A stretch of 64,000 nt of DNA, taken from positions 1 through 64,000 of the forward strand of contig QOQW01000009.1 in NCBI GenBank assembly GCA_003327425.1, read 5' to 3'. The DNA comes from Candidatus Ozemibacter sibiricus. GTDB taxonomy: Bacteria > Muiribacteriota > Ozemobacteria > Ozemobacterales > Ozemobacteraceae. The notes beneath the pieces are model-generated. The model was not told where the DNA came from and made no database searches. It saw only the letters and a program-made list of their open reading frames with translations. A program made the position numbers and the translations under genes. The first letter of the stretch is position 1. The number at the start of each line of letters is the position of its first letter. Shown here one piece after another: positions 1 to 64,000 of this stretch.

Positions 1-120
1 CTTCGACCGACAGGGAATTCCCCGACTGGTGGTAGCATGACCGCTCAACCCGCCGAACCGCCGTATGCGGACCCGCATGTACGGTGGTGTGACAGGGAAA
101 GTTCGCGAGAACCTACCTAT
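1..120 (+). mobile_element. 3' end of a group II intron (domains V and VI)
   Basis: Positions 55-91 fold as an intron domain V: ACCGCCGTA/TGCG pairs with CGCA/TACGGTGGT, leaving a 2-nt bulge on the 3' arm and a short ACC loop. A second hairpin follows with a GCGA tetraloop (GTTC-GCGA-GAAC, 101-112), and the segment ends CTACCTAT near 120, as expected for domain VI and an AY 3' end. The layout resembles bacterial class C introns. The reverse transcriptase gene and 5' part would lie left of the window. Activity cannot be judged. Confidence 0.6.
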
Positions 121-515
121 GTCGATATCAGCCCTCTATCGCAAGAGAGCAAGGGGCCGACCGACGTCCCGCGCTCCACCATCACGCGGAAAAAAACGTT
201 TTGACCAAATGCCAGCAAACGAGCGTTTCGTTAGACCTTTCGCTCAGTCGAAGGCGGTAAAAAGCGATTGTTCCGGTTGCTCGTACGGGCTGGCAGGGCG
301 AACCGCGCCGGCCGGCTTAATGGCGCGCCCCAGAAGCGAGAAAAGCCGGGCTGCCGCTCTCTTCGGGCGTTTTTGGGCAAGATCCTAGTACGACTACCGC
401 ACTTAGGCTGACTATTTTTCATCAATCAGCTCAACCATGCAGTTTTCGGGGTGCTCCAACCGATTTCCAAAAATCAGCATTCCGTGCTGGTTCTCGACCA
501 AGTACGGTTGTCATA
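121..515. other. No gene seen downstream of the intron end
   Basis: About 395 bases with short open frames only and no ribosome binding site. Base composition is less GC-rich than the core genes, as in many mobile-element flanks. I see no terminator, tRNA or repeat here. Confidence 0.5.
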
Positions 516-1112
516 CTAGGGAAACCGGTCTAAGGCCTTGATCGCACGGTCGAGGCTGACGGAGGCGCGGCGAGCGCGTGAAAGATTCCACGTGGATTGC
601 GCAAAACGGGAGAGCTGAATGTTGTACCCGGGTCCAAGGCGGGCGTCGGAGCCGGGCGCAGGCAACAAAGCCCGCCGCAAGAAGGCTTTTGGTGAATGCT
701 TTGCCAGCTTGATCAGGGTGGCTTTGGGGTCTGGGAGGGCTTCGGGAGCGAGAGGGACGAGATCGGGCGCGATGCCCAAAAAGGTGGCCACCCCCTCTTG
801 GTCGGCCAAGAGCCAGGCTTCTACTTGCGGAACGGCGATCCGGAAGAGGAGGAGAGGGTTGGTGCCGTGCGGTAGCCAAGCCTTTCGTAGTTGCGGCGCG
901 CAGGCGCCCTTGTCGCGGTCGAGGTCGGCGAGAATGAAAAATGGTACCGCCTTGGCCGCGCGGTTGTATGCGGAAATTCGCTTGCCGATCTCGCCGTAGC
1001 CGCCGGCGATCTTGACGGTGGCCACGACCATCCGGTCTTCTGCAATGGATAGAAGGCGCCTGGCGATCGCTTCGCTCAGCAGGTCCTCGACGACGAGATT
1101 GAGATGAATCAC
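516..1112 (-). CDS. DUF4276/RloB-like (TOPRIM-like) protein, partner of an AAA ATPase
   Basis: A 198-residue protein starting with GTG. It opens with VVEDLLSEAIARRLL, which matches the acidic V-E-x-x-x-(S/T)-E start of DUF4276-type proteins, and has FILADLDRD near residue 60, an Asp-x-Asp acidic pair of the sort found in TOPRIM-like nucleases. The GTGA overlap with the upstream ATPase gene indicates translational coupling. Pairs of an AAA_21/AAA_15 ATPase with a DUF4276, RloB or other TOPRIM-like protein include AbiL and are relatives in logic of PARIS, Gabija and OLD systems. I infer that it is the effector, probably a nuclease, of a two-gene defence module. The family assignment rests on motif shape, not on a search. 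Confidence 0.6.
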   Translation of the reverse strand: MIHLNLVVEDLLSEAIARRLLSIAEDRMVVATVKIAGGYGEIGKRISAYNRAAKAVPFFILADLDRDKGACAPQLRKAWLPHGTNPLLLFRIAVPQVEAWLLADQEGVATFLGIAPDLVPLAPEALPDPKATLIKLAKHSPKAFLRRALLPAPGSDARLGPGYNIQLSRFAQSTWNLSRARRASVSLDRAIKALDRFP

Positions 1113-2332
1113 GGCTTCAGAAGGTCATCGAACGTGAGTTGGTGCAGGTCAGGGGGGTCGGTCTTGGGCATGACCGCTTCTCCCACCGAAAAACCGGCCT
1201 CGAGGAGGGCTCGAACCTCGGCGAGTTCCGAGGCCTTCTTCACTTGGGTGCCTTCTCGGGCTGGCTCGAGAATGAAGGTTTCGCCGCCCCCGATGCCATG
1301 GTCGCTCAGCAGATCGGGGCTATGCGTGCTGACGAAGATCTGACGGCCGCTCTTGTGCTGGAGACATGACATGAGGCCGGCCAGGCGTCTGATGATGGCA
1401 GGGTGGAGGGATAATTCCGGTTCTTCGAGCAAGAGAGGTCCGCCCTTTTCGAGGAGTGCCCAGAACAGTCCGATTAATCGGAGCGTACCGTCTGACAGGT
1501 CGTATTCCCGCTGTCGGGCTCCTCGCGGCCGCCAATGCCGATAGACGACTTGGAGGTGAGGGACGCCCCCTTCCTTCTCATCGATGGAGAAATCGAGCTT
1601 AGATAGCTGGGGAACGGCTTTGACCAGGGCATTCTCGATTTTCTTCAGGCGGCTTCGCCGTTTCTTTTCGCTGAGGCTAGCCAGGGTGCGAAGGAAGTCG
1701 CGACCGTAGGGGTCGTCGGGAATACCGGGCCCAGAGTATTCGCGAGCATGGCGGATGAGTTGGGGAACGAGGTGCGAATATTCGATGGTTCCTAGAAAAT
1801 CGGCGATCTCGCGAAAGTCGGCGTTGGAGTTGAGCTGCTCGAGGTGCGTCTGGGTGAGTCGGATGGGATCTGCGCGATCCTTCGCGTCTGGTCGGTTTAG
1901 GATGAGGGTCTCGCCTCGCCAGACTCGCTCGAAAATGATGGCTGGTTTCTTGGGTTCGGTTTTCCGCTGATCGATTCCGAGTTCATACCGCCACACCAGA
2001 GGGCCGCCGGGTTCGTGGACGAGTTCTACTTCGATTTCGATGGTGGGCGCTCGTCGGGCCGCCAGGCATCGAAGGGAGGACAGTCCTTTACGGTTGCCGG
2101 TGATGGCATACTGCAAGCCTCCACCGTCTTTGACGATATCTCGCAGGAAGCGCAGGGCATCGAGCAGATTCGATTTGCCGGAGGCGTTGGGTCCGACCAG
2201 AAACACCCGTTCACCGCATTGGAGATCTGCTTGGAGGAAATTCCGCCAATTCTTGAGCTGTAGACGGCCGATCATCAAGGCCGGAGCCTTCGCAGAGGGC
2301 GCGAGACGAGTGGCGGGCGGAGATTCGATCAT
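1109..2332 (-). CDS. AAA family ATPase (AAA_21/AbiLi-like)
   Basis: 407 residues. The Walker A motif GPNASGKS lies at residues 47-54, an ABC-like signature LSDGTLR follows late in the protein, the Walker B segment is LLLEEPELSLHP, and VSTHSPDLL forms the switch/H-loop. This is the AAA_21 (OLD-like, SMC-like) arrangement of phage-defence ATPases. The ATG overlaps the stop of the upstream WYL-type ORF (ATGA), and its own stop overlaps the DUF4276 gene (GTGA), so the three form one operon. An in-frame Met20 is an alternative start. Likely role: the sensor and regulatory ATPase of a two-gene anti-phage system. The ATPase family is secure; the defence role is inferred from the partner. Confidence 0.75.
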   Translation of the reverse strand: MIESPPATRLAPSAKAPALMIGRLQLKNWRNFLQADLQCGERVFLVGPNASGKSNLLDALRFLRDIVKDGGGLQYAITGNRKGLSSLRCLAARRAPTIEIEVELVHEPGGPLVWRYELGIDQRKTEPKKPAIIFERVWRGETLILNRPDAKDRADPIRLTQTHLEQLNSNADFREIADFLGTIEYSHLVPQLIRHAREYSGPGIPDDPYGRDFLRTLASLSEKKRRSRLKKIENALVKAVPQLSKLDFSIDEKEGGVPHLQVVYRHWRPRGARQREYDLSDGTLRLIGLFWALLEKGGPLLLEEPELSLHPAIIRRLAGLMSCLQHKSGRQIFVSTHSPDLLSDHGIGGGETFILEPAREGTQVKKASELAEVRALLEAGFSVGEAVMPKTDPPDLHQLTFDDLLKP

Positions 2333-3087
2333 GAGGGGGCCACCTTGTTTCTCTGAATTGGCAGACTGGCGAGAATGCTATCAACCCAAAAACAACGTGT
2401 CAAATTCGCGGCGGCAAGCTTCATGGTGGCAGTCGTCGCCTTGGATGCCCACCCCGAGCCTGCAACCAGTCGCTTCTCAAGACAAGGTAGTTTCACCAAG
2501 ACGTCAACATCAGTCAGAGGAAGGGATCGGCCCCTCCCCGGCGAAAGCAGGGTGCCGCATCGTCTGGGTCGGGGCGGCCTGTTCACCGGGGAGGGCGATC
2601 CTGCTTCGATCATGCTCCCAGGACGACGACAGATCGGGGCGGAGGCCGCCGAACCCGTCGTCGTCTGAGATGGCCAGGCCTCATTGCCTGGTCGGAGCGC
2701 TTGGATCGGCGTAATGGGTTGCCGCCACTGGCTGCCGGCGGGAATCGCGGACGTTCCGAAGGACAGGTGGCGCAGAACCTGGGTGCCGTCGGCGAGGGGT
2801 GCGGTCACGAGTTCGCCGTCACCGCTCATCTGCAGGTACCGCAGGAAGACATCGAGGTTGACGCTCTGGTCACGGTCGAAGAAATAGGCGCGTTTCTGGC
2901 GATCGTACGAGATCTTGATCTGGAAGAGGTGGTCCATCTTGGCGAGGTCGCGTTGCAGGGTACGATTCGAGAACTCGAATCCGTGCCGGACGAGGAAGGA
3001 CTTGATGGCGGCGAAGGACGGGTACCGGTCGCTGGTGGCCTTTTCGAGGATGAAGGAGAACCGTCGGAGAGCCAGAGCCTTGGACAT
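2329..3087 (-). CDS. WYL-type (HTH) transcriptional regulator, C-terminal half probably degenerate
   Basis: The start at 3087 has an AGGAGG box about 8 nt upstream; an in-frame extension to 3222 is unlikely to be translated. Residues 1-120 look like a WYL-family regulator: an N-terminal winged-helix segment with SNRTLQRDLAKM, then YDRQKRAYFFD and VLRHLSFG, which lead into where the WYL domain should begin. After about residue 130 the sequence becomes Pro/Arg/Ser-rich and loses family character, and no other minus-strand frame restores a WYL domain. The ORF still ends in an ATGA overlap with the ATPase gene. WYL regulators such as BrxR and CapW control defence operons, so it plausibly regulated, or still regulates, this cassette. 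It may be a pseudogene or an N-terminal DNA-binding remnant. Confidence 0.5.
   Translation of the reverse strand: MSKALALRRFSFILEKATSDRYPSFAAIKSFLVRHGFEFSNRTLQRDLAKMDHLFQIKISYDRQKRAYFFDRDQSVNLDVFLRYLQMSGDGELVTAPLADGTQVLRHLSFGTSAIPAGSQWRQPITPIQALRPGNEAWPSQTTTGSAASAPICRRPGSMIEAGSPSPVNRPPRPRRCGTLLSPGRGRSLPLTDVDVLVKLPCLEKRLVAGSGWASKATTATMKLAAANLTRCFWVDSILASLPIQRNKVAPS
2524..2601. repeat. Imperfect inverted repeat, about 24-28 bp arms
   Basis: The left arm 2524-2551 and right arm 2578-2601 share GGATCG-CCCTCCCCGG-GAA-CAGG on opposite strands, with a 26-nt loop. The element lies exactly where the WYL-type ORF stops looking like its family, so it may be part of inserted DNA. I see no second copy in the window. 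Confidence 0.5.
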
Positions 3088-3488
3088 GCCGAAAAACCTC
3101 CTGGTGTTTTGATGAAATGGGGAACCCAGGGCCTTGCTGACTGGGTGGCGCAGACCGGAAGGGGGCGAGAAGCCGACGAAAGGCGGGAAAAACCAGACGG
3201 CCGGCCGGCTTGCCCAGATCACGGAAGCCGGTCGGCCCTCGGGGTCAGGGAGAGCGAGCGATTCCTCGAGGCGGAAGAACCGGGAGAACCTTCGCGGGAC
3301 AGAGTGGCAGGGCCCCGCCTGCCTCTCTGGGAGGCTAGAGGTTCCTAGGAGTCAGGAAAGAGAGGGGGCGAGGTTCCCTATCTTCGATGGATTCTCGCTC
3401 TCTCTGCTGTCATGCAGCCGTGGTGGCCGAATCGAAGGGGGGCTGAAATCTTAAGGGGCCTGGTGGCCTCCTTAGGCATTTGGGTGTC
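3088..3488. other. Intergenic stretch, no gene seen
   Basis: No convincing ORF on either strand. A bulged hairpin at 3452-3474 (TAAGGGGCC-TGGT-GGCCTCCTTA) lies just past the end of the broken minus-strand ORF and could be its terminator, though no T-run follows. Confidence 0.35.
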
Positions 3489-4264
3489 CTAGGACCGGAA
3501 TAATTGTTGGCAAAAAAGTTCCGAATTCTGGAGCCAAAAGCGCCAAATCGGTATTGTATTGAGGGAAAAGCTGAAATATGGAAATGTTAGGTGCTTTTTG
3601 GGAGGGTGAGTCGAATGCGATGGCCACCCCGCGGAAAGGGTGGCGGGGTTCGGCCCGGAGGCGAAGAATTTCAAGAACTGCGGGCGCCACTGGAGCATGG
3701 CGGTGGTGTGGTTGCCGAGGGCCTTCAGGAACTCGCCGAAGGTGATGCTCGCCGAGGTCCGCCATTCCTGGATGACGCGTTGCCCATCGAAGGACCAGGT
3801 TTCGGCGGAGGCTTCGGCCTGCCGCTGCCGGTGGACCAATCGCGTCAAAACGCCGATCTGATCGAGTCCTGTCCATGCTCCGAAGCGAGTCGTCGACGCC
3901 GTGGCGCGCGCGCCGCCAGCTCGCCGGTTCGTTGTCCGTTGGCCCTGAGGCAGAGGGTAGGAGAGGTCGAGGGTGCATCGGACCACCAGGAACAAGCCAT
4001 CCATTTCAATGGTCAGGCTGAGATCAGCCGGCCAGGGTCGCCCCCCCTTCCTTTCAGCGTGCCGCAGATGCGTCGGCCCCGTGAGGCCAAACTGGCCAGC
4101 GCCTGACGACAGGTCATCCCGGGAGGAATGGCGAGCGAGATTCGCAGCCCCTGTCCTCGCTCCTCGAGTTCCACCGAAGGGACGCCGGAGGTTGAGGGGG
4201 TTCCGTGGACGATCAATGCGAAAGGGACGATGCCTTGCAACTTCCTGTGGAGCGGTCGGGCCAT
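3489..4264 (-). pseudogene. Unrecognised gene split by a frameshift at a G7 run
   Basis: The start at 4264 has a strong AAGGAGG box 6 nt upstream. This frame gives 83 residues (MARPLHRKLQGIVPF...) and stops at 4013. At 4041-4047 there is a run of seven G on the coding strand. Reading one extra base there joins residue 73 to a second minus-strand frame that stays open to 3489 and contains coding-like text such as LSLTIEMDGLFLVVRCTLDL and FGEFLKALGNHTTAMLQWRP. The joined product would be about 258 residues. I do not recognise the family. It may be a pseudogene, a sequencing error in the homopolymer, or a programmed frameshift. Confidence 0.4.
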
Positions 4265-4485
4265 TCGAACCTCCTTCGTGGGTGGCCTGCCCCGAATTCC
4301 TGTCTGATGCTTCCAATGAAAATGGTCCACTGACTACGCCAGATCGTGGCGGTGTCAGCGCGCCCGAAGGTTCCCAAGGGCGCAGACAATGCTGGTTGCG
4401 GGGTTGGGGGCGGCGCTTCTGAGGTCGGCCTGGCCGTCTCACAGGGCAACTCGCTCGCGGCGTCGACCCTGGGCTGGTTGTGCCC

Positions 4486-5139
4486 TCAACTGCGGGCGAG
4501 GGTGACGTCGAGGGTGTGCCAGTGCTCGGTGAGGAAGCCGATGCCATCCTGGCGGAACAGCTCGGCTTCGACGCAGCAACGGACGCGGCGCAGGAACTCC
4601 TCGCGATCCTGATTCAAAATGATGTAGTCGTAGGACCAGGCGTGGGCGATCTGCTCGCTGACCCGGTGCAGGCGGCGCTCGAGGTTGGTCTCGGGCTGCC
4701 GGGCCAGGATGCGCTTCGACAGTTCGTCGATCGAGGGCGGCATGATGAAGATGCCGATGACCTTGCGGCGCGAGATCGAGCGCAGACGATGGAACCCGTT
4801 GAAGTCGAGTTCGACCAGCAGGTGGTGCTCGTCGTCGGCCATGATCAGGCGCCGGGGCGATCCGTACAGTTCGTCGTTGTAGGTGCGGGTGAACTCGAAG
4901 ATCTCCTTGCTGGCCACCAGCTCATCGAAGCGGGCCTGGTCGACGTAGTGGTAGTCCTTCCCGTCGCGTTCGCCGTTCCGGCGCGCGCGGGTCGTATAGG
5001 TCGGCGAGCGGGTGATGACGGGGGCGAAGGTGCGCTCGATGAAATCCAGCGCCGTTCCCTTGCCGGACCCGCTGGGGCCGGAAATGACGAACAGCAGGGG
5101 TTTGGGCTTCATGCCGGGCAGAGCGTCGGGTTGGGTCAT
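4486..5139 (-). CDS. gmk: Guanylate kinase
   Basis: 217 residues, close to the usual 200-210. GPSGSGKG near residues 19-26 is the P-loop of guanylate kinases. TTRARRNGERDGKDYHYVD matches the GMP-binding TTR-x-R-x-GE-x-G-x-DY-x-F/Y segment, and RNxE-like and R-x-x-x-R-lid residues follow. It converts GMP and ATP to GDP and ADP in the cytoplasm. The sequence is somewhat divergent: the central VELDFNGFHRL replaces the usual LEIDVQGA. A membrane-associated or regulatory guanylate-kinase homologue is therefore a minor alternative. It is a single gene, divergent from the CHAT gene, with a candidate promoter at 5191-5219. Confidence 0.75.
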   Translation of the reverse strand: MTQPDALPGMKPKPLLFVISGPSGSGKGTALDFIERTFAPVITRSPTYTTRARRNGERDGKDYHYVDQARFDELVASKEIFEFTRTYNDELYGSPRRLIMADDEHHLLVELDFNGFHRLRSISRRKVIGIFIMPPSIDELSKRILARQPETNLERRLHRVSEQIAHAWSYDYIILNQDREEFLRRVRCCVEAELFRQDGIGFLTEHWHTLDVTLARS

Positions 5140-5190
5140 CGGAAAGCACCGCCTTTCGCAGAGGAATGACCGTCGCCAGGCGACAGCGAC

Positions 5191-5219
5191 ACTCTAGCAG
5201 ATTCCCGCTGCCCGGCCAA
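5191..5219 (-). promoter_or_regulatory. Candidate promoter of the guanylate kinase gene
   Basis: On the minus strand, TTGGCC (5214-5219), a 17-nt spacer and TAGAGT (5191-5196) form a weak sigma70-like promoter about 50 nt upstream of the start. The rest of the 450-base divergent gap (5140-5588) holds nothing else I can support. Confidence 0.35.
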
Positions 5220-5588
5220 GGGCCCCGGATCTCACTGCATGGCTCGGTTCTTCGCTGTTTCGTGTGAGTTCGCCCCGAAAGCTTGGTGGCCTGCGGGATT
5301 CCTTGCTTGGGGGATCATCCGCACCTCCGGGTCCCCGAGCCCCAGGCCCAAGGGTATCGGGGAAGCGGCCCCAAAGCAAGGGCTGTCCGCGGCTTTCCGC
5401 CTTGGTGCCTTTACCCGCTTCAAATACCGTGGACCTGCGGCCCGGTTTCTCAACGAGGTTCACGATGACGGGCATTCGGTCCTTCACCTTCCCGAAAAAA
5501 GCTTCAGGCAATGGCTTTGCTTTCCTGGCGGCATGACGCTACCATGACCTTACGCCGAGCACTCCAGAAAAGGAGCAGGACGACAACC

Positions 5589-8500
5589 ATGCAGAGGGTT
5601 TCGAGCCGGTGGGAAGGCGAACCAGCCTGGCGGGCGACCCGGCTGATCGTGATGATGCTGGTCTGGGCAGGCACGGTCTGGAGCCAGCCGCCCGGGTTCC
5701 GGTTCCCTGAGGGGCCCTCTTCCGGTCGCTCGGGCGGCCGTCCGATCACCAATCAGTGGAAGGCCGAGACCGAGCCTCGCGTGCAGGAAATCAAGCAACT
5801 GCTGACCGAGGGCCTGAACAAGATGAACGGCGAGGGCTACGAAGGAGCAGAGCGGGCCTTCCGTCGGGTGCTCGAGATCTTCGCCGGCATGCCGGATGTG
5901 CCGGTCGCTCAGATCGCGGTGGTGCGGCAGAGCCTGGCGGAAGCGGTGATGAAGCAAGGTCGCTTCGACGAGGCCATCGCCATTCTCGAACAGACGCTCG
6001 CCCTGGTGCGGGCGAGCCAACGGCCTGACGAGGCCCGGGCGGGCGGCCTGCTGCTGCGGATCGGTCGCGTGCAGATCGAAGCCGGTCGGGAGGAAGCTGG
6101 CCGGCAGAGCCTTCGAGAAGGGTTCGCCTTGCTTGAGAAAGATTCGATCGGCAACCTGGAGCTGCTGCTCGAGGAATACAGCCACGCGGCTTCGCTGTTC
6201 GAGTCGCGGGGCCGCTGGGAGTGCGCCGAAGAATGGCTAAAGAAATGGCGTGATCTGTGCGAGGAAGTCCCTGGGCTGGTCCGCCTGGAACGCGGGGCCG
6301 CGCATTTCCGGCTGGGGGCGACCCTGGCCGCGCTGGGGCGCTGGCAGGAGGCGGCCGCGGCCCTGCGCGCCGCCATCGGCGTGTGGGAGCCGCGGCTGCC
6401 GCCGTATCACGCCGACCTCTTCGAGGCTCGCCGCCGCCTGGCGGAGGCGTTGTTCCGCCAGATGGCCGACGAAGAGGCTCTGCTGGTGCTGGTCCAGGTG
6501 GTGGTCCTGGCTCCCAAGGTGCATGGGGAAAGGGATCCTGCCCATCTGACGGTCTGGGCCGAGGTCGCCGGCTGGTACGACGAGATGGGCCGGGGCGATC
6601 TCGCCGAGCCCCTGTGGCAGGCCGTGCTCGACCAGCGTGGGGCCGCGACGGCCGTGGCCGGTTGCGCCCTGGCCCGCCGCTGGCTGGCGCGCGGCGAGAC
6701 CGCACGAGCCGGTCGGCTGCTCGAAGAGCTGGTGGCCGGCCGCTGGCGGGCGCCGGTCGGCGATGACGCTGCCTGGCGTCTGCGATTGGAGCTGGCCCGT
6801 CAGTATGATCTGGCGGGGGCGGTCGCTTCGCAGCAGACGGTCTTGCGGGGCCTGCTCGAGGGGATGCCGACCGTCGCCGTCGTTTCCTGGCCGGTGGGCG
6901 GATGGGCGGCCCTCGAGGCGCTGGGTGGCAGCCTGGCGCGTCAGGGCCAGCTCGAGGCGGCCGCCGAGTGCTTCGCCACCCTGGCCTCGCTGGCCAGGCT
7001 GGCGACGGGGCCGGTCGAAGCGGGCCAGGGCTTCGGAGCGCGCGCCCTGGCCGCTCTGGCCGACCTGGCCGCCCTTGCCGCGGAGAAGGCGGGCGGGGCC
7101 GGTGCGGCGAGCGTCGCGTCCTGGCAGGTGCATTGGCCAGCCGCCGCGGCCATGCCTTCGCCGCCCTCGGCAGAGGCTTCGGCCCAGGCGTGGTTCGCCG
7201 TTGCCGCGCATGCCCTGCCCTGGAACTCCCCCGACCAGGCGGTGGCCTTCGCCGCCTGCCTCGAGGGGCAGGAAGGGCCGTCCCGGCGCTGGGTGGCCGA
7301 GGCCTGGTTCCGCCTCGCCGCCCGCGCCGGCGAGGCTATCGCCCCCGGGGGCCTGACCGTCTTCGGTTCGGGCGGTGGCCACGGGCCGTTGCCGACAAGC
7401 TCTGGTTCCTCGCTCGTGCGAGAATGGGCCGAGACCACGGCGGCCACCGCTTTTCGTCTCACCGAGTGGGTGCGGGCCGGCGGGTTCCGGGCCCGGTACC
7501 GCTTCCCGCCTGGGCTGGGCCGGAACGGCCCCGCCGAAATCGACTGGGCTCGCTGGGGCCTGCCCGCCCAGGGCGTCGGCGGGCCAGAGACGCTCGTGGC
7601 GCCCGAGGCGCCCGTGGCGATGGCCCCCACGGCGACCGGTCGCTTCCGTTCCGCCGAGCCCGCCGGCAGGGGCGAATCCTCCTTGCGCCCGGCCACCCAG
7701 CCCGGCGACCATCCAGCCAGCGCCGGCCGACTCCCGGCCGCAGGGCCTGCCGGCGAGCCGGAACTCGCCGCCGTCTGGGCGCGCGAGTTCCCGGTCTTCT
7801 GGCAGTGGACCTGCCCGCCCCCGCCATCGGTGGCCACTCTCCAACAGCAGGGGTTGCGGCCCGGCGAAGCGGCTCTGGTCTGGTGGGTGGGGGAAGACCG
7901 CCTCTACGGCTGGTTCATCGAGCGCGAGCGGTGGTGGTTCCGGGCGGTGCCGCTGGACCGCGCCAGTCTTTCGCGACTGGTCGGGGCCTGGCAGACCGGC
8001 CTGCGTGACCGCGCCGGGCCGGCGACGGTTCAAGCCCATGCCCTCGCCCTCTATCGCACGGTGGTCGAGCCGTTCCTCCCACCGGCTTCCGAGCCTCTGA
8101 ACCGAGCGCCAGCCGCCCCCGGCCTGGCTGCGACGGGTGTCCTCGCGCTCGCTTCCGAGGCGACGCTGGCCGATCCCCGGGCGAGTTCAGCCATCGTTCC
8201 AGCGCTCGCTTCGGGCGCGGCGGCGCCCGCCGAGGACTCATCCGTCAGTCCCTCTGCCCTGCCTCGCTTGCATCTGCTAGCGCCCGGGCCGCTGGCCGGC
8301 CTGCCCTTCGAGATCCTCGTGACCGCGCCCGGCCCCGACGATTTCGCTCGCATGTCATATCTTCGCGATAAGTACCAGATCATTCGCCAGCCTTCGTTGT
8401 CATGGTTGGCAGCGGTCAGAGCCTGCCCCGCGCCCGGGGCGGCCGCGGCCGACTCCCCATCCTCTTCGTCTTCGCCGCCGCGCCGGCTGTTCGTGGTCTT

Positions 8501-9419
8501 CGGGGCTCCCGCCTATGAACCCCCGCCCGAGGCTCGCGTGACCGCCCGGCTCAATCCGGGAGCGGGCCCCCTGGCCGCGCTGCTGGCCTCGGCGGCCCGC
8601 CGACTGGAGGCCGGTCGCGGCGAAACCGGCCCTGCCGCCGAGCGGGCTCGCGAACGTGGGGTCTTGCCGGGGGCGGCCTCGGAGACGGCGCTGGTCACGA
8701 CTCTGCTGCCGGCTGGCCAAGAGGCGGTCAGCCAGGTTTTGACCTCGCGCCGGGCGAGCGAATCGGCGCTGCGCGCGCTGGATGCCTCCGGCACCCTGGC
8801 TTCGGCCGCCCTGGTCCATCTGGCTGGAGTGGCGGTCATTCCTGGCCCTGGCGATCCCTGGCCGGCGCCTGGCCTCGTCCTGTCGCTCTATGACGACCCA
8901 GCCAGAGACGGCTGGGTGCCCGGCCCCGACCTGGCCACCCTCCGCTTCCGCGACGCCTGTGTGGTGACCTCGGGCTGCCTCGATCGGGCTTCCGAAGAAG
9001 CAGATGGCTTCAGGGCTCTCGCGTCCGACTCGCCCATCGGCTCGCGCTCGGGTTCGACCACCTGGTCGACGGGGCAAGTCCCGCCAGCGTCGCCGACCTC
9101 ATCCGCATCAGACACCTCTTCCCGCGGTTTTCCAGCAGGAATGGTCGCCGCCGACCGGCCTCCCCTGCGGGAAGACCTGGTGCGGGTGCTCCAGGTGGCC
9201 GGGGCCCGCCGCCTTCTGCTGGCGCGCGCTCTGCCCCCTGCTGGGCCACGTCTGGCGTTCCTCAAAGCCTTCCTGTCTGCCCTGGCGAACCGCCTGGCGG
9301 GCCACGGCTCTCAGCCCCTTTCCTGGTCTGGCCTCCTGGCGCAGGCCACTCAAGCGGGTCTCGATCCTTCCCTCCACCCCGCTGACCAGGCTCTCTACGA
9401 AGCCTGGGGCGATTGGTGA
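5589..9419 (+). CDS. Secreted TPR-repeat protein with C-terminal CHAT (caspase-like) domain
   Basis: 1276 residues from ATG at 5589, chosen because AGGAG lies 13 nt upstream and a signal-peptide-like LIVMMLVWAGTVW follows; an in-frame extension to 5511 is possible. Residues about 55-480 are helical repeats of TPR type (for example FDEAIAILEQTLALV). A long Ala/Pro-rich middle follows. The C-terminal third has CHAT features: APGPLAGLPFEILV, YLRDKYQIIRQPS, and a His-Cys pair in VHLAGV (His1077) and VVTSGCLD (Cys1130), 53 residues apart as expected for the catalytic dyad. CHAT proteases are clan CD peptidases often fused to TPRs. The substrate is unknown. The aminopeptidase gene lies directly downstream. 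Confidence 0.7.
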   Translation: MQRVSSRWEGEPAWRATRLIVMMLVWAGTVWSQPPGFRFPEGPSSGRSGGRPITNQWKAETEPRVQEIKQLLTEGLNKMNGEGYEGAERAFRRVLEIFAGMPDVPVAQIAVVRQSLAEAVMKQGRFDEAIAILEQTLALVRASQRPDEARAGGLLLRIGRVQIEAGREEAGRQSLREGFALLEKDSIGNLELLLEEYSHAASLFESRGRWECAEEWLKKWRDLCEEVPGLVRLERGAAHFRLGATLAALGRWQEAAAALRAAIGVWEPRLPPYHADLFEARRRLAEALFRQMADEEALLVLVQVVVLAPKVHGERDPAHLTVWAEVAGWYDEMGRGDLAEPLWQAVLDQRGAATAVAGCALARRWLARGETARAGRLLEELVAGRWRAPVGDDAAWRLRLELARQYDLAGAVASQQTVLRGLLEGMPTVAVVSWPVGGWAALEALGGSLARQGQLEAAAECFATLASLARLATGPVEAGQGFGARALAALADLAALAAEKAGGAGAASVASWQVHWPAAAAMPSPPSAEASAQAWFAVAAHALPWNSPDQAVAFAACLEGQEGPSRRWVAEAWFRLAARAGEAIAPGGLTVFGSGGGHGPLPTSSGSSLVREWAETTAATAFRLTEWVRAGGFRARYRFPPGLGRNGPAEIDWARWGLPAQGVGGPETLVAPEAPVAMAPTATGRFRSAEPAGRGESSLRPATQPGDHPASAGRLPAAGPAGEPELAAVWAREFPVFWQWTCPPPPSVATLQQQGLRPGEAALVWWVGEDRLYGWFIERERWWFRAVPLDRASLSRLVGAWQTGLRDRAGPATVQAHALALYRTVVEPFLPPASEPLNRAPAAPGLAATGVLALASEATLADPRASSAIVPALASGAAAPAEDSSVSPSALPRLHLLAPGPLAGLPFEILVTAPGPDDFARMSYLRDKYQIIRQPSLSWLAAVRACPAPGAAAADSPSSSSSPPRRLFVVFGAPAYEPPPEARVTARLNPGAGPLAALLASAARRLEAGRGETGPAAERARERGVLPGAASETALVTTLLPAGQEAVSQVLTSRRASESALRALDASGTLASAALVHLAGVAVIPGPGDPWPAPGLVLSLYDDPARDGWVPGPDLATLRFRDACVVTSGCLDRASEEADGFRALASDSPIGSRSGSTTWSTGQVPPASPTSSASDTSSRGFPAGMVAADRPPLREDLVRVLQVAGARRLLLARALPPAGPRLAFLKAFLSALANRLAGHGSQPLSWSGLLAQATQAGLDPSLHPADQALYEAWGDW

Positions 9420-9628
9420 AGGAGGCGCTTCGCCATGACACCCGACCAATCAGACCGATCAGTCCGAGTTTGCCGCGCCAGGAAGGCGCCGTTCCTGAGA
9501 GAACGGCCACCGGCGGCTCGGCTCTTGGAATCGGTTGTGCCATTCCCGAACAAACATCCGACCGGCCCCCTGGGCCGCACACACGATCGGCCAGCCGCCC
9601 CATCCGGCTGGCGGAACGGAGGGCGACG

Positions 9629-12082
9629 ATGATGCACGCCAGCGCGCGCGGAGGAGTGGGATTCGCCAGTGCCGATACCCCGCCCCGCTTCCTTCCCGAT
9701 ACGACGTTCGACAGTCGGCATGTGCGACTCGAGATCGCGGTCGATCTCGCACAGCAGAGCCTGGAGGGGTGGTGCCGGCACACCGTGTGCCTGCTCGGCG
9801 AGCGCGTCGAGACGCTCGTCTTCCATGCCGTCGATCTCGAGGTGCAGGAAGTGCGGGTCGGAGTCGGGAAAGGCGCGCCGCGGGCCGCGCGGTTTTCGGT
9901 GGCAGACGGCTGTCTGACCGTCCGGCTGCCGCGGCCGTTGCCCGCCGGCACCGAAGTCCAGGTGGCCATCCGGTATGGCCTGCGCCGCGCCGGCCCCGGG
10001 CTGCACTTCATCGCTCCGACTCGGGAATATCCCGACTGGCCGCGGCAAGCCTGGACGCAAGGCCAGAGCGACGACGCGCGCTGCTGGTTCCCTTGCCGGG
10101 ATGTGCCGTCCGAGAAGGCCACGAGCGAGATCATCGTCACCGTGGCGAAGGGACTGACCGCCATCGCCAATGGCCGGTTGGTCTCCACCACCCATGACGA
10201 GCGACGCGGTACCTCGACCTTCCATTGGCAGATGGAGCAACCGCATTCGATGTATCTGTTCTCGCTCGTCGTCGGCGCCTTCGAAGAGTACCAGGAACCC
10301 TACGCGCGCGTGCCGCTGTTCTTCTATTATCCGCCCGGTCGTCAGGATGAGGCCCGTCGGGGATTGCGGGCCACCAGGGCGGCGATGGATTTCCTGCTCG
10401 CCGAGACCGGCGTGGCCTATCCCTATGCCCGCTACGCCCAGGTGACGGCCTTCGACTTCGGGGGCGGCATGGAGAACACCTCGGCCACCACCCAGACCGA
10501 TCTCGTGCTGCTCGATGAACGGGCCGCCCGCGATCTCGACTTCGACAAGCTGGTGGCCCACGAGCTGGCCCACCAGTGGTTCGGCGATCTCGTCACCTGC
10601 AAGGATTGGACGCATGGCTGGCTCAATGAGAGCTTCGCCACCTACTATGACGCCCTGTTCCAGAAGTATGACAAAGGGCTCGACGAGTTCCGGGTGGCCT
10701 GCTGGTCGATGGCCGAGGCGTATTTCGACGAATGCCAGACCTACCAGCGGCCGATCGTCACCCGCGTCTGGCGCGAGAGCTTCCAGATGTTCGATCGGCA
10801 TTTGTACCAGAAGGGTGCCTGCGTGCTGCACTGGCTGCGTTCGCAGGTCGGCGACGAGGCATGGCGGCGCGGGATCGGCGCCTACCTGCGTCGGCATGCC
10901 TTCGGGGCGGTCGAGACCAGCGATCTGGTCGCCGCCATGGCCGCGACCACCGGGATCAACCTGGAAGCCGCCTTCGAAGACTGGATCTTCCGGCCCGGAC
11001 ATCCCGAATTCAAGATCGTCTACGCCTGGGACGAACGGAAGCGCGGGGCGATCGTGCGGGTCGTCCAGAAGCAGGCCCTCGACGACCGCAAGGCCGTGTA
11101 CAAGCTGGCGTTGCCGGTGGCCTTCGATCTGCCGCGCGGCCGACGGCACGAGCGGCTCGTGCTGACCGAGCCTGAGCACGCGTTCTTCCTGCCGCTGCCC
11201 GCCGCGCCCCGCACCTTCATCGTCGACCCGGACAGCGAACTGCTGCTCAAACGGCTCGAGGTGCTCAAACCCGCCGCGCTGTGGGAGGCTCAGCTCGACG
11301 ATCCCAACCTGCTGGTGCGGGCCGAAGCCATCGAGGCGGTGGCCGCCCGCGGCACGCCCGCCGCCGTCGATCTGCTGACGGCGCGATATGAGCGCGAGAC
11401 CTTCTGGTGGGGGCGGGCCCGCCTGGCGACCGCGCTCGGCAAGATGGGCCTGCCGGCGGCGGTGACCGCCCTGCGGGGCTGGCTCGCCGATCGGCATCCG
11501 AAGGTGCGGCGGGCCGTGGTCAACGCCCTCGCTCCGTTGCGGCGCCCCGAACTGGCCGGCGAATTCCGGCGCCTCTTCCTGGAGGATCCCAGTCTGTTCG
11601 TGGCCGCCGATGCCCTGCGAGCTCTGGCCAACACGCACGAGGCCGCCGCGCGCCCAGCCATCGCGCAGGCGCTGCAGACGGCGTCCTGGAACGAGACCAT
11701 GCGGGTGGCGGCCGTCGACGCCCTCGCCGAGATCGATGGTCGACCGGCGGTCCTGGCGCCCTTCCTGCGCCCGGGCACCCCGGCGCCGGTCAAAGCGGCT
11801 GCCATCAAGCATCTGGCGCGGCGGCAGGCCGGCGAACCCTCCCTGCCGCGGCGGCTGCTGCGTCTGCTGGATGACCCGGCCCGGCTGGTGCCCCTGGCGG
11901 CGTTGCACGCCCTCGAGCGCCTGGGCGATCCGGCGGTCGTGCCCGAATTGCGGCGGCGCCTGGCGCGGGAGCGCGATTCGATCCTGCGCAGCCAGCTCGA
12001 TCGCACGATCCGCTGTCTGCGCCTGGGCAGAACCGACGATCCGCCCGCGCCCGCCCGCCGGCGTCAAACGTCCAAGGCCTGA
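9629..12082 (+). CDS. M1-family metallo-aminopeptidase with C-terminal HEAT-like repeats
   Basis: 817 residues. The start at 9629 follows GGAGG by 6 nt; the frame is open back to 9413 but that part lacks coding character. The zinc site is complete: His311-Glu-Leu-Ala-His315 and Glu334 (NESF), with the exact HExxH-18-E spacing of M1 peptidases. The substrate-anchoring GxMEN motif reads GGMEN. The N-terminal 200 residues are the M1 beta-sandwich. After about residue 550 the typical helical C-domain is replaced by short repeats (VRRAVVNALAPL, MRVAAVDALAEI) of HEAT/PBS-lyase type. It removes N-terminal residues from peptides. No clear signal peptide is seen, so it is probably cytoplasmic. It could form a transcript with the CHAT gene, since the gap is 209 bp. 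Confidence 0.85.
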   Translation: MMHASARGGVGFASADTPPRFLPDTTFDSRHVRLEIAVDLAQQSLEGWCRHTVCLLGERVETLVFHAVDLEVQEVRVGVGKGAPRAARFSVADGCLTVRLPRPLPAGTEVQVAIRYGLRRAGPGLHFIAPTREYPDWPRQAWTQGQSDDARCWFPCRDVPSEKATSEIIVTVAKGLTAIANGRLVSTTHDERRGTSTFHWQMEQPHSMYLFSLVVGAFEEYQEPYARVPLFFYYPPGRQDEARRGLRATRAAMDFLLAETGVAYPYARYAQVTAFDFGGGMENTSATTQTDLVLLDERAARDLDFDKLVAHELAHQWFGDLVTCKDWTHGWLNESFATYYDALFQKYDKGLDEFRVACWSMAEAYFDECQTYQRPIVTRVWRESFQMFDRHLYQKGACVLHWLRSQVGDEAWRRGIGAYLRRHAFGAVETSDLVAAMAATTGINLEAAFEDWIFRPGHPEFKIVYAWDERKRGAIVRVVQKQALDDRKAVYKLALPVAFDLPRGRRHERLVLTEPEHAFFLPLPAAPRTFIVDPDSELLLKRLEVLKPAALWEAQLDDPNLLVRAEAIEAVAARGTPAAVDLLTARYERETFWWGRARLATALGKMGLPAAVTALRGWLADRHPKVRRAVVNALAPLRRPELAGEFRRLFLEDPSLFVAADALRALANTHEAAARPAIAQALQTASWNETMRVAAVDALAEIDGRPAVLAPFLRPGTPAPVKAAAIKHLARRQAGEPSLPRRLLRLLDDPARLVPLAALHALERLGDPAVVPELRRRLARERDSILRSQLDRTIRCLRLGRTDDPPAPARRRQTSKA

Positions 12083-12637
12083 CCCGCCGGCGATGGGAGT
12101 GGCCTCGATTCCTGACTGGCTGAGCCCTGCCACGGTCGTCAGCTAGAGGAATCGGCGGCTTGGCCGTGAGTGAAGGAAACGGCGCTGCAATTCCAAGGAG
12201 CCGCCATCGGCCATCCCTCGCCACCGTCATGGCGAGTCGCCGTGGCTCCCGCGAAGCGGTCGACCGGCCGCCGAACGCATCGCGCTCGGTCAGCGGCAAC
12301 CAGGGCTCCCGAGGATGAGGACTGCTGGTGAAGCCCCCAGAATTTGGAGAGGCTTGCCCCGGATGGGGCGCCCTTCTGGGTGGTGGAATTTTCTGTGGAT
12401 CCAGCGACGGGAGGGTTGACAGAGGGGCCATCGTTAGACTAACCTTCTGAGGTTAGAGGGATCTTGATATTTCTCAGCTGCCTTTGCCGAAGGCTTTTCT
12501 TTCGAGCATGAGGACCTGCTTGAAGAATGTTACGGTCTGGGTGCCGAGGGTTGCTGTTCGAGCTGCCGTTGTCGAATGGCGCCCGCGGGTCTTTTTTCCC
12601 TGATAAAATAGATGCGGTCTAGGCTTTTGGAGGAACC
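12083..12637. other. 555-bp gap with a candidate promoter and palindrome
   Basis: No gene is visible. TTGACA at 12416-12421 with an 18-nt spacer to TAACCT (12440-12445) could be a promoter for the lipoprotein gene. An inverted repeat CTAACCT-TCTG-AGGTTAG at 12439-12456 covers its -10, where a repressor could bind. The lipoprotein start has GGAGG 6 nt upstream. Confidence 0.35.
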
Positions 12638-15600
12638 ATGAAAACGCGTTCGCTCGTGGTGCTTGCTGTCCTGCTGGCGGTGTACGGTCTGGCCACTGGT
12701 TGCCGTTGGGGCGGCGGTGGTGGTGATGAAAGCTGGTCTGTCGGCCCGAATACCAACGTGCCGACTGGCGTGCTGGTGGGGCAGGTCAGTTCGGTGCCCG
12801 TGGCGACTGCGCTGCGGGCGCAGGTCGTCAGTCCGCCCTACGAGGTCGGGTTGTACGCGTACGGCATCAACCATGATCTCGAGCCGGTCTTGATCGATGG
12901 CGTGGCCACCCGGACCACCGACACGGCTGGCGAGTTCCGGTTCGAGAATGTGCCCGGCAACCTGGACAACCTGATCCTGGCCGCCCGCGTTGGCGATCAG
13001 GTGTTCGAAGGATTCGTGCCATTCGTCGATACGACGCCGGGAACGACGACGCAAGCCCTGACCATCGACCCGACCACGGCTTCTCTGACGCGGCTGATCC
13101 ATGCGGGGGCGCGGGCCCGTCGCACGCTGGGCATTTCTCGCGAAATCCAATTCGATCTCGGCGAAGTGCTGGCCCGCCTTTCGCCGAGCGCGCTGGCCGC
13201 GCTTACTCCCGCCGAGCTGACCGTCGTGGCTGAAGCCTTCACCCGCCGCGAGAAAGCGTGGCGGGAGGGAGCCGCCGTGGCGGGTCTCGACAGCGCCATC
13301 GCCGAGTTCCGCGCCAAGACCCGTCAGGCTCTGCGCCGGCTGATCGTCCAGATCAACCAGGACCGCTCTCGCCTGTCCCGCGACGAGGTCTGGAAGGGCT
13401 ACGGCAACGCTGTCCGCCAGGAAGCTGCTGCGCGCACGCCCGATTTGCTGCAGATCTACGACGATGTCAATCAACAATTCCTGTCGTCGGCCTCGACCGC
13501 TCTGTACCAGGTGCTGCCGATCGCCGTCCGCCAGGAGCTGGAACGAACCGTCGAGCAGGAACGGGTGTTGACCCAGGTGACCGCCTTCTCCTCTGCCATC
13601 CGGACGCTGGCCGAAGGAGTGAGCGGGTTCGGCGACGTGCTGGCTGGTCTCGAGTATGCTCTGCGCCGGACAGAAATCGAAGTGCGAGAGGCTCCTACCG
13701 CCGAAGCTGCGGCCAAGGCTTTCTCGGGCAACCTGACCGACCAGATTCTGCAAAGCGCCATCTGGGATCTGCTGAAAGCGCTCGGTTTGTACAACGAGTC
13801 AGCGGGCCCGGCGACTGCCCTGCGGGGACGTGCCGTGCTCGGTCAGATCCCGCCGCCTGGTGGCACGACCCCGCCTTCGACCCAGCCGCCCACGCCTCCC
13901 GATGCCACGACCCCGCCTTCGACCCAGCCGCCTACGCCTCCCGATGCCACGACCCCGCCTTCGACCCAGCCGCCCACGCCTCCCGATGTCACGACCCCGC
14001 CTTCGACCCAGCCGCCTTCCCCTCCAGCACCCCCAACAGGAGGGACTCCTCCCGCCCCGCCGTCCGGTCAACCACCTACCCCAACGGGGGGAGGACAGCC
14101 TGCCGAGCCGCCGCTGTTGTTCCGGCTGTTGCCGACCCAGGCCGACTTTGCCGCGTTGGGCTGGCCCTATGGCCCCGGGAACCCCCCGCCGACGCTCGAA
14201 CTGCGTCGTGAGACCCGCTTGCGGGCCCGGGCCATCATCTCGCGCAAGGTTCGAGAATTGGCGGCAACTCATGCCGCCTTCGGAGCCCGCTTCAACACCG
14301 AAGCCCGCCAGTCGGCCCTGGTCCTGTTGCTCGCTGGCGCTCAGGATATCGGCCTGACTCTGCCGACCCCTCCCACTTCCGGCACCACTGGAACGGGCGG
14401 CGGCACTCCTGTTTCGCTGACCTCAACCAGTACCATGATCGGTATGGTGGTGGCCACCGCCTCTCGCACCATCGGTGGCAAGGTGTACGCCTTCGCCATC
14501 GTTCCTGCTCCGGATTCTCCGGCCGCGCCGGCGACCTGGGGCTGTCTCGCCCTGGCGCGCGGCGAAGGTATCACGCTGACGGCCACCGCGGCGAAGGTGC
14601 TCCTGACCGTGCGAGTCGAGACCGGCCCCACCGGAACCTCGCCGCCGGCGGTGGCGGTCACCGCCATCGGTGCCGCTCCTGCTGCACCCCAAGGGCCGGG
14701 CGGCACCGGCCCGACCGGTGGCACCACCGGGCCCGGTGGTTTGACCTACGGGCCCACCACCGATTTCCAGGGTGTTTTCAAGAAATCGTCGACGGGCGCC
14801 ATCGTCTATAACAACGGGATTCTCGATACTCCTGTCTTCACCGACGATCAAGCGACCCTCGAGCGGTTCGTCGGGTGGTCGGTCACCTTCCGTGGCAGCT
14901 ACGTCTATGAAAACACCCAGCTCAAGGGGGTCCGGGTCACCGCTTCTTCCATCGCCATCCGCTCCAGCGACCACTTCACCCCTGGTCCTACCGCGTTCGA
15001 CGGCACCACTCGCACCTTCGGGTTCAAGGTCGTGCCGCCGTCGGGAAATATCACCTCCCTCCCGCCGCTGACGATCCTGACGCCCACCGATGAAATCCGC
15101 CTGGACAAGACCGATACCGGCTATCTGTCGGCCAACGAATCCGGAATGGTCATCGGCAATGGCTTCTACTTGCTGGTAGCCGCTACCGATGATGATGAGC
15201 CATACTTGCTTTCCCTCATCGATACCCAATCGCCTCGCGATCCTTCGCAGTACTACCTGACGGCGACCACCACGGCTCGGGCCCTGGTATTGGTCGATCC
15301 GACCTTCACCCGCCAGACGCGTACGGTATTTGCCAATCTCTTGAAAGCCTATGCCGCGCACCCCAAGCGGGCCGAGCTCGAAGCGGCGGTGGCCGACGCC
15401 CTCCTCACCAAACCTTCCCGACCCTTCGGTCGCGAGAACACCGCTCTCCATGCTCTCATCAGCGAGATCTGCCAGGATCTGGCCAATGGCAGCGGGGTGA
15501 TCGCCTCCCAACGTCGAATGATGGCCAGCGTGCAGGCATCGCTTGGTCAAGTCGAGCCTCCCTGGCTCGAGGTCTATGACGCCGATACCGGCATGACCGG

Positions 15601-17227
15601 CCATGCCAGCAGAGAGATCAAAGCGATCAATCGTTCGTTCTGCCATTATGACGTCAAGGTCGAGGCCGATGGACAGGTCGTGCGAACGCCGCTGAACCTT
15701 CCCACGTGGCGTTTGCCGAAGCGGGTTCTGCTCGACTACAAGATCTGGCCCCCCAAGATCGAGTTGTTGACGCTGGCCGAAATCTTGATCGATCCCCAGA
15801 AAGACACCGCTCCGATCGTCCTGACCTTCGAACAGAACCTGGCTCTGTCGGTATTTGAAAGCGTCATGCGATTGATCATCGATGCCATCGGCCTGGCCAC
15901 CCCTGATGCCGAGAACATCGAGAAAGCCTGGAAGCTGGTGGGGAAACTTCCGGGGCCGGTCTTGAATTTTCTCAACAACCTCAACAGCCTGCAGCCGAAC
16001 ACCAAAGAAGAGGTCGAAACGTTCCTCAAAAACACCCTCTGGGATGCCAGCAACGAAATTCTCTCCGCCCTGTGGGACCTCTACCAAGAAGTCATCGGAA
16101 CGCAGATCAAGCGAAGATGGGTGTTGACCACGGCGCGGATCTATTTCAGCAAAGCCTGGGCCTGGGGCAAAGCGGCCCTCGACATCGTCGATCTGGCCGC
16201 GGTGTTGTACTCCGGATGGAAAGCCCCCAAAATCTTCGTCGAAAAGGGCCGCATCATCGAGAAGTCATTCAGTAATCGGCCGGCCTGCACCGGTTTCACC
16301 AACCATGATTTCGCGAAGGTGTTCAGTGTGCCTTGTTCCTACACGTTCGAGATCGCCGGGTTCCACCTCGGCAACACGGCGAACGATCTGACGCTCGAGC
16401 TCGGCAAAGTCCAGGCCACCATTCTGGAATATCGCAAAGAGCCTTCGCCGTACGCGTATGGGGCTGCGATCACGCGCATCAAAGCGGTGTTCCCACGTGG
16501 TGGCGATCCTTCCGACAATGGGTCCTTCACCGTCCGCATCTCCGATCCTGCCTACCGGATCGCCACGCAGACCATCTCGACCAGCGCCTATCTCATTCCT
16601 CGCGTGTTCGGGATGGATCCTTTCGTGGGCGGGGGTGGCAGCGATCTGCAAACCCTGACGCTGTACGGCGATGCCTTCGGTTCTTCGCAGGATGGCGGCT
16701 ACGTCGAGTTCTGGCAGGTCGGCGAAGGCCAGGAGGTCAGCGTCAAGGTGCAAACGGTCAACAGTTGGAGCAACCAGCAGATCACGTTGCCTTTACCGGC
16801 CGGCCTGATCAAAGAGAAGGAATACATCGTCACCGTGTTTTCCAAGTGGCATCCCGAATACAGAAATGGGGGCTATGTCTACTATCCCCTCGATTCTTCT
16901 GCCGCCAGGATCGGAGAGCCTGGGTACCATAGCTACCTGTTCCGGGTGATGAACCCGCGGTCCGAGCATCTTGGCAGCATCTTGCGAGGCCGGACGGCGA
17001 CGGTCGTCGGATACCATCGCACCTTCTCCATGTCGACAGGGAAAGGCCCCGATCCGATCATCAAACTCGATGGCGTGCCGTTGGCCATCACGAGGACCCT
17101 CTTTGATGATTACGGAAAGTCGTTTACGACCGTCGCCATCCCTGCCGATTCCCCGGTAGGAAGGCGGTCTCTCACGGTTTCCTACCATGGGCTCACCGAC
17201 AGCTACACGCTCGATATCATGGAATGA
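12638..17227 (+). CDS. Large surface lipoprotein with TTPPSTQPPTPPDA repeats and IPT/TIG-like C-terminus
   Basis: 1529 residues. A lipoprotein signal (VLAVYGLATGC) puts the lipidated Cys at residue 22, followed by GGGGGD. Residues about 50-130 resemble a carboxypeptidase-regulatory-like (CarboxypepD_reg) beta domain with TDTAGEFRFENVPG. A helical stretch follows. Residues about 410-465 consist of four tandem copies, the last partial, of TTPPSTQPPTPPDA, a disordered Pro/Thr spacer. A Gly/Thr-rich region and a long unassigned section come next. Near the end, PRVFGMDPFVGGGG and TLTLYGDAFG look like an IPT/TIG immunoglobulin-like domain. It is likely anchored in the outer membrane and exposed. 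I infer an adhesive or structural role; the function is unknown. Confidence 0.65.
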   Translation: MKTRSLVVLAVLLAVYGLATGCRWGGGGGDESWSVGPNTNVPTGVLVGQVSSVPVATALRAQVVSPPYEVGLYAYGINHDLEPVLIDGVATRTTDTAGEFRFENVPGNLDNLILAARVGDQVFEGFVPFVDTTPGTTTQALTIDPTTASLTRLIHAGARARRTLGISREIQFDLGEVLARLSPSALAALTPAELTVVAEAFTRREKAWREGAAVAGLDSAIAEFRAKTRQALRRLIVQINQDRSRLSRDEVWKGYGNAVRQEAAARTPDLLQIYDDVNQQFLSSASTALYQVLPIAVRQELERTVEQERVLTQVTAFSSAIRTLAEGVSGFGDVLAGLEYALRRTEIEVREAPTAEAAAKAFSGNLTDQILQSAIWDLLKALGLYNESAGPATALRGRAVLGQIPPPGGTTPPSTQPPTPPDATTPPSTQPPTPPDATTPPSTQPPTPPDVTTPPSTQPPSPPAPPTGGTPPAPPSGQPPTPTGGGQPAEPPLLFRLLPTQADFAALGWPYGPGNPPPTLELRRETRLRARAIISRKVRELAATHAAFGARFNTEARQSALVLLLAGAQDIGLTLPTPPTSGTTGTGGGTPVSLTSTSTMIGMVVATASRTIGGKVYAFAIVPAPDSPAAPATWGCLALARGEGITLTATAAKVLLTVRVETGPTGTSPPAVAVTAIGAAPAAPQGPGGTGPTGGTTGPGGLTYGPTTDFQGVFKKSSTGAIVYNNGILDTPVFTDDQATLERFVGWSVTFRGSYVYENTQLKGVRVTASSIAIRSSDHFTPGPTAFDGTTRTFGFKVVPPSGNITSLPPLTILTPTDEIRLDKTDTGYLSANESGMVIGNGFYLLVAATDDDEPYLLSLIDTQSPRDPSQYYLTATTTARALVLVDPTFTRQTRTVFANLLKAYAAHPKRAELEAAVADALLTKPSRPFGRENTALHALISEICQDLANGSGVIASQRRMMASVQASLGQVEPPWLEVYDADTGMTGHASREIKAINRSFCHYDVKVEADGQVVRTPLNLPTWRLPKRVLLDYKIWPPKIELLTLAEILIDPQKDTAPIVLTFEQNLALSVFESVMRLIIDAIGLATPDAENIEKAWKLVGKLPGPVLNFLNNLNSLQPNTKEEVETFLKNTLWDASNEILSALWDLYQEVIGTQIKRRWVLTTARIYFSKAWAWGKAALDIVDLAAVLYSGWKAPKIFVEKGRIIEKSFSNRPACTGFTNHDFAKVFSVPCSYTFEIAGFHLGNTANDLTLELGKVQATILEYRKEPSPYAYGAAITRIKAVFPRGGDPSDNGSFTVRISDPAYRIATQTISTSAYLIPRVFGMDPFVGGGGSDLQTLTLYGDAFGSSQDGGYVEFWQVGEGQEVSVKVQTVNSWSNQQITLPLPAGLIKEKEYIVTVFSKWHPEYRNGGYVYYPLDSSAARIGEPGYHSYLFRVMNPRSEHLGSILRGRTATVVGYHRTFSMSTGKGPDPIIKLDGVPLAITRTLFDDYGKSFTTVAIPADSPVGRRSLTVSYHGLTDSYTLDIME
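13864..14016 (+). repeat. 42-bp tandem repeat, about 3.6 copies, inside the lipoprotein gene
   Basis: Units start at 13864, 13906, 13948 and 13990; the last is partial. They are nearly identical at DNA level (CACGACCCCGCCTTCGACCC...), encode a 14-residue Pro/Thr repeat and stay in frame. Near-identity suggests recent expansion and a copy number likely to vary between strains. Confidence 0.9.
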
Positions 17228-17562
17228 TCCGCCGTTCGGTCCAGCCATCCCTGGCGTGGCCGATTCCGGGCCGGGCTACGGTGTCCGCCATCGCTTCTCC
17301 TGTTGATCCCTGGCGTGAACGGGATTACGCCCGCGGCGTTTTCCTCTGGAGGAACGCGAAACCGCTGGGGGAACGAGGAAAGATCAGGCCGGTTCCTGAT
17401 TCCAATTCTTAGGGGCAGCGTGACCAGCTGGCCGGCCCGACACGTCATGTGAGCAGGCGGAAGCAGGGGACCAGAGACCTGCGGTCGGGGATGTCGTTCG
17501 TTAGGCGAGGGGGGCCTGCCCGGGTGGCAGCCCAATGGGGGCGGGCTTCCCCGCCGATTGTC

Positions 17563-17591
17563 TTGTCTGAAAAGAAGGGGTGAGGTATTCT
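17563..17591 (+). promoter_or_regulatory. Candidate promoter of the FGE-like gene
   Basis: TTGTCT (17563-17568), a 17-nt spacer and TATTCT (17586-17591) lie about 48 nt before the start at 17639. The rest of the 411-base gap 17228-17638 contains no gene I can support. Confidence 0.4.
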
Positions 17592-17638
17592 GAAGGCGGT
17601 TTCATCGTTCAGACATCGCGAAGGGAGGGAAGGCCGGC

Positions 17639-18505
17639 ATGGTGTTTTCACGGTTATTCCGCTTTGTCATCCTGGTTGGGGTGGTGGCCACGGTCGGGGG
17701 GGCGCTGCCGCTCGCCGCTGGAGAGCGCCATGAGGCGGCGCTGGTCGAGCAGTATCGGCGCGATCTCGAAGATCGCTTCACCAACAGCATCGGCATGGAG
17801 TTCCGCTATATCCGGCCAGGGTCCTTCCAGATGGGCTCGGTCGATGCGCTCGCCCATCCTGATGAGCAGCCGGTCCACGAAGTGACCATCCCGCAGGGGT
17901 TCTACCTGGGCGTCACCGAGGTCACCCAGGCCCAATGGGAAGCGGTGATGGGCTACAATCCTTCGCTCTTCAAAGACCCCGACCGGCCGGTCGAGAAGGT
18001 CGCCTGGCTCGAGGTCGTGCAGTTCATCGAACGACTCAACGAGAAGGAAGGCACCGACCGCTACGCCCTGCCTACCGAAGCCGAGTGGGAATACGCCTGC
18101 CGGGCCGGGTCGACCTCGCCCTGGTTCTGGGGCGACGCCCCCGATCCGCGCTTCGCCTGGAACCGGGACAACGCCGGGGGCACCACCCAGCCGGTCGCCA
18201 CCCGCCTGCCCAACGCCTGGGGGTTGTACGACATGGCGGGCAACGTCTCGGAATGGTGCGCCGATCTGTATGCCAACTACCCTGGCAGTCCGCTCGAGCC
18301 ACCGGCGGTCGATGAGCATCCCGCCTATGTCACCCGCGGGGGCTCGTGGGCATCGCGCGTCGAAGATCTGCGCAGCGCCAACCGCAGCCGGCTGTGGCAC
18401 CACTATCGGCTGTCCCTGACCGGCTTCCGGGTCAAGGCTCGCGCCCTCGAGGCCGCGCCTCCCTCAACCGGTTCGGCTGGTGAGGCCGGTCCCGGAGCCC
18501 GCTGA
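17639..18505 (+). CDS. Secreted formylglycine-generating-enzyme (SUMF1)-like protein, no catalytic Cys
   Basis: 288 residues with an N-terminal signal peptide (FRFVILVGVVATVGGALPLAAG). Family motifs run in order: GMEFRYIRPGSFQMGS, YLGVTEVTQAQWEAVMG, LPTEAEWEYACRAG, YDMAGNVSEWCADLY, RGGSW and TGFRVKAR. In true formylglycine-generating enzymes the RGGSW region is followed by two copper-binding cysteines; here it reads RGGSWASRVEDLRSANRSR with none. It is therefore probably a non-oxidising member of the FGE-sulfatase/C-type-lectin-like superfamily that binds a ligand in the periplasm. A GGGAGG box precedes the start. The stop overlaps the next start (TGATG), so the methyltransferase is translationally coupled. 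Confidence 0.8.
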   Translation: MVFSRLFRFVILVGVVATVGGALPLAAGERHEAALVEQYRRDLEDRFTNSIGMEFRYIRPGSFQMGSVDALAHPDEQPVHEVTIPQGFYLGVTEVTQAQWEAVMGYNPSLFKDPDRPVEKVAWLEVVQFIERLNEKEGTDRYALPTEAEWEYACRAGSTSPWFWGDAPDPRFAWNRDNAGGTTQPVATRLPNAWGLYDMAGNVSEWCADLYANYPGSPLEPPAVDEHPAYVTRGGSWASRVEDLRSANRSRLWHHYRLSLTGFRVKARALEAAPPSTGSAGEAGPGAR

Positions 18506-19323
18506 TGCACCGCCCTGGGGTCGCGGGCGGGGCGCCGGCCGCCGCTGCCGCGACCGGCGTCGGGCCGACCCCCGCGGCCGTCGAATTCGATTTCGACGCC
18601 GTCTTCGCCCCGGACGACTATCTCTATTTCTACGAGACCACGCTGCCCCAGGAGCGCTCCCGGCGCGAAGCCGACTTCATCGAGCAAGCCCTGGACCTGC
18701 AGCCCGCGCATCGGATTCTCGACGTTGCCTGCGGGCACGGCCGGCTGACCAATCTCCTGGCTCGTCGCGGCTACCGGCTGACCGGCGTCGATCGCAGCGC
18801 CGGGTTCCTCGAGATCGCGCGCCGCGAGGCCCAGGCCCAGGGGCTCGCGGTCGACTACCGCCAGGGGGACATGCGCGATCTGTCCTTCGACGAGCCGTTC
18901 GATCGGGCGCTGCTGACCTTCACCGCCTTCGGCTATTTCAGCGACGACGACAACCTCCTCGTGCTGCGGCGCATCCGGCGCGTGCTGGCGCCGGGCGGGC
19001 GGTTCCTGTTCGACGTGCTGAACCGTGATACTTTTCTGAAGCGTTTCGTGCCATCGCTGGTCACCGAGCGGGGCGACGATCTGATGATCGATCGCACCAG
19101 TTTCGATCAGCGCCGCGGGCGGGTCACCACCCACCGGACGATCATCCGCGACGGCCAGCGCCGCGACATGCGCTTCTCCATGCGGTTGTACAACCTGACT
19201 GAGCTCGAATTCTGGCTGCGCGAGGCCGGGCTGACCCTCGAGCGGGTCTGCGGCGGGTATAGCGGCGGCCCGGTCGATCACGAGGCGCATCGGCTGGTGC
19301 TGATCGCGCGCCGCCCAGACTGA
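18505..19323 (+). CDS. Class I SAM-dependent methyltransferase
   Basis: 272 residues. The Rossmann motif I is ILDVACGHGRLTNLLARRG, motif II is LTGVDRS with an acidic residue for the SAM ribose, and later motifs are YRQGDMRDL and VLAPGGRFLFDVLN. The first 60 residues are Ala/Gly-rich and then YEFDFDAV-like. It resembles the Methyltransf_25/UbiE-like group; the substrate is unknown. The start overlaps the FGE-like gene by one base, and the next gene follows after 31 bp with AAGGAG. Confidence 0.8.
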   Translation: MHRPGVAGGAPAAAAATGVGPTPAAVEFDFDAVFAPDDYLYFYETTLPQERSRREADFIEQALDLQPAHRILDVACGHGRLTNLLARRGYRLTGVDRSAGFLEIARREAQAQGLAVDYRQGDMRDLSFDEPFDRALLTFTAFGYFSDDDNLLVLRRIRRVLAPGGRFLFDVLNRDTFLKRFVPSLVTERGDDLMIDRTSFDQRRGRVTTHRTIIRDGQRRDMRFSMRLYNLTELEFWLREAGLTLERVCGGYSGGPVDHEAHRLVLIARRPD

Positions 19324-19354
19324 CGGCCTTGCCACCCCAGGAAGGAGATTTCGT

Positions 19355-21040
19355 ATGATCTGTCATGAATTTCATGGCTCCAGACGGTGGATTGTGCTCC
19401 CCGTACTGTTGGTGATCTGGACCGGGATCACCCTGCCCATGACCGAAGCGGCCCCGCCGTCGTCGGCGGCCACGGCTCCCGACCTTCTCGACCGTGATCT
19501 CGACGTCAACCCCGTGCTGGCCCAGGCCGTATCCGATCCGGCGGCTTTCCAGGCCCACGTCAAACGGGACCATGCCCGGTTCCTGAAGAGCGCCGCCCGC
19601 CTCGAAAAGCTGGCCGAAAGCCTGTTCCGGCAGGGATCGCCCTTCGACCGCGTGGCGCCTGGCGAGCAGCTCACCAATGCCCGCCAACTGAAAGCGGTCT
19701 ACCGGGCCTGGTATTCGTTCCTGTACAACCTGAGCGTCATGGCCGAACTTGCCGAGAAATACCGAGCTGGCTGGAAGGATCCGACCTCGGGGGCTCTGCG
19801 GGCCGCCTTCGAGGGGTATCTGCTCGGCGTCGATGCCAATCTCTGTCGGCTGGCCATCGTGTCGCGGCTGGTCGAGTTCGCCCAGACCCGTCGCAAGCTG
19901 GAGACCCTGCTCAACGAACCCCAGCCGGCGTTCAAGATTCCCGATCGCGCCTTCGAGCGGGTGTCGCTGGCGGCGGTCAGCCCGATCAACCTCTATCGGC
20001 TCTATCGTTTCCACCTGTCGCACCAGGACGACCTCGAGCGGTTCTACAACGGCGGCCTCGACGGCGTGAAGCCGCGCATCGACGTCGAGGGGCGGCTCAA
20101 AGCCTACTACGATGCCTACCGAGCCCTGGCCGATCGCCTGTTGAGCACGATCGCCAAAGAGCCGGCCTGGTACCGGTACGTCTTCGGGAAGATCGGTCAT
20201 GCCCTCCTGGATTTCATCTTCCCCGTCCAGAAGTCGCTCTTCACCTGGGTCGGCGATACGCGGGTCAAGCGACGCCAGACCCGGTGCATCAGCCCAGCCC
20301 AATTGCATGAGATGCAGAAGCACCTGCAGCCAGGCGATATCATCCTCGAGCGGCAGGAGTGGTTCCTGTCGAACATCTTCCTGCCAGGGTTCTGGCCCCA
20401 CGCCGAACTCTACCTGGGCACGCCGGCGCAGGTCCGGCGCCGCTTCGATGCCGATCCGGCCGTGCGCGCCTGGGTCCAGAAGAAGGGGGTCGGCAGTTTC
20501 GTCGACTACCTGGCGAAGAAGTATCCCGAACCGTTCAACGTCTGGAACTCGCCCAATCCGTTCGATGGGAATCCGCAGGTCGTGCTCGAGGCGATCAGCG
20601 AGGGAGTGGTCTTCAGCTCGATGGAGCATGCCAACCATGCCGATTACTGCGCCGCCCTGCGGCCGCGCCTGTCTCTGCTCGACATCGCCAAGGCCATCGA
20701 TCTGGCGTTCTCGTACTATGGCGCCGGCTATGATTTCCAGTTCGATTTCGCCACCGAAAGCGACCTGGTCTGCACCGAGTTCGTCTGCAAGAGCTACGCG
20801 CCGGCCCATGGCAAGAAAGGCCTGGTCATTCCCATGCGCGAATACCTCGGTTCGCCGGTGCTGCGGGCCGACTATCTCGTCGAGACCTATGCCAGAGAAT
20901 TTGGCAAGCCCGATGCCCAGCTCGAGTTCGTCTACTTCCTGAAAGGCGATCCGCAGGGCCGGCCGGCGGTGGTGTCCGACGAACCCACCTTCCGCACCTC
21001 CTACCTCTGGAAGGGAGGGCTCAAGAGCAAGCCTGATTGA
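19355..21040 (+). CDS. Secreted YiiX/permuted NlpC-P60-type cysteine hydrolase
   Basis: 561 residues. An N-terminal hydrophobic segment (WIVLPVLLVIWTGITLPM) looks like a signal peptide. The first 310 residues form a helical domain I do not recognise. From about residue 325, GDIILERQEWFLSNIFLPGFWPHAELYLG contains His349, and ESDLVCTEFVCKSY contains Cys473. His before Cys is the order of the circularly permuted NlpC/P60 families (YiiX, YaeF). These act as amidases or peptidases on peptidoglycan-like or lipid-linked substrates. The gene is third in a run with the FGE-like and methyltransferase genes, and AAGGAG lies upstream. Confidence 0.7.
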   Translation: MICHEFHGSRRWIVLPVLLVIWTGITLPMTEAAPPSSAATAPDLLDRDLDVNPVLAQAVSDPAAFQAHVKRDHARFLKSAARLEKLAESLFRQGSPFDRVAPGEQLTNARQLKAVYRAWYSFLYNLSVMAELAEKYRAGWKDPTSGALRAAFEGYLLGVDANLCRLAIVSRLVEFAQTRRKLETLLNEPQPAFKIPDRAFERVSLAAVSPINLYRLYRFHLSHQDDLERFYNGGLDGVKPRIDVEGRLKAYYDAYRALADRLLSTIAKEPAWYRYVFGKIGHALLDFIFPVQKSLFTWVGDTRVKRRQTRCISPAQLHEMQKHLQPGDIILERQEWFLSNIFLPGFWPHAELYLGTPAQVRRRFDADPAVRAWVQKKGVGSFVDYLAKKYPEPFNVWNSPNPFDGNPQVVLEAISEGVVFSSMEHANHADYCAALRPRLSLLDIAKAIDLAFSYYGAGYDFQFDFATESDLVCTEFVCKSYAPAHGKKGLVIPMREYLGSPVLRADYLVETYAREFGKPDAQLEFVYFLKGDPQGRPAVVSDEPTFRTSYLWKGGLKSKPD

Positions 21041-21093
21041 GGTCGGGCCCGGCCCGCGCCCTTCCCGCGCGTGCCCCGAACCTGTCATTTCCC

Positions 21094-21117
21094 CCTCTTC
21101 CCTTTCGGGGAAAGAGG
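21094..21117. terminator. Hairpin between the YiiX-like and prfC genes
   Basis: CCTCTTCCC (21094-21102) pairs with GGGGAAAGAGG (21107-21117), leaving a small bulge. There is no T-run after it, so it may be an attenuating leader hairpin of prfC rather than a terminator. Confidence 0.35.
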
Positions 21118-21228
21118 TGGTATGTTTGTGCCCCGCCTCGCGACGGCCGGCCTCGCCACTCGATCTGGCCGGCGGCCGCGAGGGAAGTCTTCGACATCAG
21201 CCCGGTCTCTGCCCAACGCCCACCTGCC

Positions 21229-22848
21229 ATGCACCGCCGCCAAGCCGAAGAGATCGCGCGCCGGCGCACGTTCGCGATCATCAGCCATCCCGATGCCGGC
21301 AAGACCACGCTGACCGAGAAGATGCTGCTGTTCGGCGGAGCCATCCAGCTGGCCGGTTCGATCAAGGCCCGCCATACGGCTCGCCATGCCACCTCCGACT
21401 GGATGGCCATCGAACGCGAACGTGGCATCTCGGTGACCAGCTCGGTGATGAACTTCTGCTTCCGCGACACCGACCTCAACCTGCTCGACACCCCCGGCCA
21501 CGCCGATTTCTCGGAGGATACCTACCGGGTGCTGACCGCGGTCGATTCGGCGCTGATGGTCATCGACAGCGCCAAAGGGGTCGAGCAGCGGACCCGCAAG
21601 CTGATGGAAGTCTGCCGGTTGCGCAACATCCCGGTCATCACCTTCGTCAACAAGCTCGATCGGATGGGCCTGGCACCGCTCGCCGTGCTGCAGGATATCG
21701 AAGACACGCTGCAGATCGAGTGCGTGCCATTGACCTGGCCGATCGGCATGGGGCGCGACTTCCGCGGGGTCTTCGACCGGCGGCATGGCGAGCTGCGCCT
21801 GTTCCGGCCCGGCACCGAGCGGCGGCCCGACGACGTGCAGATCATCGGCGATCCGGCCGATGCCCGCCTCGATGACGCTCTCGGCGAGCAGGCGACGACC
21901 CTGCGCCAGGACCTGGAGCTGCTCGATGGGGCCTGCGCCCCCTTCGATCAGGCGCATTTCCTGCGGGGCAGCCAGACCCCGGTGTTCTTCGGCAGCGCGC
22001 TCAACAACTTCGGGGTCCAGGAGGTGCTCGACGCCGTGGTCGATCTGGCGCCGCCGCCCCAGCCGCGCGCTACGGCGACCCGCGTGGTGCGGCCCGACGA
22101 GCCCGCCTTCACCGGGTTCGTCTTCAAGATCCAGGCCAATATGGATCCCGGGCATCGCGATCGCATCGCCTTCGTGCGCATCTGCTCGGGACGGTTCGAA
22201 CGCGGCATGAAGGTGCGGCATCTACGCGAGCAGAAAGATCTGATCGTCAAAGATGCCACGCTCTTTCTCGCGCGCACGCGCACCAACGTCGAAGAGGCCT
22301 GGCCGGGCGATATCATCGGCATCCACACGCGGGGGCGGTTGAACATCGGCGACACCCTGACCGAGGGCGAGCCGCTGCAGTTCCTGGGCATTCCCAGCTT
22401 CGCCCCCGAGCTGTTCCGGCTGGTCGTGCTGCGCAATCCCTGGCGGGCCAAGCAACTGCATCTCGGATTGCAGCAGCTCGCCGAAGAAGGGGCGGTGCAG
22501 CTCTTCCGGCCGCTGCATGGCGGGCGCGATTTCATCCTGGGGGCCCTGGGGCCGTTGCAGTTCGAGGTGACCAAGGCCCGCCTGCGCGATGAATACGATG
22601 TCGAGATCGATTTCCAGCCGCTGAGCTATACCGCCGCCCGTTGGGTCTATGGTACCGACAAGGCCCGGCTCGACAAGTTCATCGCCGACCATCCCGACCA
22701 CCTGGTGCGCGATCTGGCCGGCGATCTGGTCTACCTGGCCGGCGACAGCTGGCTGCTGGAGCGCAAGATCGAGCAGTGGTCCGACCTCGAGTTCCGCAGC
22801 GTTCGCGACCAGGTCGCCCTGGCTGACGGGCCGCTCTCGGCGCGCTGA
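21229..22848 (+). CDS. prfC: Peptide chain release factor 3 (RF3)
   Basis: 539 residues from ATG at 21229, close to E. coli RF3 (529); the frame is open upstream but lacks family sequence. GTPase motifs: SHPDAGKTTLTEK (G1), RGISVTSS (G2), LDTPGHADFSEDTYR (G3), FVNKLDR (G4) and FGSALNN (G5). A translation-factor beta-barrel (TGFVFKIQANMDPGHRDR) and the RF3 C-terminal domain (PLQFEVTKARLRDEYDVE) follow. It recycles RF1/RF2 from ribosomes after termination, using GTP. It is a single gene. EF-G is excluded by the RF3-specific C-domain. Confidence 0.95.
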   Translation: MHRRQAEEIARRRTFAIISHPDAGKTTLTEKMLLFGGAIQLAGSIKARHTARHATSDWMAIERERGISVTSSVMNFCFRDTDLNLLDTPGHADFSEDTYRVLTAVDSALMVIDSAKGVEQRTRKLMEVCRLRNIPVITFVNKLDRMGLAPLAVLQDIEDTLQIECVPLTWPIGMGRDFRGVFDRRHGELRLFRPGTERRPDDVQIIGDPADARLDDALGEQATTLRQDLELLDGACAPFDQAHFLRGSQTPVFFGSALNNFGVQEVLDAVVDLAPPPQPRATATRVVRPDEPAFTGFVFKIQANMDPGHRDRIAFVRICSGRFERGMKVRHLREQKDLIVKDATLFLARTRTNVEEAWPGDIIGIHTRGRLNIGDTLTEGEPLQFLGIPSFAPELFRLVVLRNPWRAKQLHLGLQQLAEEGAVQLFRPLHGGRDFILGALGPLQFEVTKARLRDEYDVEIDFQPLSYTAARWVYGTDKARLDKFIADHPDHLVRDLAGDLVYLAGDSWLLERKIEQWSDLEFRSVRDQVALADGPLSAR

Positions 22849-23169
22849 TTCAGCCAGGGCTTCCGGCGCCGAGGCGGCGATCGCCACCTCGGGGGCAGCC
22901 GCTGGCGCGGCGACACCCTGCCGAACATCGCCAGGGGCCGGCGGCCCCTGACCCCAGATGACCGCCATCGAACGCGCCGCATCTGGCAGGGGGAGCGACC
23001 AGGGCGCCACTGGCAGGAACGAGGCGGTGGCGCGGCCCTCCGCGAGGCCGATCGGCGGCGGCCCGGCCGGCGCTCACCGCTGGGTTCGAAGCGGGGCCGG
23101 GGCATGGTATCATGCACGCAACCGCAGGCCGGTGGTATTCCCCTGCACATCATGCATCGGAGGACCGCG
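22849..23169. other. Intergenic gap with a perfect hairpin
   Basis: CAGGGGCC-GGC-GGCCCCTG at 22932-22950 is a perfect 8-bp hairpin after prfC, without a T-run. A small palindrome GCATG-GTAT-CATGC lies at about 23102-23115, 55 nt before the glutamine synthetase start. No gene seen. Confidence 0.4.
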
Positions 23170-24666
23170 ATGAACGATCAGGTTGCCCTCAATCCCAACA
23201 AACTGGTGAGATTCCTCAACAAGCCTCCTGAAGAATTCACTCGAAAAGATCTCATCACCTTCATCGAGAAGAACGACATCCGCATGCTCAACTTCCGCTA
23301 TGTGGGCGGAGACGGCAAGTTGAAGCTCCTCAATTTCATCATCAACGACCGGCGCTACCTCGATAAGATCCTGGCCGTGGGAGAGCGGGTGGACGGCTCG
23401 AGCTTGTTCTCCTACATCGATGCCAGCGCCAGCGACCTCTACGTCGTGCCCCGCTATCGCACCGCGTTCGTCAACCCGTTCTGCCAGGTGCCAGCGGTCG
23501 ATGTGCTCTGTTCGTATTTCGACAAGCATGGGAAGCCCCTCGACATCGCTCCCGAGAACATCTTGAAGAAGGCCCACGACGCGCTGAAAGCCAGAACCGG
23601 CATGAAGCTGGAGGCGCTGGGCGAGCTCGAGTTCTACCTCTCGTCCGAGCTCGACAAGATCTATGCGATCACGCCGCAGAAGGGCTACCACGAGTCGCAT
23701 CCGTTCGCCAAGTGGGAGATGGTGCGGGTCGAAGCGATGAAGCTGATCTCGGAGATGGGCGGCCGTATCAAATACGGTCATGCCGAGGTGGGGAACATCG
23801 TGTCGGGCGATTGGGAATACGTTCAGCACGAGATCGAGTTCCTGCCGGTCGACGTGCAGGATGCCGCCGACCAACTGGTCGTCGCCAAGTGGGTGATCCG
23901 CGAGGTGGCCTACAAGCATGGCCTGGAGGTCAGCTTCGCGCCCAAGATCATCGTTGGCCACGCTGGCAGCGGCCTGCACATCCACTCGCGCCTGGTCAAA
24001 GACGGGAAGAATCAGATGGTCGACGAGACGGGGGCGTTGAGCGTCACGGCCAAGAAGATGATCGGAGGCCTGCTCGAACTGGCGCCTTCGCTGACCGCCT
24101 TCGGCAACATCGTCCCCACCTCCTATCTGCGGCTGGTGCCGCATCAGGAGGCTCCGACCAATGTCTGCTGGGGCGACAGCAACCGCTCGGTGCTGGTGCG
24201 CGTCCCGCTCGGCTGGCGCGGCGTCGACAATATGTGCGCCGAGGTCAACCCGCAGGAGAAAGAGCCTTTCCATGATCCGATGGCCAACCAGACCGTCGAA
24301 CTGCGCAGCGCCGATGGCTCGGCCAACGTCTACCTGCTGCTGGCCGGGATCGCGGTGGCGGCTCGCCGTGGGCTCGAGAATCCCGAGTCGTTGAAGTTGG
24401 CGGAAAAGCTTTATGTCAGCGTCAACGTCGGCAAGCATCAGGCCCACCTCAACCTGCCGCAGCTGCCCGCTTCCTGCTACGAGGCGGCCGAGCGGCTCCT
24501 GCAGGATCGGGCCTTCTACGAACAGGATGGCATCTTCCCGCCGGCCATGATCGACGGGCTGGCGGCCAACCTCAAGACGTTCGACGACAAGCAGCTCAGC
24601 GAGCGTCTGTTCGGGGATGGCGACGCGCTCATGCACCTGGTCAACAAGTACCTGCATTGCGGGTGA
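23170..24666 (+). CDS. glnA: Glutamine synthetase family protein
   Basis: 498 residues starting at 23170 with GGAGG 7 nt upstream. Family signatures: DGSSLFSYIDASASDLYVVP (the D-G-S-S loop of the beta-grasp region), LGELEFYL (metal-ligand Glu), GHAEVG, HEIEF, GHAGSGLHIHSRL (the GSGMH-type ATP/glutamate site) and NVCWGDSNRSVLVRVP (substrate loop). It condenses glutamate and ammonia to glutamine using ATP. No clear adenylylation-site tyrosine context is seen. The divergent spacing means a type I glutamine synthetase-like ligase for another amine cannot be excluded. A strong hairpin follows the gene. Confidence 0.85.
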   Translation: MNDQVALNPNKLVRFLNKPPEEFTRKDLITFIEKNDIRMLNFRYVGGDGKLKLLNFIINDRRYLDKILAVGERVDGSSLFSYIDASASDLYVVPRYRTAFVNPFCQVPAVDVLCSYFDKHGKPLDIAPENILKKAHDALKARTGMKLEALGELEFYLSSELDKIYAITPQKGYHESHPFAKWEMVRVEAMKLISEMGGRIKYGHAEVGNIVSGDWEYVQHEIEFLPVDVQDAADQLVVAKWVIREVAYKHGLEVSFAPKIIVGHAGSGLHIHSRLVKDGKNQMVDETGALSVTAKKMIGGLLELAPSLTAFGNIVPTSYLRLVPHQEAPTNVCWGDSNRSVLVRVPLGWRGVDNMCAEVNPQEKEPFHDPMANQTVELRSADGSANVYLLLAGIAVAARRGLENPESLKLAEKLYVSVNVGKHQAHLNLPQLPASCYEAAERLLQDRAFYEQDGIFPPAMIDGLAANLKTFDDKQLSERLFGDGDALMHLVNKYLHCG

Positions 24667-24691
24667 TCTGACGACCACGCCCGTTTCGGGG

Positions 24692-24733
24692 GCGGGGCGG
24701 CCGCCGGGAGATGGTTCCGGTCGGCCGCCCCGC
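24692..24733 (+). terminator. Hairpin after glutamine synthetase
   Basis: GCGGGGCGGCC (24692-24702) and GGCCGCCCCGC (24723-24733) form a perfect 11-bp GC stem 26 nt after the stop. The following GCTTTCC is only weakly T-rich. Confidence 0.5.
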
Positions 24734-24793
24734 GCTTTCCGGCGGGCCATGCCCGGCGACCATTCAGTGGCTGGTACCCGCGCTCTTCAAGCG

Positions 24794-24822
24794 TTGACAT
24801 TTCCGAGGGCGGGGTCTAGGGT
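24794..24822 (+). promoter_or_regulatory. Promoter of the GNAT-thiolase-DUF35 operon
   Basis: TTGACA (24794-24799), a 17-nt spacer and TAGGGT (24817-24822) lie 58 nt before the start at 24880. Confidence 0.55.
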
Positions 24823-24879
24823 GGGGGTGAGGGTCTTGCCTGCCGTCTTGGCAAATCAACCTGCGATTGGAGGACTTCC

Positions 24880-25629
24880 ATGGCCGTCGATCTGGAACAA
24901 CTGCTCCGCCCTGTCGACAACCCCGCGCCTCCCTTTCCCCCCAAGGTGGTCACCTTGGCCAATGGCGAAAAAATGGTCATTCGCCAGATCGGGCGGGATG
25001 ACATTCCCACCATCCTGCCCTTCGTCGAACCGCTGATCCATGTCGAACGCGACTACTATGACATCGTCGCCGCCCGCCTCTATGCCGAGCTGCTCGGCTA
25101 CTATCGGCATCGCGTCCAGGACGAATACGTGCTGATCGCCCAGGTCAACGGCGAGCTGGCCGCCATCGTCAACGGCCGTCGGGTCAATCCCCAGGTCGGC
25201 ATGTCCTATCACACCCTGTCGCTGAAGCGCGGCATGCGGGTCGGGGCGCACGCCTTCGCGGCCAAGATGGAATACCACATCGACATCATGAAGCAGGAGG
25301 AAGTGCTGGTCGTCGCCGAATCGCCGATCGGCTTCCGGCGCTGGATGATCGAGTACAACCTCGAGAAGCGGTTCCATATCCAGCATGAGCTGGGCGGGGT
25401 GCCCAGCTATGCCCTCACCCGGGAACTGTTCGAACGGGCCCGCCACAGCCTGATCGTCGGCAGCCGCCCCGTGCCCAAGCCTCTCCTCGAGAAGGCCATG
25501 GAAGCCATCCTGCCGCCGTCCGACCCGCCCAAACCGCCCTTCGACCCGCTGGCCGCCACCCGTGCTGCCTATGATTCGACCGGCACGGCTCTGCGCATCC
25601 AGCGCCGCAAGCTGGAAAGGGGGAAGTGA
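24880..25629 (+). CDS. GNAT-like N-acyltransferase domain protein
   Basis: 249 residues; TTGGAGG lies 8 nt before the ATG. MVIRQIGRDDIPTILPFVEP is a typical N-terminal GNAT strand-helix. YVLIAQVNGELAAIVNGR matches the central GNAT beta strands. EEVLVVAESPIGFRRWMIEY could be the acyl-CoA-binding and C-terminal part. The expected Q/R-x-x-G-x-G/A loop is not obvious, so the assignment is by overall pattern. The C-terminus (KPPFDPLAATRAAYDSTG) is Pro-rich. It sits 3 bp ahead of the thiolase in a three-gene operon, which suggests acyl-CoA chemistry. Its substrate is not known. Confidence 0.5.
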   Translation: MAVDLEQLLRPVDNPAPPFPPKVVTLANGEKMVIRQIGRDDIPTILPFVEPLIHVERDYYDIVAARLYAELLGYYRHRVQDEYVLIAQVNGELAAIVNGRRVNPQVGMSYHTLSLKRGMRVGAHAFAAKMEYHIDIMKQEEVLVVAESPIGFRRWMIEYNLEKRFHIQHELGGVPSYALTRELFERARHSLIVGSRPVPKPLLEKAMEAILPPSDPPKPPFDPLAATRAAYDSTGTALRIQRRKLERGK

Positions 25630-25632
25630 CGC

Positions 25633-26808
25633 ATGCGTGACGTCTATGTGATCGGGATCGGCATCACCAGTTTTTCCCGCCTCGAGTACCCGCTGGTCGA
25701 GATCGCGGCCTATCCGGCCGTCATGGCGATGAAGGATTGCGGCCTGAGCAAGGTCGACCACCTGTTCGTCGCCAACATGGGCGCCAGTCGGCTCAATCAC
25801 CAGACCGGCCTGGCCAGCGCCCTGGTCGACCACCTCAGCCTGACCCCGGTGGGGGCCGAGACGATCGAGAACGGGCCGGCCTCCGGGGCTTCCGCCATCA
25901 AGGCCGGCTGGATGGCGGTCGCCTCTGGCCTGCATGATACGGTCATGGTGGTCGGGGCCGAGCGCATGCGCGAGGCCAACAACCTCGAGACCACCGACTT
26001 CGTGGCCTCGCTGACCCATCCGCTGGCCGAGCAGATCTACGGCGTCACCCTGCCGTCGCTGGCCGGCATGTTCACCCGGCTGTACATGGAAAAGTACGGG
26101 GTCACCTCGCGGCACCTGGCCATGGTGGCGATCAAGAACCACAACAATGCCATGCTCAACAAGTTCGCCCACCTCCATGAGCCGATCACCCTGGAAGGCA
26201 TCCTCGACTCCGATGATGCCCTGACCAACAATCCGATGGTGGCCGATCCCTTGCGGTTCTACGACATGTGTCCGGTGTCCGATGGCGGGGCCTGCGTGAT
26301 TCTCGCGTGCGCCGAGGTGGCCAAGAAGGTCAAGCGTCCGCTGATCCGGCTGGCGGGAGTGGGGCAGGCGACCGATACCCACTGCGTCCATGAGCGCAAG
26401 GAGCCCACCGACCTGCTGGCCGTGCGCGGTGCCGCGGCGCAGTCGTTCAAGATGGCGGGGATCAAGCCGTCCGATGTGCAGGTCGCCGAGCTGCACGATG
26501 CCTTCACCATCCTCGAGATCGCCGAGAGCGAGGAGGTCGGGTTCTTCAAGAAAGGTCAGGGCCATATCGCTCTCGAGGAAGGCTATACCAGCTTGACCGG
26601 CAAGCTGCCGATCAATCCCAGCGGTGGCCTCAAGGCCAAGGGGCATCCGGTCGGGGCCACCGGGGTGGGCCAGGCCCACGAGATCGTCACGCAGCTGCGG
26701 GGCGAGGCGGGCGAGCGTCAAGTGAAGAACGCCCGGGTCGGCTTCACGGTCAATTTCGGCGGCTTCGGCAACAACGTGGTCGCCCTGACCTTCATCAAGG
26801 AGAAATGA
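25633..26808 (+). CDS. Thiolase-family protein lacking the nucleophilic cysteine
   Basis: 391 residues, the length of SCP-x/archaeal-type thiolases. Family features: YVIGIGITSFSR at the start, NMGASRLNHQTGLAS, VVGAERM and INPSGGLKAKGHPVGATG with His338. The position of the acyl-accepting Cys, normally in a CASG motif, reads IENGPASG (Pro82). The C-terminal HN-x-GG-type motif, which supplies the second catalytic His, reads VNFGGFG. So it keeps the fold but lacks two of three usual catalytic residues. It overlaps the DUF35 gene by 4 bp (ATGA). Thiolases paired with DUF35 OB-fold proteins form stable complexes in several acyl-CoA pathways. It could use other chemistry or act as a scaffold. Confidence 0.8.
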   Translation: MRDVYVIGIGITSFSRLEYPLVEIAAYPAVMAMKDCGLSKVDHLFVANMGASRLNHQTGLASALVDHLSLTPVGAETIENGPASGASAIKAGWMAVASGLHDTVMVVGAERMREANNLETTDFVASLTHPLAEQIYGVTLPSLAGMFTRLYMEKYGVTSRHLAMVAIKNHNNAMLNKFAHLHEPITLEGILDSDDALTNNPMVADPLRFYDMCPVSDGGACVILACAEVAKKVKRPLIRLAGVGQATDTHCVHERKEPTDLLAVRGAAAQSFKMAGIKPSDVQVAELHDAFTILEIAESEEVGFFKKGQGHIALEEGYTSLTGKLPINPSGGLKAKGHPVGATGVGQAHEIVTQLRGEAGERQVKNARVGFTVNFGGFGNNVVALTFIKEK

Positions 26809-27149
26809 CGATGGAACGGCACATTCTCGGCTACAAGTGCCGCGGCTGCGGCCATGTCTGGTATCCGAACCGCGCGGTCTGCCAGGACTGCCGGGGCACC
26901 GAGTTCGAACCGGTGCCGCTGCCCAAGACCGGCAAACTGCTGACCTTCACCGTTCTGCACAATCTGGCCGTCGACTTCGAGGTGCCGTCGCTGACTCTTG
27001 GCATCGTCGAACTGTCGAACGGCAATCGGATCACCGGCCACCTCAAGATCGACCAGCCCAAGATCGGCATGAAGGTGACCGGGAAGGTGGAGCCTGTCCG
27101 CCAAGTGGGGTACCACACCTCCTACGGCATGGTGTTCTACAAAGGCTGA
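26805..27149 (+). CDS. DUF35 zinc-ribbon/OB-fold protein, thiolase partner
   Basis: 114 residues. A rubredoxin-like zinc ribbon CRGCGHVWYPNRAVCQDC near the start (Cys-x2-Cys-12-Cys-x2-Cys) is followed by an OB-fold (LLTFTVLHNLAVDF, LSNGNRITGHL, GMKVTGKVEPV). These proteins bind the adjacent thiolase or HMG-CoA-synthase-like enzyme and help acyl-CoA channelling. The gene is coupled to the thiolase by an ATGA overlap; an ATG two codons later is an alternative start. It ends in a clear terminator. Confidence 0.85.
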   Translation: MTMERHILGYKCRGCGHVWYPNRAVCQDCRGTEFEPVPLPKTGKLLTFTVLHNLAVDFEVPSLTLGIVELSNGNRITGHLKIDQPKIGMKVTGKVEPVRQVGYHTSYGMVFYKG

Positions 27150-27203
27150 CGGCCTCCCGAAGGAGCGGCTGGCCTCCCCGGATCCGCTGAATATACTCCC
27201 AAA

Positions 27204-27233
27204 AACGGCTCCCGTTGGGGCCGTTATTTTTTT
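27204..27233 (+). terminator. Rho-independent terminator
   Basis: AACGGC...GCCGTT with nested CCC-GTT-GGG, followed by ATTTTTTT (27226-27233), 55 nt after the DUF35 gene. Confidence 0.8.
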
Positions 27234-27263
27234 GCCTTCGGGGTGGGGCTGGCGGCGCCGACA

Positions 27264-27292
27264 TTGACGAAACCGGGTTTCATTCGTAGGAT
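27264..27292 (+). promoter_or_regulatory. Promoter of the helical secreted protein gene
   Basis: TTGACG (27264-27269), a 17-nt spacer and TAGGAT (27287-27292), just after the terminator and 40 nt before the start. Confidence 0.55.
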
Positions 27293-27332
27293 TGAAAGAA
27301 ATACTTCGAGCATGACCTGGAGGGTACCATCT

Positions 27333-28520
27333 ATGCCACGGACGCGCCCTTCCTCGATGATGGCCTTCTTCCTGGTGGCGGGGTTCCTCGCCGTCGGCTC
27401 GGTGGCCGAGGCCGGGTTCTTCACCACCGTCGGCCGCATGATCAAGGAACGCCAGCAGATGTCGCAGTCCTCGCGCAATGTCGCGGGGGCGGTCAAGGCC
27501 TTGTACCGCGAACGTAAGTCGGTGGCCGCCTTCGCCCAGAGCGCCGCCACGTTGGTGGCCGCCTATCGGGGGCTGACCAACAAGGCCAGCGCGGCGGCGG
27601 TTCCCAAGCTGCTCGAGATCGCCCGGGCCATCACCACGCTGGCCAATGAATATGTCAATCTCTCGCCCAAGGTCAGCAAATTGTACAAAGACATCAAGCC
27701 CGATCTGGATTACTTCGCCACCCTCAGAGAAGATGAGGATGATCGAGAAGTGCCGCTCGGCACCACCGGCCGCAAGATCCTTCTCAAATCGCTCTCTGAC
27801 AAACGCATCAACAAGCTGGCCGGGGCCCATGGCTGGTCCCGCGTGTGGGGCGCCATCAAGGACGACCCCATGAACCTCTTCCGGTGGGGCCGGCTCAAAG
27901 ACGAATACCAGTATGGCAAGGTCGAAGGCCAGTATGTGCTGAAGTGCGCCCAGATCGCCTTCGAGACCGAGTCCTATTACCAGGCCGCCACTGCTTCGAT
28001 GAACGAGCTGCTGGGCATTCGCAATGAGATCAACGGTATTCTCAACGGCAATCTCGACGCCCTGCTCGGCATCGGCAATACCATCAATCGCATCCAGGGG
28101 GCGGTGGGCGCGGCGGAATCCCTCAGCGAGATCCTCAACGCCGGGGTCAACAACCTCGGCACCCGCTTCGAGCAGCTCAACCAGATCCAGGAAGCCTACG
28201 TCAAGCAGCACCAGACTTATGTCGCCAAGTACGGCCAGATGGCCTCCCAGACGGCCGGCAACCCGACTCGGACGACCACGACCACCGGCACGACTTCGAC
28301 CGTGCCCCGGCCGTCGGGCACCGCCCCGGGCCAGTCGATTCCGGGCCTCGGCACGCCTGATCTGGCCACGGCCATGGCCATGTACCAGACCGCCTACCAG
28401 GAATACATCCGTATCACGCAAGATCCTGACGCTTCGCCAGCGGCTCGCACCAAGGCCATCGCCAATCTGCAGAAGGCTCGCAACCTCGTCGAGACGCTGA
28501 AAGCCAGATCCGCTCGCTGA
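27333..28520 (+). CDS. Secreted alpha-helical protein of unknown function
   Basis: 395 residues from 27333, where GGAGGG lies 8 nt upstream; an earlier in-frame ATG at 27312 is less likely. A signal peptide (MAFFLVAGFLAVGSVAEA) is followed by long amphipathic helices (KERQQMSQSSRNVAGAVKA, NEINGILNGNLDALLGIGN) rich in Ala, Gln and Asn, then a Thr/Pro-rich linker and a final helix. The pattern is that of a periplasmic coiled-coil protein. It recalls P-type conjugation TrbJ/VirB5 proteins only in general shape, and no conjugation genes are nearby. It has its own promoter and appears monocistronic. Confidence 0.6.
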   Translation: MPRTRPSSMMAFFLVAGFLAVGSVAEAGFFTTVGRMIKERQQMSQSSRNVAGAVKALYRERKSVAAFAQSAATLVAAYRGLTNKASAAAVPKLLEIARAITTLANEYVNLSPKVSKLYKDIKPDLDYFATLREDEDDREVPLGTTGRKILLKSLSDKRINKLAGAHGWSRVWGAIKDDPMNLFRWGRLKDEYQYGKVEGQYVLKCAQIAFETESYYQAATASMNELLGIRNEINGILNGNLDALLGIGNTINRIQGAVGAAESLSEILNAGVNNLGTRFEQLNQIQEAYVKQHQTYVAKYGQMASQTAGNPTRTTTTTGTTSTVPRPSGTAPGQSIPGLGTPDLATAMAMYQTAYQEYIRITQDPDASPAARTKAIANLQKARNLVETLKARSAR

Positions 28521-28841
28521 TTCCCTGCCATCGTTCCGATGCGGCGAACCGGCCGGGGGCGACGGAGCCCGGCCGGTATGCACGTCTTGGTGCCGATAGG
28601 GGGCGATAGGGCCACTCGGTGAGGGCGCTCTCGCGTGGTGACGGCCCTGCGCGGTGGGAATGACCCCCACGATCGTGGCGAGCCTCTGATGGGGGCGATC
28701 CCCCGGTGGTGGTGTGGCTCTCCCGCCCCGGCCATGAGTCCGGCGATCGGTGGGGAATGACCGGTCGGCCCCCATCGGTCGAAGGTCGGTGCTCGGTGCG
28801 GAACGACCGGTCGTTCCTCTTGTTGGTTCTTGAATAGGACG
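28521..28841. promoter_or_regulatory. Upstream region of the SpoIIE pair with an 18-bp palindrome
   Basis: GGAACGACCGGTCGTTCC at 28800-28817 is a perfect 18-bp palindrome 24 nt before the phosphatase start. A second, imperfect copy of its core (GAATGACCGGTCGG) lies at 28755-28768, and CCACGATCGTGG lies further upstream near 28673. Paired sites of this kind suggest a dimeric regulator. No gene is seen in the rest of the gap. Confidence 0.5.
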
Positions 28842-31800
28842 ATGGGGAACGGTACACTGGCCGGTATGAAAGAAGGCCTGCCAGGATCGACCATAGGGAC
28901 GGGCGCGGCGACCATCGGCCCGGCGCGGCGGCTGACTTCCCTCGCCCCTGGGGCCCTCCCCGGGGATCGGTTGTCAGGGGGGGCGATCCGATGGCTTGGG
29001 TGGCTGGCGTTGATGCTTCTTTTGGTGGTCGCCCCCTTCGCCAGCCTGTGGTGGGTGATCGGGGTCACGGAAGCCGCTGCCACCCGCCGGGAGCTGGCTG
29101 CCGCCGAAGAAGAACTGGCCGATCTCACCGCTCGGCTCGGCAAGCTGGCCTCGGCGAAGAGCTACTATCAGGAAGTGGTGGAGCGGCTGGCGCGCAGTTT
29201 CGCATGGCGCACCCCCCAGGCTCCGATCCTGGAACGGTTGCCACCCGGAACCAGTCTCTTCTTGTTCGATGAGCACGGGCGGCGCCTCGCGCATCCCGGG
29301 TTTCGCCGCGATCTGCAGGTGGTCTCCCAGCGGTTCCTGAGTGCTCTCGTCCGCCTGGCATCGGAACCGACCTTGGTGATGACCAAGGCGGAACGGCAGG
29401 TCGGCGAGTCGTTCGCGGGCGATGCCGAATGCCTGTTGCGTCTGGCACGGAACCAGGGCCGACTCTGCGATCTGCGCCCTCTGGGCATCGACCGGCTGGG
29501 CGGCTGGTTTCCCGTGCGATTCCGCCATGGCCGACCGGGGTCTCTGGTGGTCTGGATCGAGGCGTCGCGGATCCCGCGACGGCGTCTGGTGCGGCAGGCG
29601 GTCGAGCGCCTGCAGGTCCTGACAGGGCCACGCTACCGGTTCGCCTGGCTTCACCTTGACCGACCCCGGCAGCATGGCACGGGGCGCGGGCGCCGGGTGG
29701 CGGCGCGCTGGCTGCCGATCCTGCGTCGGCCACGACTGTCCGGGATCCTGCGGGTGGCCTTTCCATCAGGTTCCCCGCCTGGCTCGCCCGCAGAACCAGC
29801 GTCTAGCCTTCATGGCGGGGCTGTCGCGGGGTTGCCGCGTGATGACGTGCTGCTCGGGATTCATACCCTGGCAGAGGGGTTCCGGGTGGTGGCCGGCCGG
29901 CGGGTGCCGCGGCCACCCCGTCAGTTCGCGGGCTGGCGAGCCCTGTTGGTGGTGCTCGGCGTCGAGGCGGTCCTGGCCGCGTTGTGGCAGGCGGTGTTCG
30001 GCGTATCCCTCACGCTTTCCGTCCGCACGCAGTTGATCGGAATCTTCGGGCTGGCCGGCCTGGCCGGTCTGGGGGCCCTGCTTGGGGTGTCCCAGATCTA
30101 CCGCGAATCCCGGCAGGAGGCGTTGATCCGCGAGAGTCAGCAGCATGCCCTGAGCACGCTCGAGAAGATCGATGGCGCCTACTCCTCGGCGTTCTCCTTC
30201 CTGGTCCGGGAATACCGGGAGCTGACCCAGCGGTTGATCAGCACCGATCGGCCCCCGGCCGAAGTGATGGCCCCCCTGCGGCGTTGGCATGCCGAGGGGT
30301 TGATCGACATGGTCTGCCTGATCGACCAGCATGAGAAGGTGGTCTTCCGCCTGCCCGAGACGGTTCCGGCCTATGCGGCGCTGCCCGTCTCGCAGAACCT
30401 GTTCACCCTCCTCCAGAATCTGGCCGTTCAGATCTTGCGCAAAACGGGAGGCGGGGAAGCGGCGGGCGCGGCCGGGCGTGGCCCGGGGGAGCCGGAGACG
30501 AGCGAGGCGGTATCTGGCCCCGTTCCCCTCGAAGCCGGGACGCCAGGGTCTGGCGCCGTGGAGCTTTCGGCGGATGAGGCTTCCCCGCGACGTCGGTCGA
30601 TGTTCTCCATCCTCCTCGACCGTCCCATCGATGATCTGATCAAGAATCGGGCCGGCCTGCAGCAGGTCAGCCTGGCCGGCGAACAGAAGGCCGCCTTCGT
30701 CGATCTCGCCTACGGGGCGGACGGCAAGCCCCGCTACTGCCTGCTGGTGCTGCACGACCGGAAAGTCCTCCAGGAGCGTCATCTGCGGCATATTCAGGGG
30801 GTGTTCCAGCGCAACAGTTCGTTCCGGGTTCTGGCCTTCCCGCAGGAGGAGGAGAGCGGAGTCCCGGCGCTGGGCGACCCCGAGCAGCTGGCGGCGCGGG
30901 ATGTGGTCCGGTTGCGCGAGCTGGTCAGTCAGACCAGAACGGTGGCCCACCGTCAGGGACGGCTGGGCGTGGCCGAATGTCTGCTGTCGGCCATGCCGGG
31001 CCGGACCATGTCCGAGTATGCGCTCGCCCTGGTCACCCCGTTCGGTCCCATCGCCGAGCGGGCGCGCGCCATCAGTCAGACCTTCGGTCTGCTCACCGTG
31101 ATCTCGCTGTTGTTCACCCTTTTGCTGAGCATTCGGCTGGCCGGCGCTCTGCTCGGGCCGATCCGGGAGTTGACGACAGGGATCGAGGATCTGACCTCCC
31201 TGCGCCTCGACCGCCCGGTGCAGATCGCTACCGGCGACGAACTCGAGGAGATCGGCAAGGGGCTGAACGCGATCATGGCGGAGATGCAAGAGCTGGCCCT
31301 GGCGCGGACGGTCCAGGAACAACTGCTGCCCGCCGGTCCCCTGCGCGTGGGAGCGCTTGAAGTCCAGGGCTGGATGAGGCCTGCCTCGGATGTCGGCGGT
31401 GAGCTGTTCGACTACCTGGGCTTGGCGGATGGCCGGCTGGCGTTCATGGTGGCGGATGTCTCGGGGCAAGGCATCAGCTCGGCCCTGGTCATGGCCATGG
31501 GCAAAATGGCGCTGCGGCTGCATCTCGACACCGAAGCCCCGGTTCCGGCGGCGGTGTTGCGGGCGGTCGATCAGCACCTGCGGCTCCATGTCCGACGGCT
31601 GGCCAACGTGGCCGTATTCCTCGGTCTGGCTGATCCCGCCACCGGCATCGTGACCTATACCGGGGCGGGCTCGAGCCAGGCGTTCCACGTGGCTCGAGAG
31701 GGCCGGGTCCACGCCCTGCCGGTCGGGGCGATCGGCTTGGGCGCGGCCCACTATCCCGTGCTCGAAGATCGCCAGCTCGCCCTGGGACCGGGAGATCGGC

Positions 31801-32036
31801 TCGTGATCTGCACCGATGGCCTGCTGTCCGGGGCGACGGCAGGCCCCGAGGATCGTGGCGAGCCACGCCAGACGGTCGACTTGCCGAGCCGGCTGGCCAC
31901 GGTCGCTACCCAGCCGCTGGATCGCGTGGGTCCTGCCCTGTTCCAAGCGCTCGAGGTCGCCGCCGGTCGGGGAGCGACCCCAGAGGATCAGACGCTCCTG
32001 GTGGTAGAACGGGCCTGGCAGGAGCGGTCCGCATGA
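28842..32036 (+). CDS. Membrane HAMP-SpoIIE (PP2C-type) serine phosphatase, first of pair
   Basis: About 1064 residues; the frame also allows a TTG start at 28830 and ATG at 28866. Order: TM helix (WLALMLLLVVAPFASLWWVI), an extracytoplasmic region of about 300 residues, TM (LIGIFGLAGLAGLGALLG), a second sensor segment, TM (LLTVISLLFTLLLSIRLAG), HAMP (LLGPIRELTTGIEDL), linker coiled coil, and the SpoIIE domain over the last 240 residues. Phosphatase motifs are GGELFD, VADVSGQG, ICTDGLL and PEDQTLLV. The metal-site GGDxxD has become GGELFD, and the terminal DD reads ED, so activity may be altered. Such proteins dephosphorylate anti-anti-sigma or STAS partners in response to external signals. 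Its stop overlaps the next gene (ATGA). Confidence 0.85.
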   Translation: MGNGTLAGMKEGLPGSTIGTGAATIGPARRLTSLAPGALPGDRLSGGAIRWLGWLALMLLLVVAPFASLWWVIGVTEAAATRRELAAAEEELADLTARLGKLASAKSYYQEVVERLARSFAWRTPQAPILERLPPGTSLFLFDEHGRRLAHPGFRRDLQVVSQRFLSALVRLASEPTLVMTKAERQVGESFAGDAECLLRLARNQGRLCDLRPLGIDRLGGWFPVRFRHGRPGSLVVWIEASRIPRRRLVRQAVERLQVLTGPRYRFAWLHLDRPRQHGTGRGRRVAARWLPILRRPRLSGILRVAFPSGSPPGSPAEPASSLHGGAVAGLPRDDVLLGIHTLAEGFRVVAGRRVPRPPRQFAGWRALLVVLGVEAVLAALWQAVFGVSLTLSVRTQLIGIFGLAGLAGLGALLGVSQIYRESRQEALIRESQQHALSTLEKIDGAYSSAFSFLVREYRELTQRLISTDRPPAEVMAPLRRWHAEGLIDMVCLIDQHEKVVFRLPETVPAYAALPVSQNLFTLLQNLAVQILRKTGGGEAAGAAGRGPGEPETSEAVSGPVPLEAGTPGSGAVELSADEASPRRRSMFSILLDRPIDDLIKNRAGLQQVSLAGEQKAAFVDLAYGADGKPRYCLLVLHDRKVLQERHLRHIQGVFQRNSSFRVLAFPQEEESGVPALGDPEQLAARDVVRLRELVSQTRTVAHRQGRLGVAECLLSAMPGRTMSEYALALVTPFGPIAERARAISQTFGLLTVISLLFTLLLSIRLAGALLGPIRELTTGIEDLTSLRLDRPVQIATGDELEEIGKGLNAIMAEMQELALARTVQEQLLPAGPLRVGALEVQGWMRPASDVGGELFDYLGLADGRLAFMVADVSGQGISSALVMAMGKMALRLHLDTEAPVPAAVLRAVDQHLRLHVRRLANVAVFLGLADPATGIVTYTGAGSSQAFHVAREGRVHALPVGAIGLGAAHYPVLEDRQLALGPGDRLVICTDGLLSGATAGPEDRGEPRQTVDLPSRLATVATQPLDRVGPALFQALEVAAGRGATPEDQTLLVVERAWQERSA

Positions 32037-35000
32037 CCCCCCCGTCCGCTCCTGCGCCGCCTTCGTCCGCGACCGCGACCACCAACTCGCGCCGGATCTC
32101 GCTGGCCCGGTGGCTGCTGGACATCCTGACCGTGTGGGGGCTGCCCGCCTTCCTGTTGTGGTGGGGTCTGGGGCAGTTCGGCCAGGTTCTCCTCCAGCGG
32201 GCCGCCCGCGCCGAGTTCGAGCGGCTCGAACGCGAGGTCGAGAGCCTGGCCCAGAGATCCGATCCCCGGGTGTTCTTCCAGAAGCACCTGGCCCGCCTGT
32301 TCAGTTCCCTGCATGGCATGCCGGTCCGTCGCGAGGTTCTGGAAACCGTGGTGAAGGGCTTCCAGAAGGAATGGCCGCCCGGGTTGATCGACCTGACCTT
32401 GTTCGATGTCGAAGGAACGATGCTGCCGATCGGAGATCCCGTCCCGGAGATGCAGCTATTGTTCGACCTGGCGCGGGCGCCGTGGACCGTCCCGCTCGAC
32501 CTTCCCCCGCGGGTGAATGCGCAGTTGCTGCGGGTGGTACCCTCGCCCCAGGCCTTGCTCAAGGTGCTGAAAGGGCGGCCCAATCGCGTGCTGGCGCTGG
32601 GGGGCAGCCGTCGCCATACCTGGGGGTTCTACGATATGCGGCCGGCGCAGGGCAACCGGGTGGGCGGGCTGCTGGCCTTCCTGCACCAGGAGGCCTTGCC
32701 GCCCGACCTGATCCTGCGCCGGGTGCTGAGCGAAGGAGCGGCCGGCGATCTGGGGTTCCTCATCGAGGAGGGGGCGGCCCAACTTCCTCCCGCGCTCACG
32801 GGCTTGACGCGCGAGGAGATCCTGACCCGCTACCATCTGGAACCGACCGGCCGCTTCCGGCTGGGCGGCCGGTTGGTGGTGGTCAAACGGCTCGATCCGA
32901 CGACCCTGCTGCTGGCCGGCACGCCCTGCCCGACCCTGGGCTGGACGGGCCCGCTGGGGGTGTTCGCCGTCTACCTGCTGGGCAGTCTCGGGCTGCTGCG
33001 GCGCAGCTACCGGGCCCGGGTGCTGGGCGAACCGCTGACCATCACGTTGCGGGCCAAGCTGATCGGCTATTTCGCGGCGAGCTTCGCTCTGCCGCTGGTG
33101 GCCGTGGGGTTCCTGGTCTGGGCGTTTCTGGAGGACCTGCGGGAGGCGGCCCTCGATCGGCTGCGACAGGAACAGTTCCGGCGCCTGTCCGAGGTCGATC
33201 GTGGCTTCGCCGGGTTTGTGGATCGGCAGTGTCGCCAGTATCGCCATCTGATCGCCATTTGGCGCCGGAATGTGGCTTCCCCCGCTTTCCTGATCGCCGA
33301 GGCGGAACGCGGCCACGCCGAGTTGCGCTGGGACAACCTTCATCTGGTAGCCTCGACGGGTGAGTTGCTGGTCACGCAAAGGACGACGCCGGCCGAGATG
33401 CGCCGCAGCTTCGCCCTGCCCTATGCTCAGCGGAAACTTCTCTTCCAGTCGTGGATCGAACGGGGAGCAGCCATGCCTGCACGCGACATCCTGTTCATGA
33501 CCATGGAGCATCCCACCGACATCGGCCCCCTGCCGGAAGCTGAAAGCTTCCAAGCCGTGATCCGCCAAGCAGCGGCACAAGCGGGCCAACTGGCGATCGA
33601 TCAATACAATCGGGTCCATGGAGTGGGCGGGACGCGGCAGCGCACCGCCTCCCAGCTGGCGCTGGAGACCATGATGGAAAGCGAATCGATCGGTTTGCTC
33701 GACGCGGCGCGCCGGGGGTTGGGCACCTTCGTCCCGATCGAGGGCAATCGCGAGCTGGGATTGATCTTCGGGGATGTCCTCCCGGGGCCGGCTGGGGAAG
33801 GATGGTACGCCGTCTTCATTTTCAATAACATCATGAGCTTCGAGCGGGGGTACCTCGAGGAATTCTTCGGGGCCGCCAATCGACCCGCCAGCGGCACTCC
33901 TCTCTGGGAAGGAGAACCCTGGGATTTCCGGGCCGTCAGCCTGCATCATACGACTCCCAATTTCCCCACCATGAACGAATTCCGCAAATTCCGCGACCTC
34001 TTCGCCCTGATGGAAGCCTCGCCGCGGCCCCTGGCTCGCGCCATGACGCTGGATGGCCGGGAGGTCGAGGTGTGTGCCCTGACCACCTCCTTCCTCAAGC
34101 ATTATCTGCTGGTCGGGGTGATCGATCTGGAGGCGTTCGATGCGCGGCAGACCCGCTTCGAGCGCAAGGTCTGGGGGTTGTTCGGGTGCCTGGCCGGCTT
34201 CGGGCTCGCCCTGTCGTGGTTGCTGGTGCGGCGGTTCCTGCGGCCCGTCCGGGATTTGACCGAGGGGCTGGCCGCCATTCGAGCCAAGGATTTCGACTGG
34301 CGGCTGCCGGTGCGGTCGGACGATGAGCTGGGGCGGCTCGGACAGGCCTTCAACGAGGCCATCGCCAAGTTGCGCGACCTCGAGATCGCCCATGCGGTGC
34401 AGGTCGACCTGCTGCCCCAGAAAAGCCAGCGGTTCGGGGCCTATGAGGTGAGCGGGGTCAACATCATGACGCAGGCGGTGGGCGGCGACTATTTTGACTT
34501 CATTCCGTTGCCGCACGGCCTGGTGGCCATCGTCATGGGCGATGTCTCGGGGCATGGGGTGTCGGCGGCCCTCATCACCGCCATGGCCAAAGCCGCCTTC
34601 TCCATTCTGTGTCAACGGTTCCCTGACCGCCCCGAAGGGGTGCTGGCCCGGGTCAATCGGGAACTGCTGACCCAGGTCAAACGGGCCAAGATGATGACCT
34701 GCTTCCTGGGCATCCTCGACCCGCAGAGCGACCGCATCATCTGTGCCAATGCCGGGCAGAGCTATCCCTTCCTGATCGGCCCGGGAGGGCCGGCCGAGAT
34801 GGTGCGCCTGCCCTCCACGCCGTTGGGGGTGCGCAGCAAATTCACCTGCTCGCGGGAGGTCATCGCCCTTGCCGGGCGCACCTTCATCCTGTATTCCGAC
34901 GGATTGGTCGAGGCCGTCAACGAGCAGGGCCAGATGTTCGGATATGACGCTTTGACGCGGGCGGTCGAACAGGCGATCGCTTCGCGCCAGGAAGACGTGG

Positions 35001-35098
35001 TCGGGCAGGTGCTGGCCCGCGTCCGGGCCTTCACGGGCGCGGTGCCGTGGGGGGATGATGCGACCCTGGTGGTGATCCGGCCGCTGCTGCAGCACTGA
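32033..35098 (+). CDS. Membrane HAMP-SpoIIE (PP2C-type) serine phosphatase, second of pair
   Basis: 1021 residues. Layout as in the upstream protein: N-terminal TM (LTVWGLPAFLLWWGLGQFG), sensor region, TM helices (PLGVFAVYLLGSLGLL and YFAASFALPLVAVGFLVWAFL), a second sensor, TM (VWGLFGCLAGFGLALSWLLV), HAMP (RFLRPVRDLTEGLAAI) and SpoIIE. The catalytic motifs are canonical: VGGDYFD, MGDVSGHG, YSDGLVEA and GDDATLVV, so this one should be active. The ATGA overlap with the first phosphatase makes co-translation and possibly a heteromeric sensor pair likely. Partners such as STAS or anti-sigma proteins are not encoded nearby. It faces the convergent HEAT-repeat gene across about 200 bp holding only a short CCCAGCGTCCGG duplication. 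Confidence 0.9.
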   Translation: MTPPSAPAPPSSATATTNSRRISLARWLLDILTVWGLPAFLLWWGLGQFGQVLLQRAARAEFERLEREVESLAQRSDPRVFFQKHLARLFSSLHGMPVRREVLETVVKGFQKEWPPGLIDLTLFDVEGTMLPIGDPVPEMQLLFDLARAPWTVPLDLPPRVNAQLLRVVPSPQALLKVLKGRPNRVLALGGSRRHTWGFYDMRPAQGNRVGGLLAFLHQEALPPDLILRRVLSEGAAGDLGFLIEEGAAQLPPALTGLTREEILTRYHLEPTGRFRLGGRLVVVKRLDPTTLLLAGTPCPTLGWTGPLGVFAVYLLGSLGLLRRSYRARVLGEPLTITLRAKLIGYFAASFALPLVAVGFLVWAFLEDLREAALDRLRQEQFRRLSEVDRGFAGFVDRQCRQYRHLIAIWRRNVASPAFLIAEAERGHAELRWDNLHLVASTGELLVTQRTTPAEMRRSFALPYAQRKLLFQSWIERGAAMPARDILFMTMEHPTDIGPLPEAESFQAVIRQAAAQAGQLAIDQYNRVHGVGGTRQRTASQLALETMMESESIGLLDAARRGLGTFVPIEGNRELGLIFGDVLPGPAGEGWYAVFIFNNIMSFERGYLEEFFGAANRPASGTPLWEGEPWDFRAVSLHHTTPNFPTMNEFRKFRDLFALMEASPRPLARAMTLDGREVEVCALTTSFLKHYLLVGVIDLEAFDARQTRFERKVWGLFGCLAGFGLALSWLLVRRFLRPVRDLTEGLAAIRAKDFDWRLPVRSDDELGRLGQAFNEAIAKLRDLEIAHAVQVDLLPQKSQRFGAYEVSGVNIMTQAVGGDYFDFIPLPHGLVAIVMGDVSGHGVSAALITAMAKAAFSILCQRFPDRPEGVLARVNRELLTQVKRAKMMTCFLGILDPQSDRIICANAGQSYPFLIGPGGPAEMVRLPSTPLGVRSKFTCSREVIALAGRTFILYSDGLVEAVNEQGQMFGYDALTRAVEQAIASRQEDVVGQVLARVRAFTGAVPWGDDATLVVIRPLLQH

Positions 35099-35301
35099 CC
35101 CGGATCGGGACCCAGCGTCCGGCCCAGCGTCCGGCCCAACGGCAGGTGTCGAACGCCCGGGCGCGGCGGGCCGGGGCCGCGGGGCAGAACCTGGTCGGAT
35201 GGTCGGGCGCTGGCGTGCGGAGCTGGCGGCGGGCGGTCGGTTGCGGGGCTGGCGGCGGATGGGCGCGAGGCTGACCCGGGCGGTCGGTCGTGCGGTGGGC
35301 C

Positions 35302-37632
35302 TCAGGCCGCCTGGGGGCCGGTGCCCGTGCGGGTGGCGGGGGCGGCGAAACTTTGCAGGTAGACGATGGCTTTGCGGGCGAGCCGCCGGTCTTCTTCGGT
35401 GGTCGCTTTGCGGGCGAACTCGCGCAGGGCGGGCAGGTAGACGGGGTCTTTCTGGAAGGCCATGGCCAGCATCACTTCCTGCCGGACGGCCGGGGATTGG
35501 TCGTTGAGCATGGTGATCAGCAGGCCGGTCACTTCCTCGCCGCGCATGCGGGCCAGGATGTAGACGCCGCCAGCCCGCAGCCGCTCATCGGGATGGGTGG
35601 GCAGGGTGAGGAAGGCTTCGAGGATGCGGCGGGCGCCGAAGGTCGCCAGGGCGGTGCGGGCTCCCTCGGCGATGGCTGGCACGGTCGACTGGACGAAGGG
35701 ACAGAGGTGGAGGATGGCGCCAGGGCCGCCGTTGGTCTGCAGGCCATGGATGGCGGCCAGGACGACGCGCAGGTCCTCATGGAAGAGGAGGCTGGCCAGC
35801 ACGTCGGTCACGGCGGGGTCGCGGTAATGGCCCAGTTCGCGGGCCAGGAAGGCGAGCCGGGCGGGCTCGGGGCGGGTCATGATGTACTCGCAGAGGTGGG
35901 GAAGATGGTCGGGATTGCGCTGCAGCAGGAGCTGGCGCAGCTCGCCGTCGGTGATGGCCAGCATTTTGAGCTTGCCCACAAGGTCGACTTTGAGGGCTTC
36001 GGGGGAAAGATCGATGGTGACGTCGTCATCGCCGACCAGGAACCCGGCGTCGGTGCCGCCGGGCAGGGGCGAGCGCGCGGCCGGGCGGGGCTCGGGGGCC
36101 GGCTGGAAATCTAGGGGCATGGGCCGGGACAGGGCCTGACGGCAGAGCTTTTCCCAAACGGCGTCGACCTTGGCGTCGGGGGGCAGACGAGGTCGAGGCG
36201 GGGTTTCCATGGTCTCGCTGAGGCGCGCGGCGGTGGCGAGATCCATGTCTTCGAGGGCGGTGGGCGGCGCGGCGGGGGCGGTCGCCGCGGGCCGGGCCGC
36301 CGGCGCCGGCCGGGGTTCGGGTGCCGCATCGGCGGTCGCCGGCGGTTCGTCGTCGGCGAGGGTGGGAGGCGGGGCGGCCGCCCGTTTGGGGGCGGTTTGG
36401 GGAGCGGCCTTGGGGGCAGGCCGGTCGACCGGCTCGTCGGCGGCGGTCGCGGTGGCTGGTGGAGCCGTCGGGGCCGCGGTCTTGGCGGCCGGCGGCTTGC
36501 CCGCCGGTTTCGACGATTCGGCGGCGGGGGCGGCGGCCTGGTCAGAGGTCTTGTCGCCAGCCGTTTGGGCAGTGGACCTGGTCGTGGCCTTGGTCTCGGC
36601 GGCCGCCTTGGGGGCGGGTTTGCTGGCCGGCTTGGGTTTGGTCGGCTCGGCGGGGGCGGTCTCGGCTTTCTTGGTCGGGGCCGGTTTGGCGGCGGGCTTG
36701 GTGGGTTCCGGCGGCGGTTCCGGCGGGGATTCGGCGGTGGCCTGGGTTGCTTCCTGGGGCGGCGCGGCGGTGGAAGGCGGCGGGGCGGCGTCGGGCTTGG
36801 CTTCCCCGCTGCCTGTCGCTTCGCTGAGGGCGGCCAGGGCGGCCAGATCGGCGGTTTGTCGGGCGGCCCTCCGCTTCTGGATGAGCTTGACGCCGCCGAT
36901 CAGCAGACCGGCGAGGCCTGCCACCAAGAACTGCCAGTTCTTTTTGGCCCAGACCGTCCAGTAGGCGGTGGCGGCGTTCTTGTGCGGCTGTTTGGCGGCT
37001 TTGGCCACGCCGAGATGAACCAGGGCCTTGGCCAGATCAGGTTTCTTGCGGTTGGCCAGCGCCAGGCCCAGCGCATAGTTCCCCAGCGGATGCCTGCCGT
37101 CCTGGTTGACCAGGGCCTGGGCCTTGGCTTCGATCTCGGGCCAATTGGGATTGGCGGCTTCGATCAGGGGTTCGAGCACCGCCACCAGGGCTTGCACATA
37201 CATGTCGCGCAGCTCGGGGGCGTCGCCGAACACCTCCTGTTTGGCTTCCAGCAAGGTGATGACTTCGGCGGGCTGGCCGGCCTCGAGCAGTTCGGTGGCT
37301 TTGTCGGTGAGGGCTTTGATCTCTTCCGGCGAGGGAGGTTTCGGTTCTTCCTCGCCGCCAGCTCCTTCTTCCCCGGCGGCGGGGGCCTCGCCCTCGGCTG
37401 GCGCCTCCCCCTCGCCGGGAGGGGCGTCAGGCTTCTTTTCGGCGGCGTCGGCGGCGGCATCCTCCTTGGCGGGGGTCTCTTCGGCCAGGAGCAGGCGGCC
37501 GGTGGTCTGGAACACCAGAGCGACGACGAGGACGAACAGCAGCCCGGCCAGGGTTCCAGAAGGGAACCCGGGCAGCCGTCGCGCGGCCCTGCGCAAGAAG
37601 GCCCTGACCCTATTTCCCCTTCTTCGGACCAT
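35302..37632 (-). CDS. Membrane-anchored Ala/Pro-rich protein with TPR-like N-part and HEAT repeats
   Basis: 776 residues. A TM helix near residue 30 (LAGLLFVLVVALVF) is followed by an acidic, low-complexity Ala/Glu/Pro region, a TPR-like segment (AEVITLLEAKQEVFG), and a second TM (NWQFLVAGLAGLLIGGVKLI) around residue 240. A 270-residue Ala/Pro/Thr/Lys-rich linker comes next, then helical HEAT-like repeats to the end (AVTDVLASLLFHEDLRVVLA, PAVRQEVMLAMAF). It is likely a scaffold spanning the inner membrane, with repeats on one side. The start overlaps the end of the upstream lipoprotein gene by 23 bp, so the two are coupled. Function unknown. Confidence 0.65.
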   Translation of the reverse strand: MVRRRGNRVRAFLRRAARRLPGFPSGTLAGLLFVLVVALVFQTTGRLLLAEETPAKEDAAADAAEKKPDAPPGEGEAPAEGEAPAAGEEGAGGEEEPKPPSPEEIKALTDKATELLEAGQPAEVITLLEAKQEVFGDAPELRDMYVQALVAVLEPLIEAANPNWPEIEAKAQALVNQDGRHPLGNYALGLALANRKKPDLAKALVHLGVAKAAKQPHKNAATAYWTVWAKKNWQFLVAGLAGLLIGGVKLIQKRRAARQTADLAALAALSEATGSGEAKPDAAPPPSTAAPPQEATQATAESPPEPPPEPTKPAAKPAPTKKAETAPAEPTKPKPASKPAPKAAAETKATTRSTAQTAGDKTSDQAAAPAAESSKPAGKPPAAKTAAPTAPPATATAADEPVDRPAPKAAPQTAPKRAAAPPPTLADDEPPATADAAPEPRPAPAARPAATAPAAPPTALEDMDLATAARLSETMETPPRPRLPPDAKVDAVWEKLCRQALSRPMPLDFQPAPEPRPAARSPLPGGTDAGFLVGDDDVTIDLSPEALKVDLVGKLKMLAITDGELRQLLLQRNPDHLPHLCEYIMTRPEPARLAFLARELGHYRDPAVTDVLASLLFHEDLRVVLAAIHGLQTNGGPGAILHLCPFVQSTVPAIAEGARTALATFGARRILEAFLTLPTHPDERLRAGGVYILARMRGEEVTGLLITMLNDQSPAVRQEVMLAMAFQKDPVYLPALREFARKATTEEDRRLARKAIVYLQSFAAPATRTGTGPQAA

Positions 37633-37909
37633 GGATCACCAGCCGGAGCAGCTCCATTTCGGCTTTGATGCGTTCGTGCGTGTCGGTCAGACGGTCAGGC
37701 AGTTGGTCGATGCGTCGGCGGCGGCCCTCCCAGGGGTAGCGGTCGGAGAGATACTGCTGGGCTTCGGCCGCCTTTTTGGCCTTGATCTTCTCGGCCAGCT
37801 CCAGGGCTTCTTTTTCATAGAGCAGGGGCGGATTGGCCGGGGGACGCCGACAGCCCGCCGAGCTGACAGCGAGCAGCAGCGCCAGCAGCAGCAACCAGGG
37901 GCGTTTCAT
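37610..37909 (-). CDS. Small lipoprotein
   Basis: 99 residues from 37909; the frame is open further upstream but the signal peptide starts here. MKRPWLLLLALLLAVSSAGC is a clear lipoprotein signal with Cys20, followed by RRPPANPP and a charged helix (EALELAEKIKAKKAAEAQQY). It ends in KKGK. Upstream of and overlapping the HEAT-repeat membrane protein gene, it may be its partner. Family not recognised. Confidence 0.65.
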   Translation of the reverse strand: MKRPWLLLLALLLAVSSAGCRRPPANPPLLYEKEALELAEKIKAKKAAEAQQYLSDRYPWEGRRRRIDQLPDRLTDTHERIKAEMELLRLVIHGPKKGK

Positions 37910-38093
37910 CCGAGGGTCTCCAGGGGGCGGTGGGTCATGCCATCCTCCCGCATCGAGGGACATCGGGACCGGTCATCGCCGGTCCAGGCCATCAGGGTAT
38001 TCGGCTGAAACCTCGGTTTCCTTTAGAATCAGGAGCAGAGAGAGGGGGGGGAATTTCCAGCGTTTCGCCCGGTTGGCCATGCTTGGGGAAGGG

Positions 38094-39071
38094 CTACCGG
38101 CTGGGCGGCCGACTGGTCGGGGCCGACCCCGAGGAGGGCGCTGGCGCTGCTGCCGATCCTGGTTCCGGGGGTTTGCGGGGGGTGATCGTCAGCTCGCTCT
38201 TGGCCATGACGACACGGGAGTAGGGGGGCACCGACTCGGTCAGCCAGACGTTGCCGCCGATGACCGACCCGCGGCCGATCACGGTGTTCCCGCCCAGAAT
38301 GGTGGCGCCGGCGTAGATGACGACCTCGGCCTCGATGGTGGGGTGCCGCTTGGCGCGTCGGATAACGTTGCCCTGGGCATCGCGGGGGAAGTTGAGGGCG
38401 CCCAGGGTCACGCCCTGGTAGAGGGTGACGTTGCAACCGATGTCCGTGGTCTCGCCGATGACGACGCCGGTGCCGTGGTCGATGAAGAAGCCTGGTCCGA
38501 TGCGGGCGCCGGGGTGGATGTCGATGCCGGTCCGGGAGTGGGCATACTCGGTCATGATGCGCGGGATGAGGGCCAGGCCCTGCTCGACCAGCAGGTGCGC
38601 GACGCGATAGATGGTGATCGCCTCCAGGCCGGGGTAGCTGAAGATGATCTCATCGAAGCTGGTGGCGGCCGGGTCGTTGCGGAAGGCCGCCTTGACGTCG
38701 AGATCGAGGATCTCGCGCAGGGCGGGCAGGCCGGCCAGCAGATTCTGGGCGACCATGCCGGCATAATCGTGGCAGTGCTTGCAGGAGGGATTGGGATACC
38801 GGCAGGTGTGGAGAGATTCGCGCAGCACCTGGGTGCGCAGCCGCTCGAAGACGTGGGCCACCCGGTAGCCGATCTGTTCCTCGATGGCATCGAACGACAG
38901 GCCGGGCTCGCCGAAATAGCCGGGAAACAGCAGGAACTGCACGTCGGCCAGGATGCGGTAGATCTCCTGCTTGTCGGGCAGCGGACTGCTGTCGAAATGC
39001 TGGACCTTGTCGGGTTGGTCCTGGAAGGTCTTCAACAGATCGGCGGTCAACTGGCGCAGCAGCTTGTTCAT
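38094..39071 (-). CDS. cysE: Serine O-acetyltransferase
   Basis: 325 residues, longer than the 270 of E. coli CysE because of a longer N-terminal helical domain. The left-handed beta-helix hexapeptide region is unmistakable: GIDIHPGARIGPGFFIDHGTGVVIGETTDIG, then GVTLGAL and AEVVIYAGATILGGNTVIG. The catalytic His-Asp context (IDHGTG) is intact. It acetylates serine to O-acetylserine, the first step of cysteine synthesis. A cysteine group CRYPNPSCKHCHDY around residues 90-103 is unusual for enterobacterial enzymes and could bind metal or sense redox. GAGGAG precedes the start. It lies 167 bp after the activase gene on the same strand. Confidence 0.9.
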   Translation of the reverse strand: MNKLLRQLTADLLKTFQDQPDKVQHFDSSPLPDKQEIYRILADVQFLLFPGYFGEPGLSFDAIEEQIGYRVAHVFERLRTQVLRESLHTCRYPNPSCKHCHDYAGMVAQNLLAGLPALREILDLDVKAAFRNDPAATSFDEIIFSYPGLEAITIYRVAHLLVEQGLALIPRIMTEYAHSRTGIDIHPGARIGPGFFIDHGTGVVIGETTDIGCNVTLYQGVTLGALNFPRDAQGNVIRRAKRHPTIEAEVVIYAGATILGGNTVIGRGSVIGGNVWLTESVPPYSRVVMAKSELTITPRKPPEPGSAAAPAPSSGSAPTSRPPSR

Positions 39072-39238
39072 GGACCGAGTCTCCTCTCTTGCTCATTCCG
39101 CTCTGAGGTCCGGGCTGGCGAAAGGGCGGCGGGAAGAGCGGCGCCGCGCGCACGGCGCGGCACCGCCGGGCTTGGTTCTTCCTGCCATTTTGTCATCCTG
39201 CCTTGGCTGGGGAGCCTTCCACCCGCTGGAGGTGGCTG

Positions 39239-42200
39239 TCACCACCCCTGCCGGGCGGCCGCTTCCCGGTTCTGGCGGGCCTGGAAGACGAAGGTGGCCA
39301 GATTGGTCTCGCGGTTGGGCAGGATGGTGCCGTCGTAGATCATGTCGACATACGGGATCTTCTGGCGCAGGGCGACCTTCAGGATCGAGCTGGCGATGGT
39401 GCTGGGCATGCAGGTGAAGGGCATCGCGTTGACCACCCCGTTGAACCCGTCGCGGGCGAACGAGAGGGCGCCGCCGATCGACAGGATGGCCTCGCCGTTG
39501 ATGTGGTTCGAGAACAGACCCTCGACCTCGTGCAGCAGATGGGCGGTTTCGTGGTCGAACCGCCCGCGCAGCAGGTCGCGGAAGGGGAAGCCGAGGATGC
39601 CCGCCACGGCGCGCTGGTACCGACCGGTCAGCCACTCGCGAGCCACCTGGCCGTAGGTGCGCAGGCCGGGGTGCTGGCGGGCGGCGGCGACGGCCTCGGA
39701 GATGCTGGTATGGGTGGTGTAGTCGATCCATTCCGCGATCGAGCTGGTGTAGGTCTCGCAGCCCATCTGCTCGAGGGTGCGCACCAGGTGCTGGTTGCTC
39801 TCCTTGTGGGTGCGGACGTAGATCTCGCCGACGATGCCGATCAGCGGGCGGGCCTCGCGGCGACGCTCGATGGCGGCGAAGGCTGCGGCGGCACGCCGGG
39901 CCGCTTTGAGCAGGCGCAGCCCGCCGCCTCGCCGGATCGCCTCGATGCCATCCTGCATCGCCTGCGCGAAGACGCGGTCGGTAGTGCCTGGCGTCGTTTC
40001 GTAGGGGCGCACGCGCCACAGGGCCTTCTCCATCAGGTCGGCATAGACGATGGCTTCCCAGCCGAGCTTGCGGAAGGTGTCGGCCTGTTCATCGTCGAAG
40101 AAGCCATTGCAGCGGTAGGCGTCTTCCGAGCTGGGGGAGATGATGGGAACGGCGCCCAGCCCGTAGCGGTCGAGCAGCAGCCGATGGAGCCGGTTGTACT
40201 GGCCGAACCGGCACGGTCCTTCCGTCTCGGGCATGAAGAAGGCGATCTCGTTCTCGACATCGACCTTGTCGGCATGCAGTTGGTTGAGCAGGTTGAACAT
40301 GTCGCCGGTGGTGACCGTGCACGGATAGCATTCCTTGCCTGAGGTGTGGCGCTTGCCGAACTCGATGCCGGCTTTGGTGTAGGTCTCCATGACGCGAGCC
40401 TTGCAGCCGACGCCTTCGAAGGCCGCGGCCAGGGCGGCCGAGCCTTCCGACATCTTGGGGAGGTAGATGGTGCGTCCGCGCAGGGGGGCGGTCGCTTTGC
40501 GCGGCTGGATGTGGACATCCTTGCCCAGGACCTTGACCTGCCGCTGGTTCTTGATGACATCGAGGAACGCCAGCAAGCGGGTCTCGACGCCGGCGCCCGC
40601 CGAGTGCTCGTCGAGTTCGAGTTCGAGGTAGGGGCGACCGGTGCGGGCCATCTCGTGGTTGAAGAAATGCAGGATGAACGAATCGGGGCCGCACGAGAAG
40701 CTGGTCAGGTAGAGCCCGAACAGTCGGGGATCATGGTTGATCAGGCGGGCGGCGCGCAGGATCTTGCCGCCGAAGCCCCAGTACATGTTCGGATAGTCGT
40801 CCTCGATGCGGTATTGGTCGATGTCGAGGAACTCCTGCGGGATGGCCATGATGCCGAGGCGGCTGAAGGTGGCGAACAGGTTGAGGTTGGTGCGGGAATC
40901 GTAGGCGCTGTAGGGCCGGCCGACGACGACGATGGCGCGCTGGTCGCCGAGCTTCTCGAGGAAGGCGGCGCCGATGCGCTTGAGTTCCCGATCGAAGGCG
41001 GTGAGGGCGGCTTCGGCCTTCTGCCAGGCGGCGTCGAAGCGGGCGGCCTCGAACGGCAGCCCGAGACGGACGAACTCCTCGCGGAAGGACTCGCGCAGCC
41101 GCTCTGGGCCTTCCTTCAGGTAGATGGCGGGCATGATGATCTGGCGGTCGTCGAGCCGGAGGGCGGCCTTGACCATGTAGGTGTTGGCCTCGAGGTAGGG
41201 GCAGTAGTAGCCCTTCTTGCCGGCCGCGGCGTGCATCTCGATCATCATGGGCAGGAACAGGTAATCGCACTGCCCGATCAGCTGCCGCGTGTGGCCGTGC
41301 GAGATCTTGACCGGGAAGCAGGCTTCGCAGGTCATGGCCTCGATGCCATCGTCGACGATGCGGTGGTCGGTCTCGGGGGTGATGACCACGTCGTAGCCGA
41401 GGTCGTGCCACAGATGGACCCAGGCCAGCCCGAGCTGGAAGAAGCTCAACGAGCGCGGAATGCCGATCACCGGCCGCCGCGCGGCCCCGGCCCCGGGCGC
41501 TGCCGGCCCGGCTGTAGCAGGATCAGAGGCTGAAGCCGTGGCCGAGGCGTCCTGGCCGAGGACCCGGTATTTGCCAGCCATGGCCTTGAAATACAGATTC
41601 TGCCGGATCTTGTTGAAATCGGGCGCCCGCACCGCGGCCTGGGCCCGCGACTCGTACAAGCCGCACTCGCCGCCGTAGATGGCCTCGTCCTGGCCGATGC
41701 GATAGACCTGGAGCTTGCACTGGTTGTGGCAGGTCGGGTTGCGCTGGCAGATCTCCTCGATATGGGAGAACGGCGCCTCGACCACGTTCCAGTCGCGGAA
41801 CCGGCTGGCGAAGGCCTTCCCCGCGCGCCGGGCCGCCTCGCGCTCGTCGCGAGCGTGCAGGGCGGCGCCGATGGCGCCCATCACCTCGCGGTGCGGCAGG
41901 GTGATGATGGGGCGGCCGGTCACCATCTCGAAGGCGGCGACCACCGATTTGTTCAACGATGGCCCGCCCTGGAAGCTGATCACCTCGCCGATGCGCCCGT
42001 CCTGGACGACCCGGTTGAGGTAATTGTGGACCACCGCCTGGGCCAGGCCCGCCAGCAGATCCTCGCGGGCGCCTCCCATCTGCAGGTAGGACATCAGGTC
42101 GGACTCCATGTAGACGGTGCAGCGCTCGGTCAGCTTGTAGGGGGCTTTGGCGGCCAACGCCAGCGTTTCATACTCGTTGGCGATGTCGATGCCCAGTTTG

Positions 42201-43618
42201 TGGGCGGTCTCCTCGAGGAAGCTGCCGGTGCCGGCGGCGCACACCTTGTTCATGCGGAAATCGACCACGAACCCGTCGGCCAGGGCGGTGTACTTGGCGT
42301 CCTGGCCGCCCAGCTCGAAGATGGTGTCGACATCGGGGCGGAAGAAGGTGGTGCCGCGCGCGTGCGCCGTCACCTCGTTGACCACGTCGTCGGCGCCGAC
42401 GAACAGGTTGGCGACTTCGCGGCCGGAGCCGGTGGTGCCGATGGCCAGCACGCGCAGGCGGCCGGTATCGACGGTGGCCATGGCATGGCGCAGGGCCTTC
42501 TTGATGGCGACGACCGGCTGCCCTTCGGTCGGGATGTAGCGCTTGTACAGCACCCGCCCGGTCGGATCGATCAGCACCAGCTTGGTGGTGGTCGACCCGA
42601 TGTCGAACCCCATGTAGACCTCGACGGGGTCGGTGCCGGGGGGAAGCCCGAGGGCCTCGCCGCAGGGGGTGAACGGCGCCTTCTGCAGGCAGAGCGGCGG
42701 GGTGGTGACGGCGGCGAAGGCGGCCGAACCGCGCAGGGCCTCGATCTCGGCGGCGCGCACCGCTCGGCCCTGCTGAGCTGCCTGGGCGGCCAGGCAGGCC
42801 CCGAACGCCCCGATGGACGTGTGATGCGGCGGGACGACGATCGGCATCTCGAGGATGGTCTCGAAGGCCTTCCGCGCCAGGACGTTGGTGGCATAGCCGC
42901 CGATGAAGGCGATGGGCGGTTGCAGGTGCCGGTTGGTGATCAGGGTCGATTTGAAGTTCTTGGCGACGCCCTCGTGCAGTCCGGCGATGATGTGACGGAT
43001 GGCGATCCCCTTGTTCTGCAGGTGGATCATGTCGGATTTGGTGAAGACCGTGCAGCGGCAGGCGACGTTGGCCGGTTGATCGGACTTCAGCCCCTCTTCG
43101 ATGAAACGGGCCAGGATCGCTTCGATGCGAGCCTGCGGGTCGGCCAGCTGGGCGAACTGCGGCAGGTCGGCGTAGACCCGTTCCGCCTGCTGGTCGATGA
43201 AGCTGCCGGTGCCGGCGGCACAGGCCTCGTTCAGCTTGAAATCCTCGAGCAGGAAGCCGTCGCGGCTGGGTTCGACGACCAGCAGGGTCGAATCGTGCCC
43301 GCCGATCGAGATGACGGTGCGAGCCTCGGGGAACAGGCGATACAGGCCGCGGGTCTGCGCCGTGGTCTCGATCTCGAAGAAGGTGCCGGTGGCTTCGGCC
43401 ATGGCCTTGCCATGGGTGCCGGTGAAGACGACGCGCTCGATGGCGTCGGCGCCATAGCGAGTCTCGATCTCGCGCAGCAGTCGGGCGCACAGCTCGACGG
43501 TCTGGCCGAAATGGCGACGATAGGGCAGTTCCTCGAGGAACTCGCCGGTCGGGGAACAGATGGCGGTGTTGATGCTGACGGATCCGATGTCGAATCCGAT
43601 GGTCAGTCGGGGGTGTGC
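39239..43618 (-). CDS. Double-ASKHA acyl-CoA dehydratase activase (BadF/BcrA/HgdC-type) with DUF2229
   Basis: 1459 residues from 43618, where AGGAGG lies 5 nt upstream. Two tandem BadF/BadG/BcrA/BcrD ATPase domains are visible. The first has TIGFDIGSVSINTAI, SIGGHDSTLLVV and NEACAAGTGSFIDQQA; the second has YMGFDIGSTTTKLVLID, ELGGQDAKY and NKVCAAGTGSFLEETA. The Cys of each AGTG-flanked motif is a likely ligand of the bridging 4Fe-4S cluster. A Cys-rich segment (CQRNPTCHNQCKLQV) and DUF2229-type domains follow (PRSLSFFQLGLAWVHLWHDL, CEACFPVKISHGH). Known activators inject an electron into 2-hydroxyacyl-CoA dehydratases using ATP; this large fused type (YjiL-like) has no proven substrate. No dehydratase subunits are adjacent. 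It has its own promoter. Confidence 0.85.
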   Translation of the reverse strand, partial: AHPRLTIGFDIGSVSINTAICSPTGEFLEELPYRRHFGQTVELCARLLREIETRYGADAIERVVFTGTHGKAMAEATGTFFEIETTAQTRGLYRLFPEARTVISIGGHDSTLLVVEPSRDGFLLEDFKLNEACAAGTGSFIDQQAERVYADLPQFAQLADPQARIEAILARFIEEGLKSDQPANVACRCTVFTKSDMIHLQNKGIAIRHIIAGLHEGVAKNFKSTLITNRHLQPPIAFIGGYATNVLARKAFETILEMPIVVPPHHTSIGAFGACLAAQAAQQGRAVRAAEIEALRGSAAFAAVTTPPLCLQKAPFTPCGEALGLPPGTDPVEVYMGFDIGSTTTKLVLIDPTGRVLYKRYIPTEGQPVVAIKKALRHAMATVDTGRLRVLAIGTTGSGREVANLFVGADDVVNEVTAHARGTTFFRPDVDTIFELGGQDAKYTALADGFVVDFRMNKVCAAGTGSFLEETAHKLGIDIANEYETLALAAKAPYKLTERCTVYMESDLMSYLQMGGAREDLLAGLAQAVVHNYLNRVVQDGRIGEVISFQGGPSLNKSVVAAFEMVTGRPIITLPHREVMGAIGAALHARDEREAARRAGKAFASRFRDWNVVEAPFSHIEEICQRNPTCHNQCKLQVYRIGQDEAIYGGECGLYESRAQAAVRAPDFNKIRQNLYFKAMAGKYRVLGQDASATASASDPATAGPAAPGAGAARRPVIGIPRSLSFFQLGLAWVHLWHDLGYDVVITPETDHRIVDDGIEAMTCEACFPVKISHGHTRQLIGQCDYLFLPMMIEMHAAAGKKGYYCPYLEANTYMVKAALRLDDRQIIMPAIYLKEGPERLRESFREEFVRLGLPFEAARFDAAWQKAEAALTAFDRELKRIGAAFLEKLGDQRAIVVVGRPYSAYDSRTNLNLFATFSRLGIMAIPQEFLDIDQYRIEDDYPNMYWGFGGKILRAARLINHDPRLFGLYLTSFSCGPDSFILHFFNHEMARTGRPYLELELDEHSAGAGVETRLLAFLDVIKNQRQVKVLGKDVHIQPRKATAPLRGRTIYLPKMSEGSAALAAAFEGVGCKARVMETYTKAGIEFGKRHTSGKECYPCTVTTGDMFNLLNQLHADKVDVENEIAFFMPETEGPCRFGQYNRLHRLLLDRYGLGAVPIISPSSEDAYRCNGFFDDEQADTFRKLGWEAIVYADLMEKALWRVRPYETTPGTTDRVFAQAMQDGIEAIRRGGGLRLLKAARRAAAAFAAIERRREARPLIGIVGEIYVRTHKESNQHLVRTLEQMGCETYTSSIAEWIDYTTHTSISEAVAAARQHPGLRTYGQVAREWLTGRYQRAVAGILGFPFRDLLRGRFDHETAHLLHEVEGLFSNHINGEAILSIGGALSFARDGFNGVVNAMPFTCMPSTIASSILKVALRQKIPYVDMIYDGTILPNRETNLATFVFQARQNREAAARQGW

Positions 43619-43653
43619 CATGGAAGCCTCCTGGTAAAGCTCGGGGAAGGGCC

Positions 43654-43682
43654 ATTCTACCATGAAGAGAGCGGCGAGGCAA
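43654..43682 (-). promoter_or_regulatory. Promoter of the activase gene
   Basis: On the minus strand, TTGCCT (43677-43682), a 17-nt spacer and TAGAAT (43654-43659) lie 36 nt before the start. Confidence 0.6.
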
Positions 43683-43925
43683 CTTGGGGATGGCCTGAAA
43701 TGAGCATGGAGAGCGGGGCGACGCGGAATCTGGGGGCTGGCGTCCGATCGCTGCCCGCGTGGGTTGCCGTCCGGCCCGGGCCCGTGAACGAGCGAGGGGT
43801 TGACCTGGAGCCGCGGCCCGTGTAGGGTAAGACCGCCGAACCGGCCATCGGTCGTGCCCGCGTTCCGCTCTTCTCGGCTCCGGTCGTCAGGGGCGCGGCG
43901 CCATCATTTCATCGGAGGTCCAGGT

Positions 43926-44360
43926 ATGCCCCTGCAGGTCCATCATCGGAATCCTCGGCTCGAACGCTGGGAGGAACGGCTGCTGCAGATGTTCGAACGG
44001 ATCGATGGCATCCTCGAGGAACGCTATGCCGGGCGCTTCCGGTTGAAGCCGTCGCGACCGCCGCACGGGGCCGGGGTGACCCGCGATGCCGACGGTCTGT
44101 TCGACCTCGGCGTATCCTTTTCGGCCGGCATCACCTCCGAACACGGACCGGGCTATGTCTTCCAGATCCGGATCGCGACCGGCGATCCGGTGCCGGAAGA
44201 GGTGCGCCAGCAGATCGAAGACGAGGTGGTGGCGCTGTTGAACCAGGAGATGCCCCGCTATTTTCCCGGGCTGAACCTGCGCCTGGCCAAGGAAGGCCAC
44301 GCCTTCCGGATCTACGGCGACCTCTCGCTGGATACCGACCTGCCGCCCGACCTGGCCTGA
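43926..44360 (+). CDS. Unrecognised 144-residue cytoplasmic protein
   Basis: The start at 43926 has GGAGG 7 nt upstream; the open frame to 43800 lacks coding signs. The protein has an N-terminal helical part (RWEERLLQMFERIDGILEER), a basic middle (GRFRLKPSRPPHGAG) and a beta-rich C-part (FDLGVSFSAGITSEHGPGYV, FQIRIATG, LRLAKEGHAFRIYGDLSL). No signal peptide or TM. It is a single gene, divergent from the activase and convergent with the beta-propeller gene. I do not recognise the family. Confidence 0.65.
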   Translation: MPLQVHHRNPRLERWEERLLQMFERIDGILEERYAGRFRLKPSRPPHGAGVTRDADGLFDLGVSFSAGITSEHGPGYVFQIRIATGDPVPEEVRQQIEDEVVALLNQEMPRYFPGLNLRLAKEGHAFRIYGDLSLDTDLPPDLA

Positions 44361-44507
44361 TCGGCTGGGCGCCGCGCGCGCCCCCCCTGCTCGCTTCCGG
44401 GCGACCGCCCGCCGGCGCTCGGTGCCCGCCCCCGGCGGTGAACCTTCCGGGCGGGCGCGTGAACCTGACCGGAACCCAGGGTGCCCGCGTGGCGAAGCCG
44501 GTGGCGG

Positions 44508-45860
44508 TCAGTCCCAGCCGGAGGCGGGCTCCTGGTCGGGGAGCCGGTCGGGAAGCGAGCCGGGAGGCAAAGCCCGCGGTGGGAACCCGGTGCCCGGTCC
44601 GGGCAGGTCGAACGTCGGCGTGGCCGGGCGGGGCAACGGGGGGAAGGCTGGTTCTGCCGCGGTCGGCACGGCCGGGGTCGGTTCCTCGCTCTTCGGGACC
44701 GGCATGCCGTAGATGGCGCCGTTGCGGCAGAACACCAGGTCGAGCCGGCCATCCGGCAGCGGCGGATGGAACATGGCGTTCTCGACGCAGACCCAGGCCG
44801 GCTCGCCGGAAGCGGCCGGCAGATAGGCGAACGAGCCGTGCCTGTCCAGGAATGATGATTTGTACAAAACGGCCATGCCCCGCCGATGGGGGTGGGCCGT
44901 CAGGATCGGCCCGAGATCGCGGCGCCAGACCACCTCGCCGGTCGAGACATCGAGACACTGCAGGCCGGAGCGGTCGGCCAGCATCACCAGATCGCCCACC
45001 ACCTTGGCCGCCAGGAAGGTGGCGCCCAGCCGGGCCGTCCAGGGCCGCCGTCCCGATAGCGAGGCGCCGATGACCTGGCGGCCGTCGCTGGCCACGATGC
45101 CGATGGTATCCCCTTCGGCGAACACGTGATGGAGTCCGGGACTGTCGAGGCGCAGGCGCAGCGCGCCAGTCTCCTGCTCGGCGCCGACCACGCTGCCCTG
45201 CGAGGTGACGAACAGGAACAGATCCTGGGTGGGAATGGGCGGGAAGATGGCCACCGGCCCGGAGAAGCTCCAGAGCGGCTCGCCTGCCTCGAGGTCGTAG
45301 ACCTGCAGCCGGAACGTGGCGCCCGGTCCATCGTCCTGCCCGTAGGTGCAGGCCAGCGCCACCCGCCCGACCGCGGTGTGCTGCACCGGGTTGGGGAGCT
45401 GGATGTCCCAGAGCGGATCGCCCGACCGGCCTTCGACCGCGATGAGGGTGCGGGCATCGGTCGGGACCAGGAGCCGATCGCCCGGCAGCGCCTGCGGTGG
45501 CAGGGGGGAAGTCTGCAGGGTGGCCCGCTCCCAGAGCAGGGTCAGGGCTTCCCCGCGGTAGGCGCGCAGCCCCGCTTCTCGGTCGGCCACCACCACCGCC
45601 GACGGCAGGGCGACCAGCGGGTGGCGTGGGGGCCGGGGCAGCGCTTGCCGGGCTACCACCTGGCCCTGCCGGTCGAGCAGGGCGATCTCGCGCCGGTCGC
45701 CCAGCACCGCGATGTGGTCGCCCAGGCGGCACGGCGCGGTCAGGATCTCGCGATCGAAGTGCGCTCGCCAGGCCGGCGTCGACCCTTGCGGGGTCAGCCA
45801 CACCTGAACCACGACCAGGGTGAACAGGACGAGCAGCGCGCCGACCGCCGCTTTCTTCAT
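44508..45860 (-). CDS. Membrane-anchored PQQ/WD40-like beta-propeller protein
   Basis: 450 residues from 45860. The start overlaps the stop of the cytidylate kinase-like gene (ATGA), which excludes the longer open frame. One N-terminal TM or uncleaved signal (AAVGALLVLFTLVVVQVWL) precedes repeated beta-propeller blades of PQQ-like type: IAVEGRSGDPLWDIQL, YDLEAGEPLWSFSG and LDVSTGEVVWRRDL. The C-terminus is a disordered Pro-rich tail (PRALPPGSLPDRLPDQEP). It probably binds a partner in the periplasm. PQQ cofactor use is unlikely without an enzyme domain. Its link to the kinase gene is by operon only. Confidence 0.75.
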   Translation of the reverse strand: MKKAAVGALLVLFTLVVVQVWLTPQGSTPAWRAHFDREILTAPCRLGDHIAVLGDRREIALLDRQGQVVARQALPRPPRHPLVALPSAVVVADREAGLRAYRGEALTLLWERATLQTSPLPPQALPGDRLLVPTDARTLIAVEGRSGDPLWDIQLPNPVQHTAVGRVALACTYGQDDGPGATFRLQVYDLEAGEPLWSFSGPVAIFPPIPTQDLFLFVTSQGSVVGAEQETGALRLRLDSPGLHHVFAEGDTIGIVASDGRQVIGASLSGRRPWTARLGATFLAAKVVGDLVMLADRSGLQCLDVSTGEVVWRRDLGPILTAHPHRRGMAVLYKSSFLDRHGSFAYLPAASGEPAWVCVENAMFHPPLPDGRLDLVFCRNGAIYGMPVPKSEEPTPAVPTAAEPAFPPLPRPATPTFDLPGPGTGFPPRALPPGSLPDRLPDQEPASGWD

Positions 45861-46543
45861 GCGGGCCCGGGGCTCGGCAGGCGAGCCACCTGATCGAGGA
45901 TCAGCTCCACGCAGCGGTCGATGTCGAGCCGGCTGGTGTTGAGCGTCAGGTGGTAGAGATGCGGATCGGCCCAATCCACGTCGAAAAAGTCGGCGATGAA
46001 GGTGCGGGCCGCCTCGTCGCTCTGCGCGATGACTTCACGGGCTTTCGCCTCATCGACCTTCTGCTGGTCCATGATGCGGGCGATGCGGGTGGCCTCGTCG
46101 GCGACGATGCGCAGATGCAGCGCACTGGGGTGGTCGGCCAGGATGCGGGCCCCGCCGCGTCCGATGATGATGGTGCGGTCCTTGGCTGCCAGTTCCCTGA
46201 TGACCTGCTGCAGCACGGTCAGGTACTCGTCTTCCTTGAACTCGGTCTGGGGAAAGGGCGTGAACAGATCGATGCCGTCCCAGTCGAGAGGGCCGATCCC
46301 GAAGGGGTGGAAGACTCGCCCGCCTTTGGCGATGCTGGCCAGGGCCTCCTGGAAGAACACGCTGATCCGGTTGTAGGTCTCCTGATCGAAGTCCTGCAGC
46401 TCTTCCTGGGGCTTGCCCATCTTCTTGGCGATCTCGTGCAGGATCTCTTTGTCGGCGCAGGTGTAGTGCAGCGCTTCCGCCAGTTTCAGGGCGATGAACG
46501 ATCCGCCTGAGCCGATTTCCCGGGAAATGGTGATGATGGCCAT
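45857..46543 (-). CDS. Cytidylate kinase-like protein
   Basis: 228 residues from 46543. AIITISREIGSGGSFIALKL is the P-loop region of the Cytidylate_kin2 family (SREIGSGG in place of the usual GxxGxGK). ALHYTCADKEILHEIAKKMG, TIIIGRGGARIL and LHLRIVADEATRIARIM follow the family pattern of nucleoside monophosphate kinase-like proteins. The family is common in anaerobes; its physiological substrate is uncertain. It heads a two-gene operon with the beta-propeller protein. A good promoter (46603-46632) and a 25-nt hairpin in the leader lie upstream. Confidence 0.75.
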   Translation of the reverse strand: MAIITISREIGSGGSFIALKLAEALHYTCADKEILHEIAKKMGKPQEELQDFDQETYNRISVFFQEALASIAKGGRVFHPFGIGPLDWDGIDLFTPFPQTEFKEDEYLTVLQQVIRELAAKDRTIIIGRGGARILADHPSALHLRIVADEATRIARIMDQQKVDEAKAREVIAQSDEAARTFIADFFDVDWADPHLYHLTLNTSRLDIDRCVELILDQVARLPSPGPA

Positions 46544-46558
46544 CCTGTCATCCTTTCC

Positions 46559-46583
46559 CATGGAGGGTCCTGGTCCCTCCATG
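46559..46583 (-). promoter_or_regulatory. Leader hairpin of the cytidylate kinase-like operon
   Basis: CATGGAGGG-TCCTGGT-CCCTCCATG is a perfect 9-bp inverted repeat between the promoter and the start codon, ending 16 nt before the ATG. It contains a GGAGGG that could mimic or sequester a ribosome binding site. It could also be an operator. Confidence 0.5.
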
Positions 46584-46602
46584 CGTGTCTCCGGACTCCT
46601 CC

Positions 46603-46632
46603 ATTATCAGGGGGGCCGGCCTCGAATGTCAA
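46603..46632 (-). promoter_or_regulatory. Promoter of the cytidylate kinase-like operon
   Basis: On the minus strand, TTGACA (46627-46632), an 18-nt spacer and GATAAT (46603-46608). Confidence 0.65.
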
Positions 46633-46664
46633 AAATTTCCGGAATTGTGCCGATGACCTCTTCG

Positions 46665-46683
46665 GTACGGAACGAATCCGTAC
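46665..46683. promoter_or_regulatory. Palindrome upstream of the 49-residue ORF
   Basis: GTACGGA-ACGAA-TCCGTAC is a perfect 7-bp inverted repeat in the divergent region, 59 nt before the small ORF. It may be an operator or an RNA hairpin. Confidence 0.5.
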
Positions 46684-46742
46684 GATGAATCAAGTAGCCG
46701 GTCCACACTGACAGATGGAGTAGCGAGTTCAAGGAGGGAACC

Positions 46743-46892
46743 ATGGTCCACCCCGGAATGGTAGGAATCACCGAGTTGATGACCGACGACAGCTTCGTGG
46801 ATTGGATGGAGGAGCAGGCCGAAGAGCTGCTGGAAAACCTCTCCACCTTCGAAGTGTATTCGCTGTATTGCGCCCAGACCGGGGAGGATTGA
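46743..46892 (+). CDS. Small acidic 49-residue protein or peptide
   Basis: ATG at 46743 is preceded by AAGGAGGG 5 nt upstream, one of the best ribosome sites in the window, and a T-rich terminator follows 40 nt after the stop. The product begins MVHPGMVGITELMTDDSFVD, has an acidic amphipathic helix (WMEEQAEELLENLS) and ends TFEVYSLYCAQTGED with one Cys. It has no signal peptide. The layout of an acidic leader-like helix and a short aromatic/Cys tail is reminiscent of a peptide precursor, but no modifying enzyme is nearby. It may equally be a small regulator. Family not recognised. Confidence 0.65.
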   Translation: MVHPGMVGITELMTDDSFVDWMEEQAEELLENLSTFEVYSLYCAQTGED

Positions 46893-46931
46893 TCCCCGCT
46901 TCGCTCCACCCCTTCGTTCGCTCCGCCGCCG

Positions 46932-46970
46932 CTGCCCCGCCTTGCTGCCTGCGCGGGGCAGTCGCTTTTT
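46932..46970 (+). terminator. Rho-independent terminator of the small ORF
   Basis: CTGCCCCGC (46932-46940) pairs perfectly with GCGGGGCAG (46953-46961) around a 12-nt loop and is followed by TCGCTTTTT. Confidence 0.8.
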
Positions 46971-47004
46971 CGGCCGATGAACGGGCGGCCCGTGGCCGAG
47001 CCGG

Positions 47005-47946
47005 TCAGGTCGCCGGCGGCAGCCGCTCCAGGAGATGACGGGCCAGCCCCCCCGCGTGCGAGGAGGCGGCCGCGGCATGGCGTTCCAGCGCGGCGCGGGC
47101 CTTCTGTCGCAGCCGCGCCACCGGATCGTTCGCCGCCATGGCCGCCAGCAGGTGCAGGGCGAACGGCGCACCCAGCACGTCGAGCGCGTGCAGGGCGGCA
47201 TCCCGGTTCCACAGTTCGCCGTCCTGGGCCAGGTGCCGCAACAGCCGGGGAATGGACGTGCCTTCGATGCCGGCCAGCGCCCGGAGCGCATTGGCCTGGA
47301 CCCGATGGTCGGGATCGTGGATGAGCGGGATCAACCGGACGATCGCTTCGTCGGAACCGATGGCGGCCAGCGCTTCCACGGCATTGGCCCGGACCCGGTG
47401 GTCGCGATCGGCCAGGTACGGGGCCAGCACCTCGACCTGCTCGGGGCCGCCCAGGTGCCCGATCGCCGCCACCAGGGCGGCGCGGACCTCGGGGGCCGAT
47501 TCGCGGCTCAGCGCCTGGATCAACCAAGGCAGGGGGGCGCGGGCGCCCGCTTCGACCGCCTGGCGGGCGGCGGCGAGGCGCCGCGCCGGATCGAGGGCGG
47601 CCAGATCGCGCTGCCAGGCCTCGTCAGCCGCTGGTGAGACCGGTCGGCTGGGCTCGGGGGGCGCCTGATCGCTCGGACCCCGCGGATCATCGGGGGCGGC
47701 CGGGCGTTCGGCAGGAGCCGGGCGTTCGGACGTGGCTGCTGGCGGCGGCGTCGGCGCTCGGAAGGCGGCGAAGGCGCGTCGGGCGTGATAGCGCACACCG
47801 GGCGACGGATCTTCGCTGGCCAGGCGGAACAGCAGATCGAGGGGCGGCGGGCCGCCGGCCTGCACCAGGTCGAGCAGGCCCTGCATCCGCTCCGCTTCGT
47901 CGGGCGACTCGAGCCGGGAGAGAATATCGGCGAGGCTGACCTTCAC
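47005..47946 (-). CDS. HEAT-repeat (PBS-lyase-type) protein
   Basis: 313 residues. An N-terminal helical repeat (SLADILSRLESPDEAERMQG) and a Pro/Ala linker near residues 65-105 precede a run of HEAT repeats: PEVRAALVAAIGHLGG, HRVRANAVEALAAIGS, HRVQANALRALAGI and RLRQKARAALERHA. No signal peptide or TM; likely a cytoplasmic protein-interaction scaffold. It ends facing the small-ORF terminator and starts about 120 bp after the end of the feo operon on the same strand. No partner is evident. Confidence 0.75.
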   Translation of the reverse strand: MKVSLADILSRLESPDEAERMQGLLDLVQAGGPPPLDLLFRLASEDPSPGVRYHARRAFAAFRAPTPPPAATSERPAPAERPAAPDDPRGPSDQAPPEPSRPVSPAADEAWQRDLAALDPARRLAAARQAVEAGARAPLPWLIQALSRESAPEVRAALVAAIGHLGGPEQVEVLAPYLADRDHRVRANAVEALAAIGSDEAIVRLIPLIHDPDHRVQANALRALAGIEGTSIPRLLRHLAQDGELWNRDAALHALDVLGAPFALHLLAAMAANDPVARLRQKARAALERHAAAASSHAGGLARHLLERLPPAT

Positions 47947-48067
47947 GCGCGGCCTCCGACTCGCGGCCCAGAACGCGCGCCGACCGCTTGTGGGGCTGGG
48001 CGGGGACCGTCTGGCGGTCGGCGTCGCCGACGGGCCCGGCCCGGGCAGGGCTCAACCAAGGCGCAGG

Positions 48068-48559
48068 TCAGGCGGAAGCCTTGGGGCCACCGCGTTCCTG
48101 GCCTTCTGCCGATGCCAGATATTTGGCGAATCGCTGCTGCAGCGCATCACGCAACTCGGTGCCCCCGGGGGGGCCGTGCAGGAAATCCATGAGGGTGCCG
48201 ATGCGGGCCAGCAGGGTGGGGGAGATCCGGTGCTCGAGAGCGCAGGCCTCCGGTTCGGCGAGTTCGGCCGGCAGGCCCAGAACGGTGGTGAACAGATCGG
48301 CCAGGATGCGGTGCCCCGCGCTCATCCGCCGGATGGCGGCTTTGCCATCGCGCGTGAGGGTGACCGGTCGGTAGGCCTCGTAGTTGATCAGCCCGAGGTG
48401 GGCGAGGCGCCGCAGGGCGCTGGTGGCGGAGGGCGTCTTGCAACCCATCCGGTCGGCCAGATCGGTGACCCGCACCGCTCCATACTGGGTTTGCAGCTCG
48501 TGAATCAGCTCCAGATAGGATTCCAGCGTTCCCGACAGGCCGCCCTTAGGCTTTTTCAC
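48068..48559 (-). CDS. DtxR/MntR-family metal-dependent repressor
   Basis: 163 residues from a GTG at 48559, chosen because GGGAGG lies 5 nt upstream; the longer open frame runs into feoB. An N-terminal winged helix (VRVTDLADRMGCKTPSATSA, LGLINYEAYRPVTLT) is followed by the metal-binding dimer domain with EACALEHRIS, which aligns with the Cys/Glu-x-x-Glu-His ligands of DtxR. Length and lack of an SH3 domain are MntR-like. It overlaps feoB by 14 bp, third in feoA-feoB-dtxR, so it probably represses the operon in response to Fe(II) or Mn(II), through the site at 51507-51520. Confidence 0.85.
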   Translation of the reverse strand: MKKPKGGLSGTLESYLELIHELQTQYGAVRVTDLADRMGCKTPSATSALRRLAHLGLINYEAYRPVTLTRDGKAAIRRMSAGHRILADLFTTVLGLPAELAEPEACALEHRISPTLLARIGTLMDFLHGPPGGTELRDALQQRFAKYLASAEGQERGGPKASA

Positions 48560-51221
48560 ACGAACCTCCCGCTTCGACTCTGGACCGCGCACAGGTCGCG
48601 CGCGATGGGCATCCGGCGCACCCTCCGCCCCGCACCTCGCACCAGGCCCGGCGAACGAGCAGAACCGCCGATCCGAGGGCGAGAAGGACGACCAGCGCCA
48701 GGTCATACCCTCCCGGGCGGGCGGCCCAGGCCTGCAGGGCCAGTCCGCCCTGGTAGACGATGAACCCGACGATCCATGCTAGCATGGCGGGAAAAACCAG
48801 GGCAAGGGCGGTGAACCCCCACGACCCTGATTCCCGCCACAGCACCCCGAGCGTGGAAAGACAGGGCACATAGAGCAGGGTGAACAGCATGAACGCGAAG
48901 GCCCCCAGCGGGGTCATGCCTTCCTGCCGCATGGCCGCCCCGAGGTCGTCATCGACCGGACCATAGAGGACGGCCAGCGTCGAAACGATGCCTTCCTTGG
49001 CCAGGAACCCGGGAATCAAGGAGACCGCTTCGCGCCAGCCGAACCCCAGCGGGGCGACCAGCGGGTGCAGGGCTCGTCCCAGTCGGGACATCCAGCGGCC
49101 GGCCAGGCGCTCCTGATCGCGGGCCCGCACGAGACGCGCCACCGCCTCCCCGAGATCATCGCTCGGCGTGGCCTGCAGGCGGGCGATCTCGGCATCGTAC
49201 GCGCGGCTCAACGGCACCTCGCGCGGGAACGCCGACAATACCCAGATCAGGATGGATCCGAGCAGGATGACCGTCCCGGCCTTTTCGATGAAATGCCAGA
49301 TCTTTTCCCACAGGAAACCGCGCATCGTCCGCCAGGTCGGCAGCCGATAGGGCGGCATCTCGAGCAGGAACAAGCCGGTGGAGCGTGGGCCGCCCAGCGA
49401 GGCGGCCGCTCGGCCGATGGCGAACAGCACCAGCAGGTTGATCAGGTAGATGAGGAAGAGCATCGTGCCGGGCCGGTCGGGAAAGAAGGTGCCGCACAGC
49501 AGCACCAGCACCGGCAGGCGGGCCGAGCAGCCGACCAGCGGCATCAACAGCATCGCCAGGCGCCGTTGCCACGGGTGTTCGATGATCCGGGTGGCCAGGA
49601 TGGCCGGCACGTTGCAGCCGAAGCCCATCAGCAGCGGCACGAAGGCGCGCCCGTGCAGGCCCATCTTCTGCATGAAATAGTCCATCAGGAAGGCCGCTCG
49701 CGCCAGATACCCCGAATCTTCGAGCAAGGCCAGCCAGAAGAACAGGATGGCGATATTCGGCAGGAAGACCAGCACTCCGCCGACCCCCGCCAGCACCCCG
49801 TCGACCAGCAGATCGCGCAGCAGGCTGTCGGCGAGGCGGGCCTCGACCGCCTCGGTCGCCCACGCCAGGGCTTCTTCCACCCAGGCGGCGGGCAGCGCCC
49901 CCAGCGAAAAGGTCGACCAGAACACCACCGCCATCATCAGACCGAACAAGGGAAGCCCCCACCAGGGATGGGCCAGCACCCGGTCGAGTCGGGCCGTCAA
50001 GGGATCGATGGGCGCGGGCGCCGGCCGATAGCACCCGGCCAGCACCTCGCCGATCCGGCGGTAGCGGTCGGCCGCCAGTTCGCAGGGCAGGGCGGCGACC
50101 GACAGCGGACGTCCGGTGCCGCGGGCCAGTTCGGCGGCCAACCGCTCTTGAATCGCTTGCAGCGCTGGCGAACGGGAGGGCGATCGGACCTCCACCAGGG
50201 CCTGCAGGGCGGCCAGTCGTTGGCTGGGCGTGGCCGTGGCCGGCTCGTGGCCGAGCCAGGCCAGGGTGGCCGTCAGGGCCGCCTGCCAGGGGGGCGGCAG
50301 ATCGATCACGCCGGCGGTCGATCGTGGGCGGGTGGCCGCAGGGTCGCTCGGGGGCGGCGCCGGAGCGTTGGCCGGGGTGGCGGTCGGGGGTGGCGCCGGA
50401 GCGTTGGCCGGGGTGGCGGCCGGAGTGGCGACTGAGGTGGCGGTCGGGACGGCGACCGGAGTTGACCTGGCCGATCCCGCCAAGGCCTCACCACCATGGT
50501 CACCGGCCCCGTTGCCCGCCGGAACATCGTCGGCCAAGGCAGGGGCTGGCGCGGGCCCGGTCGGCCAGGGCTTGCCGCGCCGGCGGCGATGGCGGCCGCC
50601 GCCCCGCTCTTGCGCGGGGCCTGCCCATGGCGAGGGGCGGTCGGTAACCAGCCGCGGTTTGCCAGGTGAAGCGGCGCGTGGCGACAGGGCGGCCAGGCGG
50701 TCGGCCAGCAGGCCGGGCAACGCCTGCCGCAGGGCGTCGACGCCCTCCCCGGTACGCGCCACGGTGGGAAAGACGGGGCAGTCGAGCTGCCGGGCCAGAG
50801 CGGCCGGATCGAGCGAGGCGCCGGTGGCGGCCAGCGCATCCATGCAGTTGAGGGCGATCACCGGCCGGAAGCCCAGCTCCCGCAATTGCAGGGTCAAAAA
50901 CAGGTTCCGCTCCAGGGTGGTGGCATCGACCACGTCGACCACCACTCCCTCCCAGGCCTCGTCGAGGACCTGGCGCACTACCCCTTCTTCTGGGGTGAGA
51001 GGGGTCAGGGAATAAGCGCCGGGCAGGTCGACGACCCGGATCGACCCCTGATCGCCGGCCAGCTTTCCTTCCAGGCGTTCGACCGTGATGCCGGGCCAGT
51101 TGCCGACATGCTGCCGCTCCCCGGTCAGGGCATTGAACAGGCTGGTCTTGCCGCAATTGGGGTTGCCGACCAGGTAGATGGCCGGCTGTGGCAGGTCGTG
51201 CGATGGAGTGAAAGAGGTCAC
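48546..51221 (-). CDS. feoB: Ferrous iron transporter FeoB with a long disordered linker
   Basis: 891 residues against about 770 in E. coli. The G domain has GNPNCGKTSLFNALTG (G1), DLPGAYSL (G3) and ALNCMD (NxxD, G4). Residues about 185-310, between the G domain and the helical region, are an Arg/Ala/Pro/Thr-rich insertion with an in-tandem duplication (ATPANAPAPPPTATPANAPA), not usual in FeoB. The membrane half has the gate motifs (LVFLPNIAILFFWLALLEDSGYLARAAF, GFGCNVPAIL, GCSARLPVLVLL). The C-terminus is Cys-rich (CEVRGGGCAGCPSRATC), as in many FeoBs. It imports Fe(II) across the inner membrane. It overlaps feoA by 4 bp and the DtxR-type gene by 14 bp. Confidence 0.95.
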   Translation of the reverse strand: MTSFTPSHDLPQPAIYLVGNPNCGKTSLFNALTGERQHVGNWPGITVERLEGKLAGDQGSIRVVDLPGAYSLTPLTPEEGVVRQVLDEAWEGVVVDVVDATTLERNLFLTLQLRELGFRPVIALNCMDALAATGASLDPAALARQLDCPVFPTVARTGEGVDALRQALPGLLADRLAALSPRAASPGKPRLVTDRPSPWAGPAQERGGGRHRRRRGKPWPTGPAPAPALADDVPAGNGAGDHGGEALAGSARSTPVAVPTATSVATPAATPANAPAPPPTATPANAPAPPPSDPAATRPRSTAGVIDLPPPWQAALTATLAWLGHEPATATPSQRLAALQALVEVRSPSRSPALQAIQERLAAELARGTGRPLSVAALPCELAADRYRRIGEVLAGCYRPAPAPIDPLTARLDRVLAHPWWGLPLFGLMMAVVFWSTFSLGALPAAWVEEALAWATEAVEARLADSLLRDLLVDGVLAGVGGVLVFLPNIAILFFWLALLEDSGYLARAAFLMDYFMQKMGLHGRAFVPLLMGFGCNVPAILATRIIEHPWQRRLAMLLMPLVGCSARLPVLVLLCGTFFPDRPGTMLFLIYLINLLVLFAIGRAAASLGGPRSTGLFLLEMPPYRLPTWRTMRGFLWEKIWHFIEKAGTVILLGSILIWVLSAFPREVPLSRAYDAEIARLQATPSDDLGEAVARLVRARDQERLAGRWMSRLGRALHPLVAPLGFGWREAVSLIPGFLAKEGIVSTLAVLYGPVDDDLGAAMRQEGMTPLGAFAFMLFTLLYVPCLSTLGVLWRESGSWGFTALALVFPAMLAWIVGFIVYQGGLALQAWAARPGGYDLALVVLLALGSAVLLVRRAWCEVRGGGCAGCPSRATCARSRVEAGGSCEKA

Positions 51222-51472
51222 CGCCGGTGCGGCGGCGGCGGATCGATCCCGATCAGGCGGGCCTCGGCCGCCCGCAGACCGATGCGGTAGCCGCGCACCT
51301 GGAAGGTGGTGGGATCGCCCATGGGCGCCCGACCGATGGCGGTGATCGGGGTGCCGGGGGTGAACCCCAGTTCCAGTAGCCGCTGCCCGGCCGGATGCGA
51401 CAGATCGATGTCGCGGATGGTGGCGGTCTGGCCAGCCCCGAGGTCGGTCAGGGTGCGGTTGTCGCGAACCAT
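51218..51472 (-). CDS. feoA: Ferrous iron transport protein A
   Basis: 84 residues. Small SH3-like fold: TLTDLGAGQTATIRDID, RLLELGFTPGTPI, and MGDPTTFQVRGYRIGLRAAEA, which matches the FeoA core (G-x-P-x-x-F-x-V-x-G-x-x-I-x-L-R). It is needed for FeoB function at the cytoplasmic face. First gene of the operon, with a candidate promoter and operator upstream. Confidence 0.9.
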   Translation of the reverse strand: MVRDNRTLTDLGAGQTATIRDIDLSHPAGQRLLELGFTPGTPITAIGRAPMGDPTTFQVRGYRIGLRAAEARLIGIDPPPPHRR

Positions 51473-51506
51473 AGCTGCCTCAGAAAGAGTGATAACGCAA
51501 CAAAAT

Positions 51507-51553
51507 TTAGTTTCATCTAAGAAAAGGATAGCGTTAAATCATTGCTAAGGCAA
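51507..51553 (-). promoter_or_regulatory. feo operon promoter with DtxR-type operator
   Basis: On the minus strand, TTGCCT (51548-51553), a 17-nt spacer and TATCCT (51525-51530). Just after the -10 is the inverted repeat TTAG-ATGAAA-CTAA (51507-51520), inside the AT-rich stretch. Its position over the likely transcription start fits repression by the DtxR/MntR-type protein of the same operon. Beyond it, 51554-51828 holds no gene, only a GGCGAGG-C-CCTCGCC hairpin that may end the upstream ATPase transcript. Confidence 0.55.
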
Positions 51554-51828
51554 GTTAAATTGTACACGCCGGATCAGGGCGAGGTCCTCGGGGTGCGCCG
51601 ATCGCCAATGCCTCAGGGCAAGGTCGATTCCAGGGGGGCAGACATTTTCCTCGCAATGCCCGAAATACCTATCTCCAGGGCATGTTCGCCAATCAGCCGG
51701 TTGGATTGCCGCTGATCGTCGGCGGGGTCGGATGGCTGCCGAGGGCCCGCCCCAGGCGATCGTGCCAGCGGCGGGGGCCGGCGGGCGAGGCCCTCGCCGG
51801 GCAAGAGGGTCGCCAGGGGCGAGGCGGG

Positions 51829-53325
51829 TCAGCTCTGCGGCGCCGCCGAAGCCGAGATGGCCCGCTCGCTGGCCCACAGTTTGATGAATTTGATCTGCTC
51901 CGACATGGTGCGCGACAGGGGAACGGTATTGCGGATGATCGTGTAGAGGTCGTCCTGGTGCAAGGGGGTGCCCCGGTGGAAGGCCTCGACCATGGCGGCC
52001 TCGATGACGTGCTCGATCTCGGCCCCGTTCCAGTATTCGGTGGCCACGCTGAGCAGGGTCAGGTCGAACTGGGCGGGGTCGTTCCCCCGGCGGGCCAGAT
52101 GCACCCGGAAGATCTCCTCCCGTTCGCGGTCGCTGGGCAGGTCGATGAAGAAGACCTGGTCGAACCGCCCCTTGCGGATGATCTCGGCGGGCAGCAGGTC
52201 GATGCGGTTGGCGGTGGCGGCGACGAAGACATCGGCTGACTTCTCCTGCATCCAGGTGAGGAAGGCGGAGAAGATGTGCGAACCGGTGCTGCCGTCCTTC
52301 ATGGCCACGCTGCTGATGCCGCCTTCGATCTCGTCGATCCAGAGGATGGCGGGGGCGACCGCCTCGACGAACTTGATGGCGCGGTGGAAGGCCGCCTCCG
52401 GGGTGCCATAGAGTCCGGAGTAGACCTGATTCATGTCGAGCCGGAAGAGAGGCAATTGCCACAGATGGCTGATCGCCTTCACCGACAGCGACTTGCCGCA
52501 CCCCGAGATGCCCATCATCAGCAAGCCGCGCGGCGGCGTGATGCCGGCCGCCGCCGCCTCGGGCGAGAACAGCTTCTTGCGTTTGATCAGCCAGTCTTTC
52601 AGATTCTGCAGGCCGCCGACATCATCGATGCTGGCCGAGACCCGCACATACTCCAGGATGCCCGATTTGCGGGCCATCTGCTCCTTTTCATCGTGCAAGG
52701 CCTGCAAGAGGCTCTCGGTGATCGTCTTCTGGCCCCACAGCAGTTTGTTCAGGCTGAACTGGGCCTCGGCCGCCGTGAACCCTTTCAGGGTCATGGCCGC
52801 CTGGGTGATCTGGTCTTGGGTGAGGTGGCACTCGGCCCCCTTCTTGGCGGCGGCGGCCAGCGCACGTTCGACGATCTCTCGCAGCTCGGCCAGATCGGGC
52901 AGGGGGAAGTCGACGACGAAGACGTCTTTTCCCAGGGCGGGCGGCACCCGGAAGTCGGGCCCCAATAAGAAGGCGAAGCGGTTCTGCCCCCGGAAAGCCT
53001 GGGCCAGATCGCGAATCCGGCGCTGGATTTCGGGGCGGTCCAGGTAGGTTTGCAGGTCGTGCAGCACGAAGAACCCGGGGTCAGGGTGGGCCAGAATCTT
53101 GTCGAGGGCGAGGTCGGGGGTCGGCGCCGGATCGAGGACCGTCTCGCCGCAGGTCAGGCCATGGCTGAGGTCCCAGCGGATGAGGGGACGGTCGGCGCCG
53201 AAGACCGAACGCGCGAACAAGCCCAGGGCGGCGACGGTCTGATCTTCCTCCCAGGTGTTGATGCCGATGACCGGGTAGCCGGCGATCAGCGCCTTCTTGA
53301 TCGGGCTGACCCGCTCTGTGCGCAT
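51829..53325 (-). CDS. Ycf46-like AAA+ ATPase
   Basis: 498 residues. The N-terminal half is a degenerate ATPase-like domain (LIAGYPVIGINTWEED, HPDPGFFVLHDLQTYLDRP). The C-terminal half is a canonical AAA+ module: MMGISGCGKS (Walker A, near residue 270), AILWIDEIEGG (Walker B), VAATANRIDLLPAEIIRKGRFD (sensor 1 and arginine finger). This two-part layout is that of Ycf46 proteins of cyanobacteria and other phyla, linked to CO2 or stress responses but without a fixed function. A 66-residue ORF ends 3 bp upstream, so they form an operon. Confidence 0.8.
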   Translation of the reverse strand: MRTERVSPIKKALIAGYPVIGINTWEEDQTVAALGLFARSVFGADRPLIRWDLSHGLTCGETVLDPAPTPDLALDKILAHPDPGFFVLHDLQTYLDRPEIQRRIRDLAQAFRGQNRFAFLLGPDFRVPPALGKDVFVVDFPLPDLAELREIVERALAAAAKKGAECHLTQDQITQAAMTLKGFTAAEAQFSLNKLLWGQKTITESLLQALHDEKEQMARKSGILEYVRVSASIDDVGGLQNLKDWLIKRKKLFSPEAAAAGITPPRGLLMMGISGCGKSLSVKAISHLWQLPLFRLDMNQVYSGLYGTPEAAFHRAIKFVEAVAPAILWIDEIEGGISSVAMKDGSTGSHIFSAFLTWMQEKSADVFVAATANRIDLLPAEIIRKGRFDQVFFIDLPSDREREEIFRVHLARRGNDPAQFDLTLLSVATEYWNGAEIEHVIEAAMVEAFHRGTPLHQDDLYTIIRNTVPLSRTMSEQIKFIKLWASERAISASAAPQS

Positions 53326-53328
53326 GGG

Positions 53329-53529
53329 TCAGATCTTGGGGTGCTGAGCGGTCGGACGGCGCCGGTTCGACCAGGCGAAGTGTTGGTTCTCGGTCGTGGT
53401 CGGCGCGCCAACCGCCTGCCGGAAGAGGTCGATCTCGAAAAGCTCTCGCAGGCCCCCGGGAAGGGCCGCTCGTTCACCCAGGGGAGTGGCGACGACCGGG
53501 GGCGGGGTGGTCTCGCGTTGCACGTTCAT
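53329..53529 (-). CDS. Small unrecognised protein upstream of the Ycf46-like ATPase
   Basis: 66 residues. The start at 53529 has GAGGTG 5 nt upstream; the frame is open further but overlaps a promoter region. Sequence: an N-terminal Pro/Thr part (TTPPPVVATP), a central hydrophobic helix (GGLRELFEIDLFRQAVG) and a polar C-terminus. It ends 3 bp before the ATPase start, so it is probably co-expressed and may be an adaptor. I know no family. Confidence 0.45.
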   Translation of the reverse strand: MNVQRETTPPPVVATPLGERAALPGGLRELFEIDLFRQAVGAPTTTENQHFAWSNRRRPTAQHPKI

Positions 53530-53605
53530 GGAGCACCTCGTCGAAGGGGTTTCTCCCCTCCATTTAACCACAAAGCCGCAGGGCTGAAAATACCAAAAAA
53601 TGTTC

Positions 53606-53634
53606 TTGACCTGCCTCATTGTTTGTGATATGCT
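53606..53634 (+). promoter_or_regulatory. Promoter of the secreted 262-residue protein gene
   Basis: TTGACC (53606-53611), a 17-nt spacer and TATGCT (53629-53634), 69 nt before the start. Confidence 0.65.
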
Positions 53635-53703
53635 GCCTCTCCTGCCCTGAACGATCCCGCTCGACCGGACGCTGGCAGGAAATCTCGGAGGAACCTGAAC
53701 GCT

Positions 53704-54492
53704 ATGGCTCATCGGAATGTGTCGCCAATGTCCAAGGTGGGAATGATCTTTTTTGCTCTGCTCGTCGCGGTCGCTCCGGCCGGAATGGCTGCGCGGTTGG
53801 CCGATTTCGACCAGCAGTTCCTCCAGGAAGTCCAACGGAATCACCAGACGGTATCCCACAAGACCGGCCTGGTCCTGACCATCAATCGGCTGCTCGACTG
53901 CTCGGCGACCGGGCGCATCGACGTCGCGCTCATCGGCCTCAATGAGGCCCCGGAATGGGTGGTCGAAACCTGGATGCGCCACGAACCCGAAGCCAAGGAA
54001 GTCAGTCTGTCACGGTACCGCATGATCCTCAATGCCGGCAAACCCCAGTCCAGGACCGATTTCTACCGCTTCCGCACCATCCGGTCCGATGGCTGCGTCA
54101 GCGAGATCCTCTACCAGAATCTGCCGCGCGAGAAGCGGGCGGCCCTCATCTTCCAGTTCGAGAACGGCGACCCCACCGGTCAGTTCAAGAACCTCGCCAC
54201 CGTCCTGGAAGACCTGCTGGCTTGCGTCGAAGAAGGCAGTTTCACCGTCGAGAAGGTGGCGTTCACCGATGTCCCGCAGCGGGTGCACGACCTGTGGCGC
54301 CGTCACGTCGTGCCTGATCTGCAGGATCGCCCCGTGCTCGCGCAGGAGTTCACCGCCAACACCCCCGGCGGGATCGAGACCTACTGGCGGCTCAGCGCCT
54401 CCCTTCCCGAGAGCGCGCACGAGCAGACCCTGCTGATCTACCGCGACCAGGTCGTGTTCGACATCGTCGACGACACCGTCAAGACCTTCTGA
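53704..54492 (+). CDS. Secreted protein of unknown function
   Basis: 262 residues; GGAGG lies 12 nt before the ATG, so an internal Met9 is a possible start. A signal peptide (VGMIFFALLVAVAPAGMAA) precedes a mature part of about 230 residues with mixed alpha/beta character and conserved-looking DFYRFRTIRSDGCVSEIL and ETYWRLSASLPES. Two Cys occur in separate segments (LLDCSATG, SDGCVSE). No domain recognised. Monocistronic, with its own promoter and a strong terminator. Confidence 0.65.
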   Translation: MAHRNVSPMSKVGMIFFALLVAVAPAGMAARLADFDQQFLQEVQRNHQTVSHKTGLVLTINRLLDCSATGRIDVALIGLNEAPEWVVETWMRHEPEAKEVSLSRYRMILNAGKPQSRTDFYRFRTIRSDGCVSEILYQNLPREKRAALIFQFENGDPTGQFKNLATVLEDLLACVEEGSFTVEKVAFTDVPQRVHDLWRRHVVPDLQDRPVLAQEFTANTPGGIETYWRLSASLPESAHEQTLLIYRDQVVFDIVDDTVKTF

Positions 54493-54511
54493 CTCTTTTT
54501 CCTGACTGCGC

Positions 54512-54546
54512 ACGGGGCCCCGTCCGCGGGCCCCGTTCCCTTTTGG
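54512..54546 (+). terminator. Terminator after the secreted protein gene
   Basis: ACGGGGCCC (54512-54520) and GGGCCCCGT (54528-54536) form a perfect 9-bp stem with a 7-nt loop, followed by TCCCTTTTGG. It sits between convergent genes. Confidence 0.75.
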
Positions 54547-55947
54547 TCAGATGCCGCTACCGACCGCGTCGAGAGCCTTCCAGACGTCGAGCGAGGGGGG
54601 CGGGGCGATCCGGAAGTCGCGCAGGACGAGGCTGGGGCCGCGTCCGTTGCTCGTGCCCAGTTGATAGCCGCGAATCAGGAAATTCTCGGTCGTGCTCTCG
54701 TACTGGGGCGGGGGAAAGGCCTGACCGAACGAGCTGTCGGGGCCGATCACCATGCTCCAGTTGTCGGGCAGGTCGGGCGAGACGTTGACGTTCGACAGAT
54801 CCATCGAGGGGAGCCGGTCGGGATCCAGATGGATGAGCAACCGTGCGTAGTAGTTGGGGAAGGGCCCTTCTTTTTCGCGGGCCGTCAGCCACAGGCGCGT
54901 CATGCCCTGGACGGCCGGATCGACGAAGACGAACAGCACATCGCTGGCCAGGATGTCGATGCTCTTGATCGCCGTCCAGTCGAACATCAGATCGAGAGGG
55001 ACCATCGGGAAGGGCGTCGACGGGGCGAAGGTGGTCTTCAGATAGAACCGGTCCTCGCCCTCCTCGAAAGCGTAGGCCTGTCGGAAGGAGAAGATCTCGG
55101 GCAGCTTCAGCAAGAACTGGGCCTTGCCGGTCACCACCATGGTCTCGAGGTAGCTGCGGGCCTTGTCCGCCAGCGTCGGGTCGAGGGTGACCGCTTTGAC
55201 CAGCAGCCGGATCATCCCGGGCAGGTCGCCCTGCAGGCGAGCCACCCGGCCGGCCAGCAGATGCTGGGCCGCGCTGGCTCCGCCCTTCGCGATGATGGCC
55301 GTGATCTCGTCGCTGATGCGCGCCAGCATCTCTTCGTCGTCCAGGCCCGCGATCTCGGGGTCTTTTTCCACCGCCTCCTCGAAGGCGTCGAGGGCGGGTT
55401 CCTTCTCGCCCCGCGACCAGTGCTGCATGGCCAGTTCGAACAGGGCCTGCGGGTCGCCGCCGGCCGCCTTCTCCTTGGCCTTGGCCAGCACCTCGTCGGA
55501 GGCGCGCGGGGTGCGCTTGCGAACCGGAGGCACATACGGTTTGGGCTTGGACTGGCGAATGACGAAATGCCCGACCGTCGGCCCCCAGGTCCAGTTGTCG
55601 TATTTCCATTCCTTGGTGCCGAGGCCGCCGTATTTGCGGTAGAGGTCGGCCTTGGCCAGCTCATTCCGCTCGCGGGCCAGCTTTTCCTGGCATTTGCGGA
55701 TCCAGAACATGGCGCCCAGGTTCTTGGGGTCGAGCTGGAAGATCGATTCGAACACGGCGATGGCCTCTTCATACCGTCGCCGGTCGAACAGATGGATGCC
55801 AGCCTGGGTCAAGCGGGTCAGTCTGATGCTGAGCGGCAGACGTTGATACTGCTGCAGGTCGATCGAGGGTTCGGGGGGAGCGGCGAACCCCGACAGCAGA
55901 ACGGCGAGGCCGATCACCAGAAGGCCGAACGTGCACAATCGTCGCAT
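54547..55947 (-). CDS. Secreted TPR-repeat protein
   Basis: 466 residues. A signal peptide (LCTFGLLVIGLAVLLSGFAA) is followed by TPR motifs: GIHLFDRRRYEEAIAVFESI near residue 50, then ALFELAMQHWSRGEKEPALD and HLLAGRVARLQGDLPGMIRL. The C-terminal 200 residues are a beta-rich domain (LMFDWTAIKSIDILASDVLF, LLIHLDPDRLPSMDLS) that I cannot name. It probably works in the periplasm or outer membrane. On the same strand as the STN and STI1-like genes, it may be the last gene of a three-gene group (gaps of 130 and 31 bp). Confidence 0.7.
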   Translation of the reverse strand: MRRLCTFGLLVIGLAVLLSGFAAPPEPSIDLQQYQRLPLSIRLTRLTQAGIHLFDRRRYEEAIAVFESIFQLDPKNLGAMFWIRKCQEKLARERNELAKADLYRKYGGLGTKEWKYDNWTWGPTVGHFVIRQSKPKPYVPPVRKRTPRASDEVLAKAKEKAAGGDPQALFELAMQHWSRGEKEPALDAFEEAVEKDPEIAGLDDEEMLARISDEITAIIAKGGASAAQHLLAGRVARLQGDLPGMIRLLVKAVTLDPTLADKARSYLETMVVTGKAQFLLKLPEIFSFRQAYAFEEGEDRFYLKTTFAPSTPFPMVPLDLMFDWTAIKSIDILASDVLFVFVDPAVQGMTRLWLTAREKEGPFPNYYARLLIHLDPDRLPSMDLSNVNVSPDLPDNWSMVIGPDSSFGQAFPPPQYESTTENFLIRGYQLGTSNGRGPSLVLRDFRIAPPPSLDVWKALDAVGSGI

Positions 55948-56077
55948 GGCGGGTCTATCGGCAGGGGGCGGAGTTTTCCTGAGCGACCGGGCTGTCGCAG
56001 AACCGCCACCCGCGAGCGCCGCGCACCATCGCGGGGCCCCAGGGCCAGCCCGGGCCGGCTCCTCCGCCCGCTCAGGG

Positions 56078-56893
56078 TCACGGCGAGATCAGAATCGAGA
56101 AGTCGGTCTCCATCATGCGGAACCCGTTCAGGTAGACAATGCCGAGCAGGACGCGCTCCCAGGGCATGTCGATGATCCGCATCGTCATGTTGCCCGTGAT
56201 CTGTTCGGTGAACCGGATGTCGATGCCCGAGAAGTTGCGCAGGATGCGGCCGATGGTCGGCAGCTCGAGGTTGCGGAAATCGGCATTGAGCCGCTTGCCC
56301 CGCGTGATCTTGGCCTTGAGGGGAATGTGCATGACCTTCCACAGATCCTCGAGCAGGCCGCGTTCCCCCACGTAGAGACAACCGTCATACAGGCGCCACT
56401 CGAATCCGCGGGGAGCCAGGGCCTCTTGCAGAACCTGTTCGACCGTCTCGCCCTTGACTTCATTGAGGTTGCCCCGCACCGCCCGGCTGACCATCAGCGA
56501 CAGGCCGGTCTGCTGGCTGATGGCGGCCAGCAGATCGCGCAGATCGACGAACCGCTCGGTCGGCTTGAAGGCCTGGCGCAGAGGGTTGTCGGCGACCGGG
56601 GCCGTCGGCGCCCGCGACGGGCCCGCCGCCGGGGGCCGGGGCGGGGTGGCGGTGGCCACGAGGGAGGAGGCGGAGGAAGGTGTCGCCGTGACGGTGGTCG
56701 GCGCGCGCCCCGCTCCTGCCTCGCGTCGGCGGGGCCTGGCCGCGGTTTGACCTCGCCCGGTGGCGGCAGGGGCGATGACGGGGGCCGGGCGGTCAGGAGC
56801 GGGGGGCGGGGTGGCGACCGGGGTGCCCCCGGCCATCGGGGTGGCTAGGAATACGGTGAGCGCCCATGGCAGGATGATCCTCTTCTTGTACAT
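56078..56893 (-). CDS. Secretin/STN-domain protein
   Basis: 271 residues. A signal peptide (ILPWALTVFLATPMAGG) and a Pro/Ala-rich linker to about residue 105 precede two STN (secretin and TonB N-terminal short) type modules: FVDLRDLLAAISQQTGLSLM with VEQVLQEALAPRGFEW, then DFRNLELPTIGRILRNFSGI with ITGNMTMRIIDMPWERVLLG. It lacks the beta-barrel secretin domain, so it is not a complete PilQ or GspD. It could be a periplasmic accessory to a secretin complex. The gene is preceded by the STI1-like gene on the same strand. Confidence 0.75.
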   Translation of the reverse strand: MYKKRIILPWALTVFLATPMAGGTPVATPPPAPDRPAPVIAPAATGRGQTAARPRRREAGAGRAPTTVTATPSSASSLVATATPPRPPAAGPSRAPTAPVADNPLRQAFKPTERFVDLRDLLAAISQQTGLSLMVSRAVRGNLNEVKGETVEQVLQEALAPRGFEWRLYDGCLYVGERGLLEDLWKVMHIPLKAKITRGKRLNADFRNLELPTIGRILRNFSGIDIRFTEQITGNMTMRIIDMPWERVLLGIVYLNGFRMMETDFSILISP

Positions 56894-56924
56894 TCCTCTC
56901 TGCTCCTGGTCGGGGCGTGGGTTC

Positions 56925-57521
56925 TCATTCCACGTCCCCGAGGATGTCCTTGATATCCTGGCTGTTCATGAGCCGTTGCATTTTCTCGTTGTTCATCAAG
57001 AACTGGTAGTCGCCGCTCTGGATGGCCTGCATCACCTCGGGGTCATTCAAGACATCGACCATTTCGGGGGAATCCTGGAGGGCGGTGACCTTGTTGAGGA
57101 AATTGCCATCCATCATCATGGATTGCACCCGCGTGTTGACCTGCTGCTGCTGTTCCCGCAGGTCGTCAGACCGGCTGGGAGCCGGCGTCACCGGTTGTGG
57201 CTGGGCGCGCGCGGGCGGCGCGGCGGTGGGGCGAGCGGCCGCGCCAGGGCGTTGGGCGGGGGCGCCTTCGCGAATGGCCGGGGGAGCGGCGCCTTCCATC
57301 ACGATCGACACCACCTGGCTGGCCGGGATCTTCACCTCGCCCATGGACGTTGTCAGGATGCGGTAGGTATCGTTGGTCATCTCGAGGACTTTGCCGCGGA
57401 TGATGGTCTGGTCTTTGAGCTGGATGACCTGCTGGGCGGTCAGAGGGCCGGCCGCGACCAGAACCAGGAGCGCGGCCAGAAGCGTGGAAGCGGGGACGAG
57501 ACGACAGCGATGCATATTCAT
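56925..57521 (-). CDS. Secreted protein with a C-terminal STI1-like motif
   Basis: 198 residues. A signal peptide (TLLAALLVLVAAGPLTA) precedes a short beta-rich LSm-like segment (VIQLKDQTIIRGKVLEMTND, VKIPASQVVSIVME), a Pro/Ala-rich linker, and a helical C-part with NDPEVMQAIQSGDYQFLMN and KMQRLMNSQDIKDIL, which resembles the STI1/DP module. It heads the group with the STN and TPR genes and is divergent from desulfoferrodoxin. I infer a periplasmic assembly or chaperone-like role; not proven. Confidence 0.65.
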   Translation of the reverse strand: MNMHRCRLVPASTLLAALLVLVAAGPLTAQQVIQLKDQTIIRGKVLEMTNDTYRILTTSMGEVKIPASQVVSIVMEGAAPPAIREGAPAQRPGAAARPTAAPPARAQPQPVTPAPSRSDDLREQQQQVNTRVQSMMMDGNFLNKVTALQDSPEMVDVLNDPEVMQAIQSGDYQFLMNNEKMQRLMNSQDIKDILGDVE

Positions 57522-57565
57522 GCTTCCAATCTAGCGGCCTGTGGTCCTGATGTCAAATGGGCCGG

Positions 57566-57594
57566 TTGACCTGCCGCGGGGGGAAACGTATAAT
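57566..57594 (+). promoter_or_regulatory. Promoter of desulfoferrodoxin
   Basis: TTGACC (57566-57571), a 17-nt spacer and a consensus TATAAT (57589-57594). ATTTCGGAAAT just downstream is a small symmetric site. The best promoter match in the window, which fits a strongly expressed stress protein. Confidence 0.8.
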
Positions 57595-57627
57595 CCTTCC
57601 GCCATTTCGGAAATTCAAGGAGGGATT

Positions 57628-58008
57628 ATGCCCAAACTCCACGAAGTCTATAAGTGCAAGCATTGCGGCAACGTCGTCGAGGTCGTCCACGCCGGGGCGG
57701 CCAACCTCGTCTGCTGCGGCGAGAACATGACCCACCTGGTCGAGAACACGGTCGATGCCGCCAAGGAGAAGCACGTGCCGGTCGTCGAGGAGACCGCCCA
57801 GGGCTTGCTGGTCAAGGTCGGCAGCGTCACGCACCCGATGGAGGAGAAGCACTACATCGAGTGGATCCAGCTCCTCGCCGGGGAGAAATCCTACACCCAT
57901 TTCCTGAAGCCCGGCGACAAGCCTGAAGCGTTGTTCCCCATCAAGCCGACGGCCTTCACCGTGCGGGAACACTGCAATCTGCACGGCCTGTGGGCCGCCA
58001 GCAAGTAA
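57628..58008 (+). CDS. dfx: Desulfoferrodoxin (superoxide reductase)
   Basis: 126 residues from 57628 with AAGGAGGG 5 nt upstream. The N-terminal desulforedoxin domain has all four iron ligands, Cys10, Cys13, Cys29 and Cys30 ([15 protein letters not shown]), making it the two-centre class. The superoxide reductase domain has [13 protein letters not shown] and [10 protein letters not shown], which supply the His4-Cys ligands of centre II; the usual Glu-Lys loop near residue 47 reads [10 protein letters not shown]. It reduces superoxide to hydrogen peroxide without releasing oxygen, typical of anaerobes. Monocistronic. Confidence 0.95.
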
Positions 58009-58095
58009 TCCTCGTTCCGAGAAAAACGCCGGGCCTGGCCCGGTGATCCTTGGCGAGAGGGGAACGAAGATGCGAGACGTCGTTTAGTGCCGCGC

Positions 58096-58128
58096 GGGGA
58101 CGGCCACCTCGACCGAGGTGCCGTCCCC
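58096..58128. terminator. Long hairpin between convergent genes
   Basis: GGGGACGGCCACCTCG pairs with GAGGTGCCGTCCCC around an ACC loop, with one bulged C. It lies between dfx and the convergent Pro-rich gene and could stop transcripts from both sides, although no T-run flanks it. Confidence 0.5.
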
Positions 58129-58149
58129 GCCAGAACGTCTTGCCTCCCC

Positions 58150-59517
58150 TCAGGGCTTGGGATGGCTCTCCTGACGCGACCGGCGGGTTCGCCGGTCGCG
58201 CGGATTTGTTGGCGCTTCCAGGATCGGCTGCGGGAAGGTCACGCTGCGGGTCGCCATCCGCTGCAGGGGGTCGGTGCCGGTGATGCGCAGCGTGCCGCCC
58301 GACGGGTAGCCGTCATCATTGACCAGCAGGCCTTCCATGATGATCTGGAGGGTCCAGGCCCGGCCGACGCGGTCGGTGCCGGTGAAATGCAGGGTGCCGG
58401 TCAACGGACCCTGCCGGGACACCACCCCCTTCAACCCCAGGTCGCGCCGGCCGCGTCCGTCGAACCGCAGGTCGACGTGGACGTTGGTGCTGATGGGTCG
58501 GATCCAGCCGTTGAGCCGGGTCTGGAACTGGCCGAAATGGCGGTATTCGTAGGCATTGAACGAGCGGTCGCGGACGACGATCTCGTCGGGCGAGGTCTGG
58601 TACCAATGCGGGAGCGGGAACGGTACCAGGCCGACCAGCCTCGTGGCCAGGGCGGGAATCCGCAGGATCTGGCGGATCAGCGGGGCGCTGTGCGGGTTCT
58701 GCGGCAGGTCGCGCAGGGCGCTGACCGCCCGGGTGAACCGCCGCAGATTGGCCGCGGCTTCCGGCAACAGACCGTGGCTGGGCACGGTCGGCGGCAGGCC
58801 GGGCGCGGTGGGCACCAGCGCCGGCGGGGGCGGCGGGGCGGGCGGGCGGAGGCGGGCCGGCGTCGCCGGCGTGATGCGGGACCCCCGGATGTGGACGCCC
58901 GCGGTGGAAGGCCCGGGCGGGGTGGTCGGGACCGCCCCCATCAGCCCCAGCGGCGGCGGAGGAGGAAGCGGCGGAGGCGCGCTCGGTGCCGCTGCCCCGG
59001 TGGTGGGGCTACCGGGAGCGGCCGGCAGCAGGGCCGGCGGCGCTGGAGGCAGGCCCGCGCCCGGCGTCGGGGGCGGCACTGGCGGCACCGGCGCCATCGG
59101 CCGGTAGGGCGCTTCAGGCAGGAGGGCCGCGCCGGTCCCTGTCCCGGGCGAGGCGCCCAGGCCCGGGGCGCTGCCGGGGACGGCGTTGGTTCCCGCGGGC
59201 AAGAGGGGGGCTGGCACGACTGCCGAGGTGGGGGTCGCCAGAGGCGCGCCCCTTCCGGCCATCGCAGCGGCGGCCGGCCCGCCCTGACTCGTGGACGAGG
59301 TGGGCGGAGCCACTGGCAGCGGCGGAACGACCAGGGGCGGCGGCCCGGCGAGCGTCGGGGGCGGCGTCATCGGTCCGGCGCTCAACAGCGGCGGTTCCGC
59401 CGTGGCCGGCGTGCCACGGCCCGCGGTCGGGGCCGCGGTCTGGGCAATGCCGGCCAGTGGCATGAACAGGCCGACCAGGAGCAGAAGCGACAGGCAGCAG
59501 CAACGCGTGCGGGACAT
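58150..59517 (-). CDS. Secreted Pro/Ala-rich protein with a C-terminal unassigned domain
   Basis: 455 residues from 59517 (GAGGTG 6 nt upstream); the longer open frame lacks a signal. The signal peptide (CCCLSLLLLVGLFMPLAGIA) precedes about 200 residues of low-complexity Pro/Ala/Gly (PPPTLAGPPPLVVPPLPVAP). The last 200 residues look folded: NLRRFTRAVSALRDLPQNPH, DEIVVRDRSFNAYEYRHFGQ, VHVDLRFDGRGRRDLGLKG and GTLRITGTDPLQRM. It is probably exported and anchored or flexible in the envelope. No family recognised. Confidence 0.6.
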   Translation of the reverse strand: MSRTRCCCLSLLLLVGLFMPLAGIAQTAAPTAGRGTPATAEPPLLSAGPMTPPPTLAGPPPLVVPPLPVAPPTSSTSQGGPAAAAMAGRGAPLATPTSAVVPAPLLPAGTNAVPGSAPGLGASPGTGTGAALLPEAPYRPMAPVPPVPPPTPGAGLPPAPPALLPAAPGSPTTGAAAPSAPPPLPPPPPLGLMGAVPTTPPGPSTAGVHIRGSRITPATPARLRPPAPPPPPALVPTAPGLPPTVPSHGLLPEAAANLRRFTRAVSALRDLPQNPHSAPLIRQILRIPALATRLVGLVPFPLPHWYQTSPDEIVVRDRSFNAYEYRHFGQFQTRLNGWIRPISTNVHVDLRFDGRGRRDLGLKGVVSRQGPLTGTLHFTGTDRVGRAWTLQIIMEGLLVNDDGYPSGGTLRITGTDPLQRMATRSVTFPQPILEAPTNPRDRRTRRSRQESHPKP

Positions 59518-59820
59518 GCGACACCTCGACAGACGGACAGATGGAGAACGTGGCCTCAGCATACCCGGTCCGGCCCCATTGCGCAAATCGCCGAATCGCC
59601 CTCGGCCCTTCCGCTGGCGATCTTTCTCTCGCCACGACGCGGCAGGACATGTCGTATTTCCCAGTTCTTCTCTCTGCGCCTTCCGCAGAAAAGGCAAGCG
59701 TCGCCCGCTGGTCGCCCGCTGGAGCGGCTGGAGTTGGACGGTGCCCTGGATAGAGAAAGCCCGGCCCTCTCTCCCCCTCCGCTCCCTTGAGGCAGAATTT
59801 CAGCGGTTTGCGCTCTCCCC
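59518..59820. other. Gap between the Pro-rich gene and tRNA-Ala, no gene seen
   Basis: About 300 bases with no supported ORF or repeat; short open frames only. Confidence 0.4.
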
Positions 59821-59849
59821 TTGAATTTTGGCCCGAAATGCGCTACCAT
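59821..59849 (+). promoter_or_regulatory. Promoter of tRNA-Ala
   Basis: TTGAAT (59821-59826), a 17-nt spacer and TACCAT (59844-59849), about 12 nt before the tRNA. Confidence 0.6.
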
Positions 59850-59860
59850 GCAGAGGACAT

Positions 59861-59933
59861 GGGGCTGTAGCTCAGCTGGGAGAGCGCGACATTCGCATTG
59901 TCGAGGCCGTCGGTTCGATCCCGATCAGCTCCA
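59861..59933 (+). tRNA. tRNA-Ala (anticodon CGC)
   Basis: A full cloverleaf can be drawn. The acceptor GGGGCTG pairs with CAGCTCC (one G-U). The D arm is GCTC/GAGC, the anticodon stem CGACA/TGTCG with loop TTCGCAT (anticodon CGC, reads GCG), and the T arm GTCGG/CCGAT with loop TTCGATC. The discriminator is A; CCA is not encoded. The DNA just beyond its terminator is a mobile-element and defence region, so this gene is a likely island junction. Confidence 0.95.
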
Positions 59934-59944
59934 CTTTTTCGGAG

Positions 59945-59975
59945 ACCCGCCTGGTGCGGGTTTTCGTTCTTTTAG
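59945..59975 (+). terminator. Terminator of tRNA-Ala
   Basis: ACCCGC-CTGGT-GCGGGT (59945-59961) followed by TTTCGTTCTTTT. Confidence 0.8.
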
Positions 59976-60056
59976 GCCTTCTCGCTAGGCATCAGATGAC
60001 GTAGGCCACGTGGTCCATTTGCCTCCAGCATCTCAGTCCGATTATCCTGACGCCAG

Positions 60057-60176
60057 GAGCCTGTTGCATGAATCCGTTTTTCGGACTTCCGGCACAAAGC
60101 GCTCCTGATCAGGAGCGTGTTTGCTGGTGGACCGTACAGAAAAAATGGCCCTTTTGGGCATTCATGCAACAGCCTC
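60057..60176. mobile_element. 120-bp MITE-like element with 17-bp terminal inverted repeats
   Basis: The left end GAGCCTGTTGCATGAAT (60057-60073) and right end (60160-60176, the reverse complement of GAGGCTGTTGCATGAAT) match at 16 of 17 bases. The left repeat is identical to the left end of the IS that starts 27 bp further on (60204-60220). It codes for nothing convincing and is probably a non-autonomous derivative mobilised by that IS family. Confidence 0.65.
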
Positions 60177-60233
60177 TTGAGTTTTCGCATATCGGCCTCC
60201 TGGGAGCCTGTTGCATGAATATTGATTTTTTGG

Positions 60234-60262
60234 TTGTACTTTTTGATAATTCATGGTATAAT
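60234..60262 (+). promoter_or_regulatory. Transposase promoter
   Basis: TTGTAC (60234-60239), a 17-nt spacer and a consensus TATAAT (60257-60262), just inside the left end of the IS. Confidence 0.65.
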
Positions 60263-60289
60263 CGGACATCTTCTTGTGAGGCTGGTTAC

Positions 60290-61660
60290 ATGGCTCCCAA
60301 CATCAGATTCGCCAACCGCGATCAAAACTTCTCGCTTCCCCCCGATGTCCGTGAATCGTTGCCTGAAGGGCACTATGCTTGGTTCATCATCGATGCCATC
60401 GATAGCATGAACCTGAAAGTTTTCTATCGGAAGGCCCGAGCCGATGGCAGGGGTGGTGCTTGGTATGAGCCCAAGATGGTGGCCACCCTTCTGGTCTATG
60501 CCTATTCGTTGGGAGTTCGGTCCAGCCGGAAGATCGAGCAGATGTGCGAAGTCGACGTTGCCTTCCGAGTCATTTGCGGGAACCTTCGCCCCGACCACTC
60601 TTCCATCGCCCGATTCCGACAATGTCACGAGAAGGATTTCAAAGACCTTTTCGCGCGAGTCCTCGAGCTTTGCCGAGAAGCTGGCCTGACCAAGGCAGGA
60701 ACCATCGCTCTCGATGGGACGAAGATGGCGGGCAATGCGTCCTTGGCTGCCAATCGTACGGAGGAAGCGATTCGCCAAGAGATCGACCAGATCGTGGCTG
60801 AGGCCCAGGCTGTGGATGCCAAAGAAGACGAGGAATTCGGGAAGCGCCGGGGCGATGAATTGCCGTCGAGCCTTCAGAGCCGGAAGTCACGGCAACAGCG
60901 GTTGGCTGAATGCCTTCGCCAGATTGAGGCACGGAAAGCGGCGGAAGAGGCGAAACGGGAAGAGATGCTGCGAAGGCGGAAGGAGCAAGAGGCGGCTGGT
61001 CGCTCCCCTCGAGGGCGACCTCCTAAGGAGGAGGCGAAGGCTCCAGAGCCGAAAGCCAATGTGACGGATCCGGAGAGCCGGATCATGAAGAACGGCAAAG
61101 GATATGTCCAGGGCTACAACGCTCAGGCGGTGGCCAATGCGCACCAGATCATTGTGGCAGCCGAAGTCACCCAGGATCAGAACGATTATCACCAGCTTCA
61201 TCCGATGATGGAAAAGGCCGTGAGCAACTTGGAAGAAGCGGGCGAGACGGTGATGCCGAGATCAGCGTTGGCCGATGCGGGATATGCGACCGAAGAAGCC
61301 TTGTCCAAGCCACTGCCAGCAGGGATGGAAGCCTATGTATCTGTGCGGCGGGAAGGTGTGACGCTGGGGAAGAGCGAGCCGGCTCCTCGTGGACGAATTC
61401 CACAGAACAGTACGGCCACTGAACGAATGGGCCGGAAACTGAGGACGAAGCAGGGAAGAGCGAAGTACAAGCTGCGGAGTTCGCTGATTGAACCTGTATT
61501 TGGACAAATCAAAGCGGGTTCGATGGCCTTTACTAGGTTCAGTCGAAGGGGCGTCTCTGCTTGTGATAGTGAGTGGAAGCTGGTTTGTGCGGTATTCAAC
61601 CTGAGGAAACTTTGGAAACACAAGGTTTCCTCTGGGAAAGGAGGGCAAATGATCCAGTGA
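60290..61660 (+). CDS. IS1182-family transposase
   Basis: 456 residues from ATG at 60290; the frame is open back into the adjacent 120-bp element but that part follows no family pattern. The N-terminal domain (NFSLPPDVRESLPEGHYAWF, YHPKMV-like YEPKMVATLLVYAYSLG) and RPDHSSIARFR are typical of DUF772/IS1182 transposases. IALDGTKMAGNAS supplies the first catalytic Asp, ALADAGYATEEAL the second, and SLIEPVFGQIK the Glu of the DDE triad. A Lys/Glu-rich coiled-coil insertion sits between. It appears intact and could be active. Confidence 0.9.
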   Translation: MAPNIRFANRDQNFSLPPDVRESLPEGHYAWFIIDAIDSMNLKVFYRKARADGRGGAWYEPKMVATLLVYAYSLGVRSSRKIEQMCEVDVAFRVICGNLRPDHSSIARFRQCHEKDFKDLFARVLELCREAGLTKAGTIALDGTKMAGNASLAANRTEEAIRQEIDQIVAEAQAVDAKEDEEFGKRRGDELPSSLQSRKSRQQRLAECLRQIEARKAAEEAKREEMLRRRKEQEAAGRSPRGRPPKEEAKAPEPKANVTDPESRIMKNGKGYVQGYNAQAVANAHQIIVAAEVTQDQNDYHQLHPMMEKAVSNLEEAGETVMPRSALADAGYATEEALSKPLPAGMEAYVSVRREGVTLGKSEPAPRGRIPQNSTATERMGRKLRTKQGRAKYKLRSSLIEPVFGQIKAGSMAFTRFSRRGVSACDSEWKLVCAVFNLRKLWKHKVSSGKGGQMIQ

Positions 61661-61762
61661 GGGTGGTGGGGGGACCCCCGTTTTGGGGGCCACCTTGTGG
61701 ATGAAGGAAGGGAACGATCGAGCCTTTGCCCCCCCCCCCAGGGCAAGTTTGTGCAACAGGTT

Positions 61763-62692
61763 CATTATGCAGGTAAAGCCCCTTCCTTGTATTTAGCCAT
61801 TCAAAGCATGCAACGAGTTTTAGTAAAAGCCTTAACTAGTAAGCATTTTTGTTTGACTTTTCTTCCAGGGAGTATGGTTTATGACCAGACTCTGATTAAC
61901 TTTGTGGCAACCGGTTTCGCTTTTTTTTCATCTTTGTCATGTCCTATCCATGAGCTATGGGGAAATTTTTTCGGAGCCACCCTAGAAGATCGGCCTCGTT
62001 ACAATATTGTTGACTGCTTCGAGACCTTCCCCTTCCCGCCCGGGGTGCTCGAGACCGCGCGGGGCGATGAGGCGGCCCAGGCCGTGGCCGCCACCTTGCC
62101 CGAACCCGTTCGCGCCTCGCTTGACCGGCTCGAAAAAGCCGGGCGCGCCTACTACGAGTTTCGCGCTTCCCTGATGGTGAAGAACAATGAGGGCCTGACC
62201 AAGACCTACAACCGGTTCCACGACCCCGGCCACGACGGCACCGGCATCAACGGCCGTGCCCCCGCCGACGTCGTCGCCGACATCAAGAAGCTCCGCGCCC
62301 TGCACGCCGAGATGGACCGCGCCGTCCTCGACGCCTACGGCTGGGGCGACATTCCCACCGCCTGCGAGTTCCTGCTCGACTACGAAGAAGACGAAGACGA
62401 CGATGACGAGGGCGCCTTCCGCCGCCGCCAGAAACCCTGGCGCTACCGCTGGCCCGACGAGGTCCGCGACGAAGTCCTCGCCCGCCTCCTGAAACTCAAT
62501 GCCGACCGCGCCGCTGAAGAGCGCAGAAAGGGCCTGACCGCCGGCCCCAAACGACCGCCCGCATCGTCAGATGACGACTCCCCGCCCGCCGACCTCGACC
62601 CCGCCCCCAAACGCGGTCGCAAGAAGAAGTCTTCAGCTTCTCACGCCACCCTGCCGGGGTTGTCACCTGCGAACGAGGACTCCGAACCGTGA
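61763..62692 (+). pseudogene. C-terminal remnant of a DNA adenine methyltransferase (DrmMI-like, class 1 DISARM)
   Basis: About 310 codons are open from the IS right end to 62692, without any catalytic methylase motif. The sequence fits the C-terminal target-recognition and tail region of large Eco57I/PglX/DrmMI-like methylases: LEDRPRYNIVDCFETFPFPP, then GLTKTYNRFHDPGHDG and LRALHAEMDRAVLDAYGWGD. The N-terminal SAM-binding half is missing, and 60 kb of unrelated DNA lies left of the IS. Bases 61763-62010 are clearly AT-richer than the rest. The stop overlaps the next gene (GTGA), so the 3' operon structure is kept. In class 1 DISARM the adenine methylase gene lies just before drmA, as here. 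Confidence 0.65.
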
Positions 62693-63282
62693 GCAGTCTT
62701 GCACTACCCACACCCCACCTGGTGATCCTGGCCGGCCCGAACGGCGCCGGAAAGACAACCTGCGCGTCACGGTTGCTTCCCCCCGGCGTGCCCTTCGTCA
62801 ATGCCGATGAGATCGCCAAGACTCTGCCCGGGTTCGAAGGCGTCGCTCAGGACCTGCGAGCCGGCCGGATCCTTCTCGAAAAGGTTTCGCACTTCGAGCA
62901 ACATCGCCAGAGCTTTGCCATCGAGACCAATCTGGCCAACCGCGCCCTGCTGAAACGGATCGAACGACTGCAAGCGACCGGATACTCGGTGACCATGATC
63001 TTCCTGTGGCTACGGTCGGTCGATCTGGCCATCGACCGCGTCATGGAGCGGGTTCGGCGCGGCGGGCATTCCGTTCCGGCCGAAGTCATTCGCCGGCGGT
63101 ATCGGGTCGGTTTGACCAACTTCCTGAAGTGGTATCGGGTTCGAGTCGATTCATGGTTCATTTTCGACAACTCCCTGGGAGAGATACGCCTGGTTGCTTT
63201 ACAAGAGAAGCCTGGAGCGGAGCAGATATTTGAAAAGGACCTTTGGCATAAGATCAGGAAAGGGGTTGCCTTGGATGAGTAA
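62689..63282 (+). CDS. Zeta-toxin-like P-loop kinase
   Basis: 197 residues, GTG start overlapping the methylase stop (GTGA). LVILAGPNGAGKTTCASRLL is the Walker A, followed by FVNADEIAKTLPG, SFAIETNLANRALLKRIERL, and IFLWLRSVDLAIDRVMERVRRGGHSVP, the lid with substrate-binding Arg/His residues. This is the zeta-toxin/UNAG-kinase-like family. Zeta toxins phosphorylate UDP-N-acetylglucosamine; chromosomal relatives of this short type often pair with a tiny downstream protein. It lies inside a DISARM operon, so it may be a cargo toxin-antitoxin pair or an accessory defence gene. Confidence 0.75.
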   Translation: MSSLALPTPHLVILAGPNGAGKTTCASRLLPPGVPFVNADEIAKTLPGFEGVAQDLRAGRILLEKVSHFEQHRQSFAIETNLANRALLKRIERLQATGYSVTMIFLWLRSVDLAIDRVMERVRRGGHSVPAEVIRRRYRVGLTNFLKWYRVRVDSWFIFDNSLGEIRLVALQEKPGAEQIFEKDLWHKIRKGVALDE

Positions 63283-63490
63283 CATCCGAAAAGAACCAGT
63301 CCCATCCCCCCGTGCGAGAGACCTCGAACGAAAGATTCAAGAAGCCGTCCGGGAAGCCCTTCTCGACCACCAGCGCGCCGGAAACCCCGTCGCCATCTGG
63401 CGGGACGGCAAGGTGGTCATCGTCCCCCCCAGCAAAATTCTCGAGCTTCTTGCTCGAGGTCGAAAGACGCCGCCCTCGCGGGGTGAATGA
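63275..63490 (+). CDS. Small partner of the zeta-toxin-like kinase
   Basis: 71 residues; the ATG overlaps the kinase stop by 8 bp. A basic N-terminus, a helix (ERKIQEAVREALLDHQRAG) and a short beta part (NPVAIWRDGKVVIVPPSKIL) ending in a charged tail. Small proteins with this I-W-R-D-G-K-V-V pattern commonly follow such kinases. It is a candidate antitoxin, but that is inferred from position. It is unlike the classical epsilon antitoxin. About 135 bp separate it from the next gene, with no other ORF I trust. Confidence 0.6.
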   Translation: MSNIRKEPVPSPRARDLERKIQEAVREALLDHQRAGNPVAIWRDGKVVIVPPSKILELLARGRKTPPSRGE

Positions 63491-63625
63491 CTCATGGGCA
63501 GGGCTGGTGGTCGTGATTCCCACGCCAGCGAAGACCCTGTCATCTGATCATTGCCCGGCCTGGTCGACAGGGGCTTGGGCCGAGAAACGGCGCCCGAAGG
63601 CCCGCCCAAGAAAGAAGGCTGACTG

Positions 63626-64000
63626 ATGGCCAAACAATCCAGAGAACGAACACCGCCAACCAAGGACCAATCTGCCGAGATGCCCATGGCCGGATGCTCG
63701 ACGACCAGCGCCCAGGTTCGACAGGGGTTGGTCGAGGCGCTGCGGCTTGACCTCGTAGGTCCCGACAACGATCACCCCTGCGCCCGGGAACTCCTGCCCG
63801 AAGCGCCGAATCGGTGGTATCTCACCGGCTATCTGGTGCCGACGAACGCGCCGTTGGCTCAACGCTTCGATGAGACCTCCACCGAAGAGATCGATGCCGC
63901 CGGCGACGCGCAAGGAATCGACGATGCCGACGCCCCCGAGCAGAAGGCCGCCAGCCAGAAGAGCTTCCTGCCGTCATCGCTGGGGCTGAGCGTCATCGTT
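63626..64000 (+). CDS. drmA: DrmA-like DISARM protein, N-terminal 125 codons (runs off the window)
   Basis: Start ATG at 63626 with AAGAAGG upstream; the frame is open to the window end. After a variable start, VRQGLVEALRLDLVGPDNDH, APNRWYLTGYLVPTNAP, an acidic stretch (EEIDAAGDAQGIDDAD) and QKSFLPSSLGLSVIV match the N-terminus of DISARM helicase-type DrmA proteins. DrmA with DrmB forms the DNA-remodelling core that blocks incoming phage DNA. Only about a tenth of the protein is visible, so helicase motifs and integrity cannot be judged. Confidence 0.7.
   Translation, partial: MAKQSRERTPPTKDQSAEMPMAGCSTTSAQVRQGLVEALRLDLVGPDNDHPCARELLPEAPNRWYLTGYLVPTNAPLAQRFDETSTEEIDAAGDAQGIDDADAPEQKAASQKSFLPSSLGLSVIV

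Follow-up and report, generated by a model that had tools for sequence, protein, structure and literature searches.

A frame of 49 codons in the window, by which we mean the whole 64,000-nt stretch of DNA analysed here, is, judged by comparison across genomes, a real conserved gene under strong protein-level selection. The gene is restricted to one family of uncultured bacteria and its product is undescribed in the libraries searched. A new element upstream has the form of a sigma-28-type promoter and agrees with those found before flgM and flgK in these genomes, and the product, a small protein, probably assists or regulates motility. The unit and its surroundings, in window coordinates, comprise:

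45857 to 46582, minus strand: gene for a cytidylate-kinase-like protein (PF13189; Pfam E 1.3e-46), the divergent neighbour, a conserved bystander outside the unit
46629 to 46656, plus strand: putative sigma-28/FliA-type promoter P1, TCAA-N16-GCCGATGA, with its -10 box at 46649-46656
46660 to 46688, plus strand: second element, CTTCGG-N16-ACGATGA, present with identical spacing in 8 of 17 orthologue leaders (two of them imperfect)
46665 to 46683, plus strand: 7-bp inverted repeat GTACGGA-ACGAA-TCCGTAC, within the second element
46731 to 46738, plus strand: ribosome-binding site AAGGAGGG, read directly; a GGAG-type site precedes the orthologue starts
46743 to 46892, plus strand: gene for the small acidic protein, 49 codons, stop included in the span
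46928 to 46970, plus strand: intrinsic terminator, with a perfect 9-bp core at 46932-46940/46953-46961, an extended stem to 46965 and TTTTT

As read from the window, the frame opens with an ATG at 46743, closes with a TGA stop at 46890-46892 and encodes 49 amino acids. The reading frame proved to be conserved in relatives: a genome search with the 49 residues found orthologues in 17 of the 24 genomes of Ca. Ozemobacteraceae (Riflebacteria), the window's own genome included, and the 16 non-self orthologues matched the query with E values between 7.3e-24 and 4.6e-10. Among the 56 genomes searched, 18 gave a match at E up to 1, of which 17 were retained, all from the family itself; the match left out (L018 in G015, E 0.157) lies within a frame of 769 aa and was put down to chance. 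When the 24 family genomes were searched with a profile, the identical 17 came back; apart from weak matches, the one addition was a paralogue of 63 aa in G003 (E 7.2e-5), divergent in sequence and counted separately from the orthologues. This paralogue (L019/L160, G003:C106:22437-22571, minus strand) lies behind a gene that looks by eye radical-SAM-like, and the 200 nt shown upstream of it contain no GCCGAT element. The 15 other genomes of the phylum held no convincing orthologue (four weak matches, E 0.35-0.84, and 11 genomes without a match). A scan of one genome per species (84,980 species) found 14 loci for the small protein, most of them labelled Riflebacteria, Ozemobacteraceae, Ozemobacter or Rifleibacterium; three stand under other submitter labels ('bacterium', 'Erysipelotrichia' and 'Methylomirabilis') and apparently correspond to the family genomes G010, G023 and G009. 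In all 136 orthologue pairs pN was below pS (mean pN 0.23, mean pS 0.77), and because this selection coincides with the presence of the protein in 17 of 24 family genomes, the frame is more than a chance one. The portions of the literature consulted on Riflebacteria flagella, Riflebacteria small proteins and Ozemobacter describe the gene nowhere.

At the orthologous loci the cytidylate-kinase-like gene is the divergent neighbour in 14 of 17 cases by clustering, with a fifteenth (L020) recognized by eye, and a DtxR-type regulator (12/17) and FeoB (13/17) come next on the opposite strand, so that the small gene stands alone between divergent and convergent genes. With such flanks in most relatives, and with a promoter-like element, a ribosome site and a terminator of its own, the gene bears out the first-pass annotation in its description of a complete small transcription unit. 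The conserved neighbours as a set are the cytidylate-kinase-like gene, a BamB/PQQ-repeat protein, the DtxR-type regulator and FeoB/FeoA. That they explain the function of the small gene was considered and is weakened by the two genomes of one genus (g6), which carry the gene elsewhere, away from feoB. The kinase is present in five of the seven family genomes from which the small gene is absent, and at the two of these five kinase loci that could be read (G019 and G020) both the small frame and dtxR are missing beside it.

The upstream element was recognized in most of the family. A T[ACT]AA-N16/15-G[CT]CGATRN arrangement, that is, a TAAA-like -35 box, a spacer of 15-16 nt and a GCCGATAN-like -10 box, occurs in 14 of 17 orthologue leaders, that of the window included; the remaining three (L006, L015 and L016) have no TAAA-like -35 box and carry CTTCG in its place, together with a CCGATA -10 box. 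CCGAT is found within 130 nt of the start in 16 of 17 leaders, against 12% predicted by shuffles. In the window's own genome the flgM promoter reads TAAA-N16-TCCGATAT and the flgK promoter TAAG-N16-GCCGATAC, and the published sigma-D motif, as given in an excerpt of the source, is TAAA-N15-GCCGATAT (PMC5200910). The flgM form or a close variant precedes all 13 alignable flgM leaders among the 21 distinct loci read (L233 and L234 duplicate L171 and L172), and a promoter profile was built from these 13 sites alone, the eight loci without an MKVSN start being excluded. With this profile, 14 orthologue leaders score 10.6-17.3, whereas the best of 83 upstream controls from neighbouring genes reaches 9.7, and at a cut of 7 the profile accepts 16 of 17 small-gene leaders vs 4 of 83 controls. 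The scores sum to 203, whereas 300 rounds of shuffling averaged 67.5 (sd 12.9) and never exceeded 104.7. The 17 leaders are related rather than independent sequences, but between genera they vary both in flanking sequence and in distance from the start (40-94 nt). By a plain consensus count several loci are individually weak, and the sum is 161 against a shuffle maximum of 145. Over the 24 genomes exact TAAA-N15-GCCGATAW is only about twice as frequent as in the reversed control, with many matches inside genes.

The second element, which pairs its boxes in the manner of the leaders of L006, L015 and L016, may be a second promoter or an operator. CTTCGG-N16-MCGATR occurs 11 times in the window's own genome, against once in the reversed control, and four other spacings together gave 35 matches there, about nine each. 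By this spacing control there is little enrichment in the window's genus and a modest one genome-wide, the N16 spacing being raised in G003 (16 vs about 5 per spacing) and in G004 (15 vs about 7). In two genomes of the genus, CTTCGG-N16-CCGATR stands about 45 nt before the starts of apparently matching genes. A recurring CTTCGG-N16-GCCGATR was also observed, in different genomes, roughly 20-50 nt ahead of genes that look like counterparts of one another (L212, L215, L216 (own genome), L220, L227, L209 and others); this might represent a further promoter class in Ozemobacteraceae, though here too the spacing control gives modest enrichment.

FliA scores above the cut-off in 23 of 24 family genomes, the window's own among them, flagellin is encoded in all 24, FlgM and FliW in 22 each, and csrA adjoins fliW at all eight loci read. 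Clear TAAA-N16-GCCGAT was not seen before the major flagellin genes or the genes for 270-aa flagellin-like proteins; the latter have TATAAT-like promoters instead, and the flagellin upstream regions hold only CGATA remnants, so that the native sigma-28 regulon is just partly mapped. In the flagellin mRNA leaders (L050-L079) a GCAAGGATGC-like motif, which we take to resemble a CsrA site, lies within 100 nt upstream of the start at 22 of 30 loci. Elsewhere, two genes assigned by eye and place to the sigma-70 family (L163 and L164, 289 and 287 aa, in two genera) directly follow TAAA-N15-GCCGATAW, which suggests that FliA may stand above another sigma factor in a cascade. A 47-aa Cys-containing frame (L127, G009:C9:742-768, minus strand) begins 32 nt after a perfect TAAA-N15-GCCGATAA.

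Against the motility reading, the small gene lies outside the flagellar clusters, beside the kinase-like gene, dtxR and feoB. The three leaders in which CTTCG replaces the TAAA-like -35 box, and the flagellin genes without a clear promoter of this form, also count against it. A FliA-like sigma factor might read the promoter as part of a regulon wider than motility, with the protein serving pili, the envelope or iron. The association with dtxR-feoB in most genomes speaks for this, as do GCCGATA-type sites before genes that by eye are PilM-like, OmpH-like, sigma-70-family, TPR and histidine-kinase-like. Since, of the promoters tested, those of flgM and flgK match best, and since the link with feoB is broken in the two g6 genomes, we regard a wider regulon of this kind as unlikely, though it is the strongest of the alternatives.

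Instead of regulating, the product could serve the flagellum or the chemotaxis machinery as a minor structural part, an export chaperone or an assembly factor. The promoter is of the late-flagellar type, and export chaperones are often small, acidic and helical. However, all seven family genomes that lack the small gene encode flagellin, and six of them have FliA above the cut-off; the small protein is thus dispensable for flagella as such, and its absence from these relatives indicates that it modulates the flagellum and does not build it. The gene is moreover unlinked to flagellar genes and its product matches no known chaperone family, and a structural or chaperone role is somewhat less likely still. 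That the protein is a missing anti-sigma factor or CsrA antagonist was rejected, given the FlgM and FliW counts and the position of csrA beside fliW.

The signals around the frame agree with the first-pass annotation in every main respect. The ribosome site, which had been placed 5 nt before the ATG, lies at that distance if the AGGAGG core is meant, and AAGGAGGG in full at 4 nt. The 7-bp inverted repeat reported for the upstream region is present; it folds at -10 kcal/mol (z -2.1), and in a P1 transcript it would form a 5'-terminal hairpin. Because it occurs only in three genomes of the window's genus, it falls outside the conserved part of the unit. The perfect 9-bp terminator was likewise found (CTGCCCCGC-12 nt-GCGGGGCAG, 46932-46961), with the qualification that its T-run (TTTTT, 46966-46970) adjoins not the core but the end of the extended stem, which reaches 46928-46965 when one mismatch is allowed. 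The 48-nt terminator hairpin folds at -25.5 kcal/mol (z -3.1), a 91-nt stretch at a z of only -1.3, and a terminator-like hairpin with a T-run follows the stop in 13 of 17 orthologues, its sequence differing between genera. A 5' hairpin and a strong terminator would also suit a regulatory RNA in which the frame is secondary, comparable with the sigma-28-dependent sRNAs of E. coli, the existence of which is stated in the part of the source used here (PMC10578931). But the protein is conserved while its codons change freely, the 5' hairpin is confined to one genus and no Rfam family was matched in the small-gene unit, and we consider an RNA function very unlikely. Far from the unit, at window positions 56-126, Rfam matches a group II intron domain (42.3 bits).

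The acidity noted in the first-pass annotation holds: the window product has a net charge of -12, with 12 acidic residues in 49 and no Lys or Arg, and net charge across the family, whose members have about 46-57 residues, ranges from -3 to -13. In an alignment of 16 of the 17 orthologues, M6, G8, T10, E11, L12, D15, F18, W21, E23 and Q25 are invariant, and the whole stretch from residue 6 to 25 shows a strongly conserved pattern (MVG-TEL--D--F--WME-Q). Structure prediction (18 sequences) gave four short helices at residues 9-13, 16-24, 27-31 and 35-46, with a mean pLDDT of 78 and a pTM of 0.57, so the product is predicted to be a compact helical protein. The invariant residues sit around the first two predicted helices, and the conserved portion predicted to fold comprises the first 35-40 residues; the tail is variable. 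Neither Pfam, NCBIfam, PHROGs nor PADLOC provided a usable match (best NCBIfam E 0.23, best PHROG 0.1; none in Pfam at E up to 1), and no relative of the small protein occurred in viral contigs among 58 pattern stretches. Five sequence matches to solved structures were rejected (E 0.43 or worse), and a Foldseek comparison of the predicted fold gave three matches with E 4.9 or worse and none with Z of at least 2. The sequence, read directly, contains no hydrophobic stretch of membrane length, and the product appears to be cytosolic, without enzyme-like, membrane or export features.

The Tyr, Tyr and Cys that had been pointed out in the tail are there in the window, but they are not a family trait: most orthologues have Gln or something else where the window has Cys, the two Tyr alternate with Phe, and in several relatives the tail stops a few residues past the last aromatic residue. 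A peptide precursor was one of two roles suggested in the first-pass annotation. That the gene gives rise to a modified peptide (RiPP) by way of a precursor, or to a signal peptide that is exported, is scarcely credible: the conserved N-terminus and short variable tail do resemble a leader plus core, and the window's own tail has its Tyr, Tyr and Cys, but across the orthologues the tail varies in length and has no conserved modifiable Cys, Ser or Thr, no maturase or exporter was found among the conserved neighbours, no family matches, and the conserved part is predicted to fold. The other suggestion, a small regulator, is the likelier of the two and is strengthened by the sigma-28-type promoter.

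Taken together, we infer that the small gene would be a monocistronic unit transcribed in most of the family by FliA (sigma-28) RNA polymerase, so that the protein would be produced when the late flagellar genes are expressed. It would then bind one partner protein and alter the activity or stability of that partner; given the lack of enzyme-like, membrane or export features and the conservation of residues 6-25, partner binding is the most likely mode of action. As the known feedback parts FlgM, FliW and CsrA are present, the small protein would not replace them. We give an even chance to this reading as a whole, in which a lineage-restricted cytosolic small protein of the sigma-28 regulon acts by partner binding as DegR does. 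More tentatively, and with the balance of probability against it, the protein might belong to a new family of small sigma-28-controlled regulators that, in an uncultured phylum, couple completion of the flagellum to another process; it would be a helical adaptor without kinship to FlgM, FliW or FlgV, and the G003 paralogue would be tuned to a second partner.

What was an anonymous frame of 49 codons now yields a hypothesis that can be tested: that the Ozemobacteraceae, represented here solely by assembled genomes, have a conserved small protein in their late flagellar regulon. The results also indicate that small orphan genes can be given a first clue to their function by matching their promoters to that of flgM, a gene that is easily found. 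The FESNov catalogue of uncultivated taxa, in the excerpt considered here, names Riflebacteria as a phylum with a wealth of unknown families restricted to particular lineages, putative synapomorphies among them (PMC10849945). Among known systems, the anti-sigma-28 factor FlgM (PF04316) resembles the small protein in being small and in having a sigma-28-type promoter in these genomes, but the small protein has no PF04316 match (Pfam, E up to 1) and a separate FlgM is present in 22 of 24 genomes. FlgV differs in having two transmembrane helices, whereas the small protein is strongly acidic and, by reading, has no hydrophobic membrane segment. The nearest parallel may be DegR of Bacillus subtilis, also a small protein. 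In the portion of the source that treats it, degR is a sigma-D (sigma-28-class) target gene whose product controls the activity of DegU (PMC5200910). No family model links DegR to the small protein, and the likeness, which consists in the sigma-28-class promoter, is meant as a functional analogy and not as a claim of family; if the regulatory role is true, the small protein would add a lineage-specific output to sigma-28.

Follow-up and report, generated by a model that had tools for sequence, protein, structure and literature searches.

A relic of class 1 DISARM with an intact zeta-type kinase pair between drmMI and drmA in Candidatus Ozemibacter sibiricus

An analysis of the region 3' of a tRNA-Ala gene in Candidatus Ozemibacter sibiricus indicated, with a probability of about 0.9, that it holds a recently inactivated class 1 DISARM system with an accessory pair of toxin type at the drmMI-drmA junction, which would be a variable slot for effectors. 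The window, the whole stretch of 64,000 nucleotides that was analysed, corresponds to bases 1-64000 of contig C50 (184,973 bases), and coordinates above 64,000 refer to C50 on the same scale. The source genome is a draft assembly of 5.68 Mb in 58 contigs with a completeness of 97.9%.

Fragments of a DISARM operon at a variable tRNA-Ala site

Fragments of DISARM genes were found on one strand in the order drmMI-drmA-drmB-drmC (Table 1), in agreement with the DISARM identity and the class 1 gene order proposed in an earlier note on this DNA. The locus shared homology to DrmMI, DrmA, DrmB and DrmC and the gene order with class 1 DISARM (drmD-drmMI-drmA-drmB-drmC), but drmD and the catalytic half of the methylase were gone, drmA and drmB were internally deleted, drmC was frameshifted, and a kinase pair was located between drmMI and drmA. 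Since the gene order was kept but the core genes were present only as fragments, the locus was filed as a DISARM remnant and not as a system.

Table 1. Features from the tRNA-Ala gene to the right-hand end of the window and across it
Feature	Position	Strand	Basis and remarks
tRNA-Ala (CGC)	59861..59934	+	ARAGORN; left edge of the variable region
MITE-like element	60054..60179	none	Repeat search; 20-nt inverted ends that match the end sequence of the neighbouring IS
IS1182-family element	60203..61770 (ends approximate)	+	NF033551 and end repeats; adjoins the truncated 5' side of drmMI
drmMI 3' end (TRD and C-terminal region), catalytic half missing	61781..62692	+	PADLOC DrmMI profile
zeta/PezT-type kinase, intact, 197 aa, in the drmMI-drmA slot	62689..63282	+	Pfam Zeta_toxin; AF2 model
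Small partner, 71 aa, putative antitoxin or partner	63275..63490	+	Translation; kept downstream of kinase homologues
drmA N-terminus	63626..64000, on to C50:64467, then deletion junction	+	NF038325; tblastn with the intact DrmA of L099

Residues 29-283 of the methylase ORF matched only positions 756-985 of 1015 of the DrmMI profile PDLC02640 (4.9e-57, PADLOC), consistent with the previous description of a methylase cut at the IS and reduced to its C-terminal part. The absence of drmD and of the catalytic half to the left was likewise confirmed, with no drmD upstream of drmMI at the locus. The search of the genome for both, which the earlier note had suggested, revealed neither a second DrmMI nor the missing catalytic half in the 97.9%-complete genome, and an intact drmMI gene, the outcome named as contrary to the proposal, was present nowhere in the assembly. 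The best-scoring DrmD-like match in the genome (C13), which ranked above some weaker helicase matches, was rejected as drmD because it was HmaA beside HmaB, which belong to another system. Genes for an HmaB-like methylase and an HmaA-like helicase at this contig end (G000 C13:1-5253, L118:1-5253) formed a separate Hma-type defence locus. The start of the drmMI piece (61770-62015) had a GC content of 40%, against 68% downstream of it. Foreign DNA was rejected as an explanation for this AT-rich start, since it matched the corresponding region of other DrmMI proteins with 30-45% identity. The same segment weakly resembled the target-recognition domain of MmeI and may be a swapped recognition domain.

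The ORF at 63626 matched NF038325 (DrmA) at 1.2e-18 over profile positions 1-209 of 1165, so that it proved DrmA-like, as had been claimed, and not a member of a non-DISARM family. The profile scores of the transposase, the drmMI piece, the kinase and the drmA start were all well outside the range that chance would produce. When the sequence was extended past 64,000 as proposed, DrmA, DrmB and DrmC were all present, each as fragments. The pieces of drmA were placed by tblastn with the intact DrmA of L099 (1141 aa), the nearest DrmA found, which was 41-66% identical depending on the piece. The gene had an intact start codon and N-terminal part and was in frame for L099 residues 15-260, to about position 64467. 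Residues 261-516 were missing, residues 517-616 followed in another frame with a stop at about 64758, and everything after codon ~616 was lost. Two motifs of L099, Walker A (GGGKT, 496) and DELH (734), fell within the intervals deleted here, and no DrmA was found elsewhere in the genome. The remainder of drmB consisted of the last 62 codons only (64787-64972; positions 557-604 of 606 of PDLC02583). The drmC gene started at 64975 with homology at 8.9e-57 and was split by one frameshift after codon ~86: profile positions 86-254 matched in the frame next to that of positions 5-86. This frameshift could be a sequencing error; the deletions in drmA and drmB cannot be base-calling errors.

The tRNA-Ala(CGC) gene, the MITE-like element and the IS1182 element were all identified in the order given in the earlier note (by ARAGORN, repeat search and NF033551, respectively). 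The transposase ORF (60068-61660) scored 287 bits against NF033551, above the cut-off of 270, and the end repeats of the element were located at 60203-60220 and 61752-61763. The assembly contained one full copy of IS1182, and elsewhere only MITE-like and partial relatives; those of the MITE-like element were found on C26 (90%), C35 (83%) and C6 (74%). The IS may not have caused the left deletion, which removed drmD together with the 5' portion of drmMI.

A comparison of the locus in relatives, also recommended beforehand, identified a variable site with flanks shared with G013. The tRNA-Ala gene and its left flank were kept in the same-genus genomes G013 and G012, and on the right the match to G013 resumed at C50:67262 with 86-90% identity. 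Between the conserved flanks, G013 carried about 2.1 kb of other DNA, compared with 7.3 kb in the window genome, and G012 carried yet another content 3' of tRNA-Ala. These differing contents indicate that the tRNA-Ala site is variable and that the DISARM relic is part of an insert. A direct repeat of the tRNA-Ala 3' end was sought as an attachment site and was not found. The right-hand end of the insert, beyond the DISARM relic, encoded a SEC-C motif protein and a PRiA4_ORF3 protein (C50:65934-67131; L002:6934-8131).

The kinase pair and its relatives

The kinase and its partner were the only complete parts of the relic. The kinase matched Pfam Zeta_toxin at 9.6e-9, its AlphaFold (AF2) model had a pLDDT of 89.6, and the closest solved structures to this model were AvrRxo1, PezT and zeta (Foldseek matches 2p5t, 1gvn and 3q8x). 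The P-loop and further residues were invariant in 20 homologues. The kinase fold and P-loop are shared with epsilon/zeta and PezAT, but the window kinase was shorter than those of these systems, at 197 aa, and its putative partner was encoded downstream and had no match in Pfam. A search for the partner protein in plasmids also gave no match. In 28 of 83 loci, the kinase was followed directly by a partner homologue, and the partner has a conserved central motif. The end of drmMI was joined to the start of the kinase by a 4-bp GTGA overlap, and the kinase and partner genes overlapped by 8 bp; the coordinates thus agreed with the arrangement previously described, a kinase with a small partner inside the operon.

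The nearest homologues of the pair were 58-63% identical, and the pair was widespread as a stand-alone pair. It was also present in stand-alone form, outside DISARM, in the same bacterial family (L014, L015), which indicates that the module is mobile and not specific to DISARM. Kinase homologues were found directly 3' of hsdS (L092, L074) and of mod-type methylases (L064, L075), and some of those behind modification or specificity genes had 4-bp overlaps. Because several other homologues adjoined housekeeping genes, the link to modification genes is recurrent but not exclusive. A search for DISARM homology up to 9 kb away from 80 kinase homologues yielded one clear DrmMI-kinase case, L038, in which the kinase was directly 3' of a DrmMI-like gene that stands beside a DpdE-like helicase.

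The L038 operon (L038:1599-12568, Thermodesulfovibrionales) encoded the DpdE-like helicase, a PIN-type pair, the DrmMI-like methylase, the zeta kinase with its partner, and a HEC-03B-like ATPase. DrmA was not found in it, and it may combine Dpd and DISARM parts in a hybrid not described before. On Synechocystis pSYSG, the gene order was hsdS, nucleotidyltransferase, zeta kinase, small gene, DarT-like gene (DUF4433) and macro domain, and the description of the island (PMC4963859) lists these genes simply as TA-related. The pSYSG island shares cargo families with the DISARM slots, but it is a type I RM locus and not DISARM.

Cargo at the drmMI-drmA junction

A search of 392 Planctomycetota genomes with the DrmMI profile gave 31 strong matches, whose operons were then read. 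Of 24 operons with both drmMI and drmA visible, 14 had the two genes more than 1.6 kb apart; in the other 10, the gap was below 250 bp. None of 20 drmA-drmB junctions contained cargo, and a long insert was present in 1 of 19 drmB-drmC junctions (L168). With finer phylogeny ignored, Fisher tests of drmMI-drmA against drmA-drmB and against drmB-drmC gave 3e-5 and 3e-4, respectively; when operons with the same type of cargo were merged, the counts became 11 of 21 versus 0 of 17 (Fisher 3e-4, again regardless of finer phylogeny). No gap above 0.6 kb was found in 17 drmD-drmMI junctions, a count that is partly censored, as the stretches start about 1.5 kb upstream of drmMI. In Pseudomonadota, one of the three operons with both genes visible (L182) had a 2.4-kb insert between drmMI and drmA, with HTH-type and PIN-like ORFs as judged by eye. 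The position of the kinase pair in the operon is probably not random.

The cargo of the Planctomycetota operons comprised DarT/DarG, AbiEii, TIR, GmrSD, nucleases and AAA effectors. DarT with a macro-domain gene and an M78 peptidase was found in L154, a macro-domain gene in L155, AbiEii in L156, and a CAP12/Pycsar-type TIR gene with a SIR2-like gene in L157. Full GmrSD was carried by L158 and a GmrSD_N/NsnA-like gene by L165, and the nuclease-type cargo included a beta-CASP nuclease (L159) and an endonuclease/exonuclease/phosphatase (L161). The remaining cargo consisted of an LmuB-like ATPase (L162; similar genes in L184 and L185), YhcG (L163) and an AAA_21 gene (L169), and the gap in L164 was also long. 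The zeta pair itself was absent from the drmMI-drmA cargo read in the 24 Planctomycetota operons. The placement of the kinase pair was not special to the relic: the junction that it occupies held accessory modules of several kinds in intact DISARM operons. Among the open-licence papers found, which do not include the founding paper (doi 10.1038/s41564-017-0051-0), none described a drmMI-drmA slot in DISARM.

Two single operons are recorded here for their inserts. In L184 (L184:5198-10648), four cargo genes were seen by eye in a row between drmMI and drmA, namely an LmuB-like ATPase, a GmrSD_N-like gene, an AAA gene and one unknown. The insert in L168 (L168:10691-13797), the only long drmB-drmC insert in the sample, was 3.1 kb in length and contained a 931-aa ORF.

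Inactivation of the system and the proposed role of the kinase pair

The original operon would have been drmD-drmMI-(zeta kinase and partner)-drmA-drmB-drmC, within the 7.3-kb insert 3' of tRNA-Ala. Of this operon, drmD and the start of drmMI are lost, with IS1182 standing at the cut; two internal deletions have taken the motor motifs of drmA and nearly all of drmB, and a frameshift splits drmC. The kinase pair, translationally coupled behind drmMI, would have been an accessory kill-or-arrest module of the whole operon. The kinase would phosphorylate a small-molecule or nucleotide substrate and would be restrained by its partner, and in the whole operon it would add a kill-or-arrest layer or guard the modification gene. 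The present survival of the pair may reflect either addiction or the recent date of the wreck; an intact kinase pair is also expected by chance in a young wreck.

The DISARM core is considered dead because drmA and drmB are deleted, drmMI is cut, drmD is missing, and no other DrmMI or DrmA exists in the genome; a methylation-free DISARM therefore fails. Among the functional options given in the earlier note, the extension into drmA, drmB and drmC supported a dead core and, unless the assembly is wrong, refuted both rescue by another methylase and a methylation-free variant held with a toxin pair. A core that still works, whether free of methylation or shielded by a different methylase and maintained by the kinase pair, is very improbable. 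The genome does encode a further adenine methylase (HmaB-like, C13), and drmA begins normally, but the product would lack both Walker A and DELH, almost nothing of DrmB is encoded, DrmC is out of frame, and neither DrmMI nor DrmA has a second copy. An assembly artefact is also improbable. Under that reading, DISARM would be intact in the organism, and the contig would be a chimera or would have collapsed at the IS and inside drmA-drmB. IS elements are classic misassembly points, and a draft genome of 58 contigs leaves room for such errors. With one full copy, however, the IS is not a repeat that could join wrong contigs; the missing halves of DrmMI and DrmA occurred nowhere else in the assembly, the deletions were located away from the IS, and the flanks on both sides matched G013.

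A serious if somewhat doubtful possibility is that the kinase pair, as a free-standing toxin-antitoxin module, landed in the operon by chance and has no tie to DISARM function. Same-family relatives carry the pair outside DISARM, and most kinase homologues are found away from DISARM, several of them beside housekeeping genes. The coupled overlaps of 4 bp and 8 bp argue against such a landing, as do the recurrence of kinase homologues directly behind modification or specificity genes of several system types (DrmMI in L038, Mod in L064 and L075, hsdS in L074 and L092, and pSYSG) and the selective filling of the slot with other defence modules.

The relic itself is ordinary. Of moderate interest is the slot pattern, which extends known DISARM biology in a way that can be tested. 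We tentatively suggest that the drmMI-drmA junction of class 1 DISARM may be a slot dedicated to effectors, with a rapid exchange of its content. Its modules (the zeta kinase pair, DarT-DarG, AbiE, TIR, GmrSD and nucleases) would act as guard or second-line toxins with a tie to the modification gene, as in other RM-type systems, in which hsdS or mod is followed by genes of the same families. For BREX, auxiliary or backup effectors embedded in the loci have already been described (PMC12839542), as has type IV restriction next to BREX (PMC8565348). The resemblance to the DISARM slot is that a defence operon built on a methylase has second effectors within it or next to it, but the DISARM slot is one specific junction, drmMI-drmA. 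If the cargo does stand guard over the methylase or serve as a backup to the helicase, DISARM would be layered, like BREX with its backup effectors, and the coupling would escape defence catalogues in which such operons are divided into unrelated parts.
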